Positions 1-64,000 of a stretch of DNA of 64,000 bases are shown piece by piece. The notes beneath the pieces were generated by a model, which was given only the letters and a program-made list of their open reading frames with translations, was not told the origin of the DNA and ran no database searches. Positions within the stretch are counted from its first letter, which is position 1; the number at the start of each line of letters is the position of its first letter. The stretch lies in contig NZ_CP035382.1 in the NCBI RefSeq assembly GCF_006874705.1, forward strand, positions 186,001 to 250,000. The letters run 5' to 3'. Source of the DNA: Leclercia adecarboxylata (GTDB taxonomy: Bacteria > Pseudomonadota > Gammaproteobacteria > Enterobacterales > Enterobacteriaceae). Made by a program: the position numbers and the translations under genes.

Positions 1-336
1 TTCGCTGCGCCCCTCCCCTTCCCCAATCACTTTACTGCCATCCTGCAATACCAGCCGTCCCCGTCCATTGCCGGTCAGCGCGCCGCGGATGCGCAGGGTT
101 TTACCCTCGGGGATAAAAATGGCGGTGTTGATGTTATCGCAGGTGAGCCCGGCGGGTACCACCACGGTGTCGCCGTCGGTAAAGGCCTTTTTGAAGGCTG
201 CGATCCAGTCACGATGGTTATACCGGCTGATGTCCACCGTGGCGCCGCTCGCGGCGGCACGCACGCCTGTCATGGATGCGGCGGCCAGTACGGAACAGGT
301 AGTGACAAACGCGCGTCGCGTCATCTCTTTCGGCAT
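1..336 (-). CDS. wcaM: Colanic acid biosynthesis protein WcaM (N-terminal part, cut by window edge)
   Basis: Last gene of the colanic acid operon; only the first ~112 residues are in the window and the frame stays open to base 1. The start at 336 follows a GGAGG-like stretch. The N-terminus carries a twin-arginine type motif (TRRAFVTT, about residues 6-13) and a hydrophobic stretch, as in E. coli WcaM, suggesting export. The following segment ([13 protein letters not shown], then VVVPAG and CDNIN) matches the start of the parallel beta-helix region of the family. Its biochemical role in colanic acid production is not established. It lies 13 bases after wcaL, so it is surely co-transcribed with it. 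Confidence 0.9.
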
Positions 337-349
337 ATCGCCTCCCTTT

Positions 350-1570
350 TTAAAGCGTCTGTAGCAGAGTGGCTAACTGCCGGTTGATCAGGTGTTGATT
401 AAAATCGTTCTCGACTTTCCGGCGCGCATTGTGCAGCACGGGCGAGAGCTCATGGTCATCCAGCGCGGCGAAGCGCTCCAGCTGCGTGGCCAGCGCCTCG
501 GGGTTGTTCTCTTCCACCAGCCAGCCGGAGTGGCCGGGTTCGATCAGTTCAGGAATGCCGCTGTGTACCGTGGAAACCACCGGGATACCCACCGCCATCG
601 CCTCCATCAGCGCCACCGGGATGCCTTCCATATCGCCATCCGTGCCGGTGACCGACGGCAGTAAGAAGACATCGGCGGCATCGAGCATGGCTTTGACCTC
701 ATGGCTGGGCTTGAACCCCGGCATCTCGACATACTCCTCCAGCTCGTACTGTTCGATCAGGGTGCGCAGGCGGCGCTCCCAGGGGCCAATGCCGAGAATA
801 CGATAGCGAAAAGCTACCCCGCGCGCTTTTAGCTGCCGGCAGGCCTCGATCGCCACGTGCAGCCCTTTTTTCTCAGTCAGGCGTGCCACTGAGATAATTT
901 CCAGCGGAGTTCCCGGGGCCTTCACCGGTCGTTGGGTAAAGCGATCCATATCCACGCCCATGCGCGAGACGGTGATTTTTTCGGGCGGGCAGCCCATGTT
1001 TTTCAGACGCCCGGCCCAGAGATCGCTTATCGGCAGCATCATATCGCCACGCTGAAACAGGCGTTGATACTCCGGGGTGTAGTGCGCCAGTACCTCCCGG
1101 CTGGAGATATCGATCCCGTGGAAGACGGTAGCAATTTTCCCCTCGATAACCCCCAGCTCGCGCAGCTTGGCCGCCGTGACGCCCGCCGGGCCGAAATGGG
1201 CGATAAACACATCCGCGCGCCAGGGCCGTGCCGTCTGGCCGCAGATGGCGGAGAGGATCAGGTTGCGCGATTCGGCGCCATAGCGGGAAACATTCAACGC
1301 CCTCCAGGTGCCGGGGCGATGCAGCCCGCGCAGAGTCTGACGGGCGCGGTAGCCCAGTTTTGCCAGCTTGCCCTGCGGCTCATCCTGCAGCCAGCGGGTT
1401 TTGCTGGCCAGGTCGTATTGCGTCCACGCGGCATGGGTATTTTGCGTGTCGCCCTTCTGCAGGGCGACGATCTCCACGTCATAACCCATATCAATAAACG
1501 CGGTGATCTGGTTCAGCACAAAAGTTTCTGACGAGAGCGGGAATTTCAGCAAGAAGAAACCAACCTTCAT
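350..1570 (-). CDS. wcaL: Colanic acid glycosyltransferase WcaL
   Basis: 406-residue GT4-type (GT-B fold) glycosyltransferase, the same length as E. coli WcaL. The N-terminus [17 protein letters not shown] is characteristic of the family, and the C-terminal half holds the nucleotide-sugar binding region with the [14 protein letters not shown] segment (E-x7-E type motif). It is thought to add one of the sugars of the colanic acid repeat unit on the cytoplasmic face of the inner membrane; the exact linkage is not shown by the sequence. The start overlaps the wcaK stop by 4 bases, which implies translational coupling. Confidence 0.95.
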
Positions 1571-2847
1571 TTGCCCTCCCCGACCCGATCCAGCACCGAT
1601 TTCACCATCCTGATGCCGTTCTCACGTTCGGCTTTCACCGCCACCGCGAGGCGTTCGTTGATGGCCGGCAACTGGCCGAGGGTGTCGCCCACCATCGCGC
1701 CCAGGGAGCCATCCAGCAGATGGCGAATATCCACCGCCATCTCCGGCATCCCCAGCTGCTGCATGATCCCGGCAGACTTGTGTTCATAGTTAATGGCAAT
1801 GGCCGGGGTGCCAAAGTTCATGGAGATGATCGCGGAATGCAGACGGGTGCCGACGGTCAGATCGCAAGCCCCCAGCAGTTTGCCCATCTCGAGGTCGTTC
1901 AGTTCGTCCATCACCACGTGATATCGGGATGGATCGCTGACGTGCTGGCGCAGGTTGAGCGCCACCATGCGGTCATCTTTGTTGTAGCTGTCGATCCCGG
2001 TACAGGTGGAGAGCGCCAGCACCTGATAACCACTGTCCAGTACCCGGTTGACCACCTCAGCAAAGGCCTTTTCGTAGGCCGCCTGGGTGGTGCCCAGACG
2101 TTTGTCGAACGGGGCCAGTTCGCGCAGGGTAATGGCGACGGTTTTTTGCTGCCCCGCCACGTTCAGCCAGTGCTGCACGGCATAGCTCGGGGTAAAGTTC
2201 GCCTCCTGATGATCCACCAGCCAGGCGGTGTCCACACCCTGCCCCACTTTGGTTGTATCGATCTCGCTGCGCTGCATCAGATTCAGACTTACCGACTCAC
2301 GCAGGATCAGGGCATCGCAGTGGCCAAACACATAGTTCGCCAGCTGGTTGAACTGCGGATCCTGGAACGGCCCGACGCTGTGGCCGACCATAAACAGCGG
2401 TTTTTTCGCCATAAAGGTACAGAGCGCATGCTCAAACTGCGGCACGCCGTAGAGGTCAACGAAGAAGGAGCCGCCCACCTGGATGATGGCGTCGTAGCCG
2501 GAGAGCAGACGAACAAAATCGGTAAAGCCCTGAGCGATAGCAATGTTGCGCAGCTTGCCGGTGTCGGTCACCCGGGAGAGGAGGACCTGATGCTGATAGC
2601 GGCGGCGCAGCACCTTTTTCACCCGGCCCATTACCCCTGCGGCACTGTTATGCTGTTTCATCTGGCTGTAGAGCGGATCGCCCATCACCGGGCGGTTCAG
2701 CAGCCAGGAGGAGCTCACCGGGTAGCGGCTCATCACATCGACTTCGGTCTCCGGCGACAGAGCGTAAATGGCATCCAGCAGGCCGCGCAGAATGGCGCTG
2801 TCACCACGGTTACCACAGGTATGGTTGCCCAGAATCAGTAATTTCAT
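1567..2847 (-). CDS. wcaK: Colanic acid pyruvyl transferase WcaK
   Basis: 426 residues, as in E. coli. It belongs to the polysaccharide pyruvyl transferase family: the N-terminal GNHTCGNRGDSAILRG loop and the C-terminal VGTRLHSAIISMNFG motif with its conserved His are both present. It is expected to transfer pyruvate from phosphoenolpyruvate to the terminal galactose of the repeat unit as a ketal. A 51-base gap with a C/G-rich hairpin separates it from wzxC upstream, and it overlaps wcaL downstream by 4 bases. Confidence 0.95.
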   Translation of the reverse strand: MKLLILGNHTCGNRGDSAILRGLLDAIYALSPETEVDVMSRYPVSSSWLLNRPVMGDPLYSQMKQHNSAAGVMGRVKKVLRRRYQHQVLLSRVTDTGKLRNIAIAQGFTDFVRLLSGYDAIIQVGGSFFVDLYGVPQFEHALCTFMAKKPLFMVGHSVGPFQDPQFNQLANYVFGHCDALILRESVSLNLMQRSEIDTTKVGQGVDTAWLVDHQEANFTPSYAVQHWLNVAGQQKTVAITLRELAPFDKRLGTTQAAYEKAFAEVVNRVLDSGYQVLALSTCTGIDSYNKDDRMVALNLRQHVSDPSRYHVVMDELNDLEMGKLLGACDLTVGTRLHSAIISMNFGTPAIAINYEHKSAGIMQQLGMPEMAVDIRHLLDGSLGAMVGDTLGQLPAINERLAVAVKAERENGIRMVKSVLDRVGEGK

Positions 2848-2865
2848 AATAACCTCTTAAAAGAT

Positions 2866-2893
2866 TCCCCTCCCCAAAGGGTGAGGGGGAGGA
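2866..2893. repeat. Short C/G-rich palindrome between wzxC and wcaK
   Basis: CCTCCCC (2869-2875) can pair with GGGGAGG (2886-2892) across a short loop. A very similar palindrome occurs at 5794-5816 between wcaJ and manB, which suggests a dispersed intergenic repeat rather than a terminator: neither copy has a following T-run, and both lie inside an operon. It may affect mRNA stability. Confidence 0.5.
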
Positions 2894-2898
2894 AATAA

Positions 2899-4377
2899 TT
2901 AGCCTGCGCGAAGCAGCGTTTTTATCTTTTCGTTGCGGCAGAACTGACGCTTGATCTCCACCACCAGCGCATTCCGCGACAGCACGATCATCACCGCGAA
3001 GGCCAGCGCACCGGCTGCCACCTGCACCGCCAGCAGCGCCGCCAGCGGCAGTTGGCCGTTAAGGACGATACCCAGGCCATAGCTCACCGCCAGCGTCGGC
3101 AGCGACAGGTAAAACGGCAGCCACAAGCTCAGGATGTACTGACGATAGCTGGAGCCCAGCACCGGCTTAATCATTACGAAGTAGCTCAGCACGGTATTGA
3201 TTATCTGCACCAGCAGGAAGCCCAGCGTTACCCCCATCGCGCCGGCCAGATGGCCGCCGATGACGATCGCCGGGATAAACAGGAATGTTTTAAACACATT
3301 GAATTTGAAGCTGATATCGACGCGGGCTTTGGCCATTAGCAGGGAACCAATCGGGTTACCAACCGAGCGTAGCAGCCCCACCACGCACAGCAGCTGCAGG
3401 ATCGGCACAATGCTGACCCACTTTTCACCGAACACCAGCGGCACCAGATTTCCGGAAACCACCATCAGCCCCAGCAGGGTCGGGAAGTTAATGATCCCCA
3501 CCACCGACAGCAGCTTGTAGAAGTTGATCCGCAACTTTTCAGTGTCGTCCTGAATTTTGGCAAAAGCCGGGAACAGCACGCGAGTGATGATCGGGTTAAG
3601 CTTCATTGGCGGCACCACCGCCACGTTGTACGCCAGGTTATAGCCCCCCGCCACGCTGGCCCCGAGGATGCGCGCCAGTACTAAAGTGGAAAGGTTGGTG
3701 TTGACGTAGTTGATGATGCTGTCGGCGGTCAGCCAGGCGCCGAAGCGCAGGTTGGACGATACCGAAGAGAGCGAGAAGTGGAAGCCAGGACGGTAAATCT
3801 TGCGGCCAAAGTAGCCGAACAGCAGGGTGCGTACGGCAGAGTTCACCAGATACCCGAGGATCGCGGTCATTGCCAGCGGCCAGAAATGGGCGCTGACCAC
3901 GGTAAAGGTAAACCCGGCCAACACCGCGCTGGTCTCGATCATGCCGATTTTGCTGAACTCCAGCTCCTTTTGCATCAGGGCGCGGAACTGCTGCCCATGG
4001 GGGATCACCACAAACGCAAACGACAGGGCGCGCATCAGCGGGGCCAGCTCCGGGTTATTCAGCGCGTCAGCAATAACATCACTGAGCAGGAAAAGTGCGA
4101 CAAATACCAGCACCCCAAGGCCAACGTTCAGCCAGTAGAGGGTGGTCAGCTCCAGCTGGCTGATCTCCTTACGCTGAATAATCGAGTTGGCGATGCCGAA
4201 GTCCGACAGCGTATCGGCCAGAGCGATGATCACCAGCGAGACGGTCAACAGGCCAAACTGGTGGTTATCAATAATGCGCGCCAGCACCGTCATCTGCACC
4301 AGCCCGAGGCCGATGATGATCACCGTGGCGATAGCCGACCACTTTGCTCCGCTGAGGGTTTTCTCACGTAAGCTCAT
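2899..4377 (-). CDS. wzxC: Colanic acid repeat-unit flippase WzxC
   Basis: 492 residues, the same as E. coli. It is a polytopic inner-membrane protein of the MOP/PST exporter family, with hydrophobic segments along the whole length. The N-terminal LREKTLSGAKWSAIAT segment is typical of WzxC. It moves the undecaprenyl-diphosphate-linked hexasaccharide from the cytoplasmic to the periplasmic face for polymerisation by the WcaD polymerase. A 1-base gap separates it from the wcaJ stop, so translation is probably coupled. Confidence 0.95.
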   Translation of the reverse strand: MSLREKTLSGAKWSAIATVIIIGLGLVQMTVLARIIDNHQFGLLTVSLVIIALADTLSDFGIANSIIQRKEISQLELTTLYWLNVGLGVLVFVALFLLSDVIADALNNPELAPLMRALSFAFVVIPHGQQFRALMQKELEFSKIGMIETSAVLAGFTFTVVSAHFWPLAMTAILGYLVNSAVRTLLFGYFGRKIYRPGFHFSLSSVSSNLRFGAWLTADSIINYVNTNLSTLVLARILGASVAGGYNLAYNVAVVPPMKLNPIITRVLFPAFAKIQDDTEKLRINFYKLLSVVGIINFPTLLGLMVVSGNLVPLVFGEKWVSIVPILQLLCVVGLLRSVGNPIGSLLMAKARVDISFKFNVFKTFLFIPAIVIGGHLAGAMGVTLGFLLVQIINTVLSYFVMIKPVLGSSYRQYILSLWLPFYLSLPTLAVSYGLGIVLNGQLPLAALLAVQVAAGALAFAVMIVLSRNALVVEIKRQFCRNEKIKTLLRAG

Positions 4378-4378
4378 G

Positions 4379-5773
4379 TTAGTACGCCGCTTTATTCACG
4401 AAGCCCTTGAAGACGGTGAGAAAAACGATTTTGATATCGAACCAGAGGCTCCACTCACGGATGTACTCCAGATCGAACTCAATGCGTTTTTCCATCTTCT
4501 CCAGGGTGTCGGTTTCACCGCGCCAGCCGTTGATCTGCGCCCAGCCGGTGATGCCCGGTTTCACTTTATGGCGCAGCATGTAGCCTTCAATCAGGGCGCG
4601 ATACTGCTCGTTATGTGCCACGGCGTGCGGACGCGGGCCGACAATCGACATGCCCCCGGTTAACACATTAATAAACTGCGGCAGTTCGTCGAGGGAGGTG
4701 CGGCGCAGGAAGTTACCGACGCGGGTGACGCGCGGATCGTTTTGCGTCGCCTGGGTCACCACCTCGTCGTTTTCCATCACCTTCATGGAGCGGAATTTCC
4801 ACACCATGATCGGCTTCCCGTCCATGCCGTAGCGGGTCTGGCGGAAGATCACCGGCCCTTTTGAGGTGAGTTTAACCGCCAGGGCAATGGCGCAGAGCAC
4901 CGGGGAGATCAGCAGCAGGATCATCGAGGAGAGGACGATGTCCTCCGCGCGCTTCAGCACCCGGTTGAGCCCGGAAAGCGGCGTGTCATACAGCGGCACC
5001 ACCGGCACGCCGTTTACCTCTTCAATGCGGGAATGCAGGATGTTAAAGGTGAAGACATCAGGGATCAGGATCACCGAGCAGGTAGTATCCGCCAGTTTGC
5101 GCATCAGGGTTTTGATTCGGGCTTCGTCGCTCATCGGCATGGCGATGTAGACGTTGTGGATCTTGCCGGCTTTGGCATCGTCAATCAGCTGGGAATAATT
5201 ACCGGCCCAGTCAGCAGAGACACCGCCGGGCTGCGCGTCGTGATAGACCCCGACCACGTCAAATCCCAGCCACGGCTCCTTGCGAAAACCGTCCAGCAAA
5301 GCCAGTCCCGCGGGCATACTCCCGGCCACCGCCACCCGGCGAGTGTTGTAGCCGCGGTTACGCAGCCAGCCCGCGCCGTAGCGGATAAGCGATCGGCAGA
5401 CCACCATCCCCACGCTGGTGAGCAGGTACCAGGCAAAATAGGTGGCAAAGCGATTATCAAAGTCGTTGTTAAACGCCACCAGCCCGAAGCTGAAGACCAG
5501 GCTTAAGGTCCAGTTCTGCAACAGCAGCAGGAGCTCGGTGGCGATCTTGACGCCACGCCATGAACGGTAGAAGTCGGTCATCCCGCCGATCATCTGGAAG
5601 ACCACCAGCGCGATCAGCGCCATCAGCAGGTGCATGTAGAGGAAAGGCAGCCCGCTGAGTTTACACACCATCCACAAGCCACCGAACATGATGGTGATAT
5701 CAGAAAAACGCTGCACCATAGAGATTAACGATGCATTCGTTTTGGCTCGCTCGCGCTTTTTTAGATTTGTCAT
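4379..5773 (-). CDS. wcaJ: UDP-glucose:undecaprenyl-phosphate glucose-1-phosphate transferase WcaJ
   Basis: 464 residues, as in E. coli. It is the initiating enzyme, which attaches glucose-1-phosphate from UDP-glucose to undecaprenyl phosphate. The N-terminal part has several membrane segments and a central CoA-binding-like domain. The C-terminal polyprenol-phosphate hexose-1-phosphate transferase domain shows VWKFRSMK, RTSLDELPQF (the conserved Asp-Glu pair) and SIVGPRPHAV. It is the first committed step of the pathway and is followed directly by the flippase gene. Confidence 0.96.
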   Translation of the reverse strand: MTNLKKRERAKTNASLISMVQRFSDITIMFGGLWMVCKLSGLPFLYMHLLMALIALVVFQMIGGMTDFYRSWRGVKIATELLLLLQNWTLSLVFSFGLVAFNNDFDNRFATYFAWYLLTSVGMVVCRSLIRYGAGWLRNRGYNTRRVAVAGSMPAGLALLDGFRKEPWLGFDVVGVYHDAQPGGVSADWAGNYSQLIDDAKAGKIHNVYIAMPMSDEARIKTLMRKLADTTCSVILIPDVFTFNILHSRIEEVNGVPVVPLYDTPLSGLNRVLKRAEDIVLSSMILLLISPVLCAIALAVKLTSKGPVIFRQTRYGMDGKPIMVWKFRSMKVMENDEVVTQATQNDPRVTRVGNFLRRTSLDELPQFINVLTGGMSIVGPRPHAVAHNEQYRALIEGYMLRHKVKPGITGWAQINGWRGETDTLEKMEKRIEFDLEYIREWSLWFDIKIVFLTVFKGFVNKAAY

Positions 5774-5793
5774 CGTTGTTCCTGTTTCAGGGT

Positions 5794-5816
5794 CCCCTCC
5801 CCCGTCGGGAGAGGGG
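5794..5816. repeat. Short C/G-rich palindrome between manB and wcaJ
   Basis: CCCCTCCC (5794-5801) faces GGGAGAGGGG (5807-5816) with a small bulge. It resembles the palindrome at 2866-2893 in the same operon. It has no T-run, so it is unlikely to be a strong intrinsic terminator. Confidence 0.5.
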
Positions 5817-5822
5817 CAAGGA

Positions 5823-7193
5823 TTACTGATTCAACAGCGCCATAATGTCCTGCGTTCGCGCCGCCATCAGCGCCGCATCGGCGCGGGATTCCACGTTCAG
5901 GCGCACCACCGGCTCGGTATTCGACGAGCGTAAATTGAAGCGCCACTGGGGGAAGGTCATGCTGATGCCGTCGGTACGGTCGATCTCCAGCGCGTGCAGA
6001 GCGAAGTGGTTCTCCACCCGGGCAATCGCCTCGGCCGGGGCCGCGAGGGTGCTGTTGATCTCCCCGCTCGCCGGGAAGGCCGCCATGCGGTCACGCACCA
6101 GCTCACCCAGCGACTGGCCCTTCAGGCACAGCAGTTCGGTGACCAGCAGCCACGGGATCATCCCGCTGTCGCAGTAGGCAAAATCGCGGAAGTAGTGATG
6201 GGCGCTCATCTCGCCGCCGTAAATCGCGTCTTCTTCGCGCATCCGCTCTTTGATAAACGCATGGCCGGTCTTCGACATCACCGGGGTACCGCCCGCCGCC
6301 GCGACCACATCCACCGTGTTCCAGGAGAGACGCGGGTCGTGAATAATGCGCGAACCGGGGTTTTTCTCGAGGAAGGCTTCCGCCAGCAGGCCGACGATGT
6401 AGTATCCCTCGATAAACTGCCCTTTCTCGTCGAACAGGAAGCAGCGGTCGAAATCGCCGTCAAAGGCGATGCCCATGTCCGCGCCGTGCTCAATCACCGC
6501 GTTGCGGGTGTCGGCCCGGCACTCCGGCAGCAGCGGGTTCGGAATACCGTTCGGGAAGGTACCGTCCGGGGTATTGTGAACTTTGATGAAGGTGACAGGC
6601 ACGTTAAGCGCCTTAAAGCGGGCTTCCAGGGCATCCACCACCGGGCCTGCCGCGCCGTTACCGGAGTTGATCACAAGCGTGAGCGGCTTGAGGTTCGCCA
6701 GATTGATGTATCCCAGCAGGTGGTCGATATAGGCCTCACGCAGATCGAGAGTTTTATAGCTGCCGCGCTTCGCCTCGTTCACCGGCGGGAAATTGTTGGC
6801 TTCCGCCAGACGCTGTACGTCGCGCAGGCCGGTGTCGCCGCTGATCGGACGAGCCCCTTCGCGCACCAGCTTCATGCCGTTGTAGTCCATCGGGTTATGG
6901 CTGGCGGTCACTTCGATGCCGCCGTCGACACCTAAATGGAAGGTGGCAAAGTAGATCTCTTCGGTACCGGACAAACCGATGTCCAGCACGTCGACGCCCG
7001 CGTCCTGCAGCCCTTTCGCCAGCGCCAGCTTCAGGGATTCGCTGGTCAGACGCACGTCGCCGCCCAGCACAATGGTTTTTGGCTTTAAGTATTCGCCGTA
7101 CGCGCGGCCAATGCGCCACGCAATGTCCTCATTCAGCTCTTCACCGAGCTTGCCGCGAATATCGTAGGCTTTAAAACAGGTTAATTTTTGCAT
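5823..7193 (-). CDS. manB: Phosphomannomutase ManB (CpsG)
   Basis: 456 residues from the second of two adjacent ATG codons. That ATG sits at a better distance from the AAGGGG ribosome site than the one at 7196, and the length then equals E. coli CpsG. It interconverts mannose-6-phosphate and mannose-1-phosphate for GDP-mannose and GDP-fucose supply. The phosphoserine loop TASHNP and the metal loop DGDFDRC of the alpha-D-phosphohexomutase family are present. It is cytoplasmic and sits next to manC, which uses its product. Confidence 0.96.
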
Positions 7194-7217
7194 CATTACC
7201 CCTTATTCAGGCAACAG

Positions 7218-7241
7218 TTGGCCCGACCCTGACAGGGCCAA
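7218..7241. other. Hairpin in the manC-manB intergenic region
   Basis: TTGGCCC (7218-7224) and GGGCCAA (7235-7241) are perfect inverted copies around a 10-base loop. No T-run follows on the minus strand, so it is more likely an mRNA-stabilising hairpin than a terminator. Confidence 0.4.
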
Positions 7242-7259
7242 TTAAATTTTTATCTTTTC

Positions 7260-7290
7260 GTAGGCCCGGTAAGCGCAGCGGCACCGGGCA
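7260..7290. repeat. REP-like element between manC and manB
   Basis: The stretch GTAGGCCCGGTAAGCGCAGC and the following GGCACCGGGCA match the enterobacterial REP palindrome pattern (GCCGG...CCGGC type with an internal loop). The same family is seen as pairs at 32907-32987, 50798-50869 and 57453-57544. The location inside an operon is common for REPs that modulate mRNA decay. Confidence 0.65.
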
Positions 7291-7302
7291 AATGCGTAAG
7301 CG

Positions 7303-8739
7303 CTATACGCGCCCGTAACGATCCTCAAAGCGGACAATATCGTCCTCTTCCAGGTACGAGCCGGAGCGCACCTCAATCAGGTCGAGCGGGATTTTCCCCG
7401 GGTTTTCCAGACAGTGGGTCGCGCCCAGTGGGATGTAGATCGATTCGTTTTCCCCCAGCAGCGTCACCACCTCGTCGATGGTCACTTTGGCGGTACCCGC
7501 CACCACCACCCAGTGCTCGGCGCGGTGATGGTGCATCTGCACCGACAGCCCTTCGCCTGGTTTAACGGTGATGCGTTTGACCTGGTAGCGATCGCCCTCG
7601 TCGATGGAGTCGTATTTGCCCCATGGACGGTAAACTTCGCGGTGAATGTGGTGCTCATGGCGACCATCGGCCTTAATCTGCTCCACCACTTTTTTGACGT
7701 CCTGCACTGCGTTGCGATCGGCAATCAGCACCGCGTCTTTGGTCTGCACCACCACCAGATCTTTGACGCCGACGGTGGTCACCAGCCCGGATTCGGCATA
7801 AACGTAGCTGTTCTCGGTTTTATGGCTGATCACATCCCCGTGATGGACGTTGCCTTCCGGGGTCTGGGCGCTGATCTCCCAGAGCGATGACCAGGAGCCA
7901 ACGTCGCTCCAGCCCGCATCCATCGGGACCACTACCGCATCAGCGGTACGTTCCATTACCGCATAATCCACCGACTCTTCCGGACAGGCGAGGAACGCGG
8001 CTTCATCGACGCGAATAAAGTCCAGATCCGGGTCGACGGTTGCCATGGCTTTTTCGCAGGCATCCAGGATATCCGGACGGAACTTTGCCAGCTCTTCCAG
8101 ATAACGACCGGCGCGGAACAGGAACATGCCGCTGTTCCAGTAATATTCACCGCTGGCGACGTAGGCCTGGGCGGTTTCCATATTCGGCTTTTCGACAAAC
8201 TGCGCCACGTCAAAGGCCAGGCTGTCGCCCTCGCCCGGCGTGATGTTGCCGCGGCGAATATAGCCATAGCCGGTTTCCGGCAGATCCGGCACGATGCCGA
8301 AGGTCACCAGCTTGCCGCTTTCGGCATAGGGAATGGCTGAACGCACGGCATCGCGGAAGGCCTCTTCCTGCTGGATCACGTGATCCGCCGCCAGCACCAG
8401 CATCAGCGGATCGCAATCCGGGCTGCTGCGTTGCGCCGCCAGCGCCGCCAGGGCGATGGCCGGGGCGGTGTTGCGCCCGGCAGGCTCAAGAATGATGTTT
8501 TCGGTCAGCTTGTTCAGCTGACGCAGCTGCTCGGCGACGATAAAGCGGTGCTGTTCATTACAGATCACCACCGGGCTTTCACAATTCACGCCATTCAGAC
8601 GGTTCACCGTCGTCTGCAGCATGGTGAGTTCCCCTTTCAGGCAGAGGAACTGTTTTGGATAGAGCACGCGGGAGAGCGGCCACAACCGGCTGCCAGAGCC
8701 ACCTGCCATTACCACCGGGTACAACGTATTTTTACTCAT
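7303..8739 (-). CDS. manC: Mannose-1-phosphate guanylyltransferase ManC (CpsB)
   Basis: 478 residues, as in E. coli. The N-terminal nucleotidyltransferase domain starts with the pyrophosphorylase signature [12 protein letters not shown] (about residues 13-24), with VEKP further on. The C-terminal cupin domain has [16 protein letters not shown]. It makes GDP-mannose from GTP and mannose-1-phosphate, the precursor for Gmd and Fcl. It starts 3 bases after the wcaI stop. Confidence 0.96.
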
Positions 8740-8742
8740 GAT

Positions 8743-9966
8743 TTATCCCCGAATATCTGCAATAAACTGGCTCAGCACGTTCTCTTTCTCGAGCGTGCGT
8801 TCGGCATAGTCACGGGCGACCCTGTTCTCTTTGGGCATCGTCAGCGCCTGTTCAATCCCGGCTACTAGCGCGGGCACCGACTCGGGCTCCACGCACACGG
8901 CGATCCCCGGCAGGGTGTCGCACAGCTGGCCCAGCTCGGTATGGGCTTCGGCAGTGATCACTGCGTTGCCGCCCACCGCCAGAATGTTGGTCAGCTTGGA
9001 GGGCAGAACCGCATCCGCCGCGCCGCGCTTCTGCACCACGAGATGGCAGTCGGCCATCTTCAGCAGCGCCGGTAAGGCGTCGTAAGACTGCAGCGGGAAA
9101 AACTGAACATTCTGCAGGCCGCGCTCGCGGGCCATTTTCTCCAGCCGCGCTTTGCCGCCCCCCTGGCCGACAATCACAAACTGCCAGGGCTTATCGCTGA
9201 GCGCTGCGGCGGCGTCGATGACGTTCTCCAGCCCCTGCTTCTCACCGATATTGCCGGAATAGAGCACAATCTTTTGCGCTTCAGCCAGACCCAGCTGTGC
9301 GCGCAGCGCCGCCACGTCTTCAGGCGTGATGTCGCGAAAACGCGCCACTTCAGACCAGTTAGGGAAGAAGATCACCTTCTCTGCCGCCACGCCCTTCTCC
9401 TGCGCCTTGTTCATCATTGAGCGGGAGATGGTCGAGACATAATCCACGTTGTGCAGGCCGCTGCGCTCGAAGGCGCTGGCCAGTTTCGCGACTTTGCCGC
9501 CTTTGCCTTTGCCCGCCATGCCCAGACCGAGCATGGCGTCCACTTCATAATCCTGAATGTGCAGCAGGGTGCGGGCCCCGGAGAGTTTGCCCAGCAGGCG
9601 CATGCCCGGGGTACAAAACAGGGTCGGCACCACGCCGATAATGCGATCCGGCTTCCAGCGACGTTGCGCCATCAGCGGGAAGAAACTGCTCAGGGCAAAG
9701 CTGCCCAGGTGAATCAAACGCTTTAAGGTTGAGGGCTGCTTAGGCACGTACAGCGGGCAGCGCCAGACGGTGGCAGCCCCCTCTTCACGGCGGTAGCGCC
9801 AGCTTGAATAGCGCTCGCCCACTTTCCATTCCGGGTAGTAAGGCGGGGCCGTAATGACCCGCACCTCATGACCCTGTCTGGCCATCCACTCCACCATCTC
9901 GCCGGTGTATTTGCCGATACCGGTCAGTTCGGGAGAGTAGTTAATGCCGTACACGAGGATCTTCAT
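8743..9966 (-). CDS. wcaI: Colanic acid glycosyltransferase WcaI
   Basis: 407 residues, as in E. coli. GT4-type glycosyltransferase: the N-terminal domain begins [20 protein letters not shown] with the glycine-rich acceptor loop, and the C-terminal domain has the [17 protein letters not shown] segment used for nucleotide-sugar binding. It has been proposed to be a fucosyltransferase of the repeat unit; the sequence alone does not show the sugar. It overlaps gmm by 4 bases. Confidence 0.95.
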
Positions 9967-10436
9967 AGTCCCGGTACCCCAACCTGATCCAGGAAATAGG
10001 CCCGGCTGTTGTCATGCACGTTATCGCTTGCCAGCAGGGCGTCCGGTTTCAGCCAGCGGTAGTCGTCGTGTTGGGAATCAGGCAGACGCAGGTCTGCCTG
10101 ATTCACCTGCAGGCGATACCCGATCACCACGTAGTGGGTGGTGAAACCGGTGCCGGAAAAGTTGTCGTCATAGAAGTGCTGCCAGACCCCGTAGAACTGC
10201 CCCGCCGTCATCGGCAGGCGCAGCCCCAGCTCCGCCTCAGTGAGACGCGCGAAAGCATTTTCCAGCGTCTCGTCTTTCTGCACCCGCCCCCCCGGCACGA
10301 ACCAGTAGCCCTGCGCCGGACGGTTGGTACGCTGCCCGAGCAGGAACTCGCCCCGCTCGTTCTCCACAACCAAATCGATGGAGATCAGCGGCGTGGAACG
10401 CACCACAGTGGCAAAATCTTCCTGACTTAAAAACAT
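9963..10436 (-). CDS. gmm: GDP-mannose mannosyl hydrolase Gmm (WcaH)
   Basis: 157 residues, starting [16 protein letters not shown]. An upstream in-frame ATG would extend it into fcl, but the chosen start matches the E. coli N-terminus and leaves 2 bases after the fcl stop. It is a Nudix-family enzyme: the Nudix-like box [17 protein letters not shown] begins near residue 49, and the family's altered tail is seen (LTEAELG). It hydrolyses GDP-mannose and GDP-glucose to GDP and free sugar, probably tuning GDP-sugar levels. The stop overlaps the start of wcaI by 4 bases. Confidence 0.95.
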
Positions 10437-10438
10437 AT

Positions 10439-11404
10439 CTACCCCCGGAAGCGCTGCTGGTTTTCCAGGAACCACTGGTAAGTGCTGGCCAGCCCTGCGG
10501 CCAGCGTCACCTCATGGAACCAGCCCAGCTGATGCAGACGAGTCACATCCAGCAGCTTGCGCGGCGTGCCGTCGGGTTTGCTGGCATCGAAGGCCACGCG
10601 CCCCTTGTATCCCACCACCTGAGCGATGGTCTCGGCCAGCTCGCGAATGGTGCAGTCCACCCCGGTGCCGACGTTGATGTGCGACAGCATCGGCTCGGTG
10701 TTCTCCTGCCACACCTCGCGGGCCAGCTCCATCACGTGAATGCTGGCGGCAGCCATATCATCCACGTGCAGGAACTCGCGCATCGGCGTGCCGCTGCCCC
10801 ACACCACCACTTCCGGCGCGTTGCTGACGGTCGCCTCGTGAAAACGACGCAGCAGCGCCGGGATCACGTGCGAGTTGCTCGGGTGGAAGTTATCGTTCGG
10901 GCCGTACAGGTTGGTCGGCATCACCGAGCGATAGTCGCGACCGTACTGGCGGTTATAGGACTCGCACAGCTTGATCCCGGCAATCTTGGCGATGGCGTAG
11001 GGCTCGTTGGTGGCTTCAAGGGTGCCCTGCAGCAGCTCGCTCTCGGCGATCGGCTGTTTCGCCATCTTCGGATAGATACAGGAGGATCCGAGGAACAGCA
11101 GCTTGTTCACGTTATGCAGATGCGCAGCGTGAATGATGTTGCTCTCGATCATCATGTTTTCGTAGATGAAGTCCGCCGGATAGGTATTGTTTGCAACAAT
11201 ACCGCCCACTTTTGCCGCCGCCAGATAGACCTGATCGATACGCTGTTCGGCAAAGAAGGCCTGTACCGCGCCCGCATCCAGCAGGTTCAGTTCATCACGG
11301 TTGCGCAGCACCAGTTCAACGTTGCCGCGCTGTTCCAGCTGGCGGACAATTGCGGAACCCACCATCCCGCGATGACCGGCAACAAAAATTCGTTGTTTGC
11401 TCAT
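10439..11404 (-). CDS. fcl: GDP-L-fucose synthase Fcl (WcaG)
   Basis: 321 residues, as in E. coli. Short-chain dehydrogenase/reductase: the NADP-binding [10 protein letters not shown] loop is at residues ~10-19, the catalytic Ser is in LGSSCIYP and the Tyr-Lys pair in YAIAKIAG. It performs the 3,5-epimerisation and 4-reduction of GDP-4-keto-6-deoxymannose to GDP-L-fucose. Two bases separate it from the gmd stop and two from the gmm start. Confidence 0.96.
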
Positions 11405-11406
11405 AC

Positions 11407-12528
11407 TCAGGACTCCAGCGCGATGGCAACCTCGTAGCCATGGGACTTGAGCAGGGAGTGTTTCTTCGCCGCTTCAAGATCGTGGGCCACCATCTCTGAC
11501 ACCATCTCCTGGAGGGTGATTTCCGGCTTCCAGCCCAGTTTTTCATGCGCTTTGCTTGGGTCGCCGAGCAGGGTTTCCACTTCAGCAGGACGGAAGTAGC
11601 GCGGGTCAACCTGGACAATCACATCGCCCGGCTTCACGCCCGGTGCGTCATGGCCGGTGACGGAAACGACGATACCTTTCTCTTCCACGCCGGTGCCTTC
11701 AAAGCGCAGTTTGATACCCAGCTGGGCTGCCGCCATCTCAACGAACTGACGTACGGAGTACTGCACGCCGGTGGCGATAACGAAGTCTTCTGGTTTTTCC
11801 TGCTGCAGCATCATCCACTGCATTTTCACGTAGTCTTTGGCATGGCCCCAGTCACGCAGGGAGTCCATGTTGCCGAGGTGCAGGCAGGATTCCAGACCCT
11901 GGGCAATGTTGGCGATAGCGCGGGTGATCTTACGGGTGACGAAGGTTTCGCCGCGGCGCGGGGATTCGTGGTTGAACAGAATGCCGTTACAGGCGTAGAT
12001 GCCGTAGGACTCACGGTAGTTCACGGTGATCCAGTAGGCGTACATTTTAGCCACAGCATACGGCGAGCGCGGGTAGAACGGGGTCGTCTCTTTTTGCGGG
12101 ATCTCCTGCACCAGGCCATACAGCTCGGAGGTGGACGCCTGGTAGAAACGGGTTTTCTTCTCCAGACCAAGGAAGCGAATGGCTTCCAGCAGACGCAGGG
12201 TACCCATCGCATCCACGTCGGCGGTGTATTCCGGGGATTCGAAGGAGACCGCTACGTGGCTCATCGCGCCCAGGTTGTAGACCTCATCCGGCTGCACTTC
12301 CTGCAAAATACGGGTCAGGTTGGAGCTGTCGGTCAGGTCACCGTAGTGCAGGTGGAATTTCGGGTTTGCTGCATGCGGATCCTGGTAGATATGATCCACG
12401 CGCTCGGTGTTAAACGAGGAGGCACGACGTTTGATTCCGTGCACTTCGTAGCCTTTTTCCAGCAGGAGTTCCGCCAGATAAGAACCATCCTGTCCGGTAA
12501 CGCCGGTGATGAGAGCGACTTTAGACAT
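11407..12528 (-). CDS. gmd: GDP-mannose 4,6-dehydratase Gmd
   Basis: 373 residues, as in E. coli. Extended SDR enzyme with the [12 protein letters not shown] nucleotide loop near the N-terminus, the STSELYG segment carrying the catalytic Thr/Ser/Glu, and [10 protein letters not shown] with the Tyr-Lys pair. It makes GDP-4-keto-6-deoxy-D-mannose from GDP-mannose, the substrate of Fcl encoded next. It ends 2 bases before the fcl start; 27 bases separate it from wcaF upstream. Confidence 0.97.
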
Positions 12529-12555
12529 GTTTATTTTCTCCAGACTTATCAGAAG

Positions 12556-13104
12556 TTATTTAGTTTCAACGCGTTCGCGTATCGCCACTGCGGGATTGCC
12601 ACGGCAAAGCTTATTTGCCGGTAGCGATTTAAAAACACTGCTGCGCGCACCCACAACGGTGCCATCGCCGATGGAAACGCCGGGCGCGACAAAAACGTCG
12701 GTCGCCAGCCAGCATTTCTCACCCAGGGTGATGGGCTGCGCATTAATATCAAAATGTTGACTCATATAATCGTGACTGCCGGTACAGAGATAACACTTCT
12801 GCGATACCACCGAATTGGCACCAATCGAAATATCACCCAGCGTATATAACACCGCGTCGTCGCCCACCCAGGCGTTATCCCCTAAGGTTAATTTCCACGG
12901 GTAGGTAATTTTTACCGACGGTCGAATCACTGCGTTTTTTCCGATTTTTGCGCCAAACAGGCGTAATAAAAAGGCGCGCCAGCGGTACATTATTTGTGGT
13001 GACCAGGCAAATAACGTTGCCTGCACCGCCCACCATAACTGCACCTTAATACCGCCTGCGCCACGAAAACCTTTTGGCACAGAGAAGCCACTTAATTCCT
13101 GCAT
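12556..13104 (-). CDS. wcaF: Colanic acid acetyltransferase WcaF
   Basis: 182 residues, as in E. coli. Left-handed beta-helix acyltransferase (hexapeptide repeats): isoleucine-rich hexapeptides such as IGKNAVIRPSVKI and LGDISIGANSVV, and the acetyl-CoA site region with the SHDYMSQHFD loop. It O-acetylates a sugar of the colanic acid repeat unit, in the cytoplasm. It lies between wcaE and gmd, with 15 bases to wcaE. Confidence 0.95.
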   Translation of the reverse strand: MQELSGFSVPKGFRGAGGIKVQLWWAVQATLFAWSPQIMYRWRAFLLRLFGAKIGKNAVIRPSVKITYPWKLTLGDNAWVGDDAVLYTLGDISIGANSVVSQKCYLCTGSHDYMSQHFDINAQPITLGEKCWLATDVFVAPGVSIGDGTVVGARSSVFKSLPANKLCRGNPAVAIRERVETK

Positions 13105-13119
13105 TGTGTTTCCTTATAT

Positions 13120-13866
13120 TCAGGCTTTGTTATATAAGGCTTTAGTTTTACCCGTCGTTTTCAGACGTAATAAATAAGATAATTCCGCGAGCACGCCCGG
13201 CATGCGCAATATCTGGCGCTGCACTTTTTTTGCATCCTGGCATAATTCAAGATTATTCGAGGTTGACACCCCGCCCATCGAAAATTCAGAGACCAGGCCC
13301 GGCAGTCGTTTAAACGGATAACCGGCTTTATACATTCTGGCGGTCAGGGCGTAATCTGACGAGACGCGATACTGCAGATCGTAGGGGTACGTTTTTAATC
13401 CACTCAGGGGAAAGAAAATCGCCTGATGGCTGGCCGGCAGGCTGTGGTAAATATACCAGCCCGGCTTCGCTGCCCTGCGGACTTTATTGCCGTCGCCAAA
13501 ATCGAGTAAGGCGTCGCCCATGACCATGGCGTTACCCTGCACCCGGTTGAGCTGGCGTACAAACTGCGCCACGTCGTCATGAAAAATATCGCCGGAGTTG
13601 AGGAAGATAGCGTAGCGCCCCTGGGCCATATCGATGCCTTTATTCATCGCATCGTAGATACCGCGGTCCTTCTCGCTGACGTAACGTAAGTTGAACTCCC
13701 CGTTCAGTTTTTCGAGAAACTCCGCCGTGCCGTCGTTCGAACCGCCATCCACCACAATCCATTCAAAGCTGAGGCTGGGATCGCGGGCCAGATTGCGCAG
13801 CGACCGCCAGGTTTTTACCACGCCGTCAAGGTTACGGAAGGCAACAGTAATAACGCTGAGTAACAT
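13120..13866 (-). CDS. wcaE: Colanic acid glycosyltransferase WcaE
   Basis: 248 residues, as in E. coli. GT2-family (GT-A fold): [20 protein letters not shown] at the N-terminus, the UDP-sugar binding DGGSNDGT near residue 40, and the metal-binding region around FLNSGD. It adds a sugar to the lipid-linked intermediate on the cytoplasmic side. The base composition of wcaE and wcaD is more AT-rich than the flanking genes, as is usual for the polymerase part of polysaccharide clusters. Confidence 0.95.
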
Positions 13867-13877
13867 AAACCACCTCG

Positions 13878-15098
13878 TTATGAATGCGTAATATTAAGCG
13901 CCTTGCGCAAAATAAACGGGCAAACAATTAAGAATGCGTACTCCGGGCTAAATATTGACCCGGTAAAAAACAGCGACACCGGCGTAAAAAGATAAAGCTG
14001 TACGCGAAAATTCTGATTATCACCAAAGGCGCTGATCGTCATTTTGAAAACTTTGAACAGATACCACGCCGTTAATAACACTGCGAACCAGGAAAAATAA
14101 ATAATCAGCAGATACAAGCCATTGTCTATGGTTTTTCCGACATCCGCACCGTTAAAGATTCCGAATGATGCGACATATTCATAAAGTGAGCCAAATCTGA
14201 CAACGCCATCAATATGGGTTAAAGAGTAACCCACCATCACCAGTGGACCGATAATACGGTAATAGGATGACGATCCTTCGGTTCCTAAATCACCCAGACG
14301 CTCGGAAATATACGGGAAGGCGAATACCACCCCGACCAGAAACACTGACAATGAAATGATCGCCAAAGGTAACTTTTTCTTGATGGCCTCTTTATTCAGA
14401 TACTGGAACGCCCACTCCAGGAGGTAAAAAAGAATAAAGGTCATTACCCCGGAGAACGATCCAGACAGGACTATTCCTGCAAGAATCATAGCATCGCTCT
14501 TGGGCGTTTTGATACCAAACTGTTTGATGCTGAGCCAAATTGAGATTAACGCCAGAGCGAAGAATGCCGGTTCGAAATAGAGTGCCGTGGTACGCTTGCC
14601 GCCAAATTTAATGAAATTCAGTACATAGCTATTACTGTAAATAAGATATTTCGAAATTATTTCCATCAGGCTACTGCCGCCCGTCAAAATAATTTGCGCC
14701 ATCTCCAGCGCCGCTATCATAACAATGATGCCGATGACCAGATAAAAGAACCTGAGGATCTTCCGATAATTGTGCGGCGAGATAGTTTTAAAACGAATAC
14801 TCCACACCATCCCGATAATGATCACGATATAGACGAACAGCATGGTAGAGGTGACATATTTGCTGGCGTCCAGCGACTGACCAAAGATGTAGTTAAAGGC
14901 CGTCAGCCCGACGCCCAATCCCAGCGCAATCATCAACTTTTTCACGCTGATCTTGTCGACAAACAGCAACAGCAGCAGCGGTAAAAAAGTGACGATGGTG
15001 ATGGGGAAGCTCTCACCCAGCTGGGCAATTTTGACGTTGACCAGCAGGTAGATCAGCGGCAGCAGCAGATAGCTACAGATTCTGATAGAACGAGACAT
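13878..15098 (-). CDS. wcaD: Colanic acid polymerase WcaD (Wzy-type)
   Basis: 406 residues, starting [19 protein letters not shown]. The frame stays open 180 bases further upstream, but that stretch lies inside wcaC and codes for an Arg/Cys-rich peptide unlike the family, so it is rejected. Polytopic inner-membrane protein with about 9-11 hydrophobic segments, and the conserved periplasmic loop region around [14 protein letters not shown]. It is the presumed polymerase joining repeat units. It overlaps the wcaC end by 26 bases. Confidence 0.93.
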
Positions 15099-16290
15099 AC
15101 TCCTCCAGCATCTGTTGTCCACTGTAGGCCTGGCGGCTGCGGGTGCGGAACGATTCCAGGTCAGTGCCAAAAACCGCCTGGGCGATCTCCGCCTTCGACA
15201 GCTGCACCAGCGGCAGCACCTCGTTTTCACTGAAGGTTTTGCCCCCTGATTTCTCCAGCACTTCCCGGGCGGCGTCACTGTGGGTAGCGATCACCGGCAC
15301 CCCGATGGAAAGCGCCTCGCACAGGATCAGCGGGTAGTTATCAACCCGGGAACTGAACACCAGCGCGTCCATACCGTTCAGGGCGCTCATCAGCTTGCGC
15401 TTGTCGGTTTCGAAGCCGTGGTTGATCACGTTGGCGCCGTCAAAGGGCGAAAACTTGCCGAAGGTGTGCAGTTCGACCTTATCGCCAAGGGCCATGATCT
15501 GGCGCACCAGCTGCTGGTTGGTTTTGCCGTCGTAGCGCAGGTCGTGGGCCACCACCGCGATTTTCGGTTTGCTCGGCGTGACGGCGACCGGCGTCAGCTC
15601 CGCCAGAATGGCTTCCGTCGCCACGTCAATACCGTTATTGATGATCCGGCAGCGCCCTGCCCCGTACAGGCTGTTAAAGGCGTCGGCCACATGCTGGCTG
15701 GGGGAGATAAACTGGCAGCCGAGCGCCAGCATGTCGCGGAACAGCTGGCGTTTACCCGCCACCAGCTGGTGGGCGCGATCCACCTTCACCGGGGGATAGT
15801 TGCCGAGCGTCGGGCACTTCTGGCAATTGTCTTTCCAGCCTTCGCAGCCGTCGGTAAAGGCGCAGCGACCGGTGACGCTCCAGTGATCGTGCAGGGTCCA
15901 GACGAAGGTGGTATCGGGCTTGTGCGCCTGCACCTTTTGACAGAAGGCCACCACCTCCTCCAGCTTCAACCAGTAGCTGTGCAGCACGTGGAAATGCAGC
16001 ACTACCGGGCCCGGCGTGCGGGTCACGGTGCGATACAGGTTGTTAAGGTTGCCGAAAAGATCGCGGTTAAACAGACGGAACAGCGCAATATTCGCCACCG
16101 AGGTCAGCCGCGGGGTGTGTTTCACCACCTGCGGGTAGCGGTCGTGGCTGACGCTCTTCTTGCCGCCCTTGCCGTAGCCGTAGATAAAGCGCGACTGGAG
16201 CCCTTTTTGCAGCGCGCGCTGGTGCAGATCCAGCGCCACCCCTGCCGCCCCGCCCTCGGCGAGACGCACGTTAAATTGCAGAATATTCAT
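15073..16290 (-). CDS. wcaC: Colanic acid glycosyltransferase WcaC
   Basis: 405 residues, as in E. coli. GT4-type: MNILQFNVRLAEGGAAGVAL at the N-terminus with the Gly-rich acceptor loop, the family-specific TLHDHWSVTGRCAFTDGC cysteine region around residue 140, and C-terminal LILCEALSIGVPVIATHSD for the nucleotide-sugar. The role is transfer of one sugar (often proposed galactose) to the repeat unit. It overlaps wcaB by 4 bases and wcaD by 26 bases. Confidence 0.95.
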   Translation of the reverse strand: MNILQFNVRLAEGGAAGVALDLHQRALQKGLQSRFIYGYGKGGKKSVSHDRYPQVVKHTPRLTSVANIALFRLFNRDLFGNLNNLYRTVTRTPGPVVLHFHVLHSYWLKLEEVVAFCQKVQAHKPDTTFVWTLHDHWSVTGRCAFTDGCEGWKDNCQKCPTLGNYPPVKVDRAHQLVAGKRQLFRDMLALGCQFISPSQHVADAFNSLYGAGRCRIINNGIDVATEAILAELTPVAVTPSKPKIAVVAHDLRYDGKTNQQLVRQIMALGDKVELHTFGKFSPFDGANVINHGFETDKRKLMSALNGMDALVFSSRVDNYPLILCEALSIGVPVIATHSDAAREVLEKSGGKTFSENEVLPLVQLSKAEIAQAVFGTDLESFRTRSRQAYSGQQMLEEYVSFYQNL

Positions 16291-16778
16291 TTGATCACCT
16301 TCACCCGGGCCTTCTCACCCACCACCAGCGCGTTGTCCGGGATGCTGTCGAGCACCACGCTTCCCGCACCCACGGTAACGTTATTGCCCACGGTGATATC
16401 GCCGATCATCACCACGTTGGCGCCCAGCTCAACGTTATTGCCGATCACCGGGCAGGCCAGGCTGTCCGGGCCGCGGTTGCCGAGGGTTACGCCGTGACGG
16501 ATGGTAAAATCATCCCCGGCGACCACGAACTTATTGATCACCACGGCATAGCCGTGGTGAATGGTAAAGCGCCGTCCGATGGTGGCCGCGGCCTGGATTT
16601 CGTAGCCGAAGAAGCACTCGGTGATGATGCGGTAGAGCACCAGCACCGGGGCCGCCCACAGATTGTTGAGGACGTTCTTTTTGCGCCAGACGGAGCAGAA
16701 ATGTGCCACCCGGTAGGCCAGCACCATGCAGCAGGGGCGCAGGCTCCAGCTGTTTGCGCGACAATCTTCCAGCACCAT
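16287..16778 (-). CDS. wcaB: Colanic acid acetyltransferase WcaB
   Basis: 163 residues, one longer than E. coli WcaB at the N-terminus (MVLEDCRANSW). Serine-acetyltransferase-like left-handed beta-helix protein: IHHGYAVVINKFVVAGDD, FTIRHGVTLGNRG and GNNVTVGAGSVVLDSIPDN form the hexapeptide coils and acetyl-CoA site. It O-acetylates a repeat-unit sugar. The ATG overlaps the wcaA stop by one base (TAATG), and its end overlaps wcaC. Confidence 0.95.
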   Translation of the reverse strand: MVLEDCRANSWSLRPCCMVLAYRVAHFCSVWRKKNVLNNLWAAPVLVLYRIITECFFGYEIQAAATIGRRFTIHHGYAVVINKFVVAGDDFTIRHGVTLGNRGPDSLACPVIGNNVELGANVVMIGDITVGNNVTVGAGSVVLDSIPDNALVVGEKARVKVIK

Positions 16779-17617
16779 TATTTCCCCCGCAGTCCGTCAG
16801 CCAGGCGCTTGCCGTTACGCACCGAGATCAGCGTCAGCAGCGTGCGCCAGTTCATGCGCTTGTTGCGGATCTGATACAGGGTAAACAGCTGATACTTACG
16901 GCTGGCGCGGTCGAACTTGTCCCGGTGCTTGCGGTAGAAGTGGAAGTAGCCGGAGAACTTTTTCGGCGAGGAGGTGATCTGCATCTCCCCGTGGTTGATG
17001 TGCAGGATCTGCGTCGCCTCGTCCACCTTCCAGGGCTCGCCATACTCCATCACCATCCGCAGGAAGATGTCGTAGTCCTGGGCGGCCTTCAGTTCGGTAT
17101 CGAACAGGCACTCCTTAAAGCGCCATGCCCAGGTAAAGACCTGATTGCCGATGATGTTGCGCTTGTAGAACAGCTGGCGCGAGTATGGCGATTTCGGGTA
17201 GAGCGGCAGGCTGGCGGGCTGGGAGTAGACCTCCCCTTCGCAGACATAGTCGTTGGCATAGAGGAACGCATGGGTCACCAGATGGTGCTGATGCGCCAGG
17301 AAGGTCGAGAGCCGGTTCGGCGTCCACTCGTCGTCATCGTCAATGCCGGTCAGGTACTGGCCGTTGGCCTGTAGGATCGCCTGATTGCGTACCGCACAGG
17401 CGCCAGAGTTGATGGCGTTGTGGGTATAGACTACGCGCGGATCGTTGAGGTCAGTGACAAACTGCTGCAGCTGTTCCCAGGAGGAGGAGCAGTCGTCAAC
17501 GATGATCAATTCCCAGTGGTCGTAATCCTGGCGCAATACCGACTTTATCGCACGGATCGCCAGCTGCTGACGGTTCCATGTCGGCATATAAATAGAAATC
17601 AAAGGGCGTGGTGTCAT
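16778..17617 (-). CDS. wcaA: Colanic acid glycosyltransferase WcaA
   Basis: 279 residues from the ATG at 17617, which has a GGGGA site 6-7 bases upstream and gives exactly the E. coli length. An in-frame ATG at 17638 overlaps the wzc stop and would add 7 residues. GT2 family: PLISIYMPTWNRQQLA at the N-terminus, VDDCSSS, then the metal-binding GIDDDDEWTPNR near residue 95. It transfers a sugar to the growing lipid-linked unit in the cytoplasm. Confidence 0.93.
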   Translation of the reverse strand: MTPRPLISIYMPTWNRQQLAIRAIKSVLRQDYDHWELIIVDDCSSSWEQLQQFVTDLNDPRVVYTHNAINSGACAVRNQAILQANGQYLTGIDDDDEWTPNRLSTFLAHQHHLVTHAFLYANDYVCEGEVYSQPASLPLYPKSPYSRQLFYKRNIIGNQVFTWAWRFKECLFDTELKAAQDYDIFLRMVMEYGEPWKVDEATQILHINHGEMQITSSPKKFSGYFHFYRKHRDKFDRASRKYQLFTLYQIRNKRMNWRTLLTLISVRNGKRLADGLRGK

Positions 17618-17637
17618 GGTATTCCCCGAATGGCTCA

Positions 17638-19800
17638 TTACTTGCTGTCCGATTTATATTCGTACTCGTAATATCCGTAATCCTGATACCCGGTAGCGCG
17701 GCGGAAGATGGAGTTGAGGATCACCCCTTTCACCGCAATGCCGTTCTGCTCAAAGCGGCTGAGGCTGGTCTCGACCTCTTTCAGGGTGTTCACCGCATAA
17801 CGCGCCACCATCAGAGTGGTACCCGCGTGGCGACCAACAATCGCCGCATCGGTCACCGCCAGGATTGGCGGGGTATCGATCAGCACCAGGTCATAATTCT
17901 CGCTGCCCCACTTCACCAGCTGGGTGAAACGCTCGCTCATCAGCAGTTCCGACGGGTTCGGCGGCACCTGCCCGCGAGAGACAAGGTCAAAGTTAGGGAT
18001 GGAGGTCGGTTTCGCACACTGGCTGATATCCCCCTTGCCAAGCAGGATATCCGACAGCCCGTTTACGTTGTTGGTGCCCAGCAGTTCGTGGGTGTAGCCC
18101 TTACGCATATCGCAGTCGATCAACAGCACACGCTTGTTGGTCTGACTGACCACCGCCGCCAGGTTGGCGCAGACGAAGGTTTTACCGATCGACGGGCTGA
18201 CCCCCGAGAGCATCAGCACATTGTTGCTGGCCTGCATCATGGCGAAGTGCAGGCTGGTGCGCAGACTACGAATGGCTTCGATGGCCAGATCCGTCGGGTT
18301 ACCCACCGCCAGCAGCTGGCTCTGTTTGTAACGTTTAACCCCGTTCGTGGTTTTGACGTTGTCACGGGTTTTCTGCCATTCCGACAGCGGGATGCTGGCG
18401 TAGACATTGATGCCGTGCTCTTCCAGCACCTGCGGGCTTTCGATCCCACGGTTAAACAGGGAGCGCAGCAGGACCCCAACGATAGAGAGCATCAGGCCGA
18501 GAATGATGCTGCCGAGAATAATCAGCGCTTTCTTCGGCTTCAGCACGCCGGGCTGGGTGATGGCCGGATCGACAATCCGCACGTCGCCAACGGTGCTCGC
18601 TTCGGTGATCTTTAGCTCCTGCTGTTTGTTCAGCAGCTGCATATAAACCTGCTGGCCGGACTCCACGTCGCGGGTCAGACGCAGGATCTCCTGCTGGGTT
18701 TTTGGCATCGCGGTGACGCGACCGTTGAGTTTCGCCTTTTCCTCTTCCAGCGTCTGGCGTTTTTCCAGCAGCGTGCGGTAGGCAGGGTGGCGTTTGGTGT
18801 AGAGTTTGGAAATTTCCGCCTCTTTAAAGGTCAGCTCGTTGAGCTGGGCGTCGATATTGACCATCGAATCCAGCACCGACTTCGCCTCCAGCGGCAGGTC
18901 GACGGAATCTTTATCCTGGCGGAAGGCGTTGAGCTTGTTCTCGGCCTCATCCAGATGACCGCGCACCTCCGGGAGCTGTTTGGCAAGGAAGTCGAGACTT
19001 TTTGACGCCTCTTCCGACTTGCGCTTCACGTTTTGTGCCTGGTAGTTGCGGGTGATGCTGTTGAGAATGTCGCGGATCTTATCCTTGTCTTCCCCGGTAA
19101 AGTTCAGCCTCAGCACCCCGGTATCTTTCCCGGTTTCGGTGACCGTCAGGTTGCCCTGCAGGTTATTGATCATCCCCAGCATTGAGAATTTGCTGACGGT
19201 AAATTCGCTGCCGCTCTCGGCATGAATGGCGCTGACCATCATGCTCACGCCGTCTTTCGTCAACATTTCACCCACCTTGCCGCGGGCGCTAAACCCGGCG
19301 TCGCTGGTGAGCTGATACTGATCTTTGCCCAGCACCTCGAGGGTGAAGACCTGGCTGGCCCCCCCGGCTGGCAGCGTAAAGGTGGTCACTTTGACGGTAT
19401 CGTTCTGACGGCCCATCAGCCGATCCCAGCCTGCGCCAAACACCGGGAAGGTGTTTTTGCTGACGCCGATATCGAGATCCAGATCGTCCACGGTTTTACC
19501 CAACACCAGGCGGGACTGAATCAGCTCGATTTCCGCCTGCGAGGCGGGCGGCTTGTTCGCCAGCGCCGAACCAATGTCCTGCACCAGCGAACTGCCGCTG
19601 TTCTGCTCAATTTGCACCAGCGCGTCGGCGCTGTAGATCGGGGTGGCAAAGAGGGTGTAAATCACCGCCGCAACGGCAAACACCGCGGTGATCCCTATCA
19701 CCCACCAGCGCGCCTCAACCACGGTGCCGATCAGACGACCAATATCAATTTCATCACTGCCCGCGCTCGGGGCGGCAGAAGGTTTTACGTTTGCTGTCAT
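17638..19800 (-). CDS. wzc: Tyrosine-protein kinase / polysaccharide co-polymerase Wzc
   Basis: 720 residues from the ATG at 19800 (AGGGA site upstream); an upstream in-frame start would run into wzb and is not used in the family. N-terminal Wzz-type domain with a membrane segment (WWVIGITAVFAVAAVIYTLF), a long periplasmic coiled-coil part and a second membrane segment near residue 430. The C-terminal BY-kinase has Walker A (SPSIGKTF), Walker A' (LLIDCDMRKG), Walker B (LVLIDTPP) and a tyrosine-rich tail (YQDYGYYEYEYKSD). It controls polymerisation and export together with Wza; Wzb removes the phosphates. Confidence 0.96.
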   Translation of the reverse strand: MTANVKPSAAPSAGSDEIDIGRLIGTVVEARWWVIGITAVFAVAAVIYTLFATPIYSADALVQIEQNSGSSLVQDIGSALANKPPASQAEIELIQSRLVLGKTVDDLDLDIGVSKNTFPVFGAGWDRLMGRQNDTVKVTTFTLPAGGASQVFTLEVLGKDQYQLTSDAGFSARGKVGEMLTKDGVSMMVSAIHAESGSEFTVSKFSMLGMINNLQGNLTVTETGKDTGVLRLNFTGEDKDKIRDILNSITRNYQAQNVKRKSEEASKSLDFLAKQLPEVRGHLDEAENKLNAFRQDKDSVDLPLEAKSVLDSMVNIDAQLNELTFKEAEISKLYTKRHPAYRTLLEKRQTLEEEKAKLNGRVTAMPKTQQEILRLTRDVESGQQVYMQLLNKQQELKITEASTVGDVRIVDPAITQPGVLKPKKALIILGSIILGLMLSIVGVLLRSLFNRGIESPQVLEEHGINVYASIPLSEWQKTRDNVKTTNGVKRYKQSQLLAVGNPTDLAIEAIRSLRTSLHFAMMQASNNVLMLSGVSPSIGKTFVCANLAAVVSQTNKRVLLIDCDMRKGYTHELLGTNNVNGLSDILLGKGDISQCAKPTSIPNFDLVSRGQVPPNPSELLMSERFTQLVKWGSENYDLVLIDTPPILAVTDAAIVGRHAGTTLMVARYAVNTLKEVETSLSRFEQNGIAVKGVILNSIFRRATGYQDYGYYEYEYKSDSK

Positions 19801-19802
19801 TA

Positions 19803-20246
19803 TTATCCCTGCTGAACGTTCAGTGCCTGTGCCCACTGGCGGGCAGACTGGTCGAGTAAGGTGTAAACCGCCTCAAACGCTTCATGGCTTTTGCGATACG
19901 GATCGGGGATCTCACGCTCGTTATCCCAGTGACCAAAGAGCATCACCTTGCCGCGCATCTCCGGTGCGATATCGCACAGGGCGTGGATGTGGCGTTTTTC
20001 CATGGCGAGGATCAGGTCATAGTCACGGCACAGGCTGGCTGACACCTGACGGGCGCAATGCCCGTCGAGCGAAAGCTGATGCTCTGCCGCGACCTGACTT
20101 GCGCGCTCGTCAGCACCTTTACCTACCAGTGCCCCCAGCCCGGCTGACGCGACGGTCAGCTGTGGCTGGTACTGTTTCAAAAGCCGCTCAGCGGTGGGGG
20201 AACGGCAAATATTCCCCACACAAACCACCAGAATTTTGTTAAACAT
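19803..20246 (-). CDS. wzb: Low-molecular-weight protein-tyrosine phosphatase Wzb
   Basis: 147 residues from the ATG at 20246, matching E. coli Wzb (MFNxILVVCVGNICRSP). An alternative ATG at 20252 would overlap the wza stop. The catalytic P-loop CVGNICRS has the Cys at residue 9 and the Arg at 15, and the general-acid Asp lies in the IPDPYRKS loop near residue 115. It dephosphorylates the tyrosine tail of Wzc, which is encoded 2 bases downstream. Confidence 0.96.
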   Translation of the reverse strand: MFNKILVVCVGNICRSPTAERLLKQYQPQLTVASAGLGALVGKGADERASQVAAEHQLSLDGHCARQVSASLCRDYDLILAMEKRHIHALCDIAPEMRGKVMLFGHWDNEREIPDPYRKSHEAFEAVYTLLDQSARQWAQALNVQQG

Positions 20247-20251
20247 CGTCA

Positions 20252-21388
20252 TCACCAGTTGTGGTACTGATGTACCGTGTCGGTCATGGTATGGATATTG
20301 TTGATGGTCGGCATCAGCTGGTTCATCACACGGTTCCAGCGCGTTATCGGCGCGGTGGTGACGTAGACCACGTCATACGGCTGCAGGCGGAACCCGGTTG
20401 CCATCACCAGCGAGGTGGCATCAGACATATCCAGCTGGTAGACGTTGGCGATCTTGCCCTTCCCAGCGTTTCCTGTAATCGGACGGATCACGAAGATACC
20501 GCTGGCGTCGGAGGTGCTCATATCCAGCCCTTCCGCGTTGCCGAGCGCTTCGGTCAGGGTCATACCGCTCAAGTCCATCTTGAGAGTGCTCTGTTTCTTC
20601 ACTTCACCCATCACGAACACTTTCAGGTCGTCATTGCGCGGCACAAACAGGATATCGCTCGGATAGAGCAGACGGTTCTGGCTCAGATCGCCGTTCTGCA
20701 TCAGCGCCTGTAGGGAGATACGCTCCTCTTTGCCCTTATGGGTCAGCACCACGTTGCGCCAGTCGGCGCCATCGGTGAGCCCGCCCGCGGCGTTAATGGC
20801 GTCAAGCACCGTCAGCGGCACGTTGGTGATCGGCTGCTGGCCGGATTTATTCACCTGGCCGGAGACATAAACTTTCTGCGAACGGAACGCGGCGATATTA
20901 ACGTCCACCTGCGGGTCAGCGATGTATTGCGCTAAACGGCCGGTAATATCACTACGGATCTGCGCGAGCGTTTTGCCCGCCACGCGAAGTTTGCCGACAT
21001 AGGGATAGAACATGGTGCCATCCGCCTGAACCCAGTTGCCGGTATCGCTGGAGCTACGATACTGCCCCGCCGGGGTGGTCAGCTCCGGGTGATCCCAGAC
21101 GGTGACGTTAATGACATCCCCGGGCCCGACGCGGTACTGGTAGTTGGCGATCTCCTGGTCGAGGCTGTCGTTAGGTCGCGCCACGACCGGGCGAGGGCGT
21201 AATTGTTCAACCAGCTGCGGAGTCATTGGATAAACATTCACCATGCGGTTGATATCAAAATCAGCATCCTGCTGTTTAATCACATCCTTACCGGAAGTTG
21301 AGATATTGCTGCCGGGGAAGATGGTACAACCACTCATCAAGGTCACAGATACCAATAATGGCATCAATTTCATTTTGGATTTCATCAT
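20252..21388 (-). CDS. wza: Outer-membrane polysaccharide export lipoprotein Wza
   Basis: 378 residues (E. coli 379). Lipoprotein signal peptide with the lipobox LMSGC, cysteine at residue 21. The Poly_export domain ([20 protein letters not shown], from about residue 85) and SLBB repeats form the octameric channel, and the C-terminal helix ([13 protein letters not shown]) crosses the outer membrane. First gene of the operon; its mRNA leader carries the JUMPstart and RcsAB elements upstream. Confidence 0.97.
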
Positions 21389-21560
21389 TGATTATTTATC
21401 ACTTTGGCAGGTAATTACCCTGTGCGTTTAAATAAGCTAAAGGCGTATTAGTTTTAGCATGCAGTTAATAAAAGAGAAATATAACTGGCATCAGTCCTAA
21501 AAGAAGCTTATTCACCTTAAGGCTATTGACAGAATAATCGAGGCTGATCATCACGCCTTC

Positions 21561-21601
21561 AGGCACGCTACCGCCCTTGGCTTTCAGTTACCAATCCACT
21601 G
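21561..21601 (-). promoter_or_regulatory. JUMPstart element with ops site (RfaH recruitment)
   Basis: On the minus strand this reads CAGTGGATTGGTAACTGAAA, then GCCAAGGGCGGTAGCGTGCC. It closely follows the JUMPstart consensus of polysaccharide operons, with a perfect ops core GGCGGTAGCGTG at the 3' end. In E. coli this pauses RNA polymerase and loads RfaH, allowing transcription of long operons. It lies about 175 bases upstream of the wza start codon, as expected for the cps operon. Confidence 0.9.
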
Positions 21602-21845
21602 CATAAACAGTAAGTTAGGGATAAACACCCTCTTTGATATGGCATAACGGAAAAATATAAAAGGCAGGAAAATTCCGAACCCGATATAAGTTTTTCACGT
21701 CATTAAACCGACACAGAAATAGCATCAGGAAGCAGCGCAATTTGATGCTGAAAGAATTGTTGCAGCTAACGGAATAGCAGGCAAGGAAACATCAACGAAG
21801 GCGTGGCTTTTAAGATTAATATTAACGCCGACATTTCTGCATTTT

Positions 21846-21859
21846 TAGGAATAGCTTTA
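21846..21859 (-). promoter_or_regulatory. RcsAB box of the cps promoter
   Basis: The minus strand reads TAAAGCTATTCCTA, very close to the RcsAB consensus TAAGAATATTCCTA and to the E. coli wza site (TAAAG...TCCTA). It lies about 460 bases upstream of wza, ahead of the JUMPstart element, so the Rcs phosphorelay (RcsB with RcsA) probably activates the operon here. The exact -35/-10 was not assigned. Confidence 0.8.
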
Positions 21860-21990
21860 TATTGACTTTATTCGATAGCCATCTCGGCCTGCGATATTTC
21901 TTATTTTGCGAGAATACAGACTATTCACAATATTAACCTACAGAGTGCGGGGTTTATTTCCCCCATGATTCAGGAAAATCTATGCAGATA

Positions 21991-22015
21991 AATGCCCGGC
22001 TGGCATTGCATTTTT
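21991..22015 (+). terminator. Terminator-like hairpin upstream of yegH
   Basis: AATGCC (21991-21996) and GGCATT (22002-22007) form a 6-bp stem with a 5-base loop, followed by GCATTTTT. It lies 63 bases before the yegH ATG on the plus strand and could stop stray transcription or act as an attenuator. The stem is short, so this is a weak call. Confidence 0.35.
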
Positions 22016-22078
22016 CAGGCGCAGTATCCATGATCGAAATGTGACAATTGTCATATAACGAAAGGTATTACTCACACT

Positions 22079-23662
22079 ATGGAATGGATAGCAGATCCAT
22101 CAATATGGGCCGGTCTGGTCACCCTGGTGGTGCTGGAACTCGTGCTCGGTATCGATAACCTGGTCTTTATCGCTATTCTCGCCGAAAAACTGCCCCCTGC
22201 TCAGCGCGACCGCGCCCGCATCACCGGCCTGTTAATGGCGATGGTGATGCGCCTGCTGCTGTTGGCCTCTATCTCCTGGCTGGTGACCCTCACCCGCCCG
22301 CTGTTTACCGTCCACGGTTTTGGCTTTAGCGCCCGCGATCTGATCATGCTGTTTGGTGGTTTTTTCCTGATTTTCAAAGCCACCGTCGAACTCAACGAAA
22401 GGCTGGAAGGCAAGGACAGCGAGAACCCCACCCAGCGGCGCGGAGCCAAATTCTGGGCCGTGGTAGCGCAAATCGTGGTGCTGGACGCCGTTTTCTCACT
22501 GGATTCGGTGATCACCGCCGTGGGAATGGTCGATCACCTGGCGGTGATGATGGCTGCGGTAATTATCGCCATTGCGCTGATGGTGATGGCCAGCAAGGCG
22601 CTCACGCGCTTTGTGAATGACCATCCGACGATTGTGATTTTATGTCTCAGCTTCCTGCTGATGATCGGCTTTAGCCTGGTGGCCGACGGTTTTGGCTTCC
22701 ATATTCCGAAAGGATATCTGTATGCCGCGATTGGCTTCTCGGTGATTATCGAGGCCCTGAACCAGCTGGCAATCTTCAACCGCCGCCGCTTCCTCTCCGC
22801 TAATCAGACGCTGCGCCAGCGTACCGCCGACACGGTTATTCGTCTGCTGAGCGGTAAAAAAGAGGATGCCGAACTGGACGCGCAGGCCGCCTCGCTGCTG
22901 GCCGACCACGACGACAGCCCGATCTTTGCCCCGCAGGAGCGGCGGATGATTGAGCGGGTGCTGCACCTTAATCAGCGCTCAGTCAGCAGCATCATGACCT
23001 CGCGCCACGATATTGAGCATATCGACCTCAACACACCCGAGAGCAGCATTCGTGCGCTGCTGGATAAAAACCAGCACACCCGCATCGTGGTTACAGGTGG
23101 CGAAAAGGAAGAGGAGCTACTGGGGGTGGTACACGTTATCGACCTGCTCAATCAGCAGCTGCGCGGCGAGCCGCTTAACCTGCGGGTTCTGATCCGTCAG
23201 CCGCTGGTGTTCCCGGAGATGCTGCCGCTGCTGCAGGCGCTGGAGCAGTTCCGTAATGCGCGCACCCATTTCGCCTTCGTGGTGGATGAGTTTGGTTCCG
23301 TAGAGGGGCTCGTGACCCTCAGCGACGTGATGGAAACCATCGCCGGGAACCTGCCGAACGAAGTGGAGGAGATCGACGCCCGGCACGATATTCAGAAGAA
23401 TGCTGACGGCAGCTGGACTGCCAACGGCCATATGCCGCTGGAAGATCTGGTCCAGTATGTGCCGCTGCCGCTGGACGATAAGCGGGAATATCACACCATT
23501 GCCGGTCTGTTGATGGAGTACCTGCAGCGGATCCCGCAGCCGGGCGAAGAGGTTCAGGTGGGGGATTATGCGCTGAAAACGCTTGAGGTGGAAAACCACC
23601 GGGTGCAGAAGGTGCAGCTGATCCCGCTAATGACGCAGGATGATGTGGATTACGAGTTGTGA
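22079..23662 (+). CDS. yegH: TerC-family membrane protein with CBS and CorC/HlyC domains (YegH)
   Basis: 527 residues, as in E. coli YegH. The N-terminal ~230 residues form a TerC-type membrane domain of about seven helices ([20 protein letters not shown], then [19 protein letters not shown]), with acidic residues suited to metal binding. The middle has a CBS pair ([44 protein letters not shown]), and the C-terminus a CorC_HlyC domain ending near KVQLIPL. The function is unproven; related proteins are linked to metal ion homeostasis. The start is the ATG of MEWIADPS, as in E. coli. Confidence 0.93.
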
Positions 23663-23668
23663 TACTTT

Positions 23669-23692
23669 CACCCCGCCTTCCGGGGCGGGGTG
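23669..23692. terminator. Hairpin between convergent yegH and asmA
   Basis: CACCCCGCC (23669-23677) pairs perfectly with GGCGGGGTG (23684-23692) around a 6-base loop. It sits between the 3' ends of two convergent genes. There is no clear U-tract, so termination efficiency is uncertain. Confidence 0.55.
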
Positions 23693-23708
23693 TGAGAGAA
23701 ATGAGCGC

Positions 23709-25562
23709 TTACTGAAGCTTCTCCAGTAACTTCTTCACATCTTTGCCGTTCTGCGAATCTTTATTCTTATCCGCCCAACCGCTCAGACGGCGTTTCGCCT
23801 CATCCTGAAGATGTTTACGCAGCAGCTGATCCACCTGCAGGCTGTAGTTCAGCGCCTGCCAGTTGCCATAGACGTTCAGGGGGATCGGCGTCGTTTTGAG
23901 GAAATCGATAAGCTTACCTTCACCCAGCCAGCCCTCCAGCACACGGATTTTGAAGCGGGTGTCGGCCGTCTCCTTGATCAGATCCAGGGTGCCGTTACCT
24001 TCGAGGGTCAGCATTGGCGAGGCGCCCTGCATATCATCCAGCGTCACCTGACCTTCATCGAGGCTCAGATCGGTGACAAAGCTATCCAGACGGGTCGCGT
24101 TATCGACGTTCTCTTTCACCTTCACATTGCTGCTGCGTTCTACGGCCTGCTGCACCAGCTGCTGGAAGTTAAGCCCTTCCATCCGGGTATTCTGCATTTC
24201 CAGATGGGCCTGACCCTGCCAGTGGTGACGGAAGGCGTCGGCGTCAATCTTGCTGCCCGAGAAATCACCCGCCATGGTCAGGCTACCGGTCAGCGAAATC
24301 GGGTAGTTAAAGGCCTTCAGGATGGTGCCGATCTCAATGTTGTCCAGACGCGGCTGGAACATCGACCGGGCAACGGCTTTACGCACATCGAGCGTACCGG
24401 GTAAGGAGATATGCCCTTCCCCCAGCTTACCGCTCAGTTCAGCAATGGTCAGAAGACCGTTTTTGTTGCTCATCTGGCTGGAGACCTGGGTAAAATCCAT
24501 CCCTCGCCAGTGAACGGTATTGGCTTTCAGCAGAATATCGGCGCTAAAACCGCGCAGGCCGTTGTAATCGGGCTGCTCCAGACTGGAGGCGATCACCGGG
24601 CGCTGCGGTTTAGCCTGAGTTTGCCCCTGCTGTACCACCTCGCCGTCGGCGGCTGCGGCGGCCTGCGCCGGAAGGAGGTTTTCAAGATTGAGCTTGTCGA
24701 ACTGCAGGTTCATGTTCCACTGCGGTTCCTTGCCCAGAATCACGCTCGCCTGTCCGGTGAGCGCGCTGTCATTGGCCTGTAAGCTGAGCTGGTTAAGCTC
24801 AAGCTGCTTCTGCTCTTCGCGCCACTGCGCCTGCAGCGTACCCTGCCCGCTGATGCCCTGCGCAGGCAGATCAACACCGGTCAGTTGCCAGCTCAGCTGC
24901 TGAATGTCGGCGCTGAGCAGGTGGGGATAATCAGAGGCGTTGACATTTGCTGCAAAGGAGAGGGTCAGATCGCGCTGATTGCGGTTAACGCGGCCGCTAA
25001 AGTCAATCTTGCCTTTGTGATGTTCATCCTGCTCCATATGCAGGTTGATATTGCGCACCGTGACCTGCTCGTCACCCTCATGCTGAAATACCAGCAGGCT
25101 GTCTGCCACCTTCAGGCGGCCAATATCGAATGACCAGCCGGCATCATCCGCTTTATCCGGGAGCGTGTTTTCACGCGGAGCCACCGGCGCATCGGCATTA
25201 CGTACCGCTTCAGACTGCGGGGTCAGCTGGATCACTGCCCCTTTGAGCATCACCTGATTGACCTGTAGCTGATGCGAAAAGAGCGGCATCAACGCCACGT
25301 CGAGGCGCATGTTGTCGGCGGCAACCAACGGCACTGTCGCCCCCGGTGCGGTCAGCGACATACGCCCGGACAGGATGCTGAGCTGCGGCCAGACGTGCCA
25401 GCGCAGCGGCCCCTCCAGCTTCAGAGCGTAACCGCTGCGCGCCTCGACCTGACGCACCATGTAGGCGCGAAAGTCATTGGGGTTGACCAGCAGAACCAAC
25501 GCTGACAGGCCAGCAACCAGCACCACCAGCAAAATCATCAGCGTTGTCAGAACTCTTCTCAT
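23709..25562 (-). CDS. asmA: AsmA family outer-membrane assembly protein
   Basis: 617 residues, as in E. coli AsmA. A single N-terminal membrane anchor (LTTLMILLVVLVAGLSALVLL) is followed by a large periplasmic part: an N-terminal chorein-like segment and the C-terminal AsmA domain (LSGKLGEGHISLPGTLDVRK, FNYPISLTGSLTMAGDFSG). The AsmA-like family is implicated in phospholipid transport and outer-membrane integrity; asmA itself was found as a suppressor of OmpF assembly mutants. It is the last gene of a udk-dcd-asmA cluster, as in E. coli. Confidence 0.95.
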   Translation of the reverse strand: MRRVLTTLMILLVVLVAGLSALVLLVNPNDFRAYMVRQVEARSGYALKLEGPLRWHVWPQLSILSGRMSLTAPGATVPLVAADNMRLDVALMPLFSHQLQVNQVMLKGAVIQLTPQSEAVRNADAPVAPRENTLPDKADDAGWSFDIGRLKVADSLLVFQHEGDEQVTVRNINLHMEQDEHHKGKIDFSGRVNRNQRDLTLSFAANVNASDYPHLLSADIQQLSWQLTGVDLPAQGISGQGTLQAQWREEQKQLELNQLSLQANDSALTGQASVILGKEPQWNMNLQFDKLNLENLLPAQAAAAADGEVVQQGQTQAKPQRPVIASSLEQPDYNGLRGFSADILLKANTVHWRGMDFTQVSSQMSNKNGLLTIAELSGKLGEGHISLPGTLDVRKAVARSMFQPRLDNIEIGTILKAFNYPISLTGSLTMAGDFSGSKIDADAFRHHWQGQAHLEMQNTRMEGLNFQQLVQQAVERSSNVKVKENVDNATRLDSFVTDLSLDEGQVTLDDMQGASPMLTLEGNGTLDLIKETADTRFKIRVLEGWLGEGKLIDFLKTTPIPLNVYGNWQALNYSLQVDQLLRKHLQDEAKRRLSGWADKNKDSQNGKDVKKLLEKLQ

Positions 25563-25589
25563 GGCTTCCTCAATGGACCGGGTTTAAGC

Positions 25590-26171
25590 TCAATCTTTAT
25601 CAATACGACTGGCGACCGCACCCTGCTGGTCGCGATATTTGGCGTCCTGACGGGCGTTATACGGACGTGCCGCCGGGCCGGTTAACGGCTCAAAACTCAA
25701 CGCGCCGATCATCATGCCCGGGCGCAGCGCCAGCGGCAGTTTACCGGCGTTGAAAAACTCCAGCACAATCCGTCCGGACCAGCCTGGATCGATACGGTGC
25801 GCGGTGACGTGCACCATCAGCCCCAGACGCGCCAGAGAGGAACGGCCGTCGAGCCAGCCCACCAGATCCGCCGGCAGGGTGATGGACTCAAAAGTGACCG
25901 CCAGCGCCAGTTCACCCGGGTGCAGGTAAAACGCGTCGCCGTCGTCCAGCACGATTTCATCACTCATCACCCGATCGAGCGCGGCGCTGACTTCATCTTT
26001 CGGCCCGCTGAGGTCGATAAAGGGCGCAGTATGTCCGCTGAAGGTACGAAACTTATTCCCCAGACGCACATCAACAGTGACGCCGTTAATCCGCTCGACC
26101 GGCGGGCGCGGGGTGATGGTCAGACGGCCTTCGTCCAGCCAGGCTTCAATATCTCGGTCACATAGACGCAT
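25590..26171 (-). CDS. dcd: dCTP deaminase
   Basis: 193 residues, as in E. coli Dcd. Trimeric dUTPase-like fold: the [17 protein letters not shown] start, the nucleotide-binding [20 protein letters not shown] segment near residue 110 and the catalytic Glu in [15 protein letters not shown]. It converts dCTP to dUTP, the main source of dUMP for thymidylate. It is cytoplasmic and lies between udk and asmA with short gaps. Confidence 0.96.
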
Positions 26172-26195
26172 GCCACTTTCTCCTTTCGTGCATCG

Positions 26196-26224
26196 CGCCC
26201 TCAGGCCAATAAAGCCGGAGGGCG
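26196..26224. other. Hairpin between udk and dcd
   Basis: CGCCCTC (26196-26202) and GAGGGCG (26218-26224) are inverted copies, with GGC/GCC pairing inside. No T-run follows on the minus strand. It probably affects readthrough or mRNA decay between udk and dcd. Confidence 0.35.
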
Positions 26225-26262
26225 AACCCGATTATCTTTGAACGGTACACAATTCGCGCGTG

Positions 26263-26904
26263 TTATTCAAAAAACTGGCTGATTTTCGCTTTCAGGATAT
26301 CAATGGCAATGCGGTTTTTACCCCCGCGCGGCACGATGATATCGGCATACTGTTTGGAGGGCTCAATGAACTGCAGGAACATTGGGCGTACCGTTTTCTG
26401 GTACTGCGCCATCACCGAATCCATGGAGCGGCCGCGTTCGTTCACGTCGCGTTTGATGCGGCGCATCAGGCAGATATCCAGCGGCGTATCGACAAAAATC
26501 GAAAAATTCATCGACTCGCGCAGACGGGCGTCGGTCAGCAGCAGGATCCCTTCGAGGATGATGACCTTTTTCGGGGCGATGCGCACGGTTTCCTGCAGAC
26601 GGGTGTGTTCGACATAGCTATAGACCGGCAGCTCAATGGCGGTGCCGTTCTTCAGGGCCTGGAGGTGCTGGAATAACAGGCTGTGATCCATCGCGCTTGG
26701 ATGGTCATAATTGGTCTTAACACGCTCTTCCATCGACAGATGGCTTTGATCTTTGTAATAGCTGTCTTCTGGAATGACACCGATGTGCTCATCACCGACC
26801 TGTTCACGTAATTCACGGTAAAGTGTGCTGGCAATGAGACTTTTACCTGAAGCCGATGCGCCGGCGATGCCTATAATGACGCACTGATGAGACTTATCAG
26901 TCAT
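26263..26904 (-). CDS. udk: Uridine/cytidine kinase
   Basis: 213 residues from the ATG of [20 protein letters not shown], which is the family N-terminus. A further in-frame ATG 126 bases upstream would add residues not found in the family and would cross the likely promoter. The P-loop GASASGKS is near residue 15, followed by YYKDQSHL and the catalytic/substrate region DHPSAMDH; the lid segment has [12 protein letters not shown]. It phosphorylates uridine and cytidine with GTP in the salvage pathway. Confidence 0.96.
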
Positions 26905-27248
26905 AAATTTTTGCGACCTGAGTAACCTGGATGTAAGGAAGGACGACGCCTGAGCGTCAAACGCGGCAATTATAGGGATTTCACGGGCCTGATACCAGTC
27001 GAATAGAAATGTTATGCGAGACGCGTTCAAAGTCCGTGTCGATCGTCCCTCTGGTAAATTTTCCCGGTTACTTTTCCAGCGTCAAAGGTGAAATTTTTGC
27101 AGGATAAGTATTTAATAACTCTGTGATGTCAAATTATGAGCACATACCATATTAATTGTAAATTGTTTGTACTAGCATGATCCAAATTAGAAAATGAACT
27201 CGTCCGGAGTTGGCTCCTGGCGGCATGGCGTCTTCGGATAAAGCGGTA
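26905..27248. promoter_or_regulatory. Divergent intergenic region udk/dgcE with a candidate udk promoter
   Basis: About 340 bases between the udk and dgcE starts. On the minus strand a perfect TATAAT lies at 26969-26974, about 65 bases before udk; the matching -35 is poor. The dgcE side (27100-27200) is strongly AT-rich. I see no small gene or structured RNA here. Confidence 0.45.
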
Positions 27249-30200
27249 ATGAATAAAAAATACCAGCGCGTTTTGGTAACTACGCCACATCCTTTACTAC
27301 GGCTTGTCAGTCTTGGTCTGGTTACCTTCATCTTCACTCTTTTCTCGCTCGAACTAACCCGTTTCGGAACATTTCTGGCACCTTTATGGTTCCCGACCTC
27401 CATTATGATGGTGGCGTTTTACCGCCACGCCGGGAAGATGTGGCCCGGGATCGCCTTCGCCTGCACCCTCGGTAACATTCTGGCGTCCTGGCTGATCTTC
27501 TCCTGGGCGTCGATCAACTTCTGGTATGCCGGCGTTAACATCGCGGAGGCCTTCGTTGGGGCCTTGCTGCTGCGTAAACTGCTGCCCAGCTACAATCCGC
27601 TGCAGAATCTGGCCGACTGGATCCGTCTGGCGATCGGCAGCGCCGTGCTCCCTCCCCTGCTGGGCGGGGTGCTGATTTATCTGCTGGTGCCGGGCGACGA
27701 GCCGCTGCGCAGTTTTCTGGTCTGGGTGCTGTCGGAGTCCATCGGCTCGCTGGCGCTGGTGCCTTTAGGCCTGCTGTTCAAGCCGCACTATCTTCTGCGT
27801 CACCGCAATCCGCGGTTATTGTTTGAAACCCTGCTGACCATGGCGGTAACGCTGGTTCTGAGCTGGATCTCCCTGCAGTTTCTGCCGTGGCCGTTTACGG
27901 CTATTATCGTTCTGCTGATGTGGAGCGCCGTGCGGCTGCCGCGCCTGGAAGCCTTCCTGGTCTTCCTGGTCACGGTGATGATGGTGTCGTTGATGATCGC
28001 CAAAAACCCCACCCCGCTGGCGACACAATATGCCAGCGCGATGATCAACGCCCCCTGGCTGCCGTTCCTGATGATGCTGCTCCCCGCTAACATCATGACC
28101 ATGGTGATGTATGCGTTTCGCGCAGAGCGTAAGCACATCACCGAGAGCGAAGAGCGTTTCCGTAATGCGATGGAATATTCCGTTATCGGCATGGCGCTGG
28201 TCAGCACCGACGGCCAATGGCTACAGGCCAACAAGGCGCTGTGTCAGTTCCTCGGCTACAGCCAGTCAGAGCTGCGCTCCCTTAACTTCCAGCAATTAAC
28301 CTGGCCGGAAGATCTTGAAAGCGATCTGGAGCAGCTTGAGCAGCTGTTGAACGGCGAAATCAACAGTTACTCGCTGGAGAAACGCTATTACACCCGTAAC
28401 GGTGAGGTGGTCTGGGCGCTGCTGGCGGTGTCGCTGGTGCGTCACGCCGACGGCACGCCACTCTATTTTATCGCCCAGATCGAAGACATTAACGATCTCA
28501 AGCATACCGAATGGGTCAATAAGCGCCTGATGGAGCGTATTACCCTGGCCAACGAAGCGGGCGGTATCGGCATCTGGGAGTGGGACGTTAAACCTAACGT
28601 CATCAGCTGGGACAAACGCATGTTCGAGATGTACGAAGTGCCAGCGCACGTCAAACCTACCTGGCAGCTGTGGCACGAGTGCATGCTGCCGGAAGATCGC
28701 GCCCTGGCAGAACAGGTGGTACGTGATTCGCTGGCAGCCCGCATTCCGTTCAAGCTGGAGTTCCGCATCCGGGTGAAGGATGGCATTCGCCATATCCGCG
28801 CCCTGGCGAACCGGGTTCTCAATAAGCAGGGGGAAGTGGAACGCCTGCTCGGCATCAATATGGATATGACCGAGGTCAAAGAGCTGAATGAGGCGCTGTT
28901 CCAGGAAAAAGAGCGTCTGCATATTACCCTCGACTCTATCGGTGAAGCGGTGCTCTGTACCGATGTGAATATGAACGTCACTTTTATGAACCCGGTGGCG
29001 GAGAAAATGAGCGGCTGGCTGCAGCAGGATGCGCTGGGGCAACCGATCCTCTCGGTGCTGCATATTACCTTCGGGGATAACGGCCCGCTGATGGAGAATA
29101 TTCATAGCGGGGATATGTCCCGGACGGATATTGAACAGGATGTGGTGCTGCACAGCCGCAACGGCGGCAGCTACGACATCCACTACAGCATTACCCCGCT
29201 GAGCACCCTCGACGGGCAAAACATTGGCTCGGTGCTGGTCATTCAGGACGTCACCGAGTCGCGCAAAATGCTGCGCGAGCTAAGCTATAACGCCTCTCAC
29301 GATGCCCTTACCCACCTGGCGAACCGCGTCAGCTTTGAAGCCTATCTCAAGCGGATGTTACACACCGTGCAGGATACCCGTCAGCGTCATGCGCTGGTGT
29401 TTATCGATCTCGACCGCTTTAAGGCGGTCAACGACACGGCAGGCCACGCGGCGGGGGATGCGCTGCTCCGGGAGCTGTCGTCGCTGATGCTCAGTATGCT
29501 GCGCTCCACCGACATGCTGGCGCGCCTCGGCGGGGATGAGTTCGGCCTGCTGCTGCCGGACTGCAATACCGAAAGCGCGCGCTACATTGCCGGTCGCATC
29601 ATTGACGCTATCAACGAGTATCACTTTATGTGGGAGGGCCGCCTGCACCGGATTGGCGCCAGCGCCGGGATCACCCAGATCGACGAGCGCAACAATCAGG
29701 CCTCAGAGGTGATGTCGCAGGCCGATATCGCCTGCTACTCCTCGAAAAACAACGGTCGCGGCGTGGTGACGGTGTATGAACCGCAGCAGGAACGGATGCT
29801 TGACGCGCCGGGCACCATCTCGCTCGACGAACAGTGGCACATGATCAAAGACAACCATCTGTTGATGATCGCCCGCAGCGTCGCGTCGCCGCGGATCCCT
29901 GAAAGCAGCACCTTCTGGATGCTGGCCCTGCGACTGTGGACCAACGACGGCGAGATGCTGGAAGAGCAAGCCTTCCGGGCCGGGCTGGCAGAGCCTGAGC
30001 TGGTACACGCCCTCGACAGACGTATTTTGCAGGAGTTTTTCCGCAATTTCGCCACGCCACTGACCAGCAAAGGCACCGGGGTCGCCCTGCCGCTGTCGAT
30101 GGCCGGTCTCGCCAGCGCCACGCTGGTAGATGAACTGCTGGAGATGCTGAGCGCCAGCCCGCTACAGCCGCGTCTGCTGCATCTGGTGGTGCACGTCAGC

Positions 30201-30578
30201 GTGCTGACGCTGGAGGATGAGCACAGCCGCAACAACCTGGACAAGCTGCGCCAGGCCGGATGCCAGATTATCCTGAGCCACGTGGGCCGCGATATGGAGG
30301 TGTTCAACCACCTGAGCGCGCAGATGGCCGATTATCTGCTCCTCGATCCGGAGCTGGTGATTAACGTCCACGGTAATCTGATGGATGAGATGCTGGTGAC
30401 CATTATTCAGGGCCATGCCCGCCGTCTGGGCATTAAGACCATTGCCGGGCCGAGCAATCAGCCGATCATGATGGATACCCTTTCCGGCATTGGTATTGAC
30501 TATATCTTCGGCAATACAATCGGTGAGCCGCAGCCGCTGGAACTCCTGCTAAATACCACTTATTTCGCCATCAACTGA
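27249..30578 (+). CDS. dgcE: Diguanylate cyclase DgcE (YegE) with MASE1, PAS and degenerate EAL domains
   Basis: About 1109 residues from the ATG of MNKKYQRVLVTTPHPLL; E. coli DgcE has 1105, and further in-frame starts (TTG 27210, ATG 27225) are possible. The N-terminal MASE1 sensor (~1-295) has about eight membrane helices; three PAS regions with PAC tails follow (FRNAMEYSVIGMALV near 315, then two more to ~670). The GGDEF domain has the intact ARLGGDEFG motif near residue 761. The C-terminal EAL-like domain (from ~870) lacks EAL (VASPRIPE instead), so it is catalytically dead, as in E. coli. It makes c-di-GMP, which in E. coli feeds curli control. Confidence 0.94.
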   Translation: MNKKYQRVLVTTPHPLLRLVSLGLVTFIFTLFSLELTRFGTFLAPLWFPTSIMMVAFYRHAGKMWPGIAFACTLGNILASWLIFSWASINFWYAGVNIAEAFVGALLLRKLLPSYNPLQNLADWIRLAIGSAVLPPLLGGVLIYLLVPGDEPLRSFLVWVLSESIGSLALVPLGLLFKPHYLLRHRNPRLLFETLLTMAVTLVLSWISLQFLPWPFTAIIVLLMWSAVRLPRLEAFLVFLVTVMMVSLMIAKNPTPLATQYASAMINAPWLPFLMMLLPANIMTMVMYAFRAERKHITESEERFRNAMEYSVIGMALVSTDGQWLQANKALCQFLGYSQSELRSLNFQQLTWPEDLESDLEQLEQLLNGEINSYSLEKRYYTRNGEVVWALLAVSLVRHADGTPLYFIAQIEDINDLKHTEWVNKRLMERITLANEAGGIGIWEWDVKPNVISWDKRMFEMYEVPAHVKPTWQLWHECMLPEDRALAEQVVRDSLAARIPFKLEFRIRVKDGIRHIRALANRVLNKQGEVERLLGINMDMTEVKELNEALFQEKERLHITLDSIGEAVLCTDVNMNVTFMNPVAEKMSGWLQQDALGQPILSVLHITFGDNGPLMENIHSGDMSRTDIEQDVVLHSRNGGSYDIHYSITPLSTLDGQNIGSVLVIQDVTESRKMLRELSYNASHDALTHLANRVSFEAYLKRMLHTVQDTRQRHALVFIDLDRFKAVNDTAGHAAGDALLRELSSLMLSMLRSTDMLARLGGDEFGLLLPDCNTESARYIAGRIIDAINEYHFMWEGRLHRIGASAGITQIDERNNQASEVMSQADIACYSSKNNGRGVVTVYEPQQERMLDAPGTISLDEQWHMIKDNHLLMIARSVASPRIPESSTFWMLALRLWTNDGEMLEEQAFRAGLAEPELVHALDRRILQEFFRNFATPLTSKGTGVALPLSMAGLASATLVDELLEMLSASPLQPRLLHLVVHVSVLTLEDEHSRNNLDKLRQAGCQIILSHVGRDMEVFNHLSAQMADYLLLDPELVINVHGNLMDEMLVTIIQGHARRLGIKTIAGPSNQPIMMDTLSGIGIDYIFGNTIGEPQPLELLLNTTYFAIN

Positions 30579-31412
30579 TGGCGTCCAGCCGTCGGTATAC
30601 CAGATGTGCAGCAGGGCGTACGAACGCCACGGCTGCCAGCGTTCGGCATAGCGGCGTATTTGCGCCGGGGTCATCCCGGCAAAGCGCTGTTTAATTGCAT
30701 AATCATCCGCCAGAAAGACATCTTTGGCCTGCCAGCCGCGCAGGGCGAAGTAGTTCGCCGTCCAGCGGCCGATCCCCGGTCGGGTCTGGAGGGCTTTTAT
30801 CGCGCTGTCGATATCCTCCGGGGTTTCCTGGGGGAAATCCCCCGCCACCACCGACTGCGCAAGATGAATCAGCGCTTCCGCGCGCTTCAGCGGCATGCCC
30901 AGCGCTTTCAACGCCAGCGGGTCGGCACCCGCCACCGCGGCAGGCGTCGGGAAACAGCGATAGCCCGGTGCCTCAGGCAGGGGTTCGCCGCAGAGCGCCA
31001 CCAGCTTAGCCGTCAGCTTCGCGGCCATCGCCACGCTGACCAGTTGCCCGAGGATCGCGCGCACGCCCTGCTCCCAGGTATCAACGGAGCCCGGCAGGCG
31101 CAGGCCAGGCCGTGCGGCTCCCAGAGTGCCCAGCGCAGCGGCGATCTGCTGCGGATCGCAGTGCAGATCGAACAGGCGGGTGATGCGCGCCAGGCAGAGA
31201 TCGGCAATCGGCAACAGTCCGTCGCTGAGCACCACCTCCAGCGTGCCCCTGGGTTGCGGCTTCACGTGGATCACTCCCCGGTATCCTTCGCAGGCAAAAC
31301 TGCGGGTGTAGTCGGTGGCGGTCACGATTTCAATCCCGGCGACCGCACGATCGCCAAGAAATTTCAACATCCATTGCCAGTCATAGGGCGGCTGCCAGGT
31401 CAGGGTAAACAT
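30549..31412 (-). CDS. alkA: DNA-3-methyladenine glycosylase II AlkA
   Basis: 287 residues (E. coli 282). N-terminal AlkA domain, then the HhH-GPD fold: LGAARPGLRLPG, the helix-hairpin-helix TRPGIGRWTANYFALRG (~210-225) and the catalytic Asp in DVFLADDYAIKQRF (Asp237, equivalent to Asp238 of E. coli). It excises alkylated bases. The C-terminus is longer than in E. coli and its last 30 bases overlap the 3' end of the convergent dgcE. A good AAGGAG site precedes the ATG, and upstream there is an Ada-type site. Confidence 0.95.
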   Translation of the reverse strand: MFTLTWQPPYDWQWMLKFLGDRAVAGIEIVTATDYTRSFACEGYRGVIHVKPQPRGTLEVVLSDGLLPIADLCLARITRLFDLHCDPQQIAAALGTLGAARPGLRLPGSVDTWEQGVRAILGQLVSVAMAAKLTAKLVALCGEPLPEAPGYRCFPTPAAVAGADPLALKALGMPLKRAEALIHLAQSVVAGDFPQETPEDIDSAIKALQTRPGIGRWTANYFALRGWQAKDVFLADDYAIKQRFAGMTPAQIRRYAERWQPWRSYALLHIWYTDGWTPSVDGEISGI

Positions 31413-31438
31413 CGTCGCTCCTTATTTTGTCCTGTCTC

Positions 31439-31473
31439 AGCATAAACGGAGATGGCGGGTTGCGCCTTGCTTT
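31439..31473 (-). promoter_or_regulatory. alkA promoter with Ada-type box
   Basis: The minus strand reads AAAGCAAGGCGCA at 31473-31461, resembling the Ada box of the E. coli alkA promoter (AAAGCAAA...GCGCA), and TATGCT at 31444-31439 matches its -10 element. Spacing to the alkA ATG (31412) is also similar. This suggests methylated Ada activates alkA here too. Confidence 0.6.
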
Positions 31474-31545
31474 CATATTCCTGTTGTCGCCAGCCTGACA
31501 TTTCGCTAAAGTCTCGCCCCTTCTCAATGGCATGGGGACGTTGAA

Positions 31546-32898
31546 GTGTTTATCGGATTTGACTATGGCACCGCCAACTGCTCAGTTGCGGTAATGCAGA
31601 ACGGGCAGCCGCAGCTGCTGAAAATGGAAAACAACAGCACGCTGCTGCCGTCGATGCTCTGCGCACCGACCCGCGAGGCGGTAAGCGAGTGGCTGTACCG
31701 CCATCACCAGGTTCCGGCCACCGGTACGGAAACCCAGGCGCTGCTGCGCCGCGCGGTCAACTTTAACCGCGAGGAAGACATCGACGTCACCCCGGGGAGC
31801 GTGCAGTTTGGCCTGTCGTCACTGAGTCACTACGTTGAAGATCCGGAGGAGGTGTACTTCGTTAAGTCACCGAAATCCTTCCTCGGGGCCAGCGGCCTGA
31901 AGCCGCAGCAGGTGGCGCTGTTTGAAGATCTGGTCTGCGCCATGATGCTGCATATTCGCCAGCAGGCGCAGTCCCAGCTGACGGAGGAGATCGCCCAGGC
32001 GGTGATTGGTCGTCCGATCAACTTCCAGGGGCTGGGGGGCGATGAGGCGAACCAGCAGGCGCAGGGGATCCTCGAGCGTGCCGCACAGCGCGCCGGGTTC
32101 CGCGACGTGGTGTTCCAGTATGAGCCGGTTGCCGCCGGTCTGGATTTTGAAGCGACCCTGAGTAGTGAAAAACGGGTGCTGGTGGTGGATATCGGCGGCG
32201 GGACCACCGACTGCTCGCTGCTGCTGATGGGCCCGCAGTGGCGCCAGCGTCGCGATCGCGAAACCAGCCTGCTCGGGCACAGCGGCTGCCGTATCGGCGG
32301 TAACGACCTGGACATCGCCCTGGCCTTCAAAAGCCTGATGCCGCTGCTCGGCATGGGCGGACAAACTGAAAAAGGCACCGCCCTGCCCATTCTGCCGTGG
32401 TGGAACGCCGTGGCGATCAACGACGTGCCGGCCCAGAGCGATTTCTACAGCGTCGCCAACGGGCGTTTTCTTAACGATCTGGTGCGCGACGCCCAGGACG
32501 GCGACAAAGTGGCGCTGCTGCATAAAGTCTGGCGCCAGCGCCTGAGCTACCGGATGGTGCGCAGCGCGGAAGAGAGCAAAATTGCGCTCTCCGGGGCCGC
32601 AGAGCACGCCGTGACGCTGCCGTTTATCAGCGACGAGCTGGCGACCGCCATCAGCCAGCAGGGGCTGGAAGCCGCGCTTGCTCAGCCGTTACAGCGCATT
32701 CTGGAACAGGTGCAGCTGGCGCTGGATAACGGCAACGAAAAGCCGGACGTGATCTACCTCACCGGGGGCAGCGCCCGCTCACCGCTGATTAAAAAAGCGC
32801 TGGCGCAGCAGTTGCCGGGCATCCCGATTGCCGGGGGCGATGATTTCGGCTCCGTCACCGCCGGGCTGGCCCGCTGGGCGCAGGTGGTCTTTAGCTAG
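31546..32898 (+). CDS. yegD: Hsp70-like chaperone family protein YegD
   Basis: 450 residues, as in E. coli YegD; the start is the GTG at 31546 (VFIGFDYGTANCSVAV). It has the actin/Hsp70 ATPase fold: phosphate-1 loop IGFDYGTANCS at the N-terminus, VVDIGGGTTDCSL near residue 215 and the adenosine motif TGGSARSPLIKKAL near residue 408. There is no substrate-binding domain, so it is a truncated DnaK relative. The cellular role is unknown. Divergent from alkA. Confidence 0.93.
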   Translation: MFIGFDYGTANCSVAVMQNGQPQLLKMENNSTLLPSMLCAPTREAVSEWLYRHHQVPATGTETQALLRRAVNFNREEDIDVTPGSVQFGLSSLSHYVEDPEEVYFVKSPKSFLGASGLKPQQVALFEDLVCAMMLHIRQQAQSQLTEEIAQAVIGRPINFQGLGGDEANQQAQGILERAAQRAGFRDVVFQYEPVAAGLDFEATLSSEKRVLVVDIGGGTTDCSLLLMGPQWRQRRDRETSLLGHSGCRIGGNDLDIALAFKSLMPLLGMGGQTEKGTALPILPWWNAVAINDVPAQSDFYSVANGRFLNDLVRDAQDGDKVALLHKVWRQRLSYRMVRSAEESKIALSGAAEHAVTLPFISDELATAISQQGLEAALAQPLQRILEQVQLALDNGNEKPDVIYLTGGSARSPLIKKALAQQLPGIPIAGGDDFGSVTAGLARWAQVVFS

Positions 32899-32906
32899 TG
32901 TGGAAA

Positions 32907-32987
32907 TGCCGGGCGGCGCTGCGCTTGCCCGGCCTACAAAATCCGCACCAACACGTAGGCCGGGTAAGGCAACGCCGCCACCCGGCA
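32907..32987. repeat. REP pair (BIME) between yegD and mdtA
   Basis: Two inverted REP units: TGCCGGGCGGCGCTGCGCTT onward (32907-32937) and GTAGGCCGGGTAAGGCAACG onward (32955-32987), separated by 17 bases. The sequence and head-to-head layout are those of enterobacterial BIMEs. Confidence 0.85.
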
Positions 32988-33054
32988 TGCAGACCGCACC
33001 GTCCGCGCCCCGCGCCATTCAGACAATTCCCGACAGTCTTCCATATTTCCTCCA

Positions 33055-33072
33055 TTTTTCTGCTCCATTGCC
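33055..33072 (+). promoter_or_regulatory. Candidate BaeR box upstream of mdtA
   Basis: TTTTTCTGCTCCATTGCC resembles the BaeR-binding consensus (TTTTTCTCCATDATTGGC), about 13 of 18 positions. It lies ~50 bases upstream of the mdtA ATG, with TATTAT (33085-33090) as a possible -10. BaeR autoactivation of the mdtABCD-baeSR operon is established in E. coli. Confidence 0.6.
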
Positions 33073-33124
33073 TCACTAAACTAGTATTATTTTCCGCACA
33101 GTTTCAGGATGAGTACGTATAACG

Positions 33125-34357
33125 ATGAAAGGCCGCAATAAATCCCGCTGGGTAATCGCCGCTGGCATCATTGTGGTGGCCCTTGCCGCCGCGTGGTACT
33201 GGCATCAACACTCTTCGGCCCCTGCCGGTGCGACCAGCCAGGCGCAGCGCCCGGCGGGCGGTGGACGCCACGGGATGCGTGGCGGTGCGCTGGCGCCGGT
33301 GCAGGCCGCGACCGCGGTCAGCAAATCCGTGCCGCGCTACCTCTCCGGGCTTGGCACCATTACCGCCGCCAATACCGTGACCGTGCGCAGCCGCGTCGAC
33401 GGGCAGCTGATCGCCCTGCACTTCCAGGAAGGGCAACAGGTGAAAGCCGGCGATCTGCTGGCGGAAGTCGATCCCAGCCAGTTCAAAGTGGCGCTGGCTC
33501 AGGCCCAGGGCCAGCTGGCGAAAGACACCGCCACCCTCGCCAATGCCCGCCGCGATCTGGCCCGTTATCAACAGCTGGTGAAAACCAATCTCGTCTCCCG
33601 CCAGGAGCTTGATGCCCAGCAGGCGCTGGTCAGCGAAAGCCTTGGCACGATCAAAGCGGATCAAGCCGCTGTTGCCAGCGCGCAACTCCAGCTCGACTGG
33701 AGCCGCATCACCGCCCCTATCGACGGGCGCGTCGGCTTGAAGCAGGTGGATATCGGTAATCAGATCTCCAGCGGAGATACCACCGGGATCGTGGTGCTGA
33801 CTCAGACCCACCCTATCGATCTGGTGTTTACCCTGCCGGAGAGCGATATCGCTACCGTGATCCAGGCGCAGAAAGCGGGTCAGAGCTTAGCCGTGGAAGC
33901 CTGGGACCGGGCCAACAAGCAGAAGCTGAGCGACGGCACCCTGCTGAGCCTCGACAACCAGATCGACACCACCACCGGCACCATCAAGCTGAAAGCGCGT
34001 TTTAACAATCAGGACGACGCCCTGTTCCCTAACCAGTTCGTTAACGCCCGGATGCTGGTTGCCACCGAAGAGAACGCGGTGGTGATCCCGACCGCGGCAT
34101 TGCAGATGGGTAACGAAGGCAACTTCGTCTGGGTGCTGAACAGCGACAACAAAGTCAGCAAGCACCTGGTGAAACCGGGGATTCAGGACAGCCAGAGCGT
34201 GGTGATTGCCGCCGGATTATCGGCAGGCGACCGCGTGGTAACCGACGGCATCGACCGTCTGACCGAAGGGGCGAAAGTGGAAGTGGTGGAAGCCCACGCC
34301 GACACCCCTGCCGGGCCTGCAAAACGCGAACATAAAAAACAGGGAGAGAACGCCTGA
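33125..34357 (+). CDS. mdtA: RND multidrug efflux membrane-fusion protein MdtA
   Basis: 410 residues (E. coli 415). The N-terminal anchor [18 protein letters not shown] is followed by a biotinyl-lipoyl-like domain ([20 protein letters not shown]), a coiled-coil hairpin rich in Gln/Ala (~100-165), and a beta-barrel domain ([18 protein letters not shown]). It is the periplasmic adaptor joining MdtBC to TolC. The stop overlaps the mdtB ATG by one base, so translation is coupled. Confidence 0.95.
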
Positions 34358-37300
34358 TGCAGGTGATGCCCCCGAGCTCTACAGGCGGGCCGTCACGTCT
34401 GTTTATCCTGCGCCCTGTCGCCACCACCCTGTTGATGGTGGCGATCCTGCTGGCGGGGATCATCGGCTACCGCTTCCTGCCGGTCTCCGCCCTGCCGGAA
34501 GTGGATTACCCCACCATTCAGGTGGTCACGCTCTACCCCGGCGCCAGCCCGGATGTAGTGACCTCGGCCATTACCGCCCCGCTGGAGCGCCAGTTTGGGC
34601 AGATGTCGGGCCTGAAGCAGATGTCCTCTCAGAGTTCCGGCGGCGCGTCGGTGGTGACGTTGCAGTTCCAGCTCAGCCTGTCGCTGGACGTCGCCGAGCA
34701 GGAGGTGCAGGCCGCGATCAACGCCGCCACTAACCTGCTGCCCTCCGACCTGCCTAACCCGCCGGTCTACAGCAAGGTCAACCCGGCGGATCCGCCGATC
34801 ATGACCCTCGCCGTCACCTCCTCCGCCATGCCGATGACCCAGGTCGAAGACATGGTGGAAACCCGCGTGGCGCAGAAGATCTCTCAGGTCTCCGGCGTCG
34901 GGCTGGTGACCCTGTCCGGCGGCCAGCGCCCGGCGGTTCGCGTGAAGCTGAACGCCCAGGCGATCGCCTCCCTCGGGCTGACCAGCGAAACCATCCGCAC
35001 CGCCATCAGCAACGCCAACGTCAACTCGGCGAAAGGCTCGCTCGATGGCCCGACCCGGGCAGTGACGCTCTCCGCCAACGACCAGATGCAGTCTGCCGAC
35101 GAATATCGTCAGCTGATTGTCGCGTATCAGAACGGAGCGGCAATCCGCTTAGGGGATGTCGCCACCGTCGAACAAGGGGCTGAAAATAGCTGGCTCGGCG
35201 CATGGGCCAACAAGCAGCAGGCGATCGTGATGAACGTTCAGCGCCAGCCGGGGGCGAACATCATCGATACCGCCGACAGCATTCGCACCATGCTGCCAAC
35301 GCTTATCGACAGCCTGCCGAAATCGGTCAGCGTCAAGGTGCTGTCGGATCGCACCACCAACATTCGCGCCTCGGTCAGCGACACCCAGTTTGAACTGATG
35401 CTGGCCATCGCGCTGGTGGTGATGATCATCTACCTGTTCCTGCGCAACGTTCCGGCGACCATTATTCCCGCCGTGGCGGTGCCCCTGTCGCTGGTCGGCA
35501 CCTTCGCGGTGATGGTGTTCCTCGACTTCTCGATCAACAACCTGACGTTGATGGCCCTGACCATCGCCACCGGCTTTGTGGTGGATGACGCCATCGTGGT
35601 GATCGAGAACATCTCCCGCTATATCGAGAAAGGGGAAAAGCCGCTGGCGGCGGCGCTGAAAGGGGCCGGCGAGATCGGCTTCACCATCATCTCCCTCACC
35701 TTCTCGTTAATTGCGGTGCTGATCCCGCTGCTGTTTATGGGCGATATCGTCGGGCGACTGTTCCGCGAGTTTGCGGTGACCCTGGCGGTGGCGATTTTAA
35801 TCTCGGCGGTGGTGTCGCTCACCCTGACGCCGATGATGTGCGCCCGCATGCTGAGCCATGAGTCCCTGCGCAAGCAGAACCGCTTCTCCCGCGCCTCGGA
35901 ACGCATGTTCGAGCGCATTATTGCCGCCTACGGCCGCATGCTGACGAAAGTGCTGAACCACCCGTGGGCCACCCTCGGCGTGGCGCTGGGCACCCTGGCC
36001 CTGAGCGTGCTGCTGTGGGTGATGATCCCGAAAGGCTTCTTCCCTGTTCAGGATAACGGCATTATTCAGGGCACATTGCAGGCCCCGCAGTCGGTGTCGT
36101 TCGCCAGCATGGCCCAGCGCCAGCAGGCGGTCTCGGAAGCGATCATGAAAGATCCGGCGGTGGAGAGCCTGACGTCGTTTGTCGGCGTCGATGGCACCAA
36201 CCCGTCGCTGAACAGCGCCCGCCTGCAGATCAACCTCAAGCCGCTGGACGATCGTGACGATCGGGTTAACACGGTGATCGAACGATTGCAGAGTGCGGTG
36301 GCGAAAGTGCCGGGCGTGGCGCTCTACCTGCAGCCGACTCAGGATCTGACCATCGACACTACGGTGAGCCGCACCCAGTATCAGTTCACCCTGCAGGCCA
36401 CCAGCCTCGACGCCCTCAGCACCTGGGTGCCGCAGCTGGTGGATGAGCTACAGCAGCTGCCGCAGCTCTCCGACGTCAGCAGCGACTGGCAGGACAAAGG
36501 GCTGGCGGCGTACATCAACGTCGACCGCGACAGCGCCAGCCGTCTGGGGATCTCCATGGCGGATGTGGATAATGCGCTGTACAACGCCTTCGGTCAGCGC
36601 CTGATCTCCACCATCTACACCCAGGCCAACCAGTACCGGGTAGTGCTCGAGCACGACACCCGGCAGACGCCAGGCCTGGCGGCACTGGATTCGGTACGCC
36701 TGACCAGCAAAGACGGCGGGGTTGTGCCCCTGAGCGCGATTGCCAAAGTGGAGGAGCGCTATACGCCGCTGGCGGTGAACCATTTGGATCAGTTCCCATC
36801 CACCACCATCTCGTTTAACGTCCCGGATGATTACTCGCTGGGCGAAGCGGTGCAGGCAATTACCGACGCGGAGAAAAACCTCAGCTTCCCGACCGACATC
36901 CAGACTAAATTCCAGGGCAGTACCCTGGCATTCCAGGCGGCGCTCGGGAGTACCATCTGGCTGATCGTGGCCGCGGTGGTGGCGATGTACATCGTGCTGG
37001 GGGTGCTGTACGAGAGCTTTATCCATCCGATCACCATTCTCTCAACCCTGCCGACCGCGGGCGTGGGGGCCCTGCTGGCCCTGATGCTGGCGGGCAGCGA
37101 GCTGGACGTGATTGCGATTATCGGCATCATTCTGCTGATCGGTATCGTCAAGAAGAACGCCATCATGATGATCGACTTTGCTCTCGCCGCCGAGCGCGAG
37201 CAGGGCATGCCGCCGCGGGAGGCGATCTATCAGGCCTGCCTGCTGCGTTTCCGTCCGATCCTGATGACCACCCTGGCCGCGCTGCTCGGCGCCCTGCCGC

Positions 37301-37482
37301 TGATGCTCAGCACCGGGGTCGGGGCAGAGCTGCGTCGTCCGTTAGGCATCGGCATGGTCGGCGGTCTGCTGGTGAGCCAGGTGTTAACCCTTTTCACCAC
37401 CCCGGTGATCTATCTGCTGTTTGACCGCCTGGCCTTGTGGAGCAAAAGCCGCTTCCCGAAACGTGAAGAAGAGGAGGCGTAA
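34357..37482 (+). CDS. mdtB: RND multidrug efflux transporter subunit MdtB
   Basis: 1041 residues (E. coli 1040). RND inner-membrane pump: 12 membrane helices and two large periplasmic loops. The proton-relay Asp pair is in [15 protein letters not shown] (TM4), and [18 protein letters not shown] is in TM10. MdtB and MdtC form a heterotrimer that exports bile salts, novobiocin and other compounds in E. coli. Confidence 0.96.
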
Positions 37483-40400
37483 GTGAAGTTTTTTGCCCTC
37501 TTCATTTACCGCCCGGTGGCGACGATTTTAATTTCGCTCGCCATCACCCTCTGCGGCGTGCTCGGCTTCCGGCTGCTGCCGGTGGCCCCGCTGCCGCAGG
37601 TGGATTTCCCGGTGATTATGGTCAGCGCCTCACTCCCCGGGGCCTCGCCGGAGACCATGGCCTCATCGGTGGCGACGCCGCTGGAGCGCTCCCTGGGACG
37701 CATTGCCGGGGTCAACGAGATGACCTCCAGCAGCTCCCTCGGCAGCACGCGCATCATTCTGGAATTCAAGTTTAACCGCGACATCAACGGCGCGGCGCGG
37801 GACGTGCAGGCGGCGATCAACGCCGCGCAAAGCCTGCTCCCGAGCGGGATGCCGAGCCGGCCGACCTATCGCAAGGCCAACCCGTCCGATGCGCCGATCA
37901 TGATCCTGACGCTCACCTCGGAAACCTACTCCCAGGGGCAGCTGTACGACTTCGCCTCCACCCAGCTGGCGCAAACCATCGCCCAGATCGACGGCGTGGG
38001 CGATGTCGACGTCGGCGGCAGCTCCCTGCCCGCGGTGCGCGTGGGGCTCAACCCGCAGGCGCTGTTTAACCAGGGCGTGTCGCTGGACGACGTGCGCAGC
38101 GCCATCAGCAACGCCAACGTGCGTAAACCCCAGGGGTCGGTGGAGGACGGCAGCCACCGCTGGCAGATCCAGACCAACGACGAGCTGAAAACCGCGGCGG
38201 AATATCAGCCCTTAATCATCCACTACAACAACGGCGCGGCGGTGCGCTTAAGCGACGTGGCGAGCGTCACCGACTCGGTGCAGGACGTGCGTAACGCCGG
38301 GATGACCAACGCCAAACCGGCCATTTTGCTGATGATCCGCAAGCTGCCGGAAGCCAACATTATTGAGACGGTGAACAGCATCCGCGCCCGGCTGCCGGAG
38401 CTGCAGGAGACTATTCCGGCGGCCATTGACCTGCAGATCGCCCAGGACCGCTCCCCCACCATTCGCGCCTCGCTGGAGGAGGTGGAGCAGTCGCTGATTA
38501 TCTCGGTGGCGCTGGTGATCCTGGTGGTGTTCCTGTTCCTGCGCTCCGGGCGCGCGACGCTGATCCCGGCGGTGGCGGTCCCGGTGTCGCTGATCGGCAC
38601 CTTCGCCGCCATGTACCTGTGCGGCTTTAGCCTCAACAACCTGTCGCTGATGGCCCTGACCATCGCCACCGGCTTTGTGGTGGATGACGCCATCGTGGTG
38701 CTGGAGAACATCTCCCGCCACCTCGAAGCGGGGATGAAACCGCTCCAGGCGGCGTTGCAGGGCAGCCGGGAGGTGGGCTTTACGGTGCTCTCCATGAGCC
38801 TGTCGCTGGTGGCGGTGTTCCTGCCGCTGCTGCTGATGGACGGTCTGCCGGGGCGTCTGCTCAGAGAGTTCGCCGTCACCCTGTCGGTGGCGATCGGCAT
38901 TTCGCTGCTCGTATCCTTAACCCTGACCCCGATGATGTGCGGCTGGATGCTCAAGCGCAGCCCGCCCCAGTCGCAGCCGCGCAAGAAAGGCTTTGGCCGG
39001 ATGCTGATGGCGCTGCAGGCGGGCTACGGCAAATCGCTCAAATGGGTGCTGAACCACACCCGGATCGTCGGCCTGGTGCTGGTCGGTACCATTGCGCTTA
39101 ACGTCTGGATGTACATCACCATCCCGAAAACCTTCTTCCCGGAGCAGGACACCGGGGTGCTGATGGGCGGCATTCAGGCCGACCAGAGTATCTCCTTCCA
39201 GGCGATGCGCGGCAAGCTGCAGGACTTCATGAAGATCATCCGCGAAGATCCGGCGGTGGATAACGTCACCGGCTTTACCGGTGGGTCGCGGGTCAACAGC
39301 GGGATGATGTTTATCACTCTCAAAGCCCGCGACGAGCGTAACGAAACCGCCCAGCAGGTGATCGACCGCCTGAGGGTGAAGCTCGCCAAAGAGCCCGGGG
39401 CGAACATGTTCCTGGTGGCGGTGCAGGATATCCGCGTCGGCGGGCGTCAGTCGAACGCCAGCTACCAGTATACCCTGCTGTCGGACGATCTCGCGGCCCT
39501 CAGGGAGTGGGAGCCGAAGATCCGCAAGGCGCTGGCGGCCCTGCCGGAGCTGGCGGACGTTAACTCCGACCAGCAGGACAACGGCGCCGAGATGGCCCTG
39601 ACCTACGACCGCGAAACCATGTCCCGGCTGGGCATCGATGTCAACGCCGCCAACAGCCTGCTGAACAACGCCTTCGGCCAGCGGCAGATCTCGACCATCT
39701 ATCAGCCGATGAACCAGTACAAGGTGGTGATGGAGGTCGATCCGCGCTATACCCAGGACATCAGCGCCCTGGATAAGATGTTTGTGATTAATAGCGACGG
39801 CAAGGCGATCCCGCTCTCCTACTTCGCCAGCTGGCAGCCCGCTAACGCGCCGCTGTCGGTCAATCACCAGGGGCTGTCGGCGGCGTCGACCGTGTCGTTT
39901 AACCTGCCGACCGGCAAATCACTCTCGGAAGCCAGCGAGGCCATCACCCGCGCCATGACCCAGCTCGGGGTGCCGTCAACGGTGCGCGGCAGCTTCGCCG
40001 GCACCGCCCAGGTGTTCCAGGAGACCATGAACTCGCAGGTGATCCTGATTCTGGCGGCGATCGCCACGGTCTATATCGTTCTCGGCGTGCTGTACGAGAG
40101 CTACGTCCATCCGCTGACCATCCTCTCCACCCTGCCCTCGGCGGGCGTGGGGGCGTTGCTGGCGCTGGAGCTGTTTGGCGCCCCGTTCAGCCTGATTGCG
40201 CTGATTGGCATTATGCTGTTAATCGGGATCGTGAAGAAAAACGCCATCATGATGGTCGACTTTGCGCTGGAGGCACAGCGCAACGGCAACATGACTCCGC
40301 AGGAGGCGATCTTCCAGGCCTGCCTGCTGCGTTTTCGCCCGATCATGATGACTACCCTGGCGGCGCTGTTTGGCGCGCTGCCGCTGGTAATCTCCAGCGG

Positions 40401-40560
40401 TGATGGCGCAGAGCTGCGTCAGCCCCTGGGGATCACCATTGTCGGCGGGCTGGTGATGAGCCAGCTGCTGACCCTGTACACCACCCCGGTGGTCTATCTG
40501 TTCTTTGATCGCTTACGGGTGCGTTTTTCACGTAAACAGAAAGAGACGGTAACCGGCTAA
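37483..40560 (+). CDS. mdtC: RND multidrug efflux transporter subunit MdtC
   Basis: 1025 residues, as in E. coli; GTG start immediately after the mdtB TAA, preceded by the GGAGG in the mdtB tail. RND fold paralogous to MdtB, with [15 protein letters not shown] in TM4 and [18 protein letters not shown] in TM10. It is the partner that carries most of the drug-binding role in the MdtB2C trimer. The end overlaps mdtD by one base. Confidence 0.96.
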
Positions 40561-41975
40561 TGACTGATCTCCCCGCCAACGTTCGCTGGCAGCTATGGAT
40601 TGTCGCCTTCGGCTTTTTTATGCAGGCCCTGGATACGACCATCGTTAACACCGCCCTCCCCTCAATGGCGCAGAGCCTGGGGGAGAGCCCGCTGCATATG
40701 CATATGGTGATCGTCGCCTATGTGCTGACGGTGGCGGTAATGCTGCCCGCCAGCGGCTGGCTGGCGGACAAGGTCGGGGTGCGCAATATCTTCTTTACCG
40801 CCATCGTGCTGTTTACCGCCGGGTCGCTGTTCTGCGCCCGGGCGGAAACGCTGAACGAGCTGGTGATGTCCCGGGTGTTGCAGGGCGTCGGCGGGGCGAT
40901 GATGGTCCCGGTCGGCAGGCTGACGGTGATGAAGATCGTTCCGCGTGAGCAGTACATGGCGGCAATGACCTTCGTCACCCTGCCCGGCCAGGTGGGGCCG
41001 CTGCTCGGCCCGGCCCTTGGCGGGATGCTGGTGGAGTATGCTTCCTGGCACTGGATCTTCCTGATCAACCTGCCGGTGGGCATTATCGGGGCGATAGCCA
41101 CCCTCTGGCTGATGCCAAACTACAAAATGCAGACCCGGCGTTTCGATCTGGTGGGGTTCTTCCTGCTGGCGGCAGGGATGGCGACCCTGACGTTAGCCCT
41201 TGACGGTCAGAAGGGGCTGGGGATCTCCACCCTCTCGCTGGCCGGGCTGGTCGCCATCGGGGTGATTTCCATTCTCTGGTATCTGTGGCATGCCCGGGAT
41301 AACGATCGCGCCCTGTTCAGCCTGAGCCTGTTTCGCAATACCACTTACCGGCTGGGGCTGCTCGGCAGCTTTGTCGGACGCATCGGCAGCGGGATGCTGC
41401 CGTTTATGACCCCGGTATTTTTACAGATTGGCCTCGGCTTCTCGCCGTTCCACGCCGGGCTGATGATGATCCCGATGGTGCTCGGCAGCATGGGGATGAA
41501 GCGCATTGTGGTCCAGGTGGTGAACGCTCTCGGCTATCGCCGGGTGCTGGTGGCCTCAACCCTCGGGCTGGCGCTGGTGAGCCTGCTGTTTATGGGCGTC
41601 GCGCTGCTCGGCTGGTACTACGTCCTGCCGCTGGTGCTGTTCTGCCAGGGGATGATCAACTCCATCCGCTTCTCCTCCATGAACACCCTGACCCTGAAGG
41701 ATCTGCCCGACGAGCAGGCGAGCAGCGGCAACAGCCTGCTGTCGATGATCATGCAGCTGTCGATGAGCGTCGGCGTCACCATTGCCGGGCTGCTGCTGGG
41801 CATGTACGGCCAGCATCATCTGACGGCGGACAGCCCCGTTGTCCATCAGGTGTTCCTCTACACCTACCTGAGCATGGCGGTGATTATCGCCCTGCCGGCC
41901 TTTGTTTTCGCCCGGGTCCCGGATGATACCAGCAAGAATGTCGTCATCAGGCGGCGCAAAAGGAGTGAACCATGA
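40560..41975 (+). CDS. mdtD: MFS transporter MdtD
   Basis: 471 residues, as in E. coli. DHA2-type major facilitator with about 14 membrane helices; conserved [13 protein letters not shown] in TM1 and [14 protein letters not shown] in the loop 2-3 motif, and [10 protein letters not shown] in TM5. Although in the mdt operon, it is not needed for MdtABC drug export in E. coli; a role in iron/citrate export has been proposed. It overlaps baeS by 4 bases. Confidence 0.94.
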
Positions 41976-43375
41976 AGTTCTGGCGGCCCGGCATTACCGG
42001 TAAGCTGTTTCTGGCCATCTTTGCTACCTGCATCGTGCTGCTGATCACCATGCACTGGGCGGTGCGGGTCAGCTTTGAACGTGGCTTTATCGACTACATC
42101 AAACACGGTAATGAACAGCGTTTACAGGGCTTAAGCGATGCCCTGGCCGAGCAGTACGCCCTGCACGGCAACTGGCGTTTTTTACGCAATAATGACCGCT
42201 TTATTTTCCAGATCCTGCGCTCGCTGGAGCACGACACCGACGACGATCGCCCCGGCCCCGGCATGCCGCCCCACGGCTGGCGCACCCAGTTCTGGGTGAT
42301 CGACCAGGATATGCGGGTGCTGGTCGGCCCGCGCGCCCCGGTGCCGCCGGACGGCACGAAGCGCGCCATCACCGTGAATGGCGCTGCCGTCGGCTGGGTG
42401 ATCGCCTCCCCGGTAGAACGCTTGACGCGCAATACCGACATCAACTTCGACCGGCAGCAGCGCCAGACCAGCTGGCTGATTGTCGCCCTCTCCACCCTGC
42501 TGGCGGCGCTGGCGACCTTCCCGCTGGCGCGCGGCCTGCTGGCCCCGGTCAAACGGCTGGTGGACGGCACCCATCAGCTGGCGGCGGGCAATTTCTCCAC
42601 CCGGGTGGATACCCGCAGCGAGGACGAGCTGGGCAAGCTGGCGCAGGACTTTAACCAGCTCGCCAGCACCCTGGAGAAAAATCAGCAGATGCGCCGGGAT
42701 TTTATGGCCGATATCTCCCACGAGCTGCGCACCCCGCTGGCGGTGCTGCGCGGCGAGCTGGAGGCGATCCAGGACGGCGTGCGCAGATTCACCCCTGAAT
42801 CCGTCACCTCACTGCAGGCGGAAGTGGGCACCCTCACCAAGCTGGTGGAGGACCTGCATCAGCTGTCGATGTCCGACGAGGGGGCGCTGGCCTATCAGAA
42901 AGCGCCGGTGGATGTGATTAATATTCTGGAAATGGCGAGCGGCGTTTTCCGCGAACGCTTTGCCAGCCGCGACCTGCGCATCGAGCTGTCGCTGCCGGAG
43001 AACGCGGTGGTGTTTGGCGATCGCGACCGGCTGATGCAGCTCTTCAACAACCTGCTGGAAAACTGCCTGCGCTATACCGACGCGGGCGGCGCGCTGCGTA
43101 TTTCCGGCAAATGCGAAGATCACCGCTTTGCGCTGACCTTTGCCGACACGGCGCCCGGCGTCTCTGACGAACAGCTCAGCAAGCTGTTTGAACGTTTTTA
43201 TCGCACCGAAGGCTCACGCAACCGTGCCAGCGGCGGATCCGGCCTGGGGCTGGCAATCTGCGTGAATATCGTCGAGGCCCACGGGGGAACCCTCCGCGCC
43301 GCCCATTCGCCTTTTGGCGGGGTTAGCATTACAGTAGAGCTACCGCTGGAACGCGATTTATCGAGAGAAGCATGA
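41972..43375 (+). CDS. baeS: Envelope-stress sensor histidine kinase BaeS
   Basis: 467 residues, as in E. coli. The N-terminal membrane helix ([18 protein letters not shown]), a periplasmic sensor (~35-165), a second helix ([17 protein letters not shown]) and HAMP are followed by HisKA with the phosphoacceptor His250 in ISHELRTPL. The HATPase domain has NLLENCLRY (N box) and GGSGLGLAI (G box). It phosphorylates BaeR on envelope damage such as indole, flavonoids or misfolded pilins. It overlaps baeR by 4 bases. Confidence 0.96.
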
Positions 43376-44097
43376 CTGAGTTACCCATTGACGAAAACAC
43401 ACCCCGCATCCTGATCGTGGAGGATGAGCCTAAGCTTGGGCAGTTATTAATCGACTATCTGCGGGCGGCGAGTTATGCCCCGTCGCTAATCAGCCACGGC
43501 GATCGGGTCCTGCCCTATGTGCGCCAGACCCCGCCGGATCTGATCCTGCTGGACCTGATGCTGCCCGGCACCGACGGCCTGACCCTGTGCCGCGAGATCC
43601 GCCGCTTCTCCGAAGTGCCGATTGTGATGGTGACCGCTAAAATCGAAGAGATCGACCGCCTGCTGGGGCTGGAGATCGGTGCTGATGATTACATCTGCAA
43701 GCCCTACAGCCCGCGCGAAGTGGTGGCCCGGGTGAAAACCATTCTGCGTCGCTGCAAGCCGCAGCGCGAGCTGCAGGCGCTGGATGCGGAAAGTCCGTTA
43801 ATCATCGACGAAAGCCGTTTCCAGGCCAGCTGGCGCAGCAAGCTGCTGGACCTGACTCCCGCCGAGTTCCGCCTGCTGAAAACCCTGTCGCACGAGCCGG
43901 GCAAGGTCTTCTCTCGCGAGCAGCTACTGAACCATCTGTATGATGACTACCGGGTGGTGACCGACCGTACTATCGACAGCCATATCAAAAACCTGCGTCG
44001 CAAGCTGGAATCCCTCGACGCGGATCAGTCGTTTATTCGTGCGGTATACGGTGTGGGTTATCGCTGGGAAGCGGATGCGTGCCGGATCGGCGCGTGA
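43372..44097 (+). CDS. baeR: Response regulator BaeR
   Basis: 241 residues (E. coli 240). OmpR/PhoB type: receiver domain with the acidic pair in LIVEDEPKL, phosphoacceptor Asp61 in ILLDLMLPG and the conserved Lys in VTAKIEE; winged-helix domain with [12 protein letters not shown] and the recognition helix around [15 protein letters not shown]. It activates the mdtABCD operon and spy-like targets. Followed by a hairpin at 44111-44126. Confidence 0.96.
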
Positions 44098-44110
44098 CAG
44101 GTGAAAAGTG

Positions 44111-44126
44111 ACCCGCTACGGCGGGT
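44111..44126. terminator. Hairpin between convergent baeR and bluR
   Basis: ACCCGC (44111-44116), loop TACG, GCGGGT (44121-44126), flanked by short T/A runs on both strands (GATCTTTC to the right; CACTTTTC on the minus strand). It could act as a bidirectional terminator. Confidence 0.6.
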
Positions 44127-44132
44127 GATCTT

Positions 44133-44876
44133 TCAGGCAGCTTCGGCTGCTCCGTGGGCGGTAATGCTATAACCCTGCTTTTGCCAGTGCTCCAGCTGCA
44201 GGCGCTGTTGCGGTGTTAACGTTTGCCCGGCCCAGACGAGGATATGCTGTCCGGGGAAGAACTCCGGATGGGGTAACTCTAGTGGTTCAGCGAACACGTT
44301 AATACGCCAGCCACGCTGCGAAAGACGCCACGCCTCCAGCCAGAGGCGGGTACGGTCCTCAACGCTCCAGCCAATCAGCAATGCATCCCTGCCCGCTTTG
44401 GCGCGTGATTCGCTCAGGCTGGTGACCGCCTGCTCAATCAGAATACCGTCCAGCATGCTGCACATTATGCCCGCGGTATTTTGATCGAGGCTGAGGGTTT
44501 CCCGGACAGGAATAAATACCTGGTCGATCAGCGCATCTACAGGGTGATGCTGGCAAAACGTCACGATCTGGGCGCGGCATTTTCCCGGACTGACCTGACG
44601 CAACGTGCCCATCATCTCATCCTGCAGCGTACCCCAGTCTCCCGGCTCGGGAGCTTTGTCCTGATCGAGCAGGGCTTTGACCTTACCGACAGGCACGCCA
44701 CGTTCAATCCAGCGCTTGATCTCCTCAATACGCTGGATGTCGTCGTCGTCAAACTGTCGATGCCCGCCTTCACTGCGCTGCGGTTTGAGCAGACCATACC
44801 GGCGCTGCCATGCGCGTAGTGTGACGGGGTTGATACCGCAGCGTTCTGCCACGTCGCCAATACTGTAAAAGGCCAT
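44133..44876 (-). CDS. bluR: MerR-family repressor BluR (blue-light module)
   Basis: 247 residues from the ATG at 44876 ([20 protein letters not shown]). The N-terminal MerR helix-turn-helix and wing ([20 protein letters not shown], residues ~22-41) is nearly identical to E. coli BluR and its paralogue MlrA. The C-terminal ~170 residues form a B12-binding-like domain without an obvious cobalamin motif, used in E. coli to bind BluF. I call it BluR rather than MlrA because bluF and ycgZ-ymgA-ariR follow. In E. coli it represses ycgZ-ymgABC until lit BluF releases it. Confidence 0.9.
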
Positions 44877-44933
44877 CAATTCCCCATGCCTGACCGATAT
44901 ATTCTGTAAACAAAGTAACGAATCTCATCGGGC

Positions 44934-44956
44934 TGTACAACCCGTTATATTGTACA
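44934..44956. promoter_or_regulatory. Candidate BluR/MlrA-type operator upstream of bluR
   Basis: Two TGTACA repeats, 44934-44939 and 44951-44956, 11 bases apart (CTGTACAAC and TTGTACAAC). The known MlrA site is AATTGTACA-N12-TGTACAATT, and BluR has the same recognition helix, so these are likely operators for autoregulation. They lie just upstream of the bluR start codon. Confidence 0.55.
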
Positions 44957-44990
44957 ACAGAATTGTATCACTGCCTGGGGTGTATCAGTT

Positions 44991-46211
44991 TCAGAAGGTA
45001 TCGCGCGGCTCAGGCCAGCAAACTGGCGGGACCCCGGCCAGTTCAGGGTGGGCAAACAGGTGTCCCTGGAAGTGAGAAACGCCGGCCGATTCGAGCCACA
45101 TCCACTCCTCGGGCTGCTCAATACCCACCGCCGAGATCAGAATTTCCAAAGCTGTACAACATTTGATGATGGCCAGCACGATAGCCTGACGCGGGCCGCT
45201 CTTATGCACGTCGCGGATCAGGTCGCGGTTGATCTTAATCCGGTCTGGCTGGAACTGTGCCAGCAGCAGCAGCCCGGCAAACCCACCGCCGAAGTGGTCA
45301 ATCGCCACGCCGATCCCCGCGGCCTTTAACTCACGCACCGCGCCGGTAAACTCATCGAGTCGGGAGATAACTTCGTTCTCCGTAAACTCCACGACGATCT
45401 GCTCGGCCACCAGCCCATGGGCCTCTATCTCCTGAATCAGATAGCTCACCGCATTGGGCACCTTGACCAGGGTCATCGGGAGCAGGTTAACAGAGAGGCT
45501 CTGATCCCCCAGCCCCAGCGCGCTGGCCATTGCAAAGGCAACGCTCTTACTTTTGAGGTCGGCTTCGTAGAGTTCATCTCCCACCAGCCCCTCGAACCAG
45601 TGGCGGGACTCCTCCCCTTCCGCAGTGCGGATCAGGGCTTCCAGGGAGACAATTTCCCGTGCCAGCGGATCGATAATCGGCTGAAAGGCGAAGCTGCACA
45701 CCTCGCTGTAGCGCTGCTTCAGGGAGCGAACGCTGGGGGCGTCGGTATCGGCAATAAACTCCCAGTGATCCCCTGACGGCAGCTCAAAATAGTTCTCTTT
45801 TTCACTCTCCTCGACGAAGGTTCTGAAGAACTGCAGTGCCCTGTCGTTATAGGTAAGCTGGTACCTGGTCGTGCCTTTATCCAGCACGCTTTGCAGTACC
45901 TCATGCCGAATATATTTGCGTAAATCAAAGAGTTCCATACCGCACTTGCCGAAACGCCGCGCAGGGGAGTAATCACACAGCAGTTCCACTACGTTGTGGT
46001 GGCGCGGGTCTTCACATATCGCGCGGTAAATGGCTCTTACGTTCTCCTCAGGCCCTTCGAGCAGCTGAAAAAAGAGCTTGCCGTTAAACAGAAGAATGCC
46101 GCTGACCCCGGCTTCGCTGTTCTTTTTGTTTGCTGCAACAACCATGTCTTCCAGCACAGTAACCGGCACGTGGTCACGAAAGTGACTACGGTAAATGATG
46201 GTAGTGAGCAT
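44991..46211 (-). CDS. bluF: Blue-light sensor BluF (BLUF domain plus degenerate EAL)
   Basis: 406 residues (E. coli 403). The N-terminal BLUF domain binds FAD: Tyr7 (MLTTIIYRSH), Asn31 (KKNSEAGVSG) and Gln49 (LFFQLLEGP) are the key photocycle residues. From ~175 an EAL-type domain follows. It keeps EAL (191-193), Asn242 in VNLLPM, Glu in EFTENEV, Lys326 and Gln382, but DDFG is DHFG (305-308) and the AEGVE Glu is Val362, so c-di-GMP hydrolysis is unlikely. In E. coli, lit BluF binds BluR and lifts repression. Confidence 0.93.
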   Translation of the reverse strand: MLTTIIYRSHFRDHVPVTVLEDMVVAANKKNSEAGVSGILLFNGKLFFQLLEGPEENVRAIYRAICEDPRHHNVVELLCDYSPARRFGKCGMELFDLRKYIRHEVLQSVLDKGTTRYQLTYNDRALQFFRTFVEESEKENYFELPSGDHWEFIADTDAPSVRSLKQRYSEVCSFAFQPIIDPLAREIVSLEALIRTAEGEESRHWFEGLVGDELYEADLKSKSVAFAMASALGLGDQSLSVNLLPMTLVKVPNAVSYLIQEIEAHGLVAEQIVVEFTENEVISRLDEFTGAVRELKAAGIGVAIDHFGGGFAGLLLLAQFQPDRIKINRDLIRDVHKSGPRQAIVLAIIKCCTALEILISAVGIEQPEEWMWLESAGVSHFQGHLFAHPELAGVPPVCWPEPRDTF

Positions 46212-46516
46212 AGGGTTTCCAATAGAGGAGGTGAATGAAAGTCCACAGTATCAGATGGTTGGCGCTACGTCTTGTTAACCGACCCGGGGGCTATCGCGCC
46301 CTTTTTCTGTTTCGGGAGTAATGGCGAAAATCGCCGAAAATGTACAATATTTCTTTTCTTTTTTACCAAATTTTTTACAGTTAACACATTGATAATTATA
46401 AGTTAGCACATAATGATCAAAATATATTTGTTAAGTTGTACAATTAGTATGTACAGTATTTACCAGTTAACAAGACATTAACCATTTTTTAGCTATGCAA
46501 ATTTCAGGAGTGACAT
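46212..46516 (+). promoter_or_regulatory. bluF/ycgZ divergent regulatory region with TGTACA operators
   Basis: 305 bases, AT-rich, no gene. It has three TGTACA sites: 46341-46346 (AATGTACAATATT), 46437-46442 inside GTTGTACAATT, and 46450-46455 (ATGTACAG), the last two 7 bases apart. TTGTAC (46436-46441) could be the -35 of the ycgZ promoter, so a bound repressor would block it. ycgZ has the ribosome site AGGAG 7 bases before its ATG. Confidence 0.6.
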
Positions 46517-46756
46517 ATGCGCGAGAACGGGTTTGCACCGAATACAGCCAATGCCATTGCCCAATATTTTAATAAAGCAAACCAGCCTTCCCAGCAGGAG
46601 ACGCTGGGACAAATTGTGGTGGAGATCCTTCGGGAAGGAAAAATCCTCAACCGAAAAGCCATCTGCACCCGACTGCTTTACCGGATGGAACAGGCATCGG
46701 ATCGGGAAGAGGAGAGCCGTTACCAAACGCTGATTGGCCTGCTGTTCGATCGTTAA
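46517..46756 (+). CDS. ycgZ: Small regulatory protein YcgZ
   Basis: 79 residues (E. coli 78), with the family pattern: ANAIAQYFNKAN, SQQETLGQIVVEIL, LNRKAICTRLL and a C-terminal TLIGLLF. Small helical, AriR-related protein. In E. coli it is the first gene of the BluR-repressed, light- and cold-induced ycgZ-ymgABC operon; the proteins modulate biofilm through the Rcs phosphorelay. A strong AGGAG site precedes the ATG. Confidence 0.85.
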   Translation: MRENGFAPNTANAIAQYFNKANQPSQQETLGQIVVEILREGKILNRKAICTRLLYRMEQASDREEESRYQTLIGLLFDR

Positions 46757-46800
46757 GAGACGTACGCCCACAGCCGCTAATTGAATTGTTTTCAAGTCAG

Positions 46801-46829
46801 TTTTTTCTTCAGGCCAGGTTTTTTATACT
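46801..46829 (+). promoter_or_regulatory. Possible internal promoter before ymgA
   Basis: TATACT at 46824-46829 with a T-rich stretch (46801-46806) 17 bases upstream. The -10 fits sigma-70 or sigma-S, but the -35 is weak. Evidence is limited to these hexamers. Confidence 0.25.
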
Positions 46830-46895
46830 GTCGCTACAGACTGACTTAATGCCGCGATTCCCCCTGCAGGTGGACGTGGCAACAGAGACGTAGTT

Positions 46896-47210
46896 ATGAA
46901 CAGAAGTGACCATGAACGACTTACTGATGAACTTATTGGCGAAGCCACCCTTTCTCTGCTTAAGGAAAACGGCCCTATCAGCATGAAGCTCTTGCTGCAG
47001 AGGCTGCAACAGATGTTATCGGCAGAGCGAGACGGCCAGCGTCGGAATGTGCTTTCCCAAATCATTCTGGAAATTTCCAGCGACGGCAAGGGTGGCTCCC
47101 GGCGCGAACCTAAAAGTGAACAGCAGGATTGGGACACGGATGGTCGAAACAACAGTAATGTGTATCCCCTGTTTGGCAATAGCCAGCAAGCCAACAGCAA
47201 AAAACACTAG
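46896..47210 (+). CDS. ymgA: Small regulatory protein YmgA-like
   Basis: 104 residues (E. coli YmgA about 90). The N-terminal ~65 residues follow YmgA: SDHERLTDELIGEATLSLL, MKLLLQRLQQM and RRNVLSQIILEISSD. The C-terminal ~35 residues are polar and low complexity (many Ser, Asn, Gln, Lys) and probably disordered. E. coli YmgA stimulates the Rcs system and colanic acid production. It lies between ycgZ and ariR. Confidence 0.75.
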   Translation: MNRSDHERLTDELIGEATLSLLKENGPISMKLLLQRLQQMLSAERDGQRRNVLSQIILEISSDGKGGSRREPKSEQQDWDTDGRNNSNVYPLFGNSQQANSKKH

Positions 47211-47249
47211 CTGTAACATTAATTTATTAACTAAACCGGTGTGACACCT

Positions 47250-47528
47250 ATGAGCCAGGCTATGCTCCAGAAATCAGACTTTTATGAAGAACTGCCAAAC
47301 GACGCGTTGTCTAACTATTTTCGCAGCGCCGGCGGTTTGTTAGCCGAAGAGTGGGCGTTGCTGGAATCTGTCATGAGCGCAATTCTGGATGCGAAGGAAC
47401 CGCTGACCAACAAAGCGATTATTTTACGATTGATCCAGCAGATTGAGTCCACGCGCGACGTCGTCAAAGCCGATATCATCCGTAAAACGCTGGAAATTAT
47501 TGTCGATCATACCCAGGACGATCTCTAA
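47250..47528 (+). CDS. ariR: Small regulatory protein AriR (YmgB)
   Basis: 92 residues from the ATG at 47250 (MSQAMLQKSDF); E. coli AriR has 88. Conserved core: ALSNYFRSAGGLLAEEWALL, NNKAIILRLIQQIEST-like segment (TNKAIILRLIQQIEST), and VVKADIIRKTLEIIVDHT. The helical dimer AriR is involved in acid resistance and biofilm control through Rcs. A ymgC homologue does not follow; a strong terminator does, so the operon ends here. Confidence 0.87.
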   Translation: MSQAMLQKSDFYEELPNDALSNYFRSAGGLLAEEWALLESVMSAILDAKEPLTNKAIILRLIQQIESTRDVVKADIIRKTLEIIVDHTQDDL

Positions 47529-47543
47529 TCGCCCCGGTGAATG

Positions 47544-47578
47544 AAACGCCGACGGTACTGTCCTGCCGTCGGCGTTTT
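47544..47578 (+). terminator. Rho-independent terminator after ariR
   Basis: AAACGCCGACGG (47544-47555) pairs with CCGTCGGCGTTT (47566-47577) in a 12-bp stem, followed by TTTG. A classic terminator, 15 bases after the ariR stop. Confidence 0.9.
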
Positions 47579-47700
47579 GTTATCTGAAGGATTTACCTCC
47601 CTGCCCCGCAGCGTTACAATGCCCGCCCTTAAAGTATGGGATCTCCTCCCGGCGCCCACCTGGTGTGCGCATCTGACCTGTCATCAGAACGAGAACAATC

Positions 47701-49062
47701 ATGTTTAAACCGGAACTCCTCTCCCCGGCGGGAACGCTGAAAAATATGCGTTACGCCTTCGCCTATGGCGCCGATGCCGTCTATGCGGGCCAGCCGCGTT
47801 ACTCGCTGCGCGTGCGTAATAACGAATTCAACCACGAGAATCTGCAGCTCGGCATCAACGAAGCCCACGCGCAGGGGAAAAAATTCTACGTGGTGGTCAA
47901 CATCGCGCCGCATAACGCCAAGCTGAAAACCTTTATCCGCGACCTGAAACCGGTGGTGGAGATGGGGCCGGATGCGCTGATTATGTCGGATCCGGGTTTA
48001 ATCATGCTGGTGCGGGAGAACTTCCCGGAGATGGACATTCACCTCTCGGTGCAGGCCAATGCCGTTAACTGGGCAACGGTGAAATTCTGGCAGCAGATGG
48101 GGCTGACCCGTGTGATTTTATCCCGCGAGCTGTCGCTGGAAGAGATCGAAGAGATCCGCAGCCAGGTGCCGGAAATGGAGCTGGAGATTTTCGTCCACGG
48201 CGCGCTGTGCATGGCCTACTCCGGCCGCTGCCTGCTCTCTGGCTACATCAACAAGCGTGACCCGAATCAGGGCACCTGCACCAACGCCTGCCGCTGGGAA
48301 TATAAGGTCCAGGAAGGTAAGCAGGATGAGGTGGGCAACATCGTGCATAAACACGAGCCTATTCCGGTGCAGACCATTGAGCCGACGCTGGGCATCGGTG
48401 CGCCGACCGACAGCGTGTTTATGATTGAAGAGGCCCAGCGTCCGGGCGAGTACATGACCGCGTTCGAAGACGAGCACGGTACCTACATCATGAACTCCAA
48501 AGATCTGCGCGCCATCGCCCACGTTGAGCGCCTGACCCAGATGGGCGTGCACTCCCTGAAGATTGAAGGCCGCACCAAATCCTATTACTACTGCGCACGT
48601 ACCGCCCAGGTCTATCGCAAGGCGATCGACGACGCGGTGGCGGGTAAACCCTTCGACCCGACCCTGCTGGAAACGCTGGAAGGGCTGGCGCACCGCGGCT
48701 ATACCGAAGGCTTCCTGCGTCGTCATACTCACGACGATTACCAGAACTACGACTACGGTCACTCGCTTTCCGAGCGCCAGCAGTTTGTCGGTGAGTTCAC
48801 CGGCGAGCGCAAAGGTCCTCTTGCGGCGGTAGCGGTGAAAAACAAATTCCTCGTGGGCAACAGCCTGGAGTTGATGACCCCGCAGGGCAACGTCAATTTC
48901 ACCCTCGAACATATGGAGAATGGTAAAGGGGAAGCGGTATCGGTCGCGCCGGGAGACGGACATACCGTCTGGCTGCCGGTGCCGGAAGATATCTCGCTGG
49001 ACTATGCCCTGCTGATGCGTAACTTCATCGGGGAAAATACCCGTAATCCTCACGCCGGTTAA
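47701..49062 (+). CDS. trhP: tRNA 5-hydroxyuridine synthesis protein TrhP (YegQ)
   Basis: 453 residues, as in E. coli YegQ. Peptidase U32 family: MFKPELLSPAGTLKNMRYAF start, the U32 signature FVHGALCMAYSGRCLLSGY (about residues 165-183) and a cysteine cluster continuing in GTCTNACRWEY that probably binds an iron-sulfur cluster. With prephenate it hydroxylates uridine 34 in a set of tRNAs. It has its own upstream region and precedes the CyaR gene, as in E. coli. Confidence 0.95.
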   Translation: MFKPELLSPAGTLKNMRYAFAYGADAVYAGQPRYSLRVRNNEFNHENLQLGINEAHAQGKKFYVVVNIAPHNAKLKTFIRDLKPVVEMGPDALIMSDPGLIMLVRENFPEMDIHLSVQANAVNWATVKFWQQMGLTRVILSRELSLEEIEEIRSQVPEMELEIFVHGALCMAYSGRCLLSGYINKRDPNQGTCTNACRWEYKVQEGKQDEVGNIVHKHEPIPVQTIEPTLGIGAPTDSVFMIEEAQRPGEYMTAFEDEHGTYIMNSKDLRAIAHVERLTQMGVHSLKIEGRTKSYYYCARTAQVYRKAIDDAVAGKPFDPTLLETLEGLAHRGYTEGFLRRHTHDDYQNYDYGHSLSERQQFVGEFTGERKGPLAAVAVKNKFLVGNSLELMTPQGNVNFTLEHMENGKGEAVSVAPGDGHTVWLPVPEDISLDYALLMRNFIGENTRNPHAG

Positions 49063-49095
49063 GATTAAGGGTTATTTTTTGTTATGAGATGATTC

Positions 49096-49111
49096 TTAGA
49101 ATCCGATCACA
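49096..49111 (+). promoter_or_regulatory. CRP site at the cyaR promoter
   Basis: TTAGA-N6-TCACA, centred about 42 bases upstream of the CyaR start, a class II position. The right half is perfect, the left is weak. TATTAT (49133-49138) is the -10. CRP activation of cyaR is established in E. coli and Salmonella. Confidence 0.6.
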
Positions 49112-49145
49112 TACCGCTGCGTTTGATACGGGTATTATCTATGAC

Positions 49146-49232
49146 GCTGAAAAACATAACCCATAAATGCTAGCTGTACCAGGAACCACCTCCTTAGCCT
49201 GTGTAATCTCCCTTACGCAGGCTAATTTTTTT
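49146..49232 (+). ncRNA. cyaR: Small regulatory RNA CyaR
   Basis: 87 nucleotides, nearly identical to E. coli CyaR: starts GCTGAAAAACATAACCCATA, contains the seed region ACCAGGAACCACCTCCTTAG that pairs to Shine-Dalgarno sites of ompX, luxS, nadE and others, and ends with the stem AGCCTGTGTAA/TTACGCAGGCT and a T-run. Hfq-dependent. Same position as in E. coli, between trhP and yegS. Confidence 0.95.
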
Positions 49233-49427
49233 GCCTGAAATTCCTCTCATCCCCCTTTCACTCTCTGCTGTCGCAATACAACCATTAGCGTCCCTAACGT
49301 AAATTTTTCTTTATTTACAACGAGAAGTAACTGAAATCATCAATTTATTAAAGGTAGGGTATTCATAGACATCCAGAATGCTATTCTTCTTATGAATGAA
49401 ATTTCACTTAAGGAGAAGGAGAAATCT

Positions 49428-49766
49428 ATGTACTGGGTGGTTGAAAACAGGATGGTGTGCCCTCGTACCGGAACAATATTCATTCACGTTCTGACTGTTA
49501 AAAATCTTAGATTGATAATCTGGTATAAAGGCGATTACTTTATCAGCACCGGCTCGGTTCTTATTACCAGTCCCTTCGGCATTGCCGTTGATGGCACACT
49601 CAGAAAGCTACACATCCTGCGAACCTTTCCTTATAACGCCACCTTTTGGTCATCATTTGTCGCAAATTCGGGATGCCCCGGTAACGATGGCACCCTGGTG
49701 ACCCGCTGCAAACATCACCCCGACTGTGTTTTCGCGTTATGCCCGTATGGCGCCATTGCATCATAA
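49428..49766 (+). CDS. Hypothetical protein (112 residues)
   Basis: Small ORF with a good ribosome site (AAGGAGAAGGAG, 6-7 bases before the ATG at 49428); an upstream in-frame ATG at 49392 has no such site. The protein starts MYWVVENRMVCPRTGTIFIH and has a hydrophobic middle, with 5 cysteines mainly in the C-terminal half (two of them in HPDCVFALCPYG) and no recognisable domain. The upstream 150 bases are AT-rich and may carry its promoter. I do not recognise the family; it could be a lineage-specific gene. Confidence 0.55.
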   Translation: MYWVVENRMVCPRTGTIFIHVLTVKNLRLIIWYKGDYFISTGSVLITSPFGIAVDGTLRKLHILRTFPYNATFWSSFVANSGCPGNDGTLVTRCKHHPDCVFALCPYGAIAS

Positions 49767-49893
49767 AAGTTACGGTCCGAGTGGCGCACGTTTCGGCTCG
49801 CCACTCATTTATTTTTTTCCTTTCATCCTCTTCTTACCCGCTTTTTCCCGCGCTGCGATACACTTTTGAAAGATCAGCACAGGAGCAATGTGG

Positions 49894-50793
49894 ATGACGA
49901 CCTATCCGGCAAGTTTATTAATTCTGAACGGCAAAGGAACAGGCAACGATCTGTTGCGCGAGGCCGTGACGCTTCTTCGTGAAGAAGGGGTGGTGATCCA
50001 TGTCCGCGTGACATGGGAGAAAGGTGATGCAGCCCGTTATATTCAGGAAGCCTGCGACCTCGGGGTGGAGACCGTCATTGCGGGTGGCGGCGACGGCACC
50101 ATAAATGAAGTGGCGACAGCGCTGATTGACCTGCCAGAGGCGCAGCGTCCGGCGCTGGGCATTCTGCCGCTGGGCACCGCCAACGATTTTGCTACCAGCG
50201 CCGGGATCCCGGAGGCGCTCGATAAAGCCCTGCAGCTGGCAATCGCCGGTAAAGCCACGGCGGTGGATATCGCCCGGGTGAACAATGAAACCTGCTTTAT
50301 CAATATGGCAACGGGCGGGTTTGGCACCCGTATTACCAGCGAAACCCCGGAAAAATTGAAAGCCGCGCTGGGCGGCGTTTCGTACCTGATCCACGGTCTG
50401 GCACGCATGGATTTGCTCAAACCCGACACCTGTGAAATTCGCGGCGAGAACTTTCGCTGGCAGGGTGATGCGCTGGTGATCGGTATTGGCAATGGCCGTC
50501 AGGCGGGCGGTGGGCAGCAGCTCTGTCCGGATGCGCTGATTAACGACGGGCAACTACAGCTGCGAATTTTTTCTGCCAATGAACTGCTCCCGGCCCTGCT
50601 GACCACCCTGACTAAACCGGAGGAGAGCCCGAACGTGATTGACGGACAGTCCGCCTGGTTCGAGGTCGTCGCTCCGCACGGGATGACCTTTAACCTGGAC
50701 GGCGAGCCGCTGAGTGGCGACCATTTCCGCATCGCCCTGTTACCGGGCGCGATCCGGTGCCGGCTACCGCCGGATTGTCCCCTTCTGCGCTGA
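49894..50793 (+). CDS. yegS: Lipid kinase YegS
   Basis: 299 residues from the second ATG (49894), which has AGGAG at the right distance and gives the exact E. coli length. Diacylglycerol-kinase-type fold: [11 protein letters not shown] near the N-terminus, the nucleotide motif [10 protein letters not shown] (~residues 63-72), [10 protein letters not shown], and C-terminal [11 protein letters not shown]. coli YegS phosphorylates phosphatidylglycerol in vitro; the role in the cell is unclear. Confidence 0.95.
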
Positions 50794-50797
50794 GTTT

Positions 50798-50869
50798 TGC
50801 CCGGCGGCGCTGCGCTTGCGCGGGCCTACGGGTTTCGTAGGCCGGGTAAGGCGAAGCCGCCACCCGGCA
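50798..50869. repeat. REP pair (BIME) after yegS
   Basis: Inverted REP units: TGCCCGGCGGCGCTGCGCTT onward (50798-50829) and GTAGGCCGGGTAAGGCGAAG onward (50837-50869). Located between the convergent yegS and the ABC transporter operon. Confidence 0.85.
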
Positions 50870-50880
50870 AACAAACCGCA

Positions 50881-51654
50881 CTAATACACCGCCACCTCCC
50901 TGGCCATCTCACGGGAGTACTGCTGGCTGGCGTTGACCAGCATCCGGGTGTAATCGGTTTGCGCCTGCCCCGCCACCAGATCATCTACCGTCAGCGTTTC
51001 AAGGATTTTCCCGTACTGCATCACCGCCACCTTCTGGCACAGATGGGCGATCACGCCCAAATCGTGGGTCACCATCAGGTAGGTGAGCTTCGACTCGCGC
51101 TGCAGTTCCGCCAGCAGGTTTAAAATCTCCGCCTGCACCGAGACATCCAGCGCCGAGGTGGGTTCGTCGAGCAGCAGCACCTGCGGCTCGAGGATCAGCG
51201 CCCGGGCAATCGCCACGCGCTGGCGCTGGCCGCCTGAAAGCTGATGGGGATAGCGATCGCGGAAGGCACGGTTGAGGCCGACTTTATCCAGCAGGGCATA
51301 AATACGGCGATCCCGGTCGTTGATGCCGTGGATTTGCAGCGGCTCTTCCAGAATATCGCCGATGGTATGCCGCGGGTGCAGCGAACCGTAGGGATCCTGA
51401 AACACCATCTGTACCAGCCGACAGCGCTGGGGGCTGATGCGCCGCTCCAGCGGCTGGCCGTTGATCGCCAGCGCCCCGTCCCAGTGGGTGAATAACCCGG
51501 CCAGGCACTTCAGCACCGTGGTTTTGCCCGAGCCCGACTCCCCCACCAGGCCGTAAATCTCCCCCGGCTGGACGTTAATATTGACGTCATACAGAACCTG
51601 GCTGCGTTTCTCGCCTTCGCCGAATGCCAGATTCAGGTTTTTTACCTCGATCAT
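50881..51654 (-). CDS. Peptide-type ABC importer, ATP-binding protein (DppF/OppF-like)
   Basis: 257 residues. Walker A GESGSGKTT (~residues 38-46), Q-loop around VFQDPYGSLHP, signature LSGGQRQRVAIAR, Walker [12 protein letters not shown] and switch His in VTHDLGV. It is the second ATPase of a dipeptide/oligopeptide/nickel-family importer, last gene of a six-gene cluster. It lacks the extra C-terminal Cys motif often seen in OppF-type proteins. The substrate cannot be told from this subunit. Confidence 0.9.
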   Translation of the reverse strand: MIEVKNLNLAFGEGEKRSQVLYDVNINVQPGEIYGLVGESGSGKTTVLKCLAGLFTHWDGALAINGQPLERRISPQRCRLVQMVFQDPYGSLHPRHTIGDILEEPLQIHGINDRDRRIYALLDKVGLNRAFRDRYPHQLSGGQRQRVAIARALILEPQVLLLDEPTSALDVSVQAEILNLLAELQRESKLTYLMVTHDLGVIAHLCQKVAVMQYGKILETLTVDDLVAGQAQTDYTRMLVNASQQYSREMAREVAVY

Positions 51655-51663
51655 CTTCGCTCC

Positions 51664-52536
51664 TTATTCGGTCAGCCAGCTAGCCTGGCGCTGCAACACC
51701 GGCAGCACCGGACGGCGGTGGTTCATCTCCGGCAGGGCATTGATCAGCCCCTGCGTATAGGGATGTTTTGCGTTGTGCAGGTCACAGGCGGCAATCGACT
51801 CCACCACCCGCCCGGCGTACATCACCAGTACCCGGTCGCAGAAGCTGCGCACCAGGTTGATATCGTGACTGATAAAGATCAGCCCCAGCCCGCGGGACTG
51901 GACTAAATCGTCCAGCAATCCCAGCACCTGCAACCGCACCGAGACGTCCAGCGCCGAGGTCGGTTCATCGGCGATCACCAGCTCCGGGTCGGTGATCAGC
52001 ATCATGGCGATCATGATGCGCTGCCCCTGCCCGCCGGAGATCTCATGCGGATAGAGCTGATACACCCGTTTCGGCTGGCGAATACGCACCACATCCAGCA
52101 TCTCCAGCACTTTGGCTTTCGCCTCCGCCTTGCGCCCCGGATGGTGGGTCAGCCAGGCCTCGGCAATCTGATCCCCAACGCAGACCACGGGGTTCAGGGA
52201 GTATTTCGGATCCTGCATGATCATCGAGATGCGCTTGCCGCGAATGCCGCGCATCTGCGCTTCGCTGACGCTGCGCAGATCGACGTCGACGAACTGCATC
52301 CGGGTGGCGGCGATCTGCGCCTTTGCCGGGTGCAGGCGCAGCAGCGCCCGCCCGACGGTGGATTTCCCCGAGCCCGACTCGCCGACAATCGCCAGCTTCT
52401 CGCGCCCGAGCTGAAAGGAGACGCCGCGCACCGCGTTGGTCACCGCGCGTCCGTTGATAAAGTCGACGTGCAGATCGCGCACGTCCAGCAGTGGCGCATC
52501 AGTTGCTGCGAGGATCGAGGATGTCACGTAAGCCAT
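51664..52536 (-). CDS. Peptide-type ABC importer, ATP-binding protein (DppD-like)
   Basis: 290 residues. Walker [13 protein letters not shown] (~54-65), signature [15 protein letters not shown], Walker [13 protein letters not shown], switch His in FISHDINL. Its C-terminus is shorter than typical DppD and has no iron-sulfur cysteine cluster visible. The ATG at 52536 overlaps the upstream permease end by 38 bases; a GTG three codons in is an alternative. Confidence 0.9.
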
Positions 52537-53404
52537 CTCCTAAGAAGTTGAACGCCAGGCTGTTAATCAGAATTGCCAGCCCCGGAATAGTCACTACCCA
52601 CCAGCACTCCATCATGTAGGTTCGCCCGCTGGAGATCATCGCCCCCCACTCCGGCTCCGGCGGCTGTGCGCCGAGACCGAGGAAGCCGAGACCGGCGGCG
52701 GTCAGGATGATCCCCGCCATGTTCATGGTGATACGGATAATCACCGACGGCAGGCACAGCGGCACAATGTGACGCCACAGCACCCGCACCGGGGAGGCCC
52801 CCTGCAGACGCACGGCGGAGATAAAATCGGCCTGGCGCAACGACAGGGTTTCGGCGCGGGCCAGGCGAGCAATCGGCGGCCAGGCGGTGATGGTAATCGC
52901 AATCACCACGTGCTCCAGCCCCGGACCGAGGGCGGCGACAAAGGCCAGCGCCAGCACCAGGCTCGGGAAGGAGATAAAGATATCGGTGACGCGCATCAGC
53001 ACTGCGTCGACCTTGCCGCCAAAGTACCCGGCGGTAACCCCCAGCAGCAGCCCCAGCGGACCGACGGTGACCGACACCAGCAGCACGATATAGAGCGTGA
53101 TGCGCGAGCCGTACACCAGGCGGCTGAAGATATCCCGGCCAAACTCGTCGGTGCCAAACCAGTGCTGCGCGTTCGGCGCCACCAGGGCGTTATTCAGATC
53201 CTGCACCAGCGGGTTGTACGGTGCAATCCAGGGCGCGAAGGCCGCAACAATCAACAGCAGCAGGATGATGCCGCCGCCAATGGCCGTCAGCGGGTTGCGC
53301 GCCATCTGCCCGACAAAGCCGAAGCTGCGACGGGCCATCCGCGCCAGGCGCTGGCGTCCTTCGCTGCGAACGGGCTGCAGCGGTGTATCCAGAGAAACGG
53401 TCAT
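52499..53404 (-). CDS. Peptide-type ABC importer, permease (DppC-like)
   Basis: 301 residues with six membrane segments; the N-terminal cytoplasmic tail and GTDEFGRDIFSRLVYG, then the EAA-type coupling loop AARLARAETLSLRQADFISA-like (PPIARLARAETLSLRQADF). Final [11 protein letters not shown] is the usual C-terminus of DppC/OppC/NikC. It overlaps the DppB-like gene by 4 bases, so translation is coupled. Confidence 0.92.
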   Translation of the reverse strand: MTVSLDTPLQPVRSEGRQRLARMARRSFGFVGQMARNPLTAIGGGIILLLLIVAAFAPWIAPYNPLVQDLNNALVAPNAQHWFGTDEFGRDIFSRLVYGSRITLYIVLLVSVTVGPLGLLLGVTAGYFGGKVDAVLMRVTDIFISFPSLVLALAFVAALGPGLEHVVIAITITAWPPIARLARAETLSLRQADFISAVRLQGASPVRVLWRHIVPLCLPSVIIRITMNMAGIILTAAGLGFLGLGAQPPEPEWGAMISSGRTYMMECWWVVTIPGLAILINSLAFNFLGDGLRDILDPRSN

Positions 53405-54438
53405 GATTTCGTCCTCGGGTCAAAAAGTTGATACAGCATGTCGGAGAGCAGGTTGAGCATCACGAAGATCATCCCCACCAGCAGGACGCAGCCCATCACC
53501 GCGTTCATGTCCCCCAGCAGCAGGCTGCCGGTGAGATAGGAGCCAAAGCCCGGCCAGGAGAAGACGGTTTCAATCAGCACCGCCCCTTCCAGCAGCGAGC
53601 CGTAGGCCAGCGCCACCACGGTGAGCAGCTGCACCAGGATGTTGCGAAACGCGTGGTTCCAGATCACCTGCCGCTCGGTTAAACCTTTCACCCGGGCAGT
53701 GATGATGAACTCCTGCGACAGCTGGGCCAGCATAAAGCTGCGGGTCATGCGGCTGATGTAGGCCAGGGAGTGGAAGCCCAGCAGCGAAGCCGGCAGCACC
53801 AGATGGTTAATGGCGTTCCAGAACACCGCACTATTGCCTGCCAGCAGGGCATCGATGGTCATCAGTCCGGTGCGACGCGGGACCAGGCCATCCAGACCCA
53901 GATCCAGCCGTCCGGCGCCGCCCACCCAGCCGAGCCAGGCGTAGAACAGCAGCAGCCCCATCATCCCGACCCAGAAGATCGGCGTGGAGTAACCGGCGAG
54001 GCTGATGATGCGCACTACATAATCTGAGACGCTGTTACGACGTGCGGCGGCCAGCACCCCCAGCGGAATGCCTAACCCGGCCCCGACAATAATCGCCATC
54101 GTCGCCAGCTCAAGGGTCGCCGGGAAGACGCGCATAATGTCGTCCAGCACCGGTTTGCCGGTCAGCAGGGCATTGCCGAAATCGCCGTGCAGCAGGTTGT
54201 TCAGGTAGATACCGAACTGGGTCAGCAACGATTTATCAAAGCCCAGCTGCTGATAAACCTGCTGATAGGTGCTGTGGTCGGCATCCGGGCCGACAATCGC
54301 CAGCACCGGATCCACCGGCATCACCCGGCCGATAAAGAAGGTCAGCACCAGCAGGCCGAACAGGGTCACCAGCACCTGGGTTAATCGTTTCGAGAAACGC
54401 CGGGTGCGGGAGCCCGGGGCGAGGATCGCAACGCTCAT
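53401..54438 (-). CDS. Peptide-type ABC importer, permease (DppB-like)
   Basis: 345 residues, BPD_transp_1 fold: RLTQVLVTLFGLLVLTFFIG first membrane helix, DPVLAIVGPDAD periplasmic part, EAA loop RSFMLAQLSQEFIITARVKG and a C-terminal NLLSDMLYQLFDPRTK tail typical of DppB. It overlaps the binding protein gene by 4 bases. Confidence 0.92.
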   Translation of the reverse strand: MSVAILAPGSRTRRFSKRLTQVLVTLFGLLVLTFFIGRVMPVDPVLAIVGPDADHSTYQQVYQQLGFDKSLLTQFGIYLNNLLHGDFGNALLTGKPVLDDIMRVFPATLELATMAIIVGAGLGIPLGVLAAARRNSVSDYVVRIISLAGYSTPIFWVGMMGLLLFYAWLGWVGGAGRLDLGLDGLVPRRTGLMTIDALLAGNSAVFWNAINHLVLPASLLGFHSLAYISRMTRSFMLAQLSQEFIITARVKGLTERQVIWNHAFRNILVQLLTVVALAYGSLLEGAVLIETVFSWPGFGSYLTGSLLLGDMNAVMGCVLLVGMIFVMLNLLSDMLYQLFDPRTKS

Positions 54439-56050
54439 TTTTCACCTCCGGTTTTGTACACTTCCCGCAGGAAGGTGGTGGCCGACGGGTGCGACTGGAA
54501 GTTTTTCACTTCGTTGCGCACCACCACCGAGTCGACCATCTGCGACAGCGGGAGCAGGGCCGGGATCAGCTGGTCATAACGCACCTGGATCTGCTGATAG
54601 TCGGCGATCTGTTTCTGCGGATCGCGCTCCAGCAGGGCTTTGTCGATCATCTCGTTCAGCGGCTTGTCGTAAAAACCGGTGCGCCAGCCCTGGAAGTTGG
54701 TCAGCCGGGCCTCGTCGCTGTTGTCCGGGTTGTAGACCAGCGCGCGCAGGCTGGAGTGCGGATGCGGCTCTACCCCACTGCCGCCGCGCCCGACCAGCAT
54801 GTCGAACTTACGCTCGCGCATCGCGCCGTAGATCTGGTTCCCGGTGCCGGTGATGATTTTGGCGTTGATGCCCGCCTGCATCAGAGTGGACTGCACGGCG
54901 ATGGCGATATTAAGGAACGGCTGATCCGCCAGCACCCGCAGGGTGGTGTCGAAGCCGTCCGGGTAGCCCGCTTCCGCCAGCAGCTTTTTGGCGCGGGGGA
55001 TGTCGAGCTTGTAACCGGGGTCCGGCAGGGTCGACGGCATCCCCGCCTTGATAGGCCGCTGGTGCAGCACGCCGTAGCCCGGCATCAGCGCCTTGTTGAT
55101 GCCCTGATAGTCAATCAGGTAGCGCACCGCTTCGCGCACTTTCGGGTTGGCGAAGTGCGCCTCCTTCATGCTCATCGCCACGTAGTAGACCGTACCCTTC
55201 TGCACGGCTTCTACCGTCAGCTGCGGATCCTTACGCAGGGCGTTGATGTCGGCCACCGCCATATTGCTGGCGATATCCAGATCGCCCTTCTCCACCATCA
55301 GGCGCAGGGTTTGCGACTCCTGGAAATGGCGCAGGACCACGCGGTTCATCTTCGGCGCTTCGCGCCAGTATTTCGGGTTACGCTGCATGCGCAGCACGTC
55401 TTTTGCCTGCCAGGTCTCCAGCATAAACGGGCCAGAACCGGCTTCGTTGGTGGTCAGCCAGCGGTTGCCCCAGTCGCTGTTGACCTCGTGGCTGAGCACC
55501 GTTTTGCGATCCAGCACGCCGAGGTTGCCCAGCGCGCCGAGGGAGTAGATCACCAGCTGCGGATCGTTGGCCTTCGGCAGGGTGAGCTGCAGGTGTAGTC
55601 ATCGAGGGCTTTAATCTGCTGGTCGATGTTCTTTTTAGAAAACCCATAAGATTTCCACACCGAGGCCTGGGCGAGGTTCAGGTGCAGCAGGCGGCGCATC
55701 GACCACACCACGTCCTCGGCGGTGAGCGGATTGCCGGAGTGGAAGGTCACGTTGTCGCGCAGGTGGAAGGTCAGGGTTTTGCCGTCCGGGGAAATGTCCC
55801 AGGTCTTCGCCAGCGCCGGTTTGACGTTGGTGAGAGTATTAGGATCCAGTTCCACCAGCGAATCGTAGAGATTGACCACAATGCCGACCACTTCGTTACC
55901 GGTCATCGCGGCCGGATCGAGGGTCAGCAGGTTGTTCATATTCATACCGATGATGAGCTGATCGGGCGGCGTTTTCGCGTACGCCGCACCGCTCCCCATC
56001 ATCAGCGAGAGCGCGAGTAAGCACGCTCCAGCCAGAGAGGTTCGTTTCAT
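54435..56050 (-). pseudogene. Periplasmic peptide-type substrate-binding protein, frameshifted
   Basis: SBP_bac_5-family binding protein, about 535 residues if restored. The signal peptide (MKRTSLAGACLLALSLMMGS to AAYA) and the N-terminal ~155 residues are in one frame, ending in a stop after IKALDDYTCSSPC; the rest continues in another frame from about 55553. Adding one C after 55592 on the coding strand (ACC CTG instead of ACC TG) restores DDYTLQLTLPKANDPQLVIY, so this is a single-base deletion in a C-run. It is either a true lesion or a sequencing error. The C-terminal part keeps LLPLSQMVDSVVVRN. Confidence 0.85.
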
Positions 56051-56083
56051 GTATATATCGCCTGTAGGGTACGTTTTTATCTG

Positions 56084-57238
56084 TCAGTCGTGGCTGACGG
56101 TATTGGCTTCGATATACGCAAAATTAATGTCTTCGCCGAGTCCCGGGCGCGTCGGCAGGCTGACCATGCCCTCGTCATCCATCGGGTCGATCAGGCTGTG
56201 CAGATAGGCCGCTGGTTCGTCGTAATCGAGGAACGGGTGCAGCAGGCCGCGCTCGTACCAGCGGCAGTTCTTGATGGCGCCAATCACCGCCAGGCTCGCC
56301 GCGCCGTTGCCGTGCACTTCGCAGTCCATGCCGAACGACTCCGCGAGGTTCGCTACTTTCAGGGTCGGCGAGATACCGCCGACGCCGTTCGATCCGGCGC
56401 GCAGGATGTCGCAGGCCCCGGCTTTGATCCAGTCGGCGCGGCTGTGGTGCTTACCGCCCAGGCTTTCCGGCCCGATAATCGGAATGGAGAGGTTTTCCGC
56501 CAGCCAGGCGTAGGAGGACATGCTCTCCTCTTCCATCGGCTCTTCGAACCACGCGAAGTTAAGCTTCTCCAGCTCCTTGCCGATGTACAGCGCCTCGGTG
56601 CGGCTGTACCAGTGGTAGCCGTCGATCATCAGGTCAATGTCCGGGCCGACCGCTTCACGCACTGCGGCGCAGGCTTTGACGTCCATCTTCGGGTTAGGGG
56701 CGAAGGAGACCGGCGGCATCCAGGTGTGCAGCTTGATCGCCTTATAGCCGCGGGCCACCAGCGTCTCGGCGAAGCTGGCGTACTCTTCCGGCGTCGAGAG
56801 GCCACCGGGCAGGTCATCCCCGCACATGGTGCTGCCGTAGGCCGGGACTTTGTCGCGGTAGCCGCCGAGCAGTTTCCACACCGGCATATTGAGCTTACGG
56901 CCAATCAGATCCCACAGCGCCTGCTCAACAAAACCCAGCGCGCGTTCGGTCAGCTGGTGGGCGCTGCCGCGCTGCCAGTGGGCCAGCTCCTGCCAGATCT
57001 TCTCGCGATTAAACGCGTCCTGGCCGACCATCACTTTACGAAAGAAGGTGTTGACCACAAAAGGGCGCACCACTTCCGGCGGTGCAAATGAATACCCTTT
57101 GGTGCCATCGTCTGCGGTAATGGTCAGCATCGCCATTTTTGCCAGACCTTCCGGTCCCGGGTGGGAGTGTCCGGCGGTGTCGGAGACCCGGCGCGTGGGA
57201 TACTGAAAGACGGTGACGTTTACAGATTCGATTTTCAT
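56084..57238 (-). CDS. Enolase-superfamily enzyme (mandelate racemase subgroup)
   Basis: 384 residues. N-terminal capping domain and C-terminal barrel with metal ligands Asp206 (LMIDGYHWYS), Glu232 or 233 (WFEEP) and Glu258 (IGPES). The His-Asp dyad of the mandelate racemase subgroup is visible: His309 in CEVHGNG and Asp277 in CDILRAG. The usual KxK at the end of the second barrel strand is K169-L-H171 (AIKLHTW), so one Lys is replaced. This suits a sugar-acid dehydratase or epimerase rather than a muconate lactonising enzyme. It is the first gene of the ABC importer cluster; the substrate is unknown. Confidence 0.8.
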   Translation of the reverse strand: MKIESVNVTVFQYPTRRVSDTAGHSHPGPEGLAKMAMLTITADDGTKGYSFAPPEVVRPFVVNTFFRKVMVGQDAFNREKIWQELAHWQRGSAHQLTERALGFVEQALWDLIGRKLNMPVWKLLGGYRDKVPAYGSTMCGDDLPGGLSTPEEYASFAETLVARGYKAIKLHTWMPPVSFAPNPKMDVKACAAVREAVGPDIDLMIDGYHWYSRTEALYIGKELEKLNFAWFEEPMEEESMSSYAWLAENLSIPIIGPESLGGKHHSRADWIKAGACDILRAGSNGVGGISPTLKVANLAESFGMDCEVHGNGAASLAVIGAIKNCRWYERGLLHPFLDYDEPAAYLHSLIDPMDDEGMVSLPTRPGLGEDINFAYIEANTVSHD

Positions 57239-57568
57239 TTTCAGTCCTTAAAACAACGTAGGTTCAGCATGTTCTGTCATTTTGAAAAGCTGTTTCGAAA
57301 CTAACTGTAAGCGCAAAATTCATCCACTGCCTTAGACAAATTCCGCTAAGCGCTGACCATTTCTTGTGCATCTGCACGGGGGGAAGTGACACTTTTCACA
57401 AAAGACCAGGGAAGTGTGAAGTGGATCGGGAGGGATCTTTGAATGAAGTTTTTAGGCCGGGTAAGACGCAGTCGCCACCCGGCTTTTTTACCGCACCGCA
57501 CCAGATGCGGCAATGCCCGGCGGCGCTACGCTTGCCGGGCCTACGTATTGTGCATGCTGCGAGTACGG
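57239..57568. other. Intergenic region between fbaB and the enolase-superfamily gene
   Basis: 330 bases without a gene: promoter-like AT-rich sequence near 57280-57360 for the importer operon, then a REP pair (57453-57544). No clear operator or structured RNA was recognised. Confidence 0.5.
57453..57544. repeat. REP pair (BIME) downstream of fbaB
   Basis: Units TAGGCCGGGTAAGACGCAGT onward (57453-57483, followed by a run of 7 Ts) and TGCCCGGCGGCGCTACGCTT onward (57514-57544), inverted. Same family as the other BIMEs of the window; here just beyond the fbaB stop, on the minus strand. Confidence 0.8.
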
Positions 57569-58621
57569 TTACGCGATCGTAACTTTCTTATCCAGATAAA
57601 CATCCTGCACGGCGTTAATCAGCTTCACGCCGTCGGCCATCGACTTTTTAAACGCCTTGCGACCAAGGATCAGCCCCATGCCGCCCGCGCGTTTATTGAT
57701 CACCGCCGTGCGCACCGCATCGGTGAGATCGGTTTCGCCGCCTGCTGCACCGCCGGAGTTGATCAACCCGGCGCGGCCCATATAGCAGTTCGCCAGCTGG
57801 TAGCGCACCAGGTCGATGGGGTTATCGCTGGTCAGTTTGCTGTATACCCGATCGTCGGTATAACCAAATTTGACCGCCTCGTAGCCGCCGTTGTTTTCGG
57901 CCATTTTCTGCTTGACGATATCCGCTCCGATGGTGGCCGCCAGATGGTTGGCCTGACCGGTGAGATCGGCGGAAACGTGGTAATCGGTGCCGTCTTTGTT
58001 GAAGGCCGGGTTACGCAGGTACGCCCACAGCACGGTCACCAGGCCCAGCTCATGGGCACGCTCGAAGGCGGCGGAGATCTCCTCTATCTGACGGCGCGAC
58101 TGCTCAGAGCCGAAATAGATGGTGGCCCCTACCGCGACCGCGCCGAGATTGAAGGCCTGCTCAACGCTGGCGTACAGGGTCTGGTCATATTCGGTGGGAT
58201 AGCTCAGGGTTTCGTTGTGGTTAAGCTTAACCAGGAACGGAATACGGTGCGCGTAACGGCGGGAGACCGACGCCAGCACGCCGTAGGTGGACGCCACGCA
58301 GTTACAACCCGCCTCAATCGCCAGTTCCACGATATTCTTCGGATCAAAATAGAGTGGGTTGGCGGCAAAGGAGGCACCCGCCGAGTGCTCCACACCCTGG
58401 TCCACCGGCAGGATCGACAGATAGCCGGTCCCGCCCAGACGCCCGGTGTTATACAGCGTCTGCATATTTCGCAGCACCGCCGGCGGACGGTTGTTGTCCA
58501 CCATCACGCGGTCGACGTAGTCGTGGCCAGGCAGGTAGAGATGGTCGGCTGGAATGGTCATACAACGATGCTGTAACAGGCTGTCGGCGTCTTTGCCAAG
58601 CAATTGCGTAATATCAGTCAT
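57569..58621 (-). CDS. fbaB: Fructose-bisphosphate aldolase class I FbaB
   Basis: 350 residues from the ATG at 58621, preceded by GGAGGAAAACC; an upstream in-frame ATG would add 18 residues not in the family. DhnA-type archaeal/bacterial class I aldolase: [16 protein letters not shown], the Schiff-base Lys region ([14 protein letters not shown] and [11 protein letters not shown]) and [11 protein letters not shown]. It cleaves fructose-1,6-bisphosphate during growth on gluconeogenic carbon sources. It is not in an operon with thiD. Confidence 0.95.
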
Positions 58622-58639
58622 GGTTTTCCTCCCGTCAGT

Positions 58640-58700
58640 GCCGACAAAGCGTCGGCGTGTTTTATCCAGGCTCACAGGATTGTAAGCCCCCTAAGCCTGG
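58640..58700. other. Two hairpins between thiD and fbaB
   Basis: GCCGAC/GTCGGC (58640-58645 and 58651-58656) and CCAGGCT/AGCCTGG (58666-58672 and 58694-58700). The second could end thiMD transcription; the first sits just upstream of the fbaB ribosome site on the minus strand. Neither has a clean T-run. Confidence 0.4.
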
Positions 58701-58727
58701 TCTGCGGGTCGTCAAATTGCCAGCCGT

Positions 58728-59528
58728 CTACCACCATGCATGAAAATGATGTACCGGGCCAATGCCCTGCCCCACTTCCAGCGTGTCCGCCTGCGCAAGT
58801 GCGCAGGAGAGCCAGGCTTTGGCCTCGCGGACGGTATCCGCCCAGCTATCGTGCCGCGGACGCAGCGCGGCCAGCGCGGCCGACAGGGTGCAGCCGGTGC
58901 CGTGGGTGTTTTTGGTATTCACCCGAGGAGCCGTAAAGCGCGTGGCCCCGTCGCGGGTAAACAGCCAGTCGGGGCTCTCGGGATCGTCCAGATGTCCGCC
59001 CTTCATCAGCACCGCCTCGCACCCCATCGCCAGCAATGCATAACCCTGCGCTTTCATCTCCTGTTCGTTACGGGCATGGGGGGCATCCAGCAACGCCGCC
59101 GCTTCGGGCAGGTTGGGGGTGATGAGCGCCACCTGCGGCAGCAGCTTTTTACGCAGCGTGTCGACAGCGGCGTGTGACAGCAGCGGGTCGCCGCTTTTCG
59201 CCAGCATTACCGTATCCAGCACCACGTTTTTCACCTGATGACGCAGGAGCTGCTCCGCCACCGCCTCGACGATATCGGTTTCGGCCAGCATGCCGATCTT
59301 AGTGGTGTCGATGCGTACATCGCTGAACACCGACTCCAGCTGCGCCGCCACGAAATCAGGTTCGATGCGGTAGACCGACTGCACCCCGCGGGTGTTCTGC
59401 GCCACCAGGGCGGTGATCACCGAGCAACCGTACGCACCGAGCGCGGAGAAGGTCTTCAGGTCGGCCTGGATCCCGGCCCCGCCGCTGGGGTCGGTGCCTG
59501 CGATGGTAAGCGCGTTAATCCGTTTCAT
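58728..59528 (-). CDS. thiD: Hydroxymethylpyrimidine (phosphate) kinase ThiD
   Basis: 266 residues, as in E. coli, from the ATG at 59528, whose ATGA overlaps the thiM stop. Ribokinase-like fold: [20 protein letters not shown] at the N-terminus, the ATP-site [11 protein letters not shown] and the C-terminal [15 protein letters not shown] with the catalytic Asp-equivalent Cys region. It makes HMP-diphosphate for thiamine synthesis and salvage. Confidence 0.96.
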
Positions 59529-60295
59529 CGTTGCGCCCCCAGTTCCCACAGTGCATCCAGAAACGCCGGGGCAAAACTGCCCGGGCCGCGACTAAGCGCC
59601 GCCGCCAGCGTGCCGGCCCGCTTCATCCAGCCGCAGGCCGCGGCGATGTTATCCAGCCGGTCCCCGGGCAGCGAGCAGCTGGCCGCCACTACCGCCGACA
59701 GGGCGCAGCCGGTGCCCACTACCCGGGTCATCAGCGGATCGCCGCCGGTAATTGTCTGGGTACGCAGTCCGTCAGTAACGTAATCCACCTCCCCGGTCAC
59801 CACCACAATGGCATTGGTCTGCCGCGCCAGCGCCTGGGCTGCCGGCAGGGCGCTGGCCGCCGTGTCGGTGGTGTCCACTCCGCGCCCGCCTGCGCTCATC
59901 CCGGCGAGGGCAAGGATTTCAGAGGCGTTGCCGCGAATGGCCGCCGGTTTCAGGGCGAGGATTTGCTGGCAAAAACGGGTCCGGTACGCCAGGGCGCCCA
60001 CGGCCACCGGATCGAGGGTCCAGGGTTTACCCGCCGCCACCGCGCTTTCAATCGCCCGGCGCATCGCCTGAGCGCGCGAGGAGGTCAGGGTCCCGACGTT
60101 AATCAGCAGCGCATCGGCAATAGCGGAGAACTGTTCGGCCTCTTCGGCTTCAATCACCATCGCCGGAGAGGCCCCGAGGGCCAGCAGTACGTTAGCGGTA
60201 AAGGTCTGCACCACGTCGTTGGTCATGCAGTGGGTCAGCGGGGAACGGGTTCGGAAGTGGTGTAAGGCGTGTAAATTAAGCAGGTCAGGCTGCAT
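59525..60295 (-). CDS. thiM: Hydroxyethylthiazole kinase ThiM
   Basis: 256 residues (E. coli 262). Ribokinase-like: [20 protein letters not shown] at the N-terminus, [28 protein letters not shown] and [16 protein letters not shown] with the catalytic Cys region. It phosphorylates the thiazole moiety for salvage. The AGGAG ribosome site lies in the riboswitch expression platform; a TPP aptamer precedes it. Confidence 0.95.
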
Positions 60296-60341
60296 GGTAT
60301 CGCTCCTGCCTTGCGCGAAGAAGCGATTGCCCGGAGGGCAT

Positions 60342-60422
60342 CTGACTTCCCTACGCTGGCATTATCCAGATCAGGTGGTACGGGTATTTCTCAGCCTTCA
60401 CAAAGAAGGGCACCCCGAGTCA
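60342..60422 (-). promoter_or_regulatory. TPP riboswitch controlling thiMD
   Basis: On the minus strand: GACTCGGGGTGCCC, CTGAGAAATACCCGTA, CACCTGATCTGGATAATGCC and AGCGTAGGGAAGTC, the conserved THI-box core. In the E. coli thiM riboswitch TPP binding hides the ribosome site; the sequence between the aptamer and the AGGAG (60303-60307) is compatible with that. Confidence 0.97.
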
Positions 60423-60610
60423 AATAAATCAAAATCAAAAGCTTGCGATTAATGCTCCTCATTAATCCCTGATCAGGATAGTAATGCCAGCGGGAAGTCT
60501 TGTAAACGGCAAAAGCGGCCCTTTTGGTCTATGTGTGACAGGTTGAGTGACACAATGTGTGCCATGTAGAATGCTCTTAAGTTATCAACTACCGCATAAA
60601 AAAAGAGGTC
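60423..60610 (+). promoter_or_regulatory. Junction region with a candidate promoter for the plus-strand phage-side gene
   Basis: TTGAGT (60543-60548), 18 bases, TAGAAT (60567-60572), then an ATG with an AGAGGT site at 60604-60609. GC falls sharply here compared with the thi genes, so the boundary between core genome and phage-like island is close. No integrase, tRNA or att repeat can be identified in this window. Confidence 0.5.
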
Positions 60611-61246
60611 ATGATGGATTTACAAGCATGGGATAACGTTATCTCTATCGCTTCGAATGCTGTAACAGGTTTAAGCGTGGTTGCTGGCGTCATCTTCGGC
60701 GGGGTTAAACTTCAGGAGATGGTGAAAAACAAGAAAATGGAGCAAGCTTTCGCCTCTGCAATAGCGCTTAAAGGTGAGATTGATGCTACGAGGGGCCGTT
60801 ATAATCGTATGCGTTTTGACCTTACACGCATAATGACTTTTATCGACACGCTCGCAAAGTCTGGTCAAAAAGTAGATCAAGAAAGCTACTATCAGATTCA
60901 AGGTTCCTTGAGAGATATGGCGGAAAACACCTTTCGTATTGGTAGCTGTTTCGTCAAAGTTAGCCACTATAACGTTGCCATTAAACAACCAGCTTGGGAA
61001 CCATTTAACGCTCTTCTACACTCTGCTGGTGAAACGCAAATAGCTATATCGAAATTAGTAAACCTCATCACGCAGGCCTTGCTTAAAGAGCAGATAACAA
61101 CGGAGGAATTCGAGACAATTCGTAATCTTTATGATGAACATGGTGAACAGATGAAAGGCGTTAATTACGCTATCGCCGGGATAGATATTATTAAATTTGA
61201 TGAATTGTTTGACTTCAGCAAAGTTAATAAAAAAAGCCGGGATTAA
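60611..61246 (+). CDS. Hypothetical protein at the prophage edge (membrane-anchored, helical)
   Basis: 211 residues (or 210 from the second ATG, 60614). The N-terminus has one hydrophobic segment (AVTGLSVVAGVIFGGV, ~17-32) followed by MVKNKKMEQ, then a long, mostly alpha-helical part rich in Lys, Glu and Ile with possible coiled-coil. No known motif. It is transcribed opposite to the phage structural genes and has its own promoter, typical of a moron or defence/immunity cargo gene, but the function is unknown. Confidence 0.6.
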   Translation: MMDLQAWDNVISIASNAVTGLSVVAGVIFGGVKLQEMVKNKKMEQAFASAIALKGEIDATRGRYNRMRFDLTRIMTFIDTLAKSGQKVDQESYYQIQGSLRDMAENTFRIGSCFVKVSHYNVAIKQPAWEPFNALLHSAGETQIAISKLVNLITQALLKEQITTEEFETIRNLYDEHGEQMKGVNYAIAGIDIIKFDELFDFSKVNKKSRD

Positions 61247-61253
61247 CCCGGCT
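61229..61253 (-). terminator. Rho-independent terminator ending the phage transcription unit
   Basis: On the minus strand: AGCCGGG, loop, CCCGGCT then seven Ts (61253 down to 61229). The stem lies over the stop codon of the plus-strand gene at 60611-61246, so it serves mainly the minus-strand phage genes. Confidence 0.85.
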
Positions 61254-61254
61254 C

Positions 61255-61470
61255 TTATGTTTTCAGTTTTCGTTGTCTCTGTTCGTTGAGGTAGTATCTG
61301 ATAGCCCCCTCAAGCCCTAGTCGCTCGACCTTATCGAGAAATGAAGAGCGCGGAATATCTCCTAGCGCCCTGCATAGCCCACTAACATTAATCAGTTCGT
61401 TATCATCCAGCGTTTTAACGTGAGAGATAACCAAAGGCACTCCACCGACACCTGAAATTGTAATTCTCAT
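61255..61470 (-). CDS. Small phage protein of unknown function
   Basis: 71 residues with a good AGGGG ribosome site. Sequence features: MRITISGVGGVPLVISHVKT, NVSGLCRALGD, and a basic tail (QRQRKLKT). No recognised domain. It is the last gene of the minus-strand phage unit, directly upstream of a strong terminator. Confidence 0.6.
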   Translation of the reverse strand: MRITISGVGGVPLVISHVKTLDDNELINVSGLCRALGDIPRSSFLDKVERLGLEGAIRYYLNEQRQRKLKT

Positions 61471-61498
61471 TCTATCCCCTCTTCATCTATAAATGCGG

Positions 61499-61519
61499 CG
61501 GGGAGCAAATCGCTCCCCG
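61499..61519. other. Strong hairpin between the capsid gene and the 71-residue gene
   Basis: CGGGGAGC (61499-61506) and GCTCCCCG (61512-61519) form a perfect 8-bp stem with a 5-base loop. No T-run follows, so it is likely an RNA stability or processing element reducing or separating expression of the downstream gene. Confidence 0.5.
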
Positions 61520-61540
61520 AAATCCGTTGTTGATCGCTAC

Positions 61541-62566
61541 TTACTCACCCGTTGAGGTGGTCAGTTTGGTAATCATCGATAGATCATAGATGAGCGGCAG
61601 AACGCCAAATTCTGACATCACGGTTTTGTTACCCAGGCGGTCATCAAAGCTGTACTGGAAAAACTCAGCTCGTGTACCCGCAGCGGCAATCTTCGCATTA
61701 CGTGAGGCAGGACCGGAGACGACTTCCAGTGGGGTATGGTCTGACGGAATAATGTTGTCTGCAAACACAGGAACCATTACAGCACTACCAGCAGATAGAT
61801 ATTGCTCATAGCCGATGACATTAACAAACACGAGACCATCCAATTCAAAAGCGCTAAAGGCCGGGAGGTTTGCTCGTACAGCACTATTAAACAGCGTGGA
61901 CTGAGGTAGAACGCCATGAGCGACTAGGGTACGGATCTCGGCGTGATATTTCACTGACTTATAGAAAGTCGGGTCACACAGAACCACGATACCTTTGAGA
62001 GCCTTAACCCAGCCGCCAAGGTTGACACGTAGTGCAGTTGCGGCGGTGTCCAGTGACTCCAGCGGACCAGTTGAACCAACATCGATTACAGCGCTGGAAT
62101 AATCCTCACCGAACTCTTCAGAGAAATCGACAACCTGCTGTTGAGTATATGGTGTGTTAACGACACCAGTAAACAGCGCCCTGGCGAGTACATCTTCTTT
62201 TGTGGTACGGAACTTCATATACTGGCGGATTGATTCATCGCTAACCAGCTCGTCCATATTCTGCTGGCGCTGCGTGCCGGGACGGCGAATCCCCTGGAAC
62301 ATGCTCGCGTCAACTTCACCTGATAGTACCCAATGTGGAATTTCCAGTAAGCGGTTCAGACTCAGATCCCGCTCTGTGCCAACCAGTTCCGTCCCATAGC
62401 GGTTCACAGACTCCGCAACGGAGATTTTGCCAGCTCGCAAGTCGTCCGTTTCAATTTTTGGTGTATCGCTATGTTTTTCTTGGAAGATGCCTAATTCCTG
62501 AATCAGGAAATTATTTCCGAAAGGCTTAGTGAAAACGCCAGTGAAATCGTTATATTTAAAATCCAT
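61541..62566 (-). CDS. Phage major capsid protein (lambda gpE family)
   Basis: 341 residues, the usual size for the family. N-terminal TGVFTKPFGNNFLIQELGIF and the central VNRYGTELVGTERDLSLNRLLEIPHW, with PGTQRQQNMDELV; C-terminal FSFDDRLGNKTV-like segment (YSFDDRLGNKTVMSEFGVLPL) and IYDLSMITKLTT. Expected HK97-fold head protein forming the icosahedral shell. AAGGA ribosome site 8 bases before the ATG. It follows the decoration protein gene, as in lambda (D then E). Confidence 0.85.
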   Translation of the reverse strand: MDFKYNDFTGVFTKPFGNNFLIQELGIFQEKHSDTPKIETDDLRAGKISVAESVNRYGTELVGTERDLSLNRLLEIPHWVLSGEVDASMFQGIRRPGTQRQQNMDELVSDESIRQYMKFRTTKEDVLARALFTGVVNTPYTQQQVVDFSEEFGEDYSSAVIDVGSTGPLESLDTAATALRVNLGGWVKALKGIVVLCDPTFYKSVKYHAEIRTLVAHGVLPQSTLFNSAVRANLPAFSAFELDGLVFVNVIGYEQYLSAGSAVMVPVFADNIIPSDHTPLEVVSGPASRNAKIAAAGTRAEFFQYSFDDRLGNKTVMSEFGVLPLIYDLSMITKLTTSTGE

Positions 62567-62577
62567 TTTTATTGTCC

Positions 62578-62907
62578 TTATTCAGAAACACGATTCAGGC
62601 CAGAGGCCTCAATTTGAGCGATAGCATTCGTAACGGCGGTTGCATCGGTGCCAATCAATCCGGCTCGGTTCAGTACACAACCACGGTCAACCACAATCAC
62701 AGGGACATTCGAGCCTGCCTTGTGGCTATCAAGAGCGATCAACAGGTCATTACCTGACTCATAAGCGGTGCCATCACTGGCTAACAGAGTGCCAGGAACA
62801 GTATCAATTGCCAGAGTGGTAAAAACTCGGGTCTTATGTGAGAACACAGGATCGTCACGGTAAATTACTACGTCACGGAAGGAGCGTTCTTCTGTAGCTA
62901 CAATCAT
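62578..62907 (-). CDS. Phage head decoration protein (lambda gpD-like)
   Basis: 109 residues from the third of three in-frame ATGs, with GGAG 6 bases before it (earlier ones: 62919, 62910). Small beta-rich protein with PGTLLASDGTAYESGNDLL and the ALDSHKAGSNVPVIVVDRGCVLNRAGL tail typical of the head-decoration family. It would cap trimeric sites on the capsid. The assignment is from general pattern and from its place just before the capsid gene. Confidence 0.7.
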   Translation of the reverse strand: MIVATEERSFRDVVIYRDDPVFSHKTRVFTTLAIDTVPGTLLASDGTAYESGNDLLIALDSHKAGSNVPVIVVDRGCVLNRAGLIGTDATAVTNAIAQIEASGLNRVSE

Positions 62908-62973
62908 CATTAACTCCATAGTTTTTTTATATTATTTGTACATCCGACATATTCGTCAGACGGCAGGTAAGAA

Positions 62974-62993
62974 AAACGCCAATTAAGGCGTTT
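62974..62993 (-). terminator. Terminator-like hairpin in the phage intergenic region
   Basis: On the minus strand, AAACGCC-TTAATT-GGCGTTTTTC: a 7-bp stem with a run of Ts. It could terminate minus-strand transcription upstream of the decoration gene. On the plus strand a TTTTTT follows 6 bases after the stem, so it is possibly bidirectional. Confidence 0.5.
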
Positions 62994-63008
62994 AACGGTT
63001 TTTTACAT

Positions 63009-63376
63009 GTCAGAAAAAGCCGTGGCGGGAAATAACCCGCCCGGTAGTAGGAGAAATAACGATGATGTTATTGATTTCTGACAGTAGGAATGAGGGAGCA
63101 ACACCGCCAATTGCGGACATCCACGACCGTTAGAAAGCGGCGTTGGCTCGGTGCCAGTTTGCATCATGGCAAGATGACCGACGAGGAGAGCGCCGGATTA
63201 ATGGCCTAATCCAGGGTGACCCGGAGTAGTACGTCTTTTCTGAATACAACCAGCGGTTGGCGAAAACCTTCCCGTGAGAGTAGGCCGCTTAGCGGTGAAC
63301 CAGAGGTTCATCACTTCGTGACCGGAGAGAGTGCGGATATTGGCTGTATTTAGAAAAGGCGCTCTTGGCGAAGCGC
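63009..63376 (+). ncRNA. Candidate large structured RNA in the phage region
   Basis: A ~370-base stretch with no long ORF in any frame and many short perfect stems: GTCAGAAA/TTTCTGAC (63009-63016, 63075-63082) closing a multi-branch with GGCGGG/CCCGCC and AATAAC/GTTATT hairpins; TCGGT/ACCGA stacked on CATC/GATG (63148-63181); GGATTA/TAATCC (63195-63212); TGAACC/GGTTCA (63296-63310); TCAC/GTGA (63311-63321); GCGCT/AGCGC (63359-63376). Loops are purine-rich on the plus strand, so I place it there. It ends just before a strong ribosome site and a mini-ORF. Family unknown; HEARO/omega-RNA-like layout is a guess. Confidence 0.5.
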
Positions 63377-63401
63377 ACTTTATATTTTGTAAGGAGAAGG
63401 A

Positions 63402-63470
63402 ATGACAACGGCTGTTGTACGCACATATAATTTAAATTATCACCCTATGCAATTATTTTATCACGAATGA
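63402..63470 (+). CDS. 22-residue ORF with strong ribosome site after the structured RNA
   Basis: AAGGAGAAGGA immediately upstream of ATG (63402), then MTTAVVRTYNLNYHPMQLFY and a stop at 63470. Too short to identify. It may be a leader peptide, a remnant of a larger gene, or chance; the ribosome site is the strongest in the region. Confidence 0.35.
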   Translation: MTTAVVRTYNLNYHPMQLFYHE

Positions 63471-63527
63471 TTATCATTTGCAACAAATTTCACGGAAAGC
63501 TATTGATTTCTCGATAAATTTGATATG

Positions 63528-63549
63528 GGAGCGTCAGATTTAACGCTCC
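63528..63549. other. Hairpin just after the tape-measure-like gene
   Basis: GGAGCGT (63528-63534) and ACGCTCC (63543-63549), 7-bp stem, immediately 3' of the minus-strand gene stop at 63558. No T-run; possible weak terminator. Confidence 0.4.
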
Positions 63550-63557
63550 TTGTCTAG

Positions 63558-64000
63558 TTAGCCAGAAATACCCAAGATAAGGTTGGTATTTTTCCTGTCC
63601 TGTTCCTGTACCTCAGCCTTAATTGCATCGCTGAATTTGCTATCGTCAATGCTGAGTTTAACCTCGTTGGTCACAGTCAGATCGGCCTTGCCCTCAACAC
63701 TGAATGGCTTGCCAAGGTTCATACCATAAGCAAGATTATCAATGCCCGGTAGTTGTGCCATGCCTGCGGTAGTTGGCTGAAGTCCGGGTAAGGTATTCAT
63801 CCCCGAAAACGCATTAGTGAAGCCCTGCGCATGGTCAGCAAAGAAGTTTTTGATATCAGTCCAAAGGGTTGGCTTGTCGTTGTTGGCCTGCACTTTAGCA
63901 AGGAAGCCCTGTGGATCGGCCTGAATATCATCAAGCTGATTGTTTAGGCTAACACCTGCCATGATTGCAGGTAGACCGATTGAGATGCCCCCACCTTTAG
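63558..64000 (-). CDS. Probable phage tail tape measure protein, C-terminal part (cut by window edge)
   Basis: The frame is open from the window edge to 63558 with a Gly-rich stretch (GGGISIGLPAI) before an internal Met, so I treat this as a C-terminal fragment of a longer protein. It contains NNQLDDIQADPQGFLAKVQ, Gly/Pro/Met-rich linker segments and a C-terminal domain GKADLTVTNEVKLSIDDSKF with a charged helix DAIKAEVQEQDRKN, as seen at the ends of tape measure or other virion proteins. The precise identity is inference. Confidence 0.55.
   Translation of the reverse strand, partial: KGGGISIGLPAIMAGVSLNNQLDDIQADPQGFLAKVQANNDKPTLWTDIKNFFADHAQGFTNAFSGMNTLPGLQPTTAGMAQLPGIDNLAYGMNLGKPFSVEGKADLTVTNEVKLSIDDSKFSDAIKAEVQEQDRKNTNLILGISG

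Follow-up and report, generated by a model that had tools for sequence, protein, structure and literature searches.

The CI RNA of P4 is a satellite-encoded regulatory RNA that acts on the early operon; the RNA described below would likewise be satellite-encoded, and CI RNA is far shorter. GOLLD and ROOL, large and ornate RNAs of phage-type elements, lie frequently, not universally, near tRNA genes (PMC7567579) and form homo-oligomeric complexes (PMC12286853). The account in PMC7567579 names P4 CI RNA among the regulatory RNAs of satellites and phages, and reports abundant noncoding RNAs of unknown function from PLE satellites (the inter-inverted-repeat, or IIR, transcript) and from their helper ICP1 (an RNA of ~800 nt), the IIR transcript having antisense homology to PLE leaders. 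PLE and ICP1 are V. cholerae elements, and the likeness of their RNAs to the satellite RNA is one of description. The staphylococcal RNAs RNAIII and RsaA bind Shine-Dalgarno sites through C-rich stretches (PMC2837412; PMC3961350).

The locus considered here occupies the gap between a decoration-protein gene and a tape-measure gene in the window, the whole 64-kb stretch of DNA that was analysed. It probably encodes a structured noncoding RNA of ~480 nt that is read from the minus strand, starts at a sigma-70-type promoter of its own and reaches terminator-like hairpins ahead of the decoration and capsid genes; this RNA would represent a family found in capsid-encoding Enterobacteriaceae satellites. 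The promoter, the terminator-like sites, a covarying pseudoknot, an asymmetry in G-U pairs and repeated co-location all argue for this reading. No title or abstract opening among those found by the literature searches describes this RNA. The preliminary description had compared the layout to HEARO/omega RNAs, GOLLD and ROOL, a likeness not borne out by Rfam release 15, which gives no match at the gathering score in the RNA region of the window or of 11 related loci. Matches at up to E 5 are short or weak and far below the gathering score (best E 3.6 in the window, 0.24 in L152 and 0.79 in L158). HEARO/omega RNAs are also long and structured, but the neighbors here are decoration/capsid and tape-measure genes, with no adjacent IscB/IsrB-type gene. 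GOLLD and ROOL share large size and a phage-type setting with this RNA, but no Rfam match; the tRNA scan, which covered the 64-kb window and the part of the element inside it, found no tRNA gene.

The carrier element and its likely helpers

The RNA region belongs to an integrated element of ~12.8 kb (G000:C3 ~246.6-259.4 kb; locus L019 600-13400), its extent judged by gene content, which runs from window position 60600 to past 64000, so that the window ends inside it. Its gene order is a 211-aa gene on the plus strand, a 71-aa gene, the major capsid gene, the decoration gene, the 638-base gap, a 728-aa tape-measure gene, small genes, a replication-initiator-like gene (275 aa), a DUF4062 gene and an integrase. 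The major capsid gene (61541..62566, minus) matches PF03864 at E 5e-15 and phrog_29. The decoration gene (62578..62919, minus), next downstream of the RNA, matches phrog_2680 at E 2e-7 and has no Pfam match; its ORF starts at 62919, and relatives suggest the ATG at 62910 as the true start. Upstream of the RNA promoter lies the 3' end of the tape-measure gene (63558..63998, minus, stop at 63558; PF20155, phrog_5255), which extends beyond the window end.

The element combines an integrase and structural genes with an incomplete set of virion genes, and in this it resembles a phage satellite. No terminase or portal is found among the ten element proteins scanned, and every scanned ORF above 300 aa matches some other family. 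The "phage unit" of the preliminary description is a phage-type element that looks like a satellite. Capsid-forming PICIs carry their own terminase and portal alongside a capsid gene, and in this respect the ten scanned proteins set the element apart. Some capsid-forming PICIs have putative tape-measure genes, and PLE11 uses a tape measure of its own to make chimeric tails (PMC12987554). A TPP riboswitch adjoins the element (Rfam), as it does the satellites of E. coli TC24 and H8. In all three, the thiM/TPP-riboswitch side is an integration spot (60331-60611 in the window, 2987-3268 in L002 and 4312-4762 in L113).

The helpers are likely to be virulent Vequintavirinae-like myoviruses, because the capsid and tape-measure matches and the PHROGs of phage FENT2 point there. 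The tape measure matches 1362 phage records, all below 60% identity and widely spread, and the best 10 of the 1362 come from genomes of 144-151 kb. The capsid protein has few phage matches, and weak ones: at E up to 0.01 there are 28 records, the best 10 of which have 23-25% identity, and nine of these are from phages of 137-155 kb. The two capsid-match phages inspected, FENT2 and UPEC06, belong to the Vequintavirinae, and the capsid, decoration and tape-measure proteins of FENT2 fall in the same three PHROGs as those of the satellite. The capsid protein of a related locus, L003, has no phage match at E 1e-5. In a structure-based tree without statistical support, the ICP1 capsid protein is basal in a branch shared with a Vequintavirinae phage (PMC12846349).

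Strand, predicted promoter and terminator-like sites

The preliminary description had noted some 640 bases without a long ORF on either strand, and the decoration–tape-measure interval indeed spans 638 bases, with longest internal ORFs of 54, 45 and 45 aa in the ORF list. The gap folds more stably than its shuffles on both strands (z -4.3 on plus, -7.8 on minus; 0/100 shuffles equally stable on either), as does the predicted minus-strand transcript of ~62970-63448 (z -6.8, 0/100).

The RNA is most likely transcribed on minus, the strand that also carries the capsid genes. The earlier proposal of a plus-strand RNA running against the phage genes is disfavored by promoter, folding and G-U counts, and the strong ribosome site at which that RNA was thought to end, TAAGGAGAAGG on plus, is complementary to a UCUCCUU segment. 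A plus-strand ORF following TAAGGAGAAGG was considered and set aside, being by eye without conservation in an alignment of 11 regions. Single-sequence folding z-scores are better on minus in 11/11 regions, one of them a near tie (-3.61 vs -3.57), and in all four groups the consensus energy favors minus. In Watson-Crick-only consensus structures from 28 loci (L102 being left out of this count in addition to the exclusions given below), 56 cells are G-U on minus vs 20 on plus, the cells not being independent of one another. In the hairpin domain closed by GAGC/GCUC (see below), G000 and G037 each have one inner-stem pair that is G-U when read on minus, where plus would give A-C. The RNAalifold covariation term, for which negative values are favorable, gives no support in the rough whole-RNA alignments of the four groups and leans slightly to plus in all of them (minus 0.7, -0.4, 6.0 and 9.6; plus -1.0, -4.0, 2.5 and 3.8).

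The promoter, TTGCAA-N17-TAAAAT with a TG before the -10 (63455..63483, minus), predicts an RNA start at ~63448. With our own pattern, taking the best match per region, promoters of this kind are found on the capsid-gene strand in 29/37 regions, lying 472-894 nt upstream of the decoration gene. All 29 have a TAAAAT -10 and 17-nt spacing, 28 have the TG one base ahead of the -10, and the -35 is TTGCAA, TTGATA or similar; spacer sequence varies. The window spacer (63461-63477) contains the palindrome ATGATAATCATT, and 12/29 promoters have the exact spacer palindrome ATGATWATCATT. The palindrome resembles a Fur box and, as a candidate Fur site, might put the RNA under iron regulation. On the plus strand, a strong promoter-like site (ATGACA-18-TATAAT, 11 of 12, 63402-63431) points away from the RNA into tape-measure antisense, and by eye has counterparts in few relatives only.

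Two terminator-like hairpins lie at 62972..63041 on the minus strand, one at 63041-63024 followed by ACGGCUUUUU and one at 62993-62974 followed by UUC. The first was scored as terminator-like on minus and the second on plus only; neither scored in our own terminator script, and the window's own minus-strand terminator is weak. Across the loci, terminator-like sites occur in 20/29 on minus and 12/29 on plus, where shuffles lead one to expect ~0.2 in all, and 17/29 loci have a minus-strand site no more than 195 nt from the decoration gene. Within the final 130 nt ahead of that gene, a second sigma-70-like promoter is found in 1/29 regions (2.0 expected from shuffles). The single exception is the window itself, with CTGACG-17-AATAAT (9 of 12) at 62959-62931. 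Between terminator and decoration gene, the window also has a variable inverted repeat, CCGGCATATTCGCCGG and similar, at 62940-62960, with counterparts elsewhere, possibly an mRNA hairpin or an operator. A common operator palindrome among the regions was suspected, and the scan for it was unconvincing.

Architecture, relatives and a second satellite family

The predicted RNA (~62972..63448, minus, 5' end near 63448) rests on promoter position, folding, homologues and the strand tests, and divides into several domains, all given here on the minus strand. The 5' hairpin GCGC..GCGC (63359..63376) was rated terminator-like as well, on plus and on minus, and relatives have other sequence at the same place. 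A long helix of CTTTTCTAAATACAGCCA and TGGTTGTATTCAGAAAAG (arms at plus 63341-63358 and 63235-63252) closes a branched domain at 63235..63358; other complementary arms occur in L001, L003, L035, L107, L113 and L130, and in the remaining relatives the best helix of the script differs from it. Within the branched domain lies a variable hairpin stretch (63284..63325) with the TCACTTCGTGA hairpin. This hairpin had been singled out in the preliminary description and does exist, but its stretch is a gap in 9/11 aligned regions. A hairpin GGTTCATCACTTYGTGACC is common to this stretch and to L130 and L140 near 1457, at different places of the region. The TCACTTCGTGA stretch has one copy in the host genome, ruling out a host dispersed repeat, and its 10-mer matches in L112, L159 and L160 turned out to be other sequence.

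The most conserved module (63149..63201), in which a CUCUCCUC-loop hairpin precedes an H-type pseudoknot, scores 57.8 bits (E 5e-11) against a covariance model of which the window core was itself part. The hairpin, CCGGCG-CUCUCCUC-GUCGG (63178..63196), keeps a similar loop in relatives and has its stem replaced, as judged by eye and uncounted. The pseudoknot, CAUC-UU-GCCA-U-GAUG-CAAAC-UGGC (63153..63176), is identified by recurrence and covariation. It is present in 23/29 RNAs, missing in four long-type RNAs and interrupted in two by one T-T mismatch; this count permitted G-U and not A-C pairs, and hence says nothing on strand. In 21 aligned sequences its covariation score is 0.272 vs 0.177 in shuffles, none of 500 reaching it, and structures slid by 1-3 columns score 0.002-0.089. 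Its helices are 93.5% paired, with three of the 21 rows (L001, L034 and L112) misaligned in stem 2 and counted there as unpaired. Cells changed on both sides number 13 vs 4.1 in shuffles, 10 of the 13 in stem 1, and pairs with such a change number 4 vs 1.9, a value that 7/500 shuffles reach. Further pair types (7) are not above shuffles (8.0). The stem 2 variants are GCCA/UGGC, GCCG/CGGC and GUCA/UGAC.

Toward the 3' end, the alignment and the predicted fold give a hairpin domain closed by GAGC/GCUC (63096..63149), and the predicted folds a multi-branch closed by UGUCAGAAA/UUUCUGACA that holds the UUUCUCCU segment (63009..63082), with comparable closing arms in several aligned relatives. This multi-branch and the short stems listed in the preliminary description thus recur in the predicted folds. 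Its broader claim of a large structured noncoding RNA in a phage-type element gains support from the covariation of helices among relatives, a check that the description itself had proposed.

Relatives were reached by several routes. With the window region as query, blastn matches 35/5426 complete E. coli genomes and 9/99 relatives; with strain TC24 as query it matches 46/5426 E. coli and 11/392 family genomes, the weakest perhaps by chance. A decoration-protein model at E 1e-5 matches 18/392 family genomes and 9/61 genus genomes (some of these belonging to the second family described below), along with 4/20 and 2/4 genomes in two other genera; across the order at E 1e-20 it matches 3/394 genomes, all three already found. 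Against INPHARED phages and PLSDB plasmids, blastn gives no match to the RNA region. In this way 37 distinct regions upstream of decoration genes were collected, most of them through the decoration protein, and 29 were used. The eight left out are L005, where the RNA is interrupted in its genome (G037); L111, L114 and L151, in which the promoter pattern is unmatched (L104, of the same decoration type, has TAAGAT as a possible -10); and L104, L105, L133 and L156, which are without a credible promoter.

Between G037 and the window the RNA is 98% identical over 252 bases and the capsid protein 26.8% identical, and exchange of RNA blocks between satellites therefore seems likely, as though parts are swapped as modules. 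In G037 (L020 near 8900) an apparent insertion sequence, judged by eye, splits the RNA close to its 5' end. The RNA region, decoration gene and capsid gene stay together in SCU-316, the second element of 90-1, L117 and L031, where the tape-measure gene lies elsewhere and in the opposite direction. A promoter-pattern scan of genome contigs gives 64 stretches, with a decoration or capsid match only in L051, L052 and L082. A covariance model of the core, in which stem 1 alone of the pseudoknot is encoded, finds 29/45 sources, some of them being one place entered twice and several being in the model. When the core model was used to search from the RNA first, it found 8 places in 7/237 genomes, of which seven adjoin a decoration gene and the eighth is in G287 (E 0.006).

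Other capsid-bearing elements form a second satellite family (G008 near C1:936 kb), found in 14/5426 E. coli genomes and, in AR_0128, beside tRNA-Thr. Here ~610-680 nt separate a mostly TTGACA-type promoter from a small gene that precedes the decoration and capsid genes. Structured regions lie before capsid genes at 15956-16650 of L158 and 8001-8671 of L169. The family has swapped hairpins and a terminator-like GGGGC..GCCCCUUUUU, and the RNA start AUAGGGU is common to 5/7 second-family and 7/29 first-family RNAs. Consensus energy of its alignment favors the capsid-gene sense (-64.8 vs -39.3 for the opposite), and G-U counts do not separate the strands (10 vs 12). The UCUCC excess of its RNAs is modest and singly significant in 2/7, L137 being included only in part, and blastn against phages gives no match. 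The second family is treated here as an analogue of the first and is perhaps a relative.

UCUCC segments, competing explanations and significance

The RNAs are rich in UCUCC, which is complementary to GGAGA ribosome-binding sites: 29 RNAs have 99 copies vs 26.5 expected, and GGAGA occurs twice. The excess is singly significant at 0.05 in 19/29 RNAs and not in the other 10. In 18 RNAs UCUCCU is the top enriched hexamer (34 vs 4.8 expected), and 88/111 CUCC sites are predicted to be more unpaired than the mean of their own RNA. The window has sites at plus 63050-63054, 63185-63189, 63324-63328 and 63393-63397. The segment GATCACCTCCT is also present in L015 and L018, and we take it to equal part of the 16S rRNA 3' end.

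A tentative mechanism follows from these segments. The RNA would accumulate separately in the late phase and act in trans by using its UCUCC(U) segments to pair with the GGAGA-type ribosome sites of late mRNAs, thereby tuning capsid and tail output for the satellite. Like RNAIII and RsaA, the RNA has several segments complementary to ribosome-binding sites that are predicted to be mostly unpaired, but the staphylococcal RNAs come from other bacteria and have other structures, and no target emerged for the satellite RNA. In predicted pairing of 8 RNAs with two proxy phages (FENT2 and UPEC06), preferred structural targets are not found, the decoration, capsid and tape-measure mRNAs ranking 12-60 of 52 or 65. 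Discrimination between self and non-self is likewise unsupported: GGAGA lies in the ribosome-site region of 23/65 satellite genes, one gene start probably being misplaced, vs 11/52 in FENT2 and 16/65 in UPEC06.

A leader or attenuator of the capsid operon is as likely as a trans-acting RNA. Such a cis-acting RNA, quite possibly a long leader at the 5' end of the decoration-capsid operon with free RNA as a by-product, would have terminators that halt polymerase until read-through is permitted by a factor from helper or satellite, or by the RNA fold itself. Lambda-type late antitermination provides a precedent. The near-absence of a second sigma-70-like promoter (1/29 regions) suggests that the capsid genes may depend on read-through, and this lack of a conserved second promoter raises the leader model and slightly lowers the trans model. 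The linkage of RNA, decoration and capsid where the tape measure is elsewhere and the order of promoter, RNA and terminator ahead of capsid genes in the second family also favor a leader. However, the window itself has a candidate second promoter, the search is blind to a helper-dependent promoter of another type, and the pseudoknot and repeated motifs exceed the needs of a plain leader.

The remaining explanations are far less probable. Repeated loop motifs might bind capsid or packaging proteins and aid particle assembly or filling; this improbable virion or assembly role would agree with the repeated capsid-gene linkage in two satellite families and with the homo-oligomers of GOLLD and ROOL (PMC12286853), but the linkage is partly built in, most regions having been collected via the decoration protein. 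CsrB titrates CsrA, and on the plus strand AGGA-loop hairpins could form a sponge of this type, as the GGAGA-rich loops seen in the preliminary description and the slight plus lean of the RNAalifold term would allow; the G-U excess, the better consensus energy in 4/4 groups, the promoter and the more common terminator-like sites all favor minus, making a sponge very improbable. An origin or packaging site acting as DNA, with no RNA function, would agree with the need of satellites for such sites and with the abundance of inverted repeats, but it is the least credible, the one-strand G-U excess, pseudoknot, promoter and terminator-like sites fitting an RNA.

In the trans-acting reading, the wider implication, which is rather unlikely as a whole, is that these RNAs form a new class of large satellite RNAs, in at least two lineages and just ahead of capsid genes, whose repeated anti-Shine-Dalgarno segments would let satellites of virulent myoviruses control late translation. 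Known bacterial RNAs of such size and complexity are few, and for the phage ones the roles are still open. The RNA is present in sequenced E. coli and Enterobacter strains, and because the likely helper group is cultured and the element is small and defined with a clear promoter, function is directly testable. Satellites would then have RNA as a further tool for exploiting phages.
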